The notes under the pieces are model-generated. The model was given only the letters and a program-made list of their open reading frames with translations. It was not told the origin of the DNA and did no database searches. Positions 1-22,956 of a DNA stretch of 22,956 bases are shown piece after piece. The stretch comes from a virus. Positions within the stretch are counted from its first letter, which is position 1; every line of letters starts with the position of its first letter. The DNA is taken from positions 5,675-28,630 of the IMG/VR virus record IMGVR_UViG_3300029309_000257; one strand, 5' to 3'. The position numbers and the translations under genes are program-made.

Positions 1-60
1 CCGAGTTTTCCGCGGGAACGGGTCTTTCCTATGCTGATGGTGTTTATAGTTTGAATGCCA
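1..60 (+). repeat. Exact 60-bp direct repeat (second copy at 613-672)
   Basis: Bases 1-60 are identical to 613-672 and lie in the same reading frame of the fibre gene. The repeat reaches the very edge of the window, so its true length on the left is unknown. It encodes one beta-shaft module. Such identity within a fibre gene suggests recent duplication or gene conversion, and can also break or collapse an assembly. Confidence 0.9.
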
Positions 61-1013
61 ACACTGACCAGGTGAGTGAGGGAAGCTCCAATCTCTATTT
101 TTCTGATGCTCGAGCTCGCGCTTCATTGAGTGCAGGAACAGGAATTTCTTATACATCAGGAACTGGTGCCATAGCAATTAATTTAGCAGGTGGAACAGGA
201 ATAAACATTTCTGGAAACACTATTGCATTTAATGGAACATCTGATGTTGTATCAGAGGGTTCATCAAATCTGTATTTTACCAATGCTCGAGCTCGTACAG
301 CTATGGGAGTAGCTACTGTAGGAGGTGGAGATTCACAAATCCTAAGTTATAACAGTTCAACTGGTGAATACACACTCCCACAAAGCACACTAAGAAGTCA
401 ATTCAGCGCAGGAACAGCACTTGGATATAGTAATGGTCAATTTTCGTTTACTGGTTCTACAAGTGATGTTTCTGAGGGTAGCAATCAATATTTTACACAG
501 TCCCGAGCTCGAGCAGCGTTAAGTGTCGCTAGTGTTTCCAGTCCTGAAATCCAACTATTGACATACAACAATGGAACAGGTGCATTTAGTGTCCCATTGA
601 GCGGTGTATTTTCCGAGTTTTCCGCGGGAACGGGTCTTTCCTATGCTGATGGTGTTTATAGTTTGAATGCCACAACATCAAATGTTTCTGAGGGGGCCAA
701 CCTTTATTATACAGATGCTCGAGTTCGCGCTGCTATTTCCGCGGGTTCCCAAGCTGATGAACTAATCAATTACAACTCTTCAAACGGGTCTTTCTCTCTT
801 CGAGAATCTCAGCTCCGTTATGAAAATCAAGTTACACTGTCCGCGGGAGTGGGAACACAAATCACCCATAACCTGGGAAAGAAATTGGTTCAATTCGTAG
901 CAATGGACAGCGCTGGAAATATGATTCAGTTGGATGTTGTTTTTAACTCTACAACACAATTAACAGTTACATCCCAGGTTGGAATAACAGTAGATTTGGC
1001 TGTCTCAATATAA
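3..1013 (+). CDS. Tail-fibre-like repetitive structural protein, 5' end missing
   Basis: The reading frame is open to the left edge (first full codon at base 3), so the gene begins outside the window; the TTG at 51 is only an internal codon. The visible 336 residues contain four copies of a degenerate module with the core SEGxxNLYFTxARxR, separated by Gly/Ser/Thr-rich beta-type sequence (GTGISY, SAGTGLSY). This SEG-NLYFT-ARAR repeat is common in long fibre or appendage proteins of marine and T4-like tailed phages, where repeats build a beta-rich trimeric shaft. The last 60 residues are non-repetitive and may be a tip or trimerisation domain. A strong terminator follows. The role in host contact is inferred; the repeat and truncation are seen directly. 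An unusual point is its position upstream of the capsid gene instead of after the tail-tip genes. Confidence 0.8.
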   Translation, partial: EFSAGTGLSYADGVYSLNANTDQVSEGSSNLYFSDARARASLSAGTGISYTSGTGAIAINLAGGTGINISGNTIAFNGTSDVVSEGSSNLYFTNARARTAMGVATVGGGDSQILSYNSSTGEYTLPQSTLRSQFSAGTALGYSNGQFSFTGSTSDVSEGSNQYFTQSRARAALSVASVSSPEIQLLTYNNGTGAFSVPLSGVFSEFSAGTGLSYADGVYSLNATTSNVSEGANLYYTDARVRAAISAGSQADELINYNSSNGSFSLRESQLRYENQVTLSAGVGTQITHNLGKKLVQFVAMDSAGNMIQLDVVFNSTTQLTVTSQVGITVDLAVSI

Positions 1014-1033
1014 TAAAAAGTTCTTCTCGTGTT

Positions 1034-1072
1034 GGGTCCATGATATCCAGTATCATGGACCCTTTTAATTTT
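1034..1072 (+). terminator. Rho-independent terminator after the fibre gene
   Basis: A perfect 12-bp stem (GGGTCCATGATA at 1034-1045 pairing with 1051-1062) closes a 5-base loop and is followed at once by TTTTAATTTT. It sits 21 bases after the fibre stop codon and separates that gene from the next transcript. Confidence 0.9.
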
Positions 1073-1080
1073 GGTGATAT

Positions 1081-1458
1081 ATGGATACGATTATAATAGC
1101 GGGTATTATTGGATTGGTTTTGGGCATAGGTGGAACCATTGGAGTTCAACAGGCCACGAAACCCAAAGAAGAACCACCCCCCATTGTTATAGCGGACCCT
1201 GTCGCCAAAGAGTTGGGAAAACTGGATTTGGTGGAACCAATATGTCATCCCGAATTCGTTTCCACAAATGGGGATGGATTATGTAAGCTGTTATGGTGTA
1301 TGACCCAAACGAACAGCGCGACGGGAGAAATATCAGGTCAAATGTGCGATAACATTTCCAATGTTGAAAATAAAAAATCAATTTTGGAATATTGTTCGCA
1401 ATACCAAGACCAAGATAGAGACAAATGCATCGATGTATTTTTCCGTCGGGGTTCATAG
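1081..1458 (+). CDS. Small cysteine-rich single-pass membrane protein
   Basis: 125 residues. Residues 2-24 form one hydrophobic segment rich in Ile, Gly and Leu, followed by a Lys/Glu/Pro-rich stretch (KPKEEPPP), which looks like an N-terminal membrane anchor. The rest is soluble with six cysteines spread between about residues 55 and 117, suggesting disulfide bonds outside the cytoplasm. The start ATG at 1081 has only a weak upstream GGTGA. It is isolated between the fibre terminator and the TTATACACA array, which begins one base after its stop. I do not recognise the family. A lysis accessory (spanin-like) or superinfection-exclusion protein is possible, but no motif decides this. Confidence 0.6.
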   Translation: MDTIIIAGIIGLVLGIGGTIGVQQATKPKEEPPPIVIADPVAKELGKLDLVEPICHPEFVSTNGDGLCKLLWCMTQTNSATGEISGQMCDNISNVENKKSILEYCSQYQDQDRDKCIDVFFRRGS

Positions 1459-1557
1459 TTATACACAAGTTATACACAGGTTATACACAGCCTATGAATA
1501 ACCTATGAAAAAAGTTATACACAGGTTATACACAGCTTATGAATAACTTGTGTATAA
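1459..1557. other. Array of six DnaA-box-like sites; candidate origin or DnaA sink
   Basis: TTATACACA, which matches the DnaA-box consensus TTATNCACA, occurs on the + strand at 1459-1467, 1470-1478, 1481-1489, 1515-1523 and 1526-1534, and inverted at 1549-1557. Adjacent boxes are 11 bases apart, about one helical turn. Two weaker inverted copies with one mismatch (TTATTCATA) lie at 1493-1501 and 1538-1546. An AT-rich stretch (1558-1585) follows, as expected for an unwinding element. Binding by host DnaA is inferred. The array could start replication, titrate host DnaA, or control the capsid promoter, whose -35 overlaps the inverted box. A phage repressor with a similar site is the main alternative. 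Confidence 0.7.
1467..1547 (+). repeat. 36-bp direct repeat within the TTATACACA array
   Basis: Bases 1467-1502 recur at 1512-1547 with one mismatch (C1492 versus T1537). Each copy carries two TTATACACA sites followed by a TATGAATAAC segment, so the array appears to have grown by duplicating a two-box unit. Confidence 0.9.
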
Positions 1558-1576
1558 GTAATTTTTGATATATAAT
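1548..1576 (+). promoter_or_regulatory. Promoter candidate for the capsid operon
   Basis: A perfect -10 (TATAAT, 1571-1576) lies 17 bases after a weak -35 (TTGTGT, 1548-1553). The -35 overlaps the inverted TTATACACA site, so a protein bound there would compete with RNA polymerase. The leader to the capsid start at 1656 is about 75 bases long; no gene is seen in it. Confidence 0.5.
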
Positions 1577-1655
1577 AAAAATTGAATCTGGATAGGGTAG
1601 CACCCGAAAAAGCGAAGAATCCGACAACGATAAAAAACCTTATTTGGAGAATAAA

Positions 1656-2579
1656 ATGGCAGTTATAGATTATGCTGTATTAGATACCGATGGTATCAGA
1701 ATGGACCTTATGATAGAAGCGGAAGTAAGAAGTCTTCTGCATGATGGGGCATCAATTCGCAATAGTGGCGCGTTGCTTTTTGCTGGGGATGTTGCAGGTA
1801 TTGGTAGTGATACCATGGCACTAAGATACAGTTCATTAGATGGATTTACGGAAATGGCAGCTGTTGGTGATGGTTCTGAGATAGCAAATAGTGACCTTAC
1901 AAATGCTACAGCCAATATAACTGTAGCAAGACAGGGTCTTCGCTATGACCTAACAGATTTGGCTTCCCTTAGTGGTTTGGGTCAAGATATTGATGTTTTC
2001 CGCTTGGCTGAATCCATGCGTGGAGCATTTGAAATGCGGTTTATGACCCTTCTTTGTGCGACATTTTCAGGTATTACCGCCCAAGCTGGAACCAGCGGAG
2101 TAGATTTGTCAGTTGATGATTTTATGGATGCTATATATCAGCTCGAAATTAGTAATAATCCCAATGATTTACATGCTATTTTGTCAAATCGTCAGGTAGC
2201 CGATTTACAGGCATCCATAAGGAACGAAACAGGGAATGCAATAGCGTTTAACCCTGCCCATTCTGAACTGTTGAAAATGGTTGGTCAAGGTTTTGTCGGT
2301 TCTTTTATGGGTGTAGATATCCATAAAAGTTCTAAATGTGCTACTAGTGGTTCTGATGTTATTGGGGCTATGTTTTCCCGTGGTGCGTTGGCTTATGCTA
2401 TTGGAACCCCTCAACCCCAAGCTATTGGTGGAGTGATTAGACCCGCAGGAACACCAGTTATGGTCGAGCTGCAACGGGACGCTAGCCTATCTTTAACTGA
2501 GATAGTGGGTACAGCTTATACTGGGTGTGCCTTGGTAGAGGATGCCCGAGCTGTCGAGATTTTAAGTGATAACACTTAA
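1656..2579 (+). CDS. Major capsid protein candidate
   Basis: 307 residues starting at ATG 1656, chosen over an in-frame TTG at 1644 because GGAGA sits 5-6 bases upstream of the ATG. The protein is acidic, has no signal peptide or membrane span, and mixes an N-terminal helical part with beta-rich stretches near LRYSSLDGFTEM and TANITVARQGLRYDL. A central helical region (MDAIYQLEISNN, LHAILSNRQVADLQ) and a C-terminal beta part (GTPVMVELQRDASLSLTEIVGTAY) follow. This order matches HK97-fold coat proteins of the P22/N4-like type. Length, a strong promoter-like leader and position at the head of the structural operon support the call. No protease or scaffold gene is visible beside it. The family assignment is inferred from pattern and context, not from a search. 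Confidence 0.7.
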   Translation: MAVIDYAVLDTDGIRMDLMIEAEVRSLLHDGASIRNSGALLFAGDVAGIGSDTMALRYSSLDGFTEMAAVGDGSEIANSDLTNATANITVARQGLRYDLTDLASLSGLGQDIDVFRLAESMRGAFEMRFMTLLCATFSGITAQAGTSGVDLSVDDFMDAIYQLEISNNPNDLHAILSNRQVADLQASIRNETGNAIAFNPAHSELLKMVGQGFVGSFMGVDIHKSSKCATSGSDVIGAMFSRGALAYAIGTPQPQAIGGVIRPAGTPVMVELQRDASLSLTEIVGTAYTGCALVEDARAVEILSDNT

Positions 2580-2603
2580 TGTATAATAATTTCTAGGGTG
2601 ATT

Positions 2604-2658
2604 GGGGGCTGTAGTGGTTCCCAGCCCTCTGTCTTTGTTCCCCATGACGATGGGGAAC
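2604..2658 (+). other. Two adjacent RNA hairpins after the capsid gene
   Basis: The first hairpin pairs 2604-2611 with 2622-2629 (8 bp with one G-T pair, 10-base loop) and is followed by a mixed U/G stretch. The second is a perfect 9-bp stem (GTTCCCCAT, 2637-2645, with 2650-2658) around GACG, with no U tract. They fill the 112-base gap between the capsid gene and the next start. They may be a leaky terminator or an RNA-processing signal that lowers downstream expression relative to capsid. Confidence 0.6.
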
Positions 2659-2691
2659 CCCTATATAACCACAAAATGGAGAACCACAAAA

Positions 2692-3327
2692 ATGACACAA
2701 CCATGGACCGGAAACAAAGCGGGAGATGTTCAAGGACTGCCAATAGCCCCAAACACCCCATATTGGTTAATGCATCATCCAGAAACATGCTGGGAATTCA
2801 TCGAATATAATAAACAATGGATGTTCCTTCCAACGTTCCGTAGATTATGGGAGCTGCCAGGATGTAACGGAGTTCGAATGCTTCCACGGGGTGGGGGATG
2901 TGATAGCCAATTAGCAAGAATAACCATGATGGACAATGGATTCCACATTTTGGATATGGAATTGGGATATCAACAGAGATATAAAACCCGTGGAGGTGGA
3001 TGGTTTTATGTTGATATTTGGTCAAGTCCAAAAATTCTAGGAAAAAAGGTAATTTGGAAATTTGACAAAGAATCTTATAACAAATGGAGATTAGAATTAT
3101 TGGACGAGGGTTTGATTTTACCGTTAGATGAAGATGTTTTATCAATGTTGATTGACACAAAAACCAAACGAGTAGAACGAAATGCAATGAGGACCCACAT
3201 CCCAGCTATCAAAAAGAACTATGATTTTGATAAAAATATACTGTCCTTAATGAAACAATACAAAAATAATGGTTCCCCAATCTCCATCAAAGAAGAACCC
3301 AAAAAGAGGGTGAAAAAAAGTGTCTAG
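2692..3327 (+). CDS. Hypothetical phage protein next to the capsid gene
   Basis: 211 residues from ATG 2692 (MTQPWTGNK). The frame is open back to 2602, but that stretch overlaps the two hairpins, and GGAG lies 10 bases before 2692, so the shorter form is preferred. The protein is soluble, rich in aromatic residues (many Trp and Tyr) and basic at the C-terminus (EEPKKRVKKSV). It contains a WMFLPTFRRLWELPG segment and ends in a charged helical region. I do not recognise a family. Position between the capsid and decoration-like genes suggests a head-related or capsid-assembly role, but nothing in the sequence proves it. Confidence 0.65.
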   Translation: MTQPWTGNKAGDVQGLPIAPNTPYWLMHHPETCWEFIEYNKQWMFLPTFRRLWELPGCNGVRMLPRGGGCDSQLARITMMDNGFHILDMELGYQQRYKTRGGGWFYVDIWSSPKILGKKVIWKFDKESYNKWRLELLDEGLILPLDEDVLSMLIDTKTKRVERNAMRTHIPAIKKNYDFDKNILSLMKQYKNNGSPISIKEEPKKRVKKSV

Positions 3328-3454
3328 AGAAGCATTTGAAAGGATGACAAAACGAATTATCCAAACGAATAACGGAAACATAACAGAACAAAAAGCCCGA
3401 AAAATAGCGGGGAAAATAGCTGAACGTCATGACCGGAAACGGGATTCAAAATAG
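3320..3454 (+). CDS. Short basic protein overlapping the previous gene
   Basis: 44 residues starting at GTG 3320 in a different frame from the preceding gene, overlapping its end by 8 bases. GGGTG lies a few bases upstream. The product is strongly basic and helical (EAFERMTKRIIQTN, then TEQKARKIAGKIAERHDRK). It fills the only gap between the 211-residue gene and the next strong ribosome site, AGGAGG, which begins at its stop codon. The function is unknown. The tight packing and continuous coding character support a real gene, but it is too short to be sure. Confidence 0.5.
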   Translation: MSREAFERMTKRIIQTNNGNITEQKARKIAGKIAERHDRKRDSK

Positions 3455-3465
3455 GAGGAATCGAA

Positions 3466-3792
3466 ATGGCATCTTATAACGCAAAAGGACAATTTACCCT
3501 ACCAAGACAATTAAGACTGAAAGACGGTGTGAACGTCGAAACATTGGCTGGGGCCAAAACATTGGATAGAGCATCTAGTATGATACAGGTTCTCAATCCC
3601 AATGGAGCAGAGCGAGTTATAAATCTTCCAGCTGTACATGATGGAATGGTTTTTTGGATTGCCAATTCTGGGGGGGGTGGTTTTGATTTGAAGGTTGTTA
3701 AACCTGACGCGGGTTTCTTTCTTGTCTCCAATGGTAAAGGGTTTATGGTAGCGTCCGATTCATCGAACTGGCATCAAGTCATAAACGCATAA
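3466..3792 (+). CDS. Capsid decoration or head-fibre-like protein
   Basis: 108 residues, preceded by a strong AGGAGG seven bases before ATG 3466. The second half shows the pattern INLPAVHDGMVFWIANSGGG followed by DLKVVKPDAG, a beta-sandwich signature (NLP...DG..F.I.N....L.V..P..G) seen in many phage decoration proteins, head fibres and fibre tips. The N-terminal part is polar and could dock on the particle. Its place just after the capsid block fits a small capsid-stabilising protein made in large amounts, as the strong ribosome site also suggests. The fold is inferred from the pattern. A small tail or neck protein is the alternative. Confidence 0.55.
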   Translation: MASYNAKGQFTLPRQLRLKDGVNVETLAGAKTLDRASSMIQVLNPNGAERVINLPAVHDGMVFWIANSGGGGFDLKVVKPDAGFFLVSNGKGFMVASDSSNWHQVINA

Positions 3793-3796
3793 TACA

Positions 3797-4570
3797 ATGT
3801 CTCTCAGCACATTCTATGCTCCAAGAATCCGCATTCCCTCAATGATTCAAAGAGGGAAAACACAAACTGTTTCTCTATCCATTTATCGAGACAATGCCAA
3901 AGTAACCCCAACAGCATGTACATATCAATTGTTGGATGAAGATGGGACAGATATCATTTCCACATCTGTGGGGACGATATCATCTGGGGATTGTCAATTT
4001 ACTATCAGCTCTTCGATAGTACCCAATTCCATGACATTGTCAGATGGTTTGTATGAAATTTGGGAAGTCACAATTGAAGGAATAGACTACACGTTCCAAC
4101 GTCCGGCATATTTGTGTCGACGTCCATTGTATCCAGTGGTATCCCAAATCGATTTGGAGTCCTGTTATAGTGACCTGTCCAATTTACTCCCTGCCAGTTA
4201 CACCAATGGATATCAAACATGGATAGATGAAGCTTGGGTCCGTATAGTTGAACGTTTGCGACAACAGGGAAACCTACCATATTTAATAACGGACCCCCAA
4301 ACATTAAGGGGTGTACATTTAGAACTGGCTTTGGCGTTGATTTGGCGAAATATGCATAGTGCAATTGGAACAGCTTCGGGATATCTCGATTTGTACCAAA
4401 CCCACATTAAATCGTATGAATACCAATGGAAACAACTATCATTTAGATATGATATGGACGAAGATGGGATGCCAGATAACCACAAAGAAAGAAAAGCGGC
4501 CCAACCCATAATATCCACATCCAACCCCCCACGGTTTGGTTTTTTTAATACATGGTATCGGAGATTTTAA
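3797..4570 (+). CDS. Head-tail connector (adaptor-like) protein candidate
   Basis: 257 residues. Residues 1-110 are beta-rich with an Ig-like flavour (TVSLSIYRDNAKVTPTACTY, then DGLYEIWEVTIEG). Residues 115-200 are helical, with aromatic and basic residues (SYTNGYQTWIDEAWVRIVER) and HLELALALIWR. The helical half resembles the bundle of gp6/gp15-type adaptors that sit under the portal. The C-terminus includes DMDEDGMPD, an acidic loop of calcium-binding look. It starts four bases after the preceding stop and abuts the next gene. The neck role is inferred from position (after capsid, before tail tube) and helix pattern. Confidence 0.5.
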   Translation: MSLSTFYAPRIRIPSMIQRGKTQTVSLSIYRDNAKVTPTACTYQLLDEDGTDIISTSVGTISSGDCQFTISSSIVPNSMTLSDGLYEIWEVTIEGIDYTFQRPAYLCRRPLYPVVSQIDLESCYSDLSNLLPASYTNGYQTWIDEAWVRIVERLRQQGNLPYLITDPQTLRGVHLELALALIWRNMHSAIGTASGYLDLYQTHIKSYEYQWKQLSFRYDMDEDGMPDNHKERKAAQPIISTSNPPRFGFFNTWYRRF

Positions 4571-5020
4571 ATGTCTGCTATCAAACTATCTGTGATTCGT
4601 TCAAGATTGAAAACAGCAATTGAGAATATAAGCGGTGGGGGATTGAAAGAATCCCCATTACCTTTCCAGGCGTTTGGGAGAACACCCAATGCCATTGGTC
4701 ACAAATCGTTTTCCATTGGCATACTGAGCTCAAATAGTACGGACGACAGGCAAAAAGCCAACATTGGCACATTGACCCAAACAGACATCCAAATCCAAAT
4801 GTCATTTAGACTAAAACCATTGGCCCAAAATGAAGATGTGGACAATGCCATGGATTTGGAGAATGCTATAATCATAGCGGTATGCAATCGAACAGATACC
4901 AATCTTTATCAGAATCTACATTTTAAATTTGTTTCGTGTTCCCGGGTTCTTGTGGACAGTGGAGAATACATTTTATCATCTATCAATTTTGAATCATTAC
5001 ACTATTTACCATTACAATAA
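4571..5020 (+). CDS. Tail terminator or neck protein candidate
   Basis: 149 residues; ATG directly follows the previous stop, with GGAG seven bases upstream. The protein opens with a helix (IKLSVIRSRLKTAIENI), continues with beta strands (HKSFSIGILSSN, DIQIQMSFRLKP), then a helix (VDNAMDLENAIIIAV) and a final beta segment ending SINFESLHYLPLQ. This alpha-beta order and size fit the gpU/HK97 gp10-class tail terminators, which cap the tail tube and join it to the head. Location immediately before the tail tube gene agrees. The family call is inferred. Confidence 0.5.
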   Translation: MSAIKLSVIRSRLKTAIENISGGGLKESPLPFQAFGRTPNAIGHKSFSIGILSSNSTDDRQKANIGTLTQTDIQIQMSFRLKPLAQNEDVDNAMDLENAIIIAVCNRTDTNLYQNLHFKFVSCSRVLVDSGEYILSSINFESLHYLPLQ

Positions 5021-5029
5021 GGAGTTATC

Positions 5030-5512
5030 ATGGCTGAAAGTACTGTAGTAGGGGTTCCACGGGATGGAACCATTGTTTTAACCAATGGGGATGCGGCATC
5101 TTATACTGTCGCTTTTGAAAATGGAGATTTTTCCTATAGTGAAGACCGTGCGGAAAGAGTGGTAATTTATGATAGGGGCTCTGTAGTGGGCCTTAGAACT
5201 GCAAATGATGCTATCCCATCATTCTCTTTCACTGTCCATTTCCGTGAATTCATGAACGCAGCGGATGCCACAATTATGGATTTTGTATACAAAACAAATA
5301 ATCAAAGTGGAGCGACTTCCACAGGTGGAACAGGTTTTGAACCTTTCTTGGTAGATGTAGAATTTAGGGCTGATATGTCTGGATTGAGTGGTTCCAATAC
5401 CAAAGTGACCATGACCAAATGTTTACTAACTGCTTCTTTTTCCGAAGGTTCCCCAGATTCTATTTCCCTGAGTGGGGAAGTATACGGAACCATAACAAGA
5501 GCAGCAGGATAG
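5030..5512 (+). CDS. Major tail tube protein
   Basis: 160 residues after a good AAGGAG site. The protein is beta-rich with many Ser, Thr and Gly. It has an N-terminal strand (VGVPRDGTIVLTNG), a central segment (PSFSFTVHFREF), a helix (NAADATIMDFVYK), a loop (GATSTGGTG) and C-terminal strands ending SISLSGEVYGTITRAAG. This matches the single beta-barrel tube proteins of siphophages, which polymerise as hexamers around the tape measure. The next gene is a tail chaperone with a -1 frameshift and then the tape measure, the canonical order after a tube gene. Context makes this the most secure of the small structural calls. Confidence 0.75.
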   Translation: MAESTVVGVPRDGTIVLTNGDAASYTVAFENGDFSYSEDRAERVVIYDRGSVVGLRTANDAIPSFSFTVHFREFMNAADATIMDFVYKTNNQSGATSTGGTGFEPFLVDVEFRADMSGLSGSNTKVTMTKCLLTASFSEGSPDSISLSGEVYGTITRAAG

Positions 5513-5515
5513 AAA

Positions 5516-5854
5516 ATGAAATGTCAATTGGGAACCACCGATTATGAATTTGATATCCCATCCTCATTTTGTGGGGTTTGGGATGTTTTCTATATGATAT
5601 CAACCAACCCCAACAGAGCTCAGCTGGGTAGACTATTTGCTGCTATTATTGGACTGACAATTCAGGGGGCGAGATGTCCAAAATATAGCTTAGCAGATGC
5701 GGACCCTATCCAATATGGGGGAAAAATGCAAGAATGGTTGCAAGCGAAGAATATATCTCCAGTGGAAGTTCTTACCGTGGGCTCTAAAGTGTTTTCGTTT
5801 CTATCGGAACATTTAGCCACAAAGGAGGAAGTAGAACAAGCAGGAAATTTTTAA
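5516..5854 (+). CDS. Tail assembly chaperone, short (G-type) form
   Basis: 112 residues, three bases after the tube gene. It is largely helical with a Cys-containing aromatic N-terminus (EFDIPSSFCGVWDVFYMI), then NRAQLGRLFAAIIGLTI and a C-terminal helical part. By position (tube, then this gene, then tape measure) it corresponds to lambda gpG, which coats the tape measure during tail assembly and is absent from virions. Its last sense codons form a slippery site, so a fraction of ribosomes should shift -1 and make the longer G-T fusion. Confidence 0.75.
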   Translation: MKCQLGTTDYEFDIPSSFCGVWDVFYMISTNPNRAQLGRLFAAIIGLTIQGARCPKYSLADADPIQYGGKMQEWLQAKNISPVEVLTVGSKVFSFLSEHLATKEEVEQAGNF

Positions 5855-6093
5855 TATCCCCAGCTGGGGGAATAGTTAGAACTGGATTCACTATTTCACG
5901 GTTTTGGGGTAGGGACCCAGATTGGTTTTTTAGACAGCCCAAACAACTCCAAGCTGAATTAATAGCGGACTACAATTTTAACCAATCCAAAAAGGAACAC
6001 ATAGACAAGCGGAAAAAAAGATATAATCTTCAAAAAATCAAGACAGCCCAATCTCGATACATGAGGAGGGGAACAGATGGCGAAAAGACTTAG
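5516..6093 (+). CDS. Tail assembly chaperone G-T fusion made by -1 frameshift
   Basis: The -1 frame is open for 80 codons from 5851 to the TAG at 6091-6093. It has no suitable start of its own, so the product would be 112 residues of the G form plus an 80-residue T extension, 192 in total. The extension begins LISPAGGIVR, includes WGRDPDWFFRQPKQLQAEL and ends in a lysine-rich helix. An aromatic W-x-x-x-P start followed by L..EL helices is typical of T-domain extensions in siphophages. It overlaps the next gene by 17 bases. Known systems need a fixed ratio of G to G-T for tail assembly. The reading frame and slip site are seen; use of the site is inferred. Confidence 0.8.
5824..5869 (+). promoter_or_regulatory. 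Programmed -1 frameshift signal
   Basis: Three elements line up. A Shine-Dalgarno-like GGAGG lies at 5824-5828. The slippery heptamer A AAT TTT is at 5845-5851, in the correct frame and directly before the TAA. A hairpin CCCC-AGCT-GGGG at 5858-5869 starts six bases after the heptamer. Both an upstream Shine-Dalgarno and a downstream stem at this kind of distance are known to stimulate -1 shifting, as in dnaX. The 16-base distance to the GGAGG is slightly longer than usual. Confidence 0.75.
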
Positions 6094-6571
6094 ATATGGA
6101 AAAGGTAAAGCATCCATAGAAATAGACGGGGCTTTAAAAGAGATGTTGGAAAAAGCATTAAGGGAAGTAGCCCCGATGACCATGGCCATTATAGAATCCG
6201 AGCTCGAAGAAAGAGTGGAACATGCAAAAAAAAATTGGATTGTTCGGGGGAATAGGCCTATCCAAAACAGGGATGGGTCATTTCGTACTGTTAGACAAAA
6301 ATCTCTTCGTAGCATTGACAAATTCACCCAAGGAATTCGTATTGTCCAAGGTGGAAGAGCTATAGAAGGTTTCTTTAGAAATCAGGCCCCCTATGCATTC
6401 GCTATTAAGGTAGCCGATTATTCAAAAAAAGAAGATGGTTCCAAACCTTCCACCCCAGTGGGGGCGAGATTAGCCGAAGAAACGATGTGGAAACCATCCC
6501 GCGCGGGAGTCCCCAAGCTGATTAAAAAGCTAACGGATGCCTATATCAAAGAACAGAAAAAGGTGAAATGA
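6077..6571 (+). CDS. Minor tail or tail-completion protein (HK97 gp10-like)
   Basis: 164 residues with AGGAGGGG upstream of ATG 6077; the start lies inside the T extension. It is basic and mixed alpha/beta. A long N-terminal helix (ALKEMLEKALREVAPMTMAII) is followed by a beta core and the segment RNQAPYAFAIKVADYSKK. A C-terminal helical tail (GVPKLIKKLTDAYIKEQK) ends the protein. The APYA..... pattern and terminal basic helix recall HK97 gp10-like tail proteins, though those usually precede the tube gene. Its four-base overlap with the tape measure gene implies coupled translation. The specific role is inferred and moderately uncertain. Confidence 0.5.
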   Translation: MAKRLRYGKGKASIEIDGALKEMLEKALREVAPMTMAIIESELEERVEHAKKNWIVRGNRPIQNRDGSFRTVRQKSLRSIDKFTQGIRIVQGGRAIEGFFRNQAPYAFAIKVADYSKKEDGSKPSTPVGARLAEETMWKPSRAGVPKLIKKLTDAYIKEQKKVK

Positions 6572-8724
6572 TGAGTGATATTAACCGTACTATCCAAATC
6601 AAGTATGAAGCGGAAGTTCAGAATCTTGTTAAGGGTCTCACCAAGGTGGGCAATGTCTCAGAAAAGGAAGCCCAGAAAATCATTAATTCCCTAGAAAAGG
6701 CCTATAGAAAAGCAGAAAAGGACGCAGCTAAAGCCGCGGAAAAGCAACGGAAAGAGCTCGAAAAGGTATCGAGACAAGCAAACAAAACTGGAAAAGCATT
6801 AAGTAAGTCCATGAAAGGGGCTGCTGTTGGGTTTGCTGTGGCTGGGGCTGCTGTTTTAAGCTTTCAACAAAATATAGCGGACCTATCCAACCAACTAGTT
6901 GATGCCAGTGCTAAAACTGGAATTGCTGTTGATACCCTAGCGGGTTTAAGATTGGCTGCTGAAGGAAGCGGATTAAGCTTTGAAAATCTGGAAGCTGGTT
7001 TAATCAAACTTCCTAGCCTTATGACAGATGCCGCTAATGGGTCTAAAAAAGCGAAAAGTGCATTTGATAATTTGGGGGTATCGGTACAAAAAACAGATGG
7101 GACATTACGTTCCAGTGATGATGTTTTGAAAGACATCTTTCATTCCCTCCAGAACATTGAGAGTGCCGAAGAAAAAGCAGCGGCAGCAGCGGATTTGTTC
7201 GGACAGCGCGCGGGTCCTGCTTTTATCCAATCTGGAGCAATAGACAATTTAGATGCTTTCATGGAGTTGGCAAACGAATTCGGGGTTTCTACAGGACCAG
7301 AAATGCGTAAACAAATGGCGGACTTCCAAAGAATATCTAGTTCTGCTTTGACAGTAGTACAAGGGGAGTTTTCCAAATTGATGGAAACCGCCTTTGGTCC
7401 TGGGGGAATGAATGAAGGACTCATCCAAGCCACGGAATTAATGATAGCACTTCGATTTGTAGCCCAAAAACAAATTGAAATAATGATGAGTGGTTTCACA
7501 TTTTTGAGTGGTACCATAACAAATTTCTTTGACGCCTTAACAGGTGGGGACGCGGACAAAGCTTTAGCCAAGAATGCAGAAAACTTTAAAGACCTTACAT
7601 CTAAATTTGGCGATATTGGAGACATGTTTACCCAAATAAACGAACGCCAAACCAAATTTAGAGAGTCATTAAAAAAGACCTTAGAAACCCCAATAAACCA
7701 AACCCCAACAGTAACCACACCAATGGATGGGGATGCGGAAAAGGAAGCCCTTAAAATAGATAAGGAACGTCTTACTTTGGAAAAATTCGCTTTGTCCTTG
7801 GCTAAAGAAACCAAGAAAGAAGAAATTGCCTTGATGAATCTACAGGCCAAACGTTTGGAGGGTGAAGAAAGAGAACTGGCCTTACTGGATTCTCAACTCG
7901 CATTAATTGAACTACAAAAAACTCAATTTATCCAACGAACAAATGATGTCATATTTGGTTTGGAATCCGTAGAGGGTAAAGAAATAGAGCTCAATAAGAT
8001 TCATGAAGAACAACAAAAAAGATTAATACAATTCGAAAAAGAAAAAGAAGCTATCACCCTGGAAAGAATAGACAATATTCATGCTATCGAACAGGAAGCC
8101 AGAGAAGAAAAAAAGAAAAAAGAGCAAAAAGCCAGAGAACAAGAAGAAGCGGACCACAAAAAGAAAATGGACAACATCAAAGAACAGATGGATGCGTTCG
8201 CTATGGTTTCCGGTGAATTTGTAAATCTTGGGGAACTATCGGTCCAACTCTTTGAACGATTTGGTGAACAAAACAAAAAGAATGCTGAAATAGCGTTCAA
8301 TGTTAGAAAGGGAATTGCTCTCAGTGAAATAGCAATAAATACTGCTATTGGTATAACCAGAGCATTGGCCTTAGAGGGTCCTATCGGAATAGTAACAGCG
8401 GGAGCAATAACAGCAGCGGGAGCAGCCCAGGCTGTTTTAGTAGCCAGTGAACAACCCAAATTCCACATGGGTGGATTGGTTGGTAGTAGTTCTTCATTGG
8501 CCCCAGATGAACGAAGGATAACAGCCCAAACAGGGGAGGCTGTTTTGTCTACAAATGCTGTTAGACAATTGGGAGGCCCCGAAGCAATCCAAGCCATAGA
8601 ACGAGGACAAACCCCAAATCCCATTGTAGTGGTTACAAATCCATTTAAACATTATGATAGATTCATAAAAGGCCGGAAATTAATGGGATTGGACTCCCAA
8701 AACTCTGGACGTGGAGGATATTAA
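6568..8724 (+). CDS. Tape measure protein
   Basis: 718 residues, starting at ATGATG that overlaps the previous stop (ATGA). The N-terminal 75 residues are a Lys/Glu/Ala coiled coil, followed by a hydrophobic Gly/Ala segment (GAAVGFAVAGAAVL) near residue 90. A globular helical part (to about 300) and a long Lys/Glu coiled coil (about 395-545) follow. A second Ala/Gly/Ile hydrophobic region lies near 590-635, then a C-terminal FHMGGLVG...TAQTGEAVLS segment typical of tape measures. The protein sets tail length; at about 0.15 nm per residue the tail would be roughly 110 nm. It is the largest coiled-coil protein here and follows the chaperone pair, the classic order. Confidence 0.9.
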   Translation: MMSDINRTIQIKYEAEVQNLVKGLTKVGNVSEKEAQKIINSLEKAYRKAEKDAAKAAEKQRKELEKVSRQANKTGKALSKSMKGAAVGFAVAGAAVLSFQQNIADLSNQLVDASAKTGIAVDTLAGLRLAAEGSGLSFENLEAGLIKLPSLMTDAANGSKKAKSAFDNLGVSVQKTDGTLRSSDDVLKDIFHSLQNIESAEEKAAAAADLFGQRAGPAFIQSGAIDNLDAFMELANEFGVSTGPEMRKQMADFQRISSSALTVVQGEFSKLMETAFGPGGMNEGLIQATELMIALRFVAQKQIEIMMSGFTFLSGTITNFFDALTGGDADKALAKNAENFKDLTSKFGDIGDMFTQINERQTKFRESLKKTLETPINQTPTVTTPMDGDAEKEALKIDKERLTLEKFALSLAKETKKEEIALMNLQAKRLEGEERELALLDSQLALIELQKTQFIQRTNDVIFGLESVEGKEIELNKIHEEQQKRLIQFEKEKEAITLERIDNIHAIEQEAREEKKKKEQKAREQEEADHKKKMDNIKEQMDAFAMVSGEFVNLGELSVQLFERFGEQNKKNAEIAFNVRKGIALSEIAINTAIGITRALALEGPIGIVTAGAITAAGAAQAVLVASEQPKFHMGGLVGSSSSLAPDERRITAQTGEAVLSTNAVRQLGGPEAIQAIERGQTPNPIVVVTNPFKHYDRFIKGRKLMGLDSQNSGRGGY

Positions 8725-8725
8725 A

Positions 8726-11700
8726 ATGGCAGATACAACTCCAGAATATTTGAGAGGGTTTCTAATTCCCATGGGTTTGGGGGCATCCAATATATGGACA
8801 GCCCAATCTAGTTTTTCCCAACAGGGAAACAAAACAGGAGATTCCCAACCCCAACAAAATACACCTATGAGGGTTATATCAACAGGTTCACAATCTGTTT
8901 CAGGTGATATATCTATAATAACAAGAGGTGCCGGTTCTTCAGATATAGGACGTTTCACATTCACCCAAAATAATGATTCCAACACTATTGAATATGGTAG
9001 AGATTCATTTAATACTATTTCTGGTTTTGAAATGTTGAATCAAGCCAGCGCGGTATCGGACCAATATTTTTTTCCAACAGCCCATGTAGATAGCGCGGAT
9101 AGCATTTACATCTCCTATCATTTTGTGGACAATCCCGCGGGAACGAATAAAGCGGCATACACCAAAATTACACGCGATGGTACACAGTCTACTAATACTG
9201 TTTTTTCTACACCTACATTCGCTACAATTACCCAAAAATACCATCCCAACATGGTTACATTATCAGATGATTCATTGGTTTATTTTCACGTTATAGAGGA
9301 TGGAGGAACAGCAAATATCAGAGCTCACCGAAGTGTTGATGCTGGTTCCACATGGAAAACTATATCAAGAGAGTGTTTAAAAACACCCATTCCTGTCGGG
9401 ATAACATCAGGGATTGGAATCAACACATATCATATACAAAGAATACGTATAGCCCAATTAAATGGCGTTGTTCTAATGTTGATTGAGACTGTTATAAACA
9501 ATACGACTATCACAAAAAGGAATCAACTTTTTCAATACGTATCTATTGACAATGGATGTAATTTCGAACGAATAACAACAGATGCCCAATTATCATCTGA
9601 GAGTTTCCATTCTATAACACTAGATGTACGTTTTGAGCGATTTGTTGTTTCCTATTGTGCGACCACAAACAATATTCATTACATGATTCTTCCAAACGGA
9701 TATTCGAGCATTCATTTAATGAGACAAGCGGAGGAATATTCCGTCCCGACTACACAAACGGTTACAACAGGGACAAACGATTATATGGAGGATGGAGACA
9801 TATCCATTTTGTCGGGTGAAGATGGAACCCAATATATTATTTATTATAATCAAAGTAGATTATTTTTTGCTATGAAAATCAGTTCAGCGGGTGTGACTTG
9901 GGAGGAACCCAACGGAAATGTTGGTATTGAGGATTACACTAATATATTTGGTACTGATGATTCATCTAGTAGGCTGGGAAACATATCCACAACAAAATGG
10001 TTGGGACGTGGAATTATTGTTTCCAATGTCGTTTCCTCATTTAGTAATTTGGGTCCCTCACTATGTATTACATTTTTGGGGGGTTACTCCAATGTCAATA
10101 TTCCCAAATCGAGCTTTTCCAGTGGTTACACAGACTCAAATAGGGGATGCTATTTGGTTAATTATTTACCTGTAGACGAACCAAGCAACATAGCAGGATT
10201 AAACGTAGTAGGAACAGCTGACGATAGAATAACAAGTGGGATGCTTTCCATTGAATCCAGTACAACATATAATTCAAATCGATATTATCGATTTAACAAC
10301 CCAACCCAGGGAATTGTTGTTTCTGATAACAACCTATATACTACATCGGGTGTTATAGCTCGAATATCCTATAAAGTGGTTTCTGGAGGGAGTGTCACAT
10401 CTGGTTTCGATGAATCAGGAATATTTATATCAATAGACAATGGAACAACAGCAAACTATGCCATAAAATTAATAGCCAGTACCACCCAATTTCGATTGTT
10501 TGATAATGTAGCCCCTAGCGTTATTGGGACAGTAAATTTTGATATGACACAAGGGGTTGACATTTACATAGCTATATCCAACGGTAAAGTGAGCACATAT
10601 TACCGAGGATTGGACAATGGAGAACTGAGAAAATATTTGGAGGGTCCGAGCTCCCAAACATTATCAAATGGTGGGGGCTCTTCGGCTGGATATGTTATAC
10701 AATGGGGACATTTGAATTATTCGAGCTCCACAACAATGACATCACAATGGAAAGGGGTTCATGTTTCAACATTGGGGGGAACTGGGGTTCAGTTTTCTGA
10801 TGGTTTTGAAAATCCAGAAAATTTAAACGCTCGGCTGTATCCCCCCATTGGTAGATATGCTTATATACATGATGGTGTTAGAATATCTTCGACAAATGGC
10901 CCCACCTATGAGGGTGACAAATGGAATATTGAAACAGCATACAGCTATCCAGTTGAAAATATTTATCATTCTATCGCCCCTACTCCTCGGGTTGGGTGGC
11001 GTTCTCAATCTGTTTTGAGTGGTTTAGTACCCGCTCAAGAGATAGCATTTAAATTTGATGATGATTTGACCAATTCCAACAATGATAATTTCCCCAATGA
11101 TTTGATGGGCATACATATAAATGGAGTCAATTGGACTCTTGGAGACATTTATTATTATGATGGGGGATGGGTTAGTTTGGGGTCTATTGTTAATTATATA
11201 CGTTCATTTTGCACTGTAAACGGTCGAACAGTAATTGGAAATACTGGAATAGATGAACCATATCTAACATTTAATGAGTGTTCTGGATGGACCTGTTATT
11301 TGTTGGATGGGGCTACTAAACATTTTCGCAAAATAATATCCAATACCGAAGGGATTTTTGGTGGAACATCTGTTGGAACAAAACAGGCTGTTTTAACGCT
11401 GGATGAGTATCCCCCCCAAACATGCAATGTGATTTATTTAATACCACCTATATTGACATTGGTAATGAATATGAATGGGAAAAAAGCCCAAGGGTTTAAA
11501 ATCTCGATTGACTCCCAACAGACGTATGACAATGATATTAGAATTGGTGAAATTGTTATTGGTCCTGTCGTTGTTCCAGGTCGTCAATATTCCCGTGGAA
11601 GAACCATATCAATTGAGAGTGGAACGGAAACAGTGGAAACTCAAGATGGGATTAGATATTCACGGGAAATCAAACCCCCCACAAGAGTGTTCCGAATAGC

Positions 11701-12061
11701 CTGGACAGATGGGATTGACATTTCCAGTCTCCAAGGAGATTCCCCAAATCCGGACTATTGGATGTCCTCCAATCAAACAGGAGCCCAACCCATAGCCATT
11801 GAAAACGACGTCCCAGATTTGATGCTCAATATGGTTCGATATCTGAAAGGGAGCGTTCATCCAATCGTATATATCCCAAACATATCAAAGTCCACAAGTG
11901 GAAGCGGTGATTTCAGATTATTAAATCGTTCCACAGAACAGGCATTGGTGACATTGGAATCAGACATTGAAATTTCCCATGTCGTTGGGGATGAACTTCA
12001 ATCCAACAATGTGGGGGAAGTTTTTAGGGTAGCATCTATAAACCTTAGAGAAATAACATGA
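8726..12061 (+). CDS. Large tail-tip / receptor-binding protein with sialidase-like propeller
   Basis: 1111 residues from ATG 8726, preferred over GTG 8711 because GGAGG lies eight bases upstream of the ATG. About residues 100-480 look like a BNR/sialidase-type beta-propeller. Blades carry Asp-box motifs such as SVDAGSTW (about 203-210) and a weaker VSIDNGCNF (about 272-280). About residues 520-680 resemble a jelly-roll lectin (LamG/ConA-like), with alternating strands and Gly-Ser loops. The C-terminal 200 residues (from about GKKAQGFKISID) look like the virion-attachment part. Sialidase catalytic residues were not identified, so binding is more likely than cleavage. It probably recognises a surface glycan at the tail tip. 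It overlaps the next gene by four bases. Confidence 0.6.
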   Translation: MADTTPEYLRGFLIPMGLGASNIWTAQSSFSQQGNKTGDSQPQQNTPMRVISTGSQSVSGDISIITRGAGSSDIGRFTFTQNNDSNTIEYGRDSFNTISGFEMLNQASAVSDQYFFPTAHVDSADSIYISYHFVDNPAGTNKAAYTKITRDGTQSTNTVFSTPTFATITQKYHPNMVTLSDDSLVYFHVIEDGGTANIRAHRSVDAGSTWKTISRECLKTPIPVGITSGIGINTYHIQRIRIAQLNGVVLMLIETVINNTTITKRNQLFQYVSIDNGCNFERITTDAQLSSESFHSITLDVRFERFVVSYCATTNNIHYMILPNGYSSIHLMRQAEEYSVPTTQTVTTGTNDYMEDGDISILSGEDGTQYIIYYNQSRLFFAMKISSAGVTWEEPNGNVGIEDYTNIFGTDDSSSRLGNISTTKWLGRGIIVSNVVSSFSNLGPSLCITFLGGYSNVNIPKSSFSSGYTDSNRGCYLVNYLPVDEPSNIAGLNVVGTADDRITSGMLSIESSTTYNSNRYYRFNNPTQGIVVSDNNLYTTSGVIARISYKVVSGGSVTSGFDESGIFISIDNGTTANYAIKLIASTTQFRLFDNVAPSVIGTVNFDMTQGVDIYIAISNGKVSTYYRGLDNGELRKYLEGPSSQTLSNGGGSSAGYVIQWGHLNYSSSTTMTSQWKGVHVSTLGGTGVQFSDGFENPENLNARLYPPIGRYAYIHDGVRISSTNGPTYEGDKWNIETAYSYPVENIYHSIAPTPRVGWRSQSVLSGLVPAQEIAFKFDDDLTNSNNDNFPNDLMGIHINGVNWTLGDIYYYDGGWVSLGSIVNYIRSFCTVNGRTVIGNTGIDEPYLTFNECSGWTCYLLDGATKHFRKIISNTEGIFGGTSVGTKQAVLTLDEYPPQTCNVIYLIPPILTLVMNMNGKKAQGFKISIDSQQTYDNDIRIGEIVIGPVVVPGRQYSRGRTISIESGTETVETQDGIRYSREIKPPTRVFRIAWTDGIDISSLQGDSPNPDYWMSSNQTGAQPIAIENDVPDLMLNMVRYLKGSVHPIVYIPNISKSTSGSGDFRLLNRSTEQALVTLESDIEISHVVGDELQSNNVGEVFRVASINLREIT

Positions 12062-13788
12062 AAACATTATCAGCTCAAGAATGGATGCAAACTACCATAA
12101 TATGGTTTTTGGAACTGGAATATGATGGGGATACATTTCGCTTTTCATCGGAATCCATGGATTTATCCGATAATGATGGATTCTCTTATCAATACATTGG
12201 AGGATTGGAGGATGTATCTATCACCCAAAGCATCGGTGTATTGGGGATTGTTTCAACTCAGGACGAATCCATTTCATTGGCTGTAACATTTCCCAATCGA
12301 AACATAAGCAAAGAACTGTACAATGGGAAGGTTCTGTCAGGCAACAATGCCCAAATCGGGTTTGTTTTGGTTCGTGATGGGGCCATTGTACAAAGCTTTG
12401 AGGAAAGACAAATTGTTTATTCTGGAATCCTGGTTGAACCTGTTTATGGGTATCCTGATAATCCATTGGGATATGTGGAATTCTCAATTGAAAATCCATC
12501 CAATATAACAGAACAGCCCCTGTTAAGGGTTTTATTGGGGGAAAATTTATATATTGAAGATGTTTCTATGTCCCCCAATCCACAAATTGGACAAACAACC
12601 CCCTTTCCAAATACCAATAACATTGTGAATGTTTCCGATATCCATAGAGGAAAAACAATTCCATTTGTTTTTGGGGAACTTGATAATGTTTTGAGAGAAA
12701 ACAATTCTAGTGCTGATATTCCAATATCACCCGCGTATGTGATTAGTTATGAACCAACAGGAACAAAACCATGTTTCTATGTTATTGCAGGTCATTTAAC
12801 TAATGCTGTTAGTGTTCGAGCATTTAATAATTTGGGGGATGTTGTTAATGTGAATTCGGTGTCCTCTTTTGTAAACATTGACAATAGGGTTTTTAGCTAT
12901 ATTGAAATCAGCGGAGATGTACATTCATGGTCCAATTCGGTGTCACAAAACAATGATAGACAGGTTTGGGTTCAATGGAACAACGGAGCTCCACATCCAA
13001 ATCCATTTGAAAATGGAGATTTAAAAGGCGGTGGAGATATAACTCTATTTATGCTACAACAAATCACCAATAAAATAGATTATCAAGCTTGGGGTGCTAT
13101 TCGTTCTATTTTGAACGAATATACCTTTGGGGGTTACATAAATGACGACAAAATAACCATTTTTCAATGGTTGCAAAAAAATATAATTGCGTACCTTCCA
13201 ATCTCAATTGTGAATGGTCCCAAGGGATTGAAACCAGTTTTAGACCTATATTTAGAAGGTGGAAACATAACTCCGAGACTGACAATAGAAGCGGGTTTGG
13301 AATGGTTCCGAAATGGACCGATTATAACCCAATCCACTAGTGACGACATCATTAACCAAGTTATGGTGCGTTATGCCATAAATGGAGTAACAAACACCCC
13401 AACAGCGCGGATTAGCATATCCAATTCCAAGTCCCCCACTCCTATGTTGGGATTTGGGCTCAATCCATTGTGTGAGATATCCAAATCTATATTTGGAACA
13501 AAGAGACGAGTTATTGATTTGGAATATTGCTACGATTGGAAAACAGCTACAAAAATAGCCAACAATATTATTACGACCAATGCCATGCCCACCAAAACAA
13601 TTCAATATAGTGTACCGTTGAAATATGGGTATTTGGAGATTGGGGATATAATCGAATTATCAGATGTAGACCTGGGATTCTCGGGTTTAAAAGTCCAGCT
13701 ATTATCAAAACAATACAATGAGAATAGATGGGTAATGGATTTTAAAATGGATTCTAACCCATTACGTAGGAACAAAACCGATGTATAG
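12058..13788 (+). CDS. Tail-tip / baseplate hub-like protein
   Basis: 576 residues, start overlapping the previous stop (ATGA). The N-terminal half has repeated beta-strand pairs (FLELEYDGDTFRFSSE, DESISLAVTFPNRNISKEL, FVLVRDGAIVQSF). A motif near residue 200, RGKTIPFVFGELDNV, recalls the G-x-x-IPxVxG element of phage tail-hub proteins. The second half mixes beta and alpha (FQWLQKNIIAYLPISIVNGP) and ends with a beta segment around GDIIELSDVDLGFSGLKVQL. Position after the tape measure and large tip protein is where siphophages encode hub or tip-assembly components. The role is inferred from context and this motif. Confidence 0.55.
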   Translation: MKTLSAQEWMQTTIIWFLELEYDGDTFRFSSESMDLSDNDGFSYQYIGGLEDVSITQSIGVLGIVSTQDESISLAVTFPNRNISKELYNGKVLSGNNAQIGFVLVRDGAIVQSFEERQIVYSGILVEPVYGYPDNPLGYVEFSIENPSNITEQPLLRVLLGENLYIEDVSMSPNPQIGQTTPFPNTNNIVNVSDIHRGKTIPFVFGELDNVLRENNSSADIPISPAYVISYEPTGTKPCFYVIAGHLTNAVSVRAFNNLGDVVNVNSVSSFVNIDNRVFSYIEISGDVHSWSNSVSQNNDRQVWVQWNNGAPHPNPFENGDLKGGGDITLFMLQQITNKIDYQAWGAIRSILNEYTFGGYINDDKITIFQWLQKNIIAYLPISIVNGPKGLKPVLDLYLEGGNITPRLTIEAGLEWFRNGPIITQSTSDDIINQVMVRYAINGVTNTPTARISISNSKSPTPMLGFGLNPLCEISKSIFGTKRRVIDLEYCYDWKTATKIANNIITTNAMPTKTIQYSVPLKYGYLEIGDIIELSDVDLGFSGLKVQLLSKQYNENRWVMDFKMDSNPLRRNKTDV

Positions 13789-14359
13789 ACCCAAAATATT
13801 GGATAATGTAGAATCCCATGGATTCAAAGTTTTTAAGGACGGAGATTATGATTTAAATATTATTGCTGTCCGAAACATGGAGAACAATCCAAATGTATTT
13901 GATGACAAAATGCATGTTTGTTTTCTGAAAAATGGACAATGGCAAGAGCGGATTTATCAAGTAACGACAGACCCAGGTCGTTTCTATTTGGAAGACCCCA
14001 GCTATAGAGATGGACAGGGGGTTGCTGTTATCTATCATCCCCAACAGGCTCGTGGAGCATACAAGATTGGTTTACATGGGGGGAAATATCAATGCCTTCG
14101 ACAGTGTCAACCCATCAAATTTTGGAGGGACCAAGATTTTGATAATACAGCCGACTACACTGGGGATGTACACAAAGATTTGATATTTGTGAATATCCAT
14201 AGAGCATCCATTAAGGGTTCCACCAAAGTGGAAAGATATTCGGCGGGTTGCATTGTCTTTTCAGACCCAAAACAGTACGATGATTTTATGGAATTGGCCC
14301 ACAAACAGATTGAATCATTGGGATATCGTACATTTACATTAACGATTATTGCTGTGTGA
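13781..14359 (+). CDS. L,D-transpeptidase-like cell-wall enzyme, endolysin candidate
   Basis: 192 residues, overlapping the previous gene by eight bases, with AGGA upstream. Residues 82-101 carry AVIYHPQQARGAYKIGLHGG, residues 136-141 FVNIHR and residues 152-157 RYSAGC. The order His-Gly-Gly, then Ile-His-Arg, then Ser-x-Gly-Cys resembles the active site of YkuD-type L,D-transpeptidases (H...S-H-G-C), with C157 as nucleophile and H99 or H140 as partner. The same pattern occurs in many phage proteins placed beside holin-like genes. It has no signal peptide, so export would depend on a holin or on virion packaging. It may instead be a tail-associated murein enzyme. Function is inferred from the motif. 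Confidence 0.5.
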   Translation: MYRPKILDNVESHGFKVFKDGDYDLNIIAVRNMENNPNVFDDKMHVCFLKNGQWQERIYQVTTDPGRFYLEDPSYRDGQGVAVIYHPQQARGAYKIGLHGGKYQCLRQCQPIKFWRDQDFDNTADYTGDVHKDLIFVNIHRASIKGSTKVERYSAGCIVFSDPKQYDDFMELAHKQIESLGYRTFTLTIIAV

Positions 14360-14362
14360 TTT

Positions 14363-14710
14363 ATGGAATTGTCTCCCCTATTTGAACAGGTTCTATCTCA
14401 TTCCCCTTTCATTGCATTTTTGCTCTATCAGTATTGGCAACAGAGAAAGGACATGAAAGATATGCAAGATAGATACGAAGCTTTAAGAAAAGAATCCAAA
14501 GAAGAGGAAGAAAAACTTAGGGTACGATATCAAAAAGTTATTAAAGATTATTCTAAGGATAGACAAAACTTAGTTGATTCATTGGAAAAACGTATATTAA
14601 GTTTGGAAAAATCCATTAGAAAAATATTTTCTATTTTAGAAGAACTGAAAATGTTAAAAACAACAGTGAAAGAGCTCGAGATTGAAAAAAGAGTTCGTGA
14701 GTTGCAATAA
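14363..14710 (+). CDS. Holin-like membrane protein with coiled-coil tail
   Basis: 115 residues, starting three bases after the preceding stop with no clear ribosome site, so translation is probably coupled. Residues 14-26 (SPFIAFLLYQYWQ) form one short hydrophobic segment; the rest is a charged Lys/Glu coiled coil (about 30-115). The shape resembles BhlA/UviB-type holin or bacteriocin-release proteins, which have one N-terminal span and a charged helix. Its position next to the L,D-transpeptidase-like gene supports a lysis role. A spanin inner-membrane subunit is another possibility. Confidence 0.5.
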   Translation: MELSPLFEQVLSHSPFIAFLLYQYWQQRKDMKDMQDRYEALRKESKEEEEKLRVRYQKVIKDYSKDRQNLVDSLEKRILSLEKSIRKIFSILEELKMLKTTVKELEIEKRVRELQ

Positions 14711-15195
14711 TGGCTAAAATTCGAAAAGTACCCAAAAAATATACATCGGGATTGAAAAAAGGGACTGCAACAAAAAGAAAAGCTGAAATAAGAAAAAGAA
14801 GTACTGGAAAAGTTCGTGGGGCATCCAAATACAAACCCCTTCCAGGCGATAAGACAGCCAAAACCAAACCAAGCAAATATACCAAATCCGCGGGTTCATT
14901 GAGGACAGCAGTTTCCCAATCCTCTAAAGAAGTTCGTTCCGATTCAACAAAGACAAAATTTATCCGTGGAGCTGCCAAAGCAACAGGGGTTCCCACGGGA
15001 ATCATTCGTCAAGTGTATGAAAGAGGGGAGGCAGCTTGGGCTGTGGGGCATAGACCTGGTGCTACCCAAGCAGCATGGGCCAAAGCTCGGGTTTATTCGT
15101 TTTTACAAAAAGGAAAAACAGCCAAAATGGGAGACAAAGAACTATACACCAAAGCGAAGAAACAACAAAAAGGGACTAAATTTAGGTTGAAATAG
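14710..15195 (+). CDS. Basic protein resembling DUF5824 family
   Basis: 161 residues; its ATG overlaps the previous stop (TAATG). It is very basic: residues 1-80 are Lys/Arg-rich and likely disordered (KKYTSGLKKGTATKRKAEIR). A conserved-looking core follows at about 100-140, with VYERGEAAWAVGHRPGATQ and WAKARVYSFL. The RG.AAW..GHRPGATQ..WA.ARV.SF signature is one I associate with the DUF5824 family of phage and giant-virus proteins, whose function is unknown. Last gene of the late operon, ending 28 bases before the terminator region. Nucleic-acid binding is plausible from the charge but not shown. Confidence 0.6.
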   Translation: MAKIRKVPKKYTSGLKKGTATKRKAEIRKRSTGKVRGASKYKPLPGDKTAKTKPSKYTKSAGSLRTAVSQSSKEVRSDSTKTKFIRGAAKATGVPTGIIRQVYERGEAAWAVGHRPGATQAAWAKARVYSFLQKGKTAKMGDKELYTKAKKQQKGTKFRLK

Positions 15196-15223
15196 ATTCC
15201 AATTCGTTTTTCAATGCTATAAT

Positions 15224-15247
15224 AAAAAAACCCACCATTGTGGTGGG
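15224..15247 (-). terminator. Rho-independent terminator for the leftward operon
   Basis: Read on the minus strand, a perfect 7-bp stem (CCCACCA/TGGTGGG, 15231-15247) with a 3-base loop is followed by seven T residues (complement of 15224-15230). It lies about 45 bases past the end of the last minus-strand gene. Confidence 0.85.
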
Positions 15248-15257
15248 TGGCAGGATT

Positions 15258-15293
15258 GACCCCAAATATATGTGTTTATATTTGGGGTCTTTT
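15258..15293 (+). terminator. Rho-independent terminator for the late operon
   Basis: A perfect 13-bp stem (GACCCCAAATATA, 15258-15270, with 15277-15289) around TGTGTT is followed by TTTT. It ends the rightward structural transcript. It lies beyond the leftward terminator, so the two transcripts overlap at their 3' ends. Confidence 0.9.
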
Positions 15294-15600
15294 AATATTT
15301 ACAAATTTTTTTTATTGTTTTCAAATTTTCCGAATATTCACCCAATCCCAATTTTTCCATAGCCCTGGCAATTTCAATTTTTCCATGTATTCGTGGTTCA
15401 TTTCTACGCTGCCAGCAGGACGCTGTATTATAATTGCTGTCAGATATTTCACAAAAACGTTTTAGCGTTAGATTGTTTTCCAGTAGCATATTTTTAAACC
15501 ACAAATTAAAATTTGTTTTTATTTCGTTGGGCTGTCTGGTTTTTTTTTCTGGGATTGGTGGAGATTTGGGCAATATTGATTTGTTGAATCGTCTTCGCAT
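15292..15600 (-). CDS. Helix-turn-helix protein, last gene of the leftward operon
   Basis: 102 residues. The segment NFNLWFKNMLLENNLTLKRF, then CEISDSNYNTASCW and QRRNEPRIHGKIEIARAM (about 29-85), matches the XRE/Cro-type pattern: a first helix, LTLKRFCEIS, a turn, then a recognition helix. The N-terminal 28 residues are basic and Pro-rich. The start at 15600 has AAGGA 11 bases upstream and overlaps the preceding gene by 95 bases. The next Met (residue 38) would cut off the first helix, so the longer form is preferred. Its C-terminus is a lysine-rich helix. Probably a DNA-binding regulator of the nearby promoter pair; target not shown. Confidence 0.55.
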   Translation of the reverse strand: MRRRFNKSILPKSPPIPEKKTRQPNEIKTNFNLWFKNMLLENNLTLKRFCEISDSNYNTASCWQRRNEPRIHGKIEIARAMEKLGLGEYSENLKTIKKICKY

Positions 15601-15853
15601 GTTCTATTTGGTCCTTTTTAATATATTTTATTGCATCCAATAATATGGATTCGAATCCATCCCGCCTATATTCGGAGATGAATTCCACTATCAAAACAAA
15701 TTTCATTATTTGGGGATGGGCCCTACCATTGGCATAGCTATCAATACATTGGGGAGATACGCCCAAGTGATGGGCCATAGATGCCCATTGGAATCGGTAT
15801 AATCTCTTATGCTTACAAAGCCACGAGCTAAAGTTTGGGGCCCTACAATTCAT
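15506..15853 (-). CDS. Helix-turn-helix protein
   Basis: 115 residues from ATG 15853, which overlaps the exonuclease stop as ATGA; the frame extends further upstream but that is inside the exonuclease gene. FSSWLCKHKRLYRFQWASMA then HHLGVSPQCIDSYANGRAHP is a clean XRE-type HTH (about 10-45): helix, LGVS turn and recognition helix SPQCIDSYANGR. The rest is a long helix (FISEYRRDGFESILLDAIKYIKK) and a polar C-terminus. It resembles the other three HTH domains in this region in having an aromatic-Leu-x-Trp-Leu entry segment. Likely transcription regulator; operator not proven. Confidence 0.65.
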   Translation of the reverse strand: MNCRAPNFSSWLCKHKRLYRFQWASMAHHLGVSPQCIDSYANGRAHPQIMKFVLIVEFISEYRRDGFESILLDAIKYIKKDQIEHAKTIQQINIAQISTNPRKKNQTAQRNKNKF

Positions 15854-16422
15854 CGTTTTAGACCCAAGAATCGAGATAGAAAATACTTTGTTTTCCAAGC
15901 CCAACGACGTGGGGCATAACAAAACAAATCATGGAGGCGCTGGACATCCCGCGCGTCGTCCAAAGCATTGTGTTTTGCTCTGATTTCCCATCCCAAGAAT
16001 CCGCGAATGGAATCCAAAGAAATCGAATCCAATCCCATGGGAACCAAAAACATGTGGGCCAATGTCATGGAGTCCAAACATCGTCTATCTATTCCAATGG
16101 GGATTTTATGTTCTTCGAATAACATCTCTATGAATTCCATATCAAAATTTACATTATGGCCAACAATGATACATCCTTCTAAAATGTTAGCCAAATCAAC
16201 AGCTAGTTTTTTTTGATTTATAGCTGTTTTCCATTGTTTTGGGTTGTATCCATTGATTTTTAATGCTGTTTCATGGGCTCTTTCTATATGTTCAGGTTGT
16301 ACATAAACATGATATATGCTTGACCCTTTTAAAACACAAGCTTCTATTATTTCATGATGTCCTGCTAACAATCCTGTAGTTTCCAAATCGATGAATGCTT
16401 TGGGTCTTTTATTGAGCTTCAT
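15850..16422 (-). CDS. DEDDh-type 3'-5' exonuclease (DnaQ fold)
   Basis: 190 residues from ATG 16422, preferred because GGGAG lies eight bases upstream; the open frame upstream overlaps the small membrane ORF. The three exonuclease motifs are present. ExoI is FIDLETTG (near residue 10), with catalytic D and E. ExoII is IVGHNVNFDMEFI, giving the third D. ExoIII is HNALDDARD, giving the H and final D. This is the DEDDh family of DnaQ/RNase T-like exonucleases, which remove 3' nucleotides from DNA or RNA. As a stand-alone phage protein it may proofread, process recombination ends or degrade nucleic acid. It is followed by two HTH genes in the same operon, with a four-base overlap. Family call is firm; substrate is unknown. 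Confidence 0.85.
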   Translation of the reverse strand: MKLNKRPKAFIDLETTGLLAGHHEIIEACVLKGSSIYHVYVQPEHIERAHETALKINGYNPKQWKTAINQKKLAVDLANILEGCIIVGHNVNFDMEFIEMLFEEHKIPIGIDRRCLDSMTLAHMFLVPMGLDSISLDSIRGFLGWEIRAKHNALDDARDVQRLHDLFCYAPRRWAWKTKYFLSRFLGLKR

Positions 16423-16552
16423 CTGTTTTCTCCCAATCGATATCCTTAGTCGAGTAATAATATACACTATAGGAGATAATACCCAGAAATGTAGCACCCA
16501 ATTTGATGAATGGGCTCAAAATGTCAAATACTGCTATGATGTTGTGTTCCAT
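16409..16552 (-). CDS. Small membrane protein ORF in the leftward leader
   Basis: 47 residues from ATG 16552 (or 51 from ATG 16564). The start is preceded by GGA seven bases upstream, a weak site. The middle of the product is hydrophobic (SPFIKLGATFLGIISYSVYY), a probable single membrane span, with a short acidic C-terminus. It begins soon after the minus-strand promoter and its stop overlaps the exonuclease start region by 14 bases, filling a leader of about 180 bases that would otherwise be empty. No family is recognised. A phage membrane effector (exclusion or toxin-like) is possible but speculative. Confidence 0.45.
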   Translation of the reverse strand: MEHNIIAVFDILSPFIKLGATFLGIISYSVYYYSTKDIDWEKTDEAQ

Positions 16553-16580
16553 TGGTGGTTCCATGGTTTAAAGGTTGGAT

Positions 16581-16601
16581 GACTTGACAAAATAACAAGT
16601 C
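16581..16601. promoter_or_regulatory. Inverted repeat over the rightward -35 (operator candidate)
   Basis: GACTTG (16581-16586) and CAAGTC (16596-16601) form perfect 6-bp arms around nine bases. The repeat covers the rightward -35 and would also give a hairpin at the start of the leftward RNA. It is a plausible site for one of the HTH proteins. Confidence 0.45.
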
Positions 16602-16612
16602 CCATTTATTAT
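16584..16612 (+). promoter_or_regulatory. Rightward sigma-70 promoter of the replication operon
   Basis: TTGACA (16584-16589), a 17-base spacer and TATTAT (16607-16612). The -35 is perfect and the -10 has one mismatch. It should start RNA near 16619 and drive the HTH gene at 16661, whose GAGG site is 5-6 bases before its ATG. Its -10 overlaps that of the opposing promoter. Confidence 0.8.
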
Positions 16613-16636
16613 ATGGGTTGACGCGTCTAGTGTCAA
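16608..16636 (-). promoter_or_regulatory. Leftward sigma-70 promoter of the exonuclease operon
   Basis: On the minus strand TTGACA (complement of 16631-16636), a 17-base spacer and a perfect TATAAT (complement of 16608-16613). This is a full consensus promoter. It faces the opposite way to the rightward promoter and uses the same TATTATA bases as its -10. Confidence 0.8.
16618..16636. promoter_or_regulatory. Inverted repeat over the leftward -35 (operator candidate)
   Basis: TTGAC (16618-16622) and GTCAA (16632-16636) are separated by nine bases. The repeat covers the leftward -35 and lies at about +1 of the rightward promoter. Spacing matches the repeat at 16581-16601, so a dimeric regulator could bind both. 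Confidence 0.45.
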
Positions 16637-16660
16637 TAACAAATCAAACATAGAGGAACC

Positions 16661-16921
16661 ATGAAAAAACCCTTTCATTTATGGCTTAGAGATAAAATAG
16701 CCCATCAGGGATTGACCCAAAGAGAGTTTTCCAAATTGGTGGATATCGATGAATCCAATGTATCCAACTATATTTTGGGAAAACGTATTCCCAACACAAG
16801 AACATTGATTCGTATTATTTTGGTACTTCATGACGATGGACCCAAGAATCAATTGGTGGAACTTCTCTGGGAGGCATTAACAAGCATTGAAAACATAGAG
16901 GTTTACAATGTTGTTGAGTGA
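16661..16921 (+). CDS. XRE-family helix-turn-helix regulator
   Basis: 86 residues. FHLWLRDKIAHQGLTQREFS, then KLVDIDESNVSNYILGKRIP (about 5-44), is a textbook XRE/Cro HTH: LTQREFSKLVDI as helices 1-2 and ESNVSNYILGKR as the recognition helix. The C-terminal 40 residues form one or two helices, probably for dimers. It is the first gene after the shared promoter pair, so it is the likeliest Cro- or repressor-type controller of that switch. It overlaps the next gene by 14 bases. There is no sign of a self-cleavage domain, so it is not a full LexA/CI-type protein. Confidence 0.8.
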   Translation: MKKPFHLWLRDKIAHQGLTQREFSKLVDIDESNVSNYILGKRIPNTRTLIRIILVLHDDGPKNQLVELLWEALTSIENIEVYNVVE

Positions 16922-17513
16922 ATTTCTAAAACTCCATGGAGATATTAAGCTAAAAAAAGCATGCCATATAAAATGTTCATTATGGAATGATATGGTCGCA
17001 AATTTGCGTCCCCCAACGAGAACCACAGCTCTAAATATATGTAATTATTTGGGGGGAGATTCGAAGGAAAAAATAGCAAAATATCAAAATATGCTGTTTG
17101 ATTCTATTTTGGAAATCCAAAGACCGGTCCAAACATTAAAAATGGTTTTACACATTGAACCTGTTGCAGCTCCACGCCCAAGGTTCACCAAATTTGGGAG
17201 ACCATATAACCCCAAGAGTTATACGGATTGGAAAAAGCGTTTTTCTGATTTGGTGGGAGATATTGGAACGATAACGGATGGATGTACGATTTCAGCTCGG
17301 TATTATTTCCAATCAACCAGTACGAGTTCTTTGGGATATCATACCAAAAAGAAGGACATAGACAACATAGACAAAGCTATTTTGGATGCCTTACAAATGA
17401 ACGGTTTATTGGAGGATGACAAAACAGTTTATAGGATGGATTCTACAAAATATTATGGATTCACCAATAAAATAGAATTGGAAATTAAACATAATGGTTT
17501 TTGGACCAATTAA
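16908..17513 (+). CDS. rusA: HTH domain fused to RusA-type Holliday junction resolvase
   Basis: 201 residues. Residues 1-65 look like a degenerate HTH (FLKLHGDIKLKKACHIKCSL, then NDMVANLRPPTRTTALNICN). Residues 78-200 are RusA: VAAPRPRFTKFGRPYNPKSY near the start, then KKKDIDNIDKAILDALQ and a DD pair (EDDKTVY) further on. The conserved Asp residues and the K-x-D-x-DN-x-x-K motif are the RusA catalytic region, which cuts four-way junctions and helps resolve replication or recombination intermediates. RusA proteins are usually about 120 residues, so the N-terminal addition is notable. AGAGG lies six bases before the ATG. The HTH may target the enzyme to specific DNA. The RusA call is firm; the HTH call is moderate. 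Confidence 0.8.
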   Translation: MLLSEFLKLHGDIKLKKACHIKCSLWNDMVANLRPPTRTTALNICNYLGGDSKEKIAKYQNMLFDSILEIQRPVQTLKMVLHIEPVAAPRPRFTKFGRPYNPKSYTDWKKRFSDLVGDIGTITDGCTISARYYFQSTSTSSLGYHTKKKDIDNIDKAILDALQMNGLLEDDKTVYRMDSTKYYGFTNKIELEIKHNGFWTN

Positions 17514-17573
17514 AAATGGGGGCCCAACCACGAACCCCCACAAAACAAACAACTTTCACATAGGAAAAAAAGT

Positions 17574-18482
17574 ATGTATAGCATAACAGCTTTACGCCAA
17601 ATTAAAAACACCAAAAACCCTATATTCCTAGAATATGGATTTGAACAACTCGCAAAATTTCTAACCCTTCCACGAGCTGGTTTTAAAACATCCAAACATA
17701 GCACTATCCCTGCTTGGAGTCCTGCAAAGTTCAACGGGATGGGCCTTAAAAGTGAACATGTTTTATCAGTCTCTTGTATGGTTTATGATATAGATGATGG
17801 ATTGGAATTTGATACCCATGAACGCTTCCACCCGTTCCAATACATAGCCTATACCAGCCCATCCCATAGCTTTGAACACCACAAATGGAGATTGGTCCTT
17901 CCACTTGATGAACCCATCCCCATGAAATATTGGGGATTGGTTTGGGAGGACATGAAAAACTATTTTGAGATAAAAACAAACACCCTATTGAATGGGGGAA
18001 AAATTGATACAACTTGCAAAGACCCAAGGCGTTTTTATTTTCTGGGAAAAGAGGGGAGACATTTTGAATCCCATGTCAATGAAAAGGGATATAATTTTTG
18101 GGTCAATTTACCTGAAATTATAGAACGGAAAAAACAACGAGACGAAGCCCAAAGAAGAGCTTTAGAAATACAAAAACAAAAACTTCGGGATGCAATGAAA
18201 AGACCCCAACGAAACAGGGATACATATAATGAATTGAGAATGCAATTAAACACAAATCCACAATATAGAAAACTATTATTGGAACGTATTGGGGGGAAAA
18301 TAACAGGTGGAGCGAATCCACGCGCTATTGGGTGGGAATGTCCATCCTGTAAAAGGTCCGATTGCACGTTTTTTTATGTCAATCCTTTGGGAAATAAATT
18401 GGGGGCATTTTGCAACCATAGAAATAGCTGTGGATTTACTAGTGGGTTATTCGAGCTGGGACGACTAAAGGGGGTGTTCTAA
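17574..18482 (+). CDS. Primase-polymerase (AEP-type) with C-terminal zinc ribbon
   Basis: 302 residues. MVYDIDDG has the D-x-D metal-binding pair (D72, D74). TSPSHSFEHHKWRLVLPLDE supplies the S-x-H element (H98) and a following Arg (R106). GKIDTTCKDPRRFYFLG holds the third acidic residue. This is the motif order of archaeo-eukaryotic primase (AEP) domains. Residues 185-230 are a charged helical linker. The C-terminus has four to six metal ligands (ECPSCKRSDC...CNHRNSCG), a zinc ribbon. It would prime DNA synthesis and may also extend. Zinc ribbons often precede primase domains; here it follows. AGGA lies nine bases before the start. The next gene, a helicase, overlaps by one base. Confidence 0.75.
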   Translation: MYSITALRQIKNTKNPIFLEYGFEQLAKFLTLPRAGFKTSKHSTIPAWSPAKFNGMGLKSEHVLSVSCMVYDIDDGLEFDTHERFHPFQYIAYTSPSHSFEHHKWRLVLPLDEPIPMKYWGLVWEDMKNYFEIKTNTLLNGGKIDTTCKDPRRFYFLGKEGRHFESHVNEKGYNFWVNLPEIIERKKQRDEAQRRALEIQKQKLRDAMKRPQRNRDTYNELRMQLNTNPQYRKLLLERIGGKITGGANPRAIGWECPSCKRSDCTFFYVNPLGNKLGAFCNHRNSCGFTSGLFELGRLKGVF

Positions 18483-19813
18483 TGGGTGTAGAGGATACAT
18501 TTGATGCTATGGTGATGGAGCTCAGCAAAGACTATGTAAGTCCCCAAGCATTAGATTTGAAAATGAAAAAGATAAAAGTCCAGGACAAGGAGGGAAACCA
18601 ACGAATTGAGGATGGAAACCCTTATAGTACGCGGTCCAACATTTCCAAGATATTGGAGAACCATCCTAAGTTTCAATCTCTGTTTTGGGATGACTTTTCA
18701 ATGAAGATATATTGGAATGATAAAGCCTTTGCGGACCACGATTTAACGCGGATTGTTATTTGGATTGAGAATACATATCATTTCATTACATCCGAGGATG
18801 TATTGAAAAAGGTTGTTTTATTGGTGGCTCGGAATAGAGCTAAAAATCTATTGGCTGAATATTTGGATTCTCATATCACCGAAGAAACCGAGGATACCCT
18901 GGGATGGGATGGAACCCAACGATTAAAGGACATTTTCACAAAATATTTTGGAGTAGAATCCATCTATTTTAATGATGATGGAGTCCAAAAAGATTTGGTG
19001 GAAATATATGGGGTGAAATATTTTGTGGGGGCCATAAAGCGCGCTTTGTTCGCTACATTGGAAAGTCCAATAAAGCAGGACGTGGTTCTTATCCTCATGG
19101 GGGCCCAAGGGATTCGTAAATCGAGCGCGTTGGAAGCATTGGCATTAAAAAATTGTTGGTTTTCAGATGAAGAACTGGACTTGACTTCCAAGGATGCCAA
19201 ATATGCCATCCAAGGAAAACTGCTATATGAACTAGCAGAATGGAGTGGAAGAGGGAAAAATATCCAACGGGAGAAAGCTTTCTTTTCCAGCAAAACCGAC
19301 CGATACAGACCTGTTCATGGGACCTTTCAAATTGAAGTTCCCAGGCGTTGCAATTTTGCAGTAACAGCCAATAGAAAGTCTTTGCTGAATGATTCAACAG
19401 GTTCCCGTCGATATTGGGCCTTGGTTTGTGGACAGGTGATTCATGAGGGTGGATGGGATGGGAAAAAACTCCCAGTTGCAGAGCTGGAAAAAATTGCTGT
19501 CCAAATTTGGTTGGAAGCGCGATATTTGGCATCCCAAGATGTTCAATATTGGCTAACGGATAAGGAAGACGAACAACGAGCAGATACCAATACTGAATTT
19601 GCCTCTTCACATCCATGGATATACAAGGTTCGTAAAATTGTTCTTTCTCGTGATGAAGTGACAATCGATTTCATTATGGATGCCCTGGCTCTTCGGATGT
19701 CGGAACGAAACCCCAAATCAAAAACTATTATTGAAATGTGTTTAAAGGAGATTGGTTATAGTAAAAAAAGGAGGGGTTCCCGAAACAATAGATATATAGC
19801 GTGGGTTAAATGA
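18482..19813 (+). CDS. VapE-type SF3-like replicative helicase
   Basis: 443 residues. Residues 207-215 form the Walker A motif GAQGIRKSS. LLYELAEWSG (about 247-256) is Walker B, TAN at 295-297 is sensor 1, and GSRRYW at 307-312 carries the arginine finger. This is the virulence-associated protein E (VapE/VirE) fold, related to D5-like primase-helicases. The N-terminal 190 residues are a helical domain that could bind DNA; the C-terminal 60 residues are basic. Together with the primase gene it should form the replisome core, and VapE-type Rep proteins are known to act on iteron origins in SaPIs. The iteron array 0.8 kb downstream is a candidate target. Confidence 0.85.
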   Translation: MGVEDTFDAMVMELSKDYVSPQALDLKMKKIKVQDKEGNQRIEDGNPYSTRSNISKILENHPKFQSLFWDDFSMKIYWNDKAFADHDLTRIVIWIENTYHFITSEDVLKKVVLLVARNRAKNLLAEYLDSHITEETEDTLGWDGTQRLKDIFTKYFGVESIYFNDDGVQKDLVEIYGVKYFVGAIKRALFATLESPIKQDVVLILMGAQGIRKSSALEALALKNCWFSDEELDLTSKDAKYAIQGKLLYELAEWSGRGKNIQREKAFFSSKTDRYRPVHGTFQIEVPRRCNFAVTANRKSLLNDSTGSRRYWALVCGQVIHEGGWDGKKLPVAELEKIAVQIWLEARYLASQDVQYWLTDKEDEQRADTNTEFASSHPWIYKVRKIVLSRDEVTIDFIMDALALRMSERNPKSKTIIEMCLKEIGYSKKRRGSRNNRYIAWVK

Positions 19814-20034
19814 GTAACGATACAGACATGATTCTTTCCATGGTTATGGACATGATGAACGACCCGAAGATAGACAGGGGAAAATTGGTAAGAGCTTGTT
19901 TATTTGGGGCATGTACCATTGCAATTGCTCACAATGTACCCAAAGAAAGATTGAGTGAAATAATGGATATAATATACAAAAGAATCAAAATAACGACAGG
20001 ATTGGAATCCATTTTTCCACCCGCGGATTCATAA
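19810..20034 (+). CDS. Small helical protein of the replication operon
   Basis: 74 residues, start overlapping the helicase stop (ATGA) and stop overlapping the next start (TAATG). It is all helical by appearance (MILSMVMDMMNDPKIDRGKL, then IAIAHNVPKERLSEIMDIIY), with no metal site and no clear membrane span. Family not recognised. Tight coupling suggests a replication accessory, perhaps a helicase loader or modulator, but that is guesswork from position. Confidence 0.65.
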   Translation: MSNDTDMILSMVMDMMNDPKIDRGKLVRACLFGACTIAIAHNVPKERLSEIMDIIYKRIKITTGLESIFPPADS

Positions 20035-20594
20035 TGTCCAATAGATTTAAACGTATGTGTGAACAGTCCCTGATTAGCGAAATGCTAGTCAGGGATTTTT
20101 TAGATTTAAAATTTCCTTTTCAGTTTCACATTACCCCACATAATGAACAATTGGCTTTTTCCTCTAGTGGAATACATGTTGCTGACATCCAATGTGTAGA
20201 AAAGCCCAATGTAGCCTTTGAAGTAAAAGAAGATATTATGAGTTCCAAAACTGGAAATTTGGCCTTTGAAATTTTGGGATTACATCGTCTTAGACTGTGG
20301 GGATTGGAAGCGGGGATTCAACATATATATTTATTGTACATTAATCATATCGATTTTTGTTTGGATGTGTTCGAGCTCGGGATGTATGAAGCCAAGTTGG
20401 AACTAGAATTGGAAAATTTACAAATTAAAAATGCTAAATGTAGATTGGTTAATGGGGGCGACCAATACGAACCCATGTATATTGTTCCCTTAGAAATTGC
20501 TAGAAGCTTGAATTGCTGTCGTTCATCTGAGTTTTTCACAGACGTGGATATGTTCCTATTCTCTAAAAGTGCCAAAATAAGACTACAAAGATAG
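20034..20594 (+). CDS. PD-(D/E)XK nuclease-like protein
   Basis: 186 residues. E10 in the first helix, D51 in HVADIQ and E63-x-K65 in VAFEVKED form the PD-(D/E)XK active-site pattern. KTGNLAFEI after it (about 72-80) matches the TGN-x-x-E element seen in phage nucleases of this fold, which includes Holliday junction resolvases and exonucleases. The C-terminal 90 residues mix strands and helices (HIYLLYINHIDFCLDVFELG) and have Cys residues not arranged as a metal site. It is the last gene before the iteron array, so it may process replication or recombination intermediates, or nick the origin. Family moderately sure; substrate unknown. Confidence 0.65.
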   Translation: MSNRFKRMCEQSLISEMLVRDFLDLKFPFQFHITPHNEQLAFSSSGIHVADIQCVEKPNVAFEVKEDIMSSKTGNLAFEILGLHRLRLWGLEAGIQHIYLLYINHIDFCLDVFELGMYEAKLELELENLQIKNAKCRLVNGGDQYEPMYIVPLEIARSLNCCRSSEFFTDVDMFLFSKSAKIRLQR

Positions 20595-20595
20595 C

Positions 20596-20708
20596 GTGAC
20601 ACCATATCTTCAGGTTTAAAGTACAATATCGAGGCGGTGTCACACCGTGTCACACCTATAGTGACACCAAATCACTAGGATTAAGCTACAATATCGAGCA
20701 GGTGTCAC
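20596..20708 (+). repeat. Left arm of the iteron array
   Basis: Two 48-bp units (20596-20643 and 20661-20708), each opening with a GTGACACCAWATCNYYAGG-like segment and closing with GTGTCAC. Both contain TACAATATCGAG (20622-20633 and 20687-20698). A lone heptamer sits between them at 20647-20653, three bases after the first unit and seven before the second. Confidence 0.9.
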
Positions 20709-20783
20709 GAATTTCTCTATTTTTCTATTTTTTCTTAGAAAGAATATTTTACATATAGAAAAAAGTAAAAAAACAAAAAATTT
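20709..20783. other. AT-rich core between iteron arms
   Basis: A 75-bp stretch almost entirely A and T, with runs of T on the left and A on the right, no heptamer and no coding frame of note. Strand opening is the expected role if the arms bind an initiator. Confidence 0.7.
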
Positions 20784-20896
20784 GTGACACATCGTTGAAA
20801 ACAGACGAATAACCTAGGGAATTGGTGTCACGCGTCCCGTGACACGCTGTGACACGTCAATGATATTCTAGTACAAACCTATGGAATTGGTGTCAC
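20784..20896 (-). repeat. Right arm of the iteron array
   Basis: Two 48-bp units in opposite orientation (20784-20831 and 20849-20896), whose minus strands begin GTGACACCAATTCCNTAGG. The lone heptamer at 20839-20845 lies seven bases from the inner unit and three from the outer one, an exact mirror of the left arm. Confidence 0.9.
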
Positions 20897-20916
20897 ACCC
20901 CAAAACAGGCCACGAA

Positions 20917-21537
20917 TCAAAACAATTTTAGCTGTCTTTGATGGTTTTTGAGTCGTTTGGATGCCGCCTCAAAATATTCTTTGTCAATCTCAAACCCATC
21001 GAGATGGAATCCCATATCATGACAAGCCAGAGCAATGGACCCACTGCCCAAATGAGTATCAAGGATTCTATCTCCAGTTTTGGCATATCTATTAAGCAAA
21101 ATTGAATATAGGGAGATGGGTTTTTGACATGGGTGAATAATCGGTTCTTTCCGGTTTATGTTTTGCCAAATCAAATCTATGTATTCAACTTTTTGATGCT
21201 TTGATGTGTATGCAATCTCACATTTTGACATATTGGGGGCCCGAACATGTTTATACCAAACAATCATCCCACCCACTAGATTGGGATAATAATTTGCTCC
21301 CCAAATGATTTGGTGTTTTGATACTCTCCCCAGCTCCGTGAAATATTCAATTGATGGAATGGAATTATTCCATTTTTGCGTTTTCAATCTCTTTTTCCGT
21401 CGTTCCTCTTTTGGTTCGGTACTACTATGGGCCCAATCTTCTATTCCATAAGGAGGGTCACAGATAGCCAAATCCCAATGGTTATCTGGTGCGTTGGACA
21501 TGGCTTCCATGCAGTCCATATTGTATAAGTTAATCAT
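20917..21537 (-). CDS. Beta-class DNA adenine methyltransferase B
   Basis: 206 residues. Near the N-terminus AICDPPYG (D27-P-P-Y30) is the catalytic motif IV of amino-methyltransferases; IIHPCQKPISLY (about 133-144) follows, and ILDTHLGSGSIAL (about 158-170) is motif I, which binds S-adenosylmethionine. The order IV, recognition region, I places it in the beta class. DPPY favours N6-adenine. The central region (about 31-130) differs from its upstream paralogue while both ends are almost identical, which suggests different targets. It starts seven bases after the paralogue's stop, with AGGA upstream. No partner restriction enzyme is seen, so it probably protects phage DNA or alters its regulation. 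Confidence 0.85.
   Translation of the reverse strand: MINLYNMDCMEAMSNAPDNHWDLAICDPPYGIEDWAHSSTEPKEERRKKRLKTQKWNNSIPSIEYFTELGRVSKHQIIWGANYYPNLVGGMIVWYKHVRAPNMSKCEIAYTSKHQKVEYIDLIWQNINRKEPIIHPCQKPISLYSILLNRYAKTGDRILDTHLGSGSIALACHDMGFHLDGFEIDKEYFEAASKRLKNHQRQLKLF
20948..21084 (-). repeat. 137-bp exact repeat in methyltransferase B (copy at 21576-21712)
   Basis: The 3' ends of the two methyltransferase genes are identical over 137 bp. The two copies are 628 bp apart, direct in orientation. Such identity, next to divergent middles, points to recent duplication or gene conversion, and could recombine to give one hybrid gene. Confidence 0.9.
21441..21510 (-). repeat. 70-bp exact repeat at the methyltransferase 5' ends (copy at 22060-22129)
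   Basis: The 5' parts of the genes, encoding the DPPY region, are identical over 70 bp, 619 bp apart; after one mismatch identity continues through the start codon and ribosome site. The different offset from the 3' repeat shows that the middles differ in length by 9 bp. Confidence 0.9.
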
Positions 21538-21544
21538 GTGGTTC

Positions 21545-22156
21545 CTAGAATAGTTTTAATTGTCTTTGGTGGTTCTTGAGTCGTTTGGATGCCGCCTCAA
21601 AATATTCTTTGTCAATCTCAAACCCATCGAGATGGAATCCCATATCATGACAAGCCAGAGCAATGGACCCACTGCCCAAATGAGTATCAAGGATTCTATC
21701 TCCAGTTTTGGCGTATCTACTGAGAATCCATGTATACAAAGACACGGGTTTTTGGGTTGGGTGAATCCTGCCTCCAGAATCACTTCGTTTTGTAAACTGT
21801 TTGAGATTGGTATCAAAGGAAGTGAATGCCAGTTCCCCATCGGCATAGTTCCCTCCCATTTTCTTTTCCCAATATATCCATCCCCTAGAAGGTGGTAGCA
21901 TATCAGAAAAATAATTGGCTCCCCAAATGATTTGGTTCTTAGATACTCTAAAGAGCTCCAAGAAATATTCTTTGTTGGGTTTGGTGCTGTCCCATTGTTT
22001 TGGAGTGTACAAGTCAGACTTTTTGCCTCCACGGGTTATTCCTGCTCCAATGCCCATCCCTATTCCATAAGGAGGGTCACAGATAGCCAAATCCCAATGG
22101 TTATCTGGTGCGTTGGACATGGCTTCCATACAGTCCATATTGTATAATTTAATCAT
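21545..22156 (-). CDS. Beta-class DNA adenine methyltransferase A
   Basis: 203 residues from ATG 22156, where the sequence aligns with the start of its paralogue (MI.LYNMDCMEAMSNAPDN); the open frame upstream overlaps the neighbouring gene and is rejected. It shares DPPYG near residue 27, IHPTQKPVSLY and LDTHLGSGSIAL with the paralogue, so the same beta-class chemistry applies. Its middle is longer in a Gly/Lys-rich loop (GIGMGIGAGITRGGKK) and has a different recognition region ending in GGRIHP. Target sequence unknown. With its sister gene it forms a tandem pair that arose by duplication. Confidence 0.85.
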   Translation of the reverse strand: MIKLYNMDCMEAMSNAPDNHWDLAICDPPYGIGMGIGAGITRGGKKSDLYTPKQWDSTKPNKEYFLELFRVSKNQIIWGANYFSDMLPPSRGWIYWEKKMGGNYADGELAFTSFDTNLKQFTKRSDSGGRIHPTQKPVSLYTWILSRYAKTGDRILDTHLGSGSIALACHDMGFHLDGFEIDKEYFEAASKRLKNHQRQLKLF

Positions 22157-22175
22157 GTGGTTCCCATGGTATAGA

Positions 22176-22529
22176 TTATTTTTTAGCCTGTTCTCGTTCG
22201 ATTCTTCGTAGTGTACGTTTGGCCCAAGCGCGTCCTTCATTTCCACCCCAAGCCAAAAATGCTTGGTATGCTTTGGATGTTCTATCGGTTCGGTTTCGTC
22301 GTTCCATAACACTGGCATCATGTCGAGCAAACCACGCGACCATGGTTTTCATTAGGTCCACGGAAATGGGGTTCCCACTCATCAAAGCCCTAGCGGTTCT
22401 TACACCTTGGGATGGTTTCCCATCCGCGCCCACCATGGCTTTTCTTGACTTGGGCATCCCTGCTCTTATATCCAATCCTTTGGCGGCATTGGCTCTAACT
22501 TTAACGGGTGGAATTCGTGATATTGGCAT
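22176..22529 (-). CDS. Conserved phage protein of unknown function
   Basis: 117 residues; AGGAG nine bases before the start. The pattern VRANAAKGLDIR then GVRTARALMSGNPIS then WFARHD then FLAWGGNEGRAWAKR recurs in many phage proteins I have seen, though its function is not known to me. It is basic (Arg and Lys rich) and mainly helical, so it may bind nucleic acid or be a virion component. First gene of the leftward methyltransferase operon, 19 bases before methyltransferase A, and divergent from the basic protein at 22586. Confidence 0.65.
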   Translation of the reverse strand: MPISRIPPVKVRANAAKGLDIRAGMPKSRKAMVGADGKPSQGVRTARALMSGNPISVDLMKTMVAWFARHDASVMERRNRTDRTSKAYQAFLAWGGNEGRAWAKRTLRRIEREQAKK

Positions 22530-22532
22530 TCC

Positions 22533-22562
22533 TTTACACTCCTATTAAATTAAACTATTATA
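22533..22562. promoter_or_regulatory. Divergent promoter region with symmetric -10
   Basis: On the + strand TTTACA (22533-22538), 17 bases and TATTAT (22556-22561) form a good promoter for the gene at 22586. On the minus strand the same bases give a perfect TATAAT (complement of 22557-22562), but its -35 is weak. The centre lies in AACTAT-TAT-ATAGTT, a 15-base inverted repeat (22553-22567). Confidence 0.6.
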
Positions 22563-22585
22563 TAGTTGATAACTCCAAGGGTAGC

Positions 22586-22912
22586 ATGCCAAAACAAAAT
22601 ATATATATTGGAACAAAAAGTGGCAATGAAAGAATAGCCAAAGCCATTCCAAGACTTATGAAACGTGAAGGATTCGCAAAGGACCAGGCTACAGCTGTAG
22701 CGATTCGATTGGAATCCATTGGGAGATTGGGCGACATGGGAGGAGTTCGAAAAGAACCCATAAATCCTTCCCAAATTGCAGCATTGGCTATGGCTAAGAA
22801 TAGACAGCCCAAGAAGACCAAACAGAAAACAATAACCAGTGTGAAAGCGGCGACAACAAGAGAGTATAAGCGGAAAATGTCTCGAACAAGAACCACCAAA
22901 CCAAAGAAATAG
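22586..22912 (+). CDS. Small basic protein, repeat-helix type
   Basis: 108 residues from ATG 22586 with AAGGG five bases upstream; the open frame extends left but has no better start. The N-terminal half carries NERIAKAIPRLMKREGFAKD, then QATAVAIRLE, a motif like the EG-x-x-x-x-QA-x-AIA element of small phage proteins often annotated as hypothetical. The C-terminal 40 residues are Lys/Arg/Thr-rich (KPKK end) and likely disordered. Nucleic-acid binding is plausible. The stop at 22912 is 44 bases from the window edge; nothing recognisable lies beyond it. Confidence 0.6.
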   Translation: MPKQNIYIGTKSGNERIAKAIPRLMKREGFAKDQATAVAIRLESIGRLGDMGGVRKEPINPSQIAALAMAKNRQPKKTKQKTITSVKAATTREYKRKMSRTRTTKPKK

Positions 22913-22956
22913 TGAATAGGGTGTCAGATTTTAGACCCCCCCCTACTAGCTTCGAC

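Follow-up and report, generated by a model that had tools for sequence, protein, structure and literature searches.

A selected array of putative host DnaA boxes near the capsid gene in a family of uncultured phages

Nine DnaA-box-like sites, all in register, lie at a predicted capsid promoter, just ahead of the capsid gene, in the DNA of an uncultured phage and, judged from the patterns of change across its relatives, the sites of this array are under selection. The window, that is, the whole stretch of DNA analysed, comprises 22,956 nucleotides and corresponds to 5675-28630 in an IMG/VR virus record that is 28,630 bases long. Host DnaA is very likely the binder of the array, and the favoured reading, to which a probability of roughly 0.4 is given, is that the array is a DnaA-recruiting element that aids the replication of the phage.

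The sites occupy positions 1459-1557 with the orientations +++--++-- (allowing TTWTNCAYA), and the steps from site to site are 11, 11, 12, 11, 11, 11, 12 and 11 bp, which leaves gaps of 2 bp, or of 3 bp at the + to - junctions. Six exact copies of TTATACACA are found, five on the + strand and one on the - strand (Table 1), as against 0.26 expected by chance in the window, and none of 100 shuffles reached six; in 200 first-order Markov simulations, the maximum was two TTWTNCACA sites per 110-bp stretch, compared with six in the array. The six exact sites within 100 bp that had been noticed in a preliminary description are thus borne out. The same description spoke of five sites in one orientation with 11-base steps, of which the five + sites stand but not their succession, since three are followed by two inverted sites and then by two more, and it counted two weaker sites where three are found (sites 4, 5 and 8). 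The array consists of two copies of a 45-bp unit, formed by sites 2-5 (++--) and sites 6-9, and dyads of the form GGTTAT...ATAACC are present within it. On its upstream side, the TAG stop codon (1456-1458) of an open reading frame (ORF) of 125 amino acids abuts site 1. Few parts of the record have less stable DNA than the array and its flank, where the third least stable 50-bp stretch starts at 1538; this is an arrangement of the origin type in which a DnaA array adjoins AT-rich, easily opened DNA. No second such array exists in the 28,630 bases of the record.

Table 1. Coordinates of the features discussed (positions in the window, unless a related contig is named)
Feature	Position	Strand	Remarks
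Intrinsic-terminator-like hairpin before the 125-aa ORF	1034..1062	+	
ORF of 125 aa, upstream of the array	1081..1458	+	close relatives have homologs of 59-65% identity before the array
Site 1, TTATACACA	1459..1467	+	exact
Site 2, TTATACACA	1470..1478	+	exact; 2-bp gap
Site 3, TTATACACA	1481..1489	+	exact; 2-bp gap
Site 4, TTATTCATA	1493..1501	-	weaker, inverted; 3-bp gap; site also in relatives
Site 5, TTTTTCATA	1504..1512	-	weaker, inverted; 2-bp gap; TTTTCCACA, TTTTTCACA or TTATACACA in relatives
Site 6, TTATACACA	1515..1523	+	exact
Site 7, TTATACACA	1526..1534	+	exact
Site 8, TTATTCATA	1538..1546	-	weaker, inverted
Site 9, TTATACACA	1549..1557	-	exact, inverted; overlaps the -35 hexamer
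45-bp unit, copy 1 (sites 2-5, ++--)	1470..1514	+	
45-bp unit, copy 2 (sites 6-9)	1515..1559	+	
-35 hexamer TTGTGT	1548..1553	+	3/6 consensus; overlaps site 9
-10 hexamer TATAAT	1571..1576	+	17-bp spacer; AT-rich
Structured leader RNA of the predicted capsid mRNA	1589..1623	+	pseudoknot
Major capsid protein gene	1656..2579	+	PHROG 544 (E 9e-8)
VapE-like helicase/primase gene	18482..19813	+	replication module
Repeat cluster, four units of ~48 bp bounded by GTGACAC...GTGTCAC	20596..20896		rival origin candidate
TTATCCACA array, L140	2511-2639		
TTATCCACA array, L145	2-121		
TTATCCACA array, L175	3172-3324		

The TATAAT promoter with its -35 element inside the last inverted site, as previously proposed, holds, and so does the assignment of the downstream gene to the capsid. 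A generic consensus promoter scan did not return this promoter because its -35 hexamer is weak. With regard to the remainder of the record, positions 1-1013 of the window hold a tail-fibre-like ORF with internal repeats, and ten N bases together with a near-duplicate stretch immediately upstream (record positions 5665-5674) suggest a scaffold gap inside tail-fibre-like repeats. Two very similar DNA methyltransferase-like ORFs stand in tandem at 20917-21537 and 21545-22330, apparently as the result of a gene duplication.

The identity of the binding protein can be approached through the variation of the sites. In an alignment of 11 close relatives, where the register of the site columns was set by one member, the sites follow T T (A/T) T (T/A/C) C A C A, apart from rare exceptions: at position 3 there are 66 A and 21 T, at position 5 there are 31 T, 30 A, 26 C and one G, the seven other positions are nearly fixed and the flanks are mostly (A/G)G. 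The high-affinity consensus of DnaA is TTWTNCACA (PMC12371093), and the variation of the phage sites is confined to its positions 3 and 5. In vivo, E. coli DnaA is found mainly on paired boxes with 2 or 3 bp between them, and the addition of one base pair to a 3-bp gap strongly lowers its binding (PMC11317965). Neighbouring boxes of the array are likewise 2 or 3 bp apart. Because of the TTWTNCACA constraint, the 2- or 3-bp gaps and a second type of array that shares only the DnaA word, described below, the earlier proposal that the sites are DnaA boxes is well supported, and it is very likely host DnaA that binds them. A search by TerL and capsid profiles for relatives in 84,980 bacterial and archaeal genomes returned none and did not find the host, and neither similar phage DNA nor a cultured near relative was present in the phage collection. 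The best capsid matches were the pelagiphages HTVC026P and HTVC112P and phage DSL-LC06, at 26-29%, while searches with the portal and clade-3 capsid proteins gave no matches and no tRNA genes were found in the phage.

A scan of viral contigs with TTATACACANNTTATACACA yielded 109 stretches, many but not all of which come from relatives as judged by gene order and protein similarity. This pattern alone also matches isolated pairs without an array, some of them coincidence-like (e.g. L014 and L047), and the conclusions therefore rest on a motif-blind search, in which 80 relatives were fetched via alignment of the capsid protein. Of 21 close relatives (L119-L138 and L150; capsids 64-69% identical), 19 carry the phased array in the corresponding position; the loci are not all independent, as some contigs possibly stem from overlapping samples. 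These arrays contain 5-12 strict boxes and are no more than about 300 bp away from the start of the capsid gene. In L121 and L122, the array has been lost save for a remnant, while the promoter and the leader have been kept. The number of 45-bp units varies, with two in L137 and three in L150, two contigs that are 92% identical. Lineages with 36-40% capsid identity share the array grammar, made of 45-bp ++-- units (L049, L091, L101) or of 34-bp ++- units (L025, L045, L087, L092 and L112, with single units in L016 and L056), the number of units being one, two or three among L016, L025 and L087. In such diverged lineages, the array precedes the capsid module at the same junction, sometimes with another gene in between, and in clade 2 a separate gene lies between the array and the capsid gene. 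Arrays are missing from 6 of the 16 family records of 28 kb or more, which may be incomplete, and an array is therefore not essential to every member of the family.

Several relatives without the capsid-promoter array carry one different array instead, composed of TTATCCACA sites with mostly 3-bp gaps. L140, L145 and L175 have 8-10 such sites, stepped by 12 and 20-21 bp, in the interval that separates the scaffold gene from the capsid gene; the arrays of L140 and L175 begin right after a stop codon, and a hairpin and then T-rich DNA follow the arrays of this group. In G023 and G025, the VapE-like helicase gene is followed, immediately from its stop codon onwards, by TTATCCACA sites with 3-bp gaps. 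The arrays of G031, G032 and G033 are close to primase and helicase genes, and in the first two of these GTGACA dyads are some 170 bp away from the array. A reversed control pattern had no matches in any of 30 records. The capsid-promoter array and the TTATCCACA array differ in spacing and have only TTATNCACA, the DnaA word, in common. In this group of eight relatives (L140, L145, L175, G023, G025 and G031-G033), the array is not linked to the promoter seen in the window, and across the family its distance to the capsid gene can be 2.7-3.5 kb, or it can adjoin the helicase gene.

On the favoured reading, the array would be a docking site on which host DnaA assembles cooperatively, its nine sites being 2 or 3 bp apart and forming two oppositely oriented sets. 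The adjoining AT-rich DNA could be strained or opened by the DnaA complex, which would act as a cis-acting helper of phage DNA replication by recruiting host replication proteins, or might alternatively activate an origin with the assistance of the local promoter. The array also covers the -35 element of the capsid promoter, and in some relatives the -10 element too, so that DnaA occupancy should affect capsid transcription. A role in replication fits the typical presence of one array per array-bearing genome, its intergenic and variable place, its ability to adjoin the helicase gene and its unstable flank. None of the ORFs examined was recognised as a DNA polymerase gene, and host replication enzymes are therefore probably needed. 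Against this reading stand the six records without an array and a second origin candidate in the window itself, the repeat cluster behind the replication genes, whose units surround an AT-rich core of ~70 bp. This GTGACAC dyad cluster resembles an origin with initiator sites and would be a more classical candidate than the array; a pattern search for GTGACAC dyads in the close relatives did not find them. Differing repeat clusters are also seen near the replication genes of L211 (around 950-1300, TGTTCCAA) and L205 (around 10950-11300, GTGTGAAA), where they are perhaps sites of the phages' own initiators. GC skew was dropped as evidence on the origin for want of a signal: there is no switch at the array, and the cumulative skew climbs steadily through it, which is a weak test in a genome with most genes on one strand.

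Control of the late promoter by DnaA comes close behind replication among the explanations and is in itself a possible but somewhat doubtful reading. DnaA on the last sites would block the sigma factor at the capsid -35 or -10 element and, with each phage copy adding nine sites, free DnaA would drop until the promoter opens, tracking copy number. The boxes overlap core promoter elements in a conserved manner: the window and all 18 close relatives examined (18/18) have a perfect TATAAT and a best -35 element, at 16-18 bp, that is overlapped by a box, and in five of those relatives the inverted box also overlaps the -10 element. The junction of the array with the capsid module, kept in the lineages with 36-40% capsid identity, also speaks for this reading. 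However, the array lies away from the capsid promoter in other members, and late-gene control therefore cannot be its general function; the intervening gene of clade 2 and the two close relatives that keep promoter and leader despite having lost the array point in the same direction. The tie to late expression suggested in the preliminary description is accordingly in keeping with the promoter overlap but not with the array's placement across the family. In such an arrangement, bound DnaA should impede RNA polymerase, and the block could be lifted as the sites multiply with replication. In its more elaborate form, which seems rather unlikely, a copy-number timer would be built from host DnaA, with the array complex shutting the capsid promoter and replication draining DnaA until it opens; late expression would then be tied to the amount of phage DNA with no need for a phage-encoded switch protein.

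A simple sponge, in which the array multiplied by the phage ties up DnaA and thereby stops host replication rounds or alters DnaA-regulated genes, is less likely than control of the late promoter and is given about as little credence as the timer. Its dense, high-affinity sites, its free position in the genome and the variable number of 45- or 34-bp units in close relatives, as expected if dosage outweighs geometry, would suit such a role, but nine sites per injected genome would be few relative to the cellular pool of DnaA, and a pure sink would not require the weak sites 4, 5 and 8 to stay in phase with the rest. The E. coli locus datA, which like DARS needs IHF or Fis and acts on the nucleotide state of DnaA, is a loose analogy only. 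It is improbable that the array is the operator of a phage-encoded regulator with an accidental likeness to DnaA boxes. The array does flank a promoter and include dyads, and the phage encodes at least one HTH_3 protein (16661-16921), but the free positions of the sites are exactly those of the DnaA consensus, the two differently spaced arrays share nothing beyond the DnaA word and arrays of a similar kind turn up in over 100 further viral contigs. Neutral tandem duplication or an assembly artefact is far less probable still: duplications of units clearly occur, but the array is kept in independent contigs of many samples and its sites are selectively constrained.

The array is not the only conserved element at the capsid promoter. 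A CGGATAGGTTCACAACCGTTAACAGTGCAAGAATCCG-like element is located between the -10 hexamer and the ribosome site, at the extreme 5' end of the predicted capsid mRNA, in every relative examined (L006 and L119-L198), including relatives without a DnaA array. It contains a hairpin of the form GGKT...ACC whose loop (CGC, CAC or CGT) pairs with a downstream GCG, GTG or ACG. In the window, an outer stem (TGGAT/ATCCG) encloses the hairpin GGGT-AGC-ACCC, the loop of which pairs with GCG at 1612-1614, and two of the three pseudoknot pairs are formed. Across 32 distinct sequences, 96% of the pairs in the hairpin and the loop pairing are standard ones; shuffles give 82.5%, and slid pairings no more than 45%. 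Structure played no part in making the alignment but was itself derived from these sequences, so that the slid control is biased in its favour. Covariation is strong, changes on both sides of these pairings having been counted in 32 cells, against 10.3 in shuffles. For the outer stem, the support is weaker, with a mean helix of 5.6 bp versus 4.9 bp in re-paired flanks (maximum 5.5 of 500). A scan with the leader pattern gave 50 viral stretches, and in 45 of these the next ORF, usually about 50 nt on, belongs to this capsid family. No match at the gathering threshold was found for the leader in Rfam, where matches below the threshold were chance ones only. The leader looks like an apparently undescribed cis-regulatory or mRNA-stabilising pseudoknot RNA of phages, conserved through the family.

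DnaA boxes in phage DNA are already known from lambda and T5, and the array is a variant of that. oriC of E. coli also combines AT-rich DNA with neighbouring DnaA sites that are tightly packed, 2 bp apart and oriented both ways (PMC6727663), its low-affinity sites having 2-bp spacing and forming two oppositely oriented arrays (PMC6727663, referring to Rozgaja 2011). In contrast to oriC, the + sites of the phage match the consensus and are not of low affinity, the ++-- unit is repeated and the array is located at a capsid promoter. In lambda, DnaA boxes lie near ori-lambda and pR/pO, binding near pO has been footprinted and DnaA has been reported to stimulate the transcriptional activation of ori-lambda (PMC3985674 and works cited therein). 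Both phages thus set DnaA boxes beside a promoter, but lambda has a few boxes in its replication region, whereas here nine phased sites precede the capsid gene. By analogy, lambda offers a precedent for a mixed role in replication and at a promoter. The injection stop signal region of T5-like phages is likewise non-coding and contains multiple repeats, inverted repeats and DnaA boxes (PMC13250531); it concerns a two-step DNA entry, however, a mode that is not known here, and the phages are unrelated. In the T5-like Proteus phage PM135, a match to the array is found in a stretch without annotated genes. The datA and DARS loci resemble the array as clusters of DnaA boxes outside oriC and are responsible for much of the titration of DnaA by the chromosome (PMC12371093). 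Double boxes ahead of E. coli genes, purH and polA among them, share the 2- or 3-bp spacing preferred in vivo (PMC11317965), but consist of two sites as opposed to nine or more in the phage.

Over 100 contigs of other viruses also have dense arrays with 2-bp gaps, and the 75 examined have 3-11 boxes that do not follow the grammar of this family. No common gene partner emerged for these arrays, which are found with a mixture of terminase, endolysin, VapE-like helicase and repressor genes. Stretches matching the array were also observed at 2224-2258 and in two more places of L116 (PQ006488.1), a gut microvirus of only 4.5 kb, beside its pilot protein gene. A non-exhaustive literature search found no phage DnaA-box array at late genes, nor a selected, phased capsid-promoter array that is kept family-wide and swapped for another DnaA array in sister lineages.

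Taken at the level of the family, these results point to uncultured phages in which selection maintains dense arrays for host DnaA, and both architectures of these arrays match the spacing rule of E. coli DnaA. A role in replication would make the phages dependent on the host initiator; a role at the promoter would tie capsid synthesis to the level of DnaA. Either way, the evolution of the sites may serve as an independent test of the grammar of DnaA sites outside model bacteria.

Follow-up and report, generated by a model that had tools for sequence, protein, structure and literature searches.

Two divergent consensus promoters with a shared -10 element between two operons of a phage

The virus record IMGVR_UViG_3300029309_000257 comprises 28,630 bases, is classed as linear and may be incomplete; the stretch of 22,956 nucleotides analysed here (the window) lies within it. 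Its recognisable genes include head, tail, endolysin-like and terminase genes. The features surrounding the promoter region are listed in Table 1. The right operon opens with the gene for the HTH_3 protein, a candidate autoregulator, and the first ORF of the left operon is likely to encode a small membrane protein, as judged by eye. HTH genes had been proposed to lie on both sides of the promoters. On the right this was borne out by the Pfam match to HTH_3, whereas on the left there is only a weak resemblance, and the HTH-like calls there were made from weak matches and from reading of the sequence.

Table 1. Positions of promoter elements, inverted repeats and neighbouring genes in the window.
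Feature	Position	Strand	Basis
TTGACA, -35 of rightward promoter	16584..16589	+	sequence
TATTAT, -10 of rightward promoter, spacer 17 bp	16607..16612	+	sequence
TATAAT, -10 of leftward promoter	16608..16613	-	sequence
TTGACA, -35 of leftward promoter, spacer 17 bp	16631..16636	-	sequence
Inverted repeat GACTTG-9-CAAGTC over rightward -35	16581..16601		sequence
Inverted repeat CCCAT-7-ATGGG over shared -10	16601..16617		sequence
Inverted repeat TTGAC-9-GTCAA over leftward -35	16618..16636		sequence
86-aa HTH_3 (XRE/Cro-like) protein, right operon gene 1	16661..16921	+	PF01381, E 8.6e-9
RusA-like Holliday junction resolvase	16908..17513	+	family match
Primase-like protein	17574..18482	+	family match
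VapE-like helicase	18482..19813	+	family match
51-aa ORF, left operon first ORF, overlaps exonuclease start	16409..16564	-	no family match
DnaQ-like (RNase_T) exonuclease, start ATG 16422	15850..16422	-	family match
115-aa protein, HTH-like by eye	15506..15853	-	weak PDB match 2kpj (LexA-type), E 0.18
102-aa protein, HTH-like by eye	15292..15600	-	phrog_8898, E 3.5e-4; no PDB match
Terminator-like hairpins at boundary of rightward structural genes and leftward operon	15230..15289		sequence

Relatives of the HTH protein and of the exonuclease were not found in viral contigs. The helicase had a single distant match there (24%), and the terminase had one relative (94%) on a 6.2-kb contig that stops short of the promoter region. 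A DNA search of phage records gave no match, and a homologous early region was found by none of these searches (HTH, exonuclease, helicase, terminase or DNA). The PHROGs scans detected neither an integrase nor any other lysogeny gene among the proteins they covered in this linear, possibly incomplete record.

Elsewhere in the window, two tandem DNA methyltransferase genes (20917-22153, minus strand) are nearly identical over a long stretch of DNA at the 3' end, as a recent duplication would leave them. The motif GTGTCAC is present at ten exact sites between 20596 and 20896 (12 in the window, with 1.4 expected). These sites form a mirror image about an AT-rich centre, with spacings of 41-10-14-41 and 41-14-10-41, and the array, located after the replication genes, looks like an iteron-type replication origin; its core pattern had no match in viral contigs. 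Since the promoter contains GTGTCAA, a protein shared by promoter and array was considered, but this was rejected because orientation and spacing of the half-sites differ; the core-to-core distance is 46 bp at the promoter and 41 bp in the array.

Both promoters had been proposed in the sequence-only reading, and their hexamers, 17-bp spacers and coordinates were all confirmed. The rightward promoter extends from 16584 to 16612 and the leftward promoter from 16636 to 16608. As had been claimed, the -10 element is shared: five bases (16608-16612) are common to both -10 hexamers within a TATTATA core (16607-16613), and the symmetry axis of the four promoter hexamers is located at 16610. The further claim that the whole 53 bp (16584-16636) are symmetric was overstated, since symmetry is confined to the promoter elements and only 3 of the 17 spacer positions outside them are symmetric. 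With 12/12 and 11/12 consensus matches, the two promoters look equal in strength. Placing the predicted +1 seven bases downstream of each -10 gives starts at about 16601 for the leftward and about 16619 for the rightward transcript, 18 bp apart.

In a first-order model of the record, about 1.1e-6 perfect dual sites are expected in its 28,630 bases, and 19.8 Mb of simulated Markov sequence contained no overlapping divergent pair with at least 23 of 24 matches. The two promoters are the record's best two sigma70-type sites and the only ones in the whole record with at least 11/12 matches outside coding genes; a third 11/12 site (11220-11193) falls within a coding gene.

An inverted repeat with a nine-base centre had been described at each -35, and both are present. 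The central repeat over the shared -10 places GGG at or beside both predicted starts. The outer repeats each cover one -35 and begin at the +1 of the opposite transcript: repeat 16581-16601 ends on the leftward transcript's predicted +1, and repeat 16618-16636 opens at that of the rightward transcript (16619). When the spacers were shuffled 100,000 times with the promoter elements fixed, such a repeat was obtained at both ends in 0.04% of the shuffles (P ~4e-4), a value that is no more than suggestive because the geometry was spotted after looking. The two outer repeats are unlike in sequence and are not copies of each other. A search of the window that allowed as many as 3 mismatches gave no further copy of either.

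The dual perfect pattern was found in 17 viral stretches, compared with 2 for a control of identical composition with swapped -35 hexamers; a second control with 12-bp spacers gave 9 viral stretches, mostly from one repeated family. Because the matches fall in repeated families, the independent viral counts, obtained by removing near-duplicates by eye, are about 10 versus 2 (swapped -35) and 3 (12-bp spacers). One family accounts for seven of the 17 viral matches (L005, L007, L008, L011, L013, L014 and L019); here one TTGACA lies complementary to ATGTCAA, the start of a small gene, and the coding sequence alone may account for this -35. The recurrent viral family among the matches to the 12-bp-spacer control (L144-L151) carries TTGACATATATATATAATTATAATAG... 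and is located inside or beside small ORFs. In 84,980 bacterial and archaeal genomes at least 119 stretches, mostly from Firmicutes, carry the dual pattern; the control counts refer to viral contigs.

By simple gene calling, 54 dual sites are flanked by divergent genes and 39 fall within an ORF, the window entering these counts twice (as itself and as L001). The neighbouring genes form families; judged by their sequences, some of these are TetR-like or XRE-like regulators. At about 20 Oscillospiraceae-type loci (L027, L028, L036, L061, L062, L066, L085 and others), a perfect dual promoter and a conserved stretch of the TGCGACA type adjoin a gene resembling YceD/DUF177; a second conserved gene often lies divergent to it. 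At another locus (L055:889-941) the 17-bp spacers are fully symmetric too, resulting in a perfect 53-bp palindrome except for the centre. A repeat covering each -35 and positioned at the opposite +1 was detected at 5 of the 128 other distinct dual sites, where 0.14 were expected. All five (L038, L093, L099, L114 and L127, from Firmicutes) adjoin short XRE-like genes, and they are not five independent cases because the genes belong to one protein family. A sixth XRE-adjacent dual site (L143) is without this repeat geometry.

We lean towards reading the element of this uncultured phage as a bidirectional early promoter on which RNA polymerase orientations exclude each other and which is autoregulated by the HTH protein, giving an early pulse by negative feedback rather than a stable two-state switch. 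The host sigma70 RNA polymerase would bind the shared -10 facing left or right, with one firing at a time. Leftward firing would express the small ORF, the exonuclease and the two HTH-like ORFs, and rightward firing the HTH protein, RusA, the primase-like protein and the VapE helicase. On phage entry, strong firing in both directions and competition between them would be expected from how close the two promoters come to consensus. As the right operon's first product, the XRE-like HTH protein would then bind the inverted repeats over each -35/+1 and shut down both directions, ending the pulse. The promoter step is strongly supported by the sequence, from which promoter activity is predicted. 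Exclusion at the phage site is inferred from the overlap of the -10 elements and from published cases, and competition would follow from both -35s already being consensus. Binding of the HTH protein and repression through the repeats are, by analogy, the most likely next step; they are favoured by the geometry in common with the five XRE-adjacent sites and by the HTH_3 gene directly downstream (16661-16921) as the first rightward gene. Against autoregulation stand the unlike repeats and the lack of further copies in the window: the promoters are not overlain by copies of a single operator.

Both outer repeats also fold as 5'-terminal RNA hairpins from the predicted +1 (-6.6 kcal/mol for 16581-16601 and -7.5 kcal/mol for 16618-16636), and over the first 22-24 nt few or none of 200 shuffles fold equally well; therefore, a role in RNA is a live rival. 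The element might be an unregulated strong bidirectional early promoter, the repeats serving only as 5' stem-loops that protect the early mRNAs from 5'-end-dependent decay. For other transcripts it is established that 5' stem-loops protect the mRNA. We nevertheless hold this to be somewhat unlikely here, since across the 45-nt leader the plus-strand hairpin does not reach significance (z -1.59), and at the five similar sites the repeats are near-identical, adjoin XRE genes and look like DNA operators. A chance resemblance with no function behind it is highly improbable, given an expectation of about 1e-6 per record, the intergenic location flanked by divergent operons and the enrichment of the pattern over controls elsewhere.

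The sequence-only reading had called the element a candidate bistable switch between the exonuclease/HTH operon and the replication operon. What stands of this are two consensus promoters that have one -10 in common and face two phage operons, the presence of regulators close by, and a single polymerase orientation at any time; bistability of the phage promoter is not supported. In a toggle of the lysis/lysogeny type, one HTH protein would hold the left operon on and the other the right, and exclusion would give two stable states. This agrees with the HTH-like ORFs in both operons and with the unlike inverted repeats over the two -35s, since two regulators would require separate sites, and the Pc/Pr promoters of pLS20, an overlapping divergent pair with a regulator as switch, are a precedent (PMC4207663). 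However, polymerase exclusion alone gives competition, not memory, and according to the theory of Bendtsen et al., as relayed in PMC4207663, switching at overlapping promoters needs unequal strengths and a differentially acting regulator. The phage promoters look equal in strength, the HTH identity is weak on the left side and an integrase or other lysogeny gene was not found among the scanned proteins of the possibly incomplete record, which makes a toggle distinctly unlikely. More doubtful still is that two different HTH regulators, one for each of the unlike repeats, turn the 56-bp element (16581-16636) into a minimal two-state decision element. If true, these 56 bp would join polymerase exclusion with two operators doubling as 5' mRNA hairpins and would decide which early operon the phage runs.

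The preferred reading, an autoregulated bidirectional promoter, was compared with known systems. The locus belongs to the standard 18-bp class of bacterial bidirectional promoters and is thus of a known type: the -10 elements of opposite strands overlap, their -7/-11 positions coincide and the predicted starts are about 18 bp apart, the commonest arrangement of bidirectional promoters in bacteria (PMC10268837, PMC12825309). Like the bidirectional promoters of Warman/Grainger, it has a TATWATA core; in those promoters the two orientations exclude each other (documented for the 18-bp class in PMC12825309), and at the phage locus exclusion is expected from the overlap. In the described sets the -35s are poorly conserved (PMC10268837), whereas both are perfect at the phage site; the two perfect -35s had been called striking, and within the known class the site is unusual solely in this respect. 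At five E. coli bidirectional promoters tested, basal activity was too low for the directions to compete; improving one -35 increased its own transcript in 4 of the 5 and greatly reduced opposite transcription at most of them (PMC12825309). Bidirectional promoters described so far combine weak -35s with activity too low for competition. Competition for polymerase should be at its strongest at a natural site like this one, where both -35s are at consensus, and the site is placed where the phage would choose between its early operons.

The five XRE loci resemble the phage locus in geometry, not by sequence homology: each has a perfect dual promoter, one inverted repeat per -35 starting at most 1 base from the opposite +1, and a short XRE-like gene adjacent. 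Their regulators are ORFs of 67-96 aa, in several cases beside a membrane-protein gene. Within each of these loci the two repeats are almost the same, as would be expected of operators, whereas the phage repeats differ. Doubly perfect sites across bacterial genomes, often from Firmicutes and in families adjoining regulators, constitute a ready test set for studying polymerase exclusion acting together with repressors. C proteins are XRE-like. The PCR/PM promoters of the EcoRV restriction-modification system resemble those of the phage: they are divergent, their binding sites for polymerase overlap, and the first gene of one operon codes for a small control protein (PMC5333194), a position occupied in the phage by the HTH_3 protein, the candidate autoregulator; the EcoRV genes and control logic differ, and the phage locus has no restriction cassette. 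The pLS20 Pc/Pr conjugation switch likewise belongs to a mobile element: its divergent promoters overlap, the regulator has sites both over and beside the core promoters, and the polymerase forms part of the switch (PMC4207663). Pc and Pr are of unequal strength, and RcoLS20 acts on them differentially and through DNA looping (PMC4207663), while the phage promoters look equal. A phage case of exactly this form was not found in the literature searched, which left most subscription journals outside its coverage. Overlapping divergent promoters are already known as switch parts from pLS20 and EcoRV; with two perfect -35s and its phage setting, this promoter is a notable case within a known kind.
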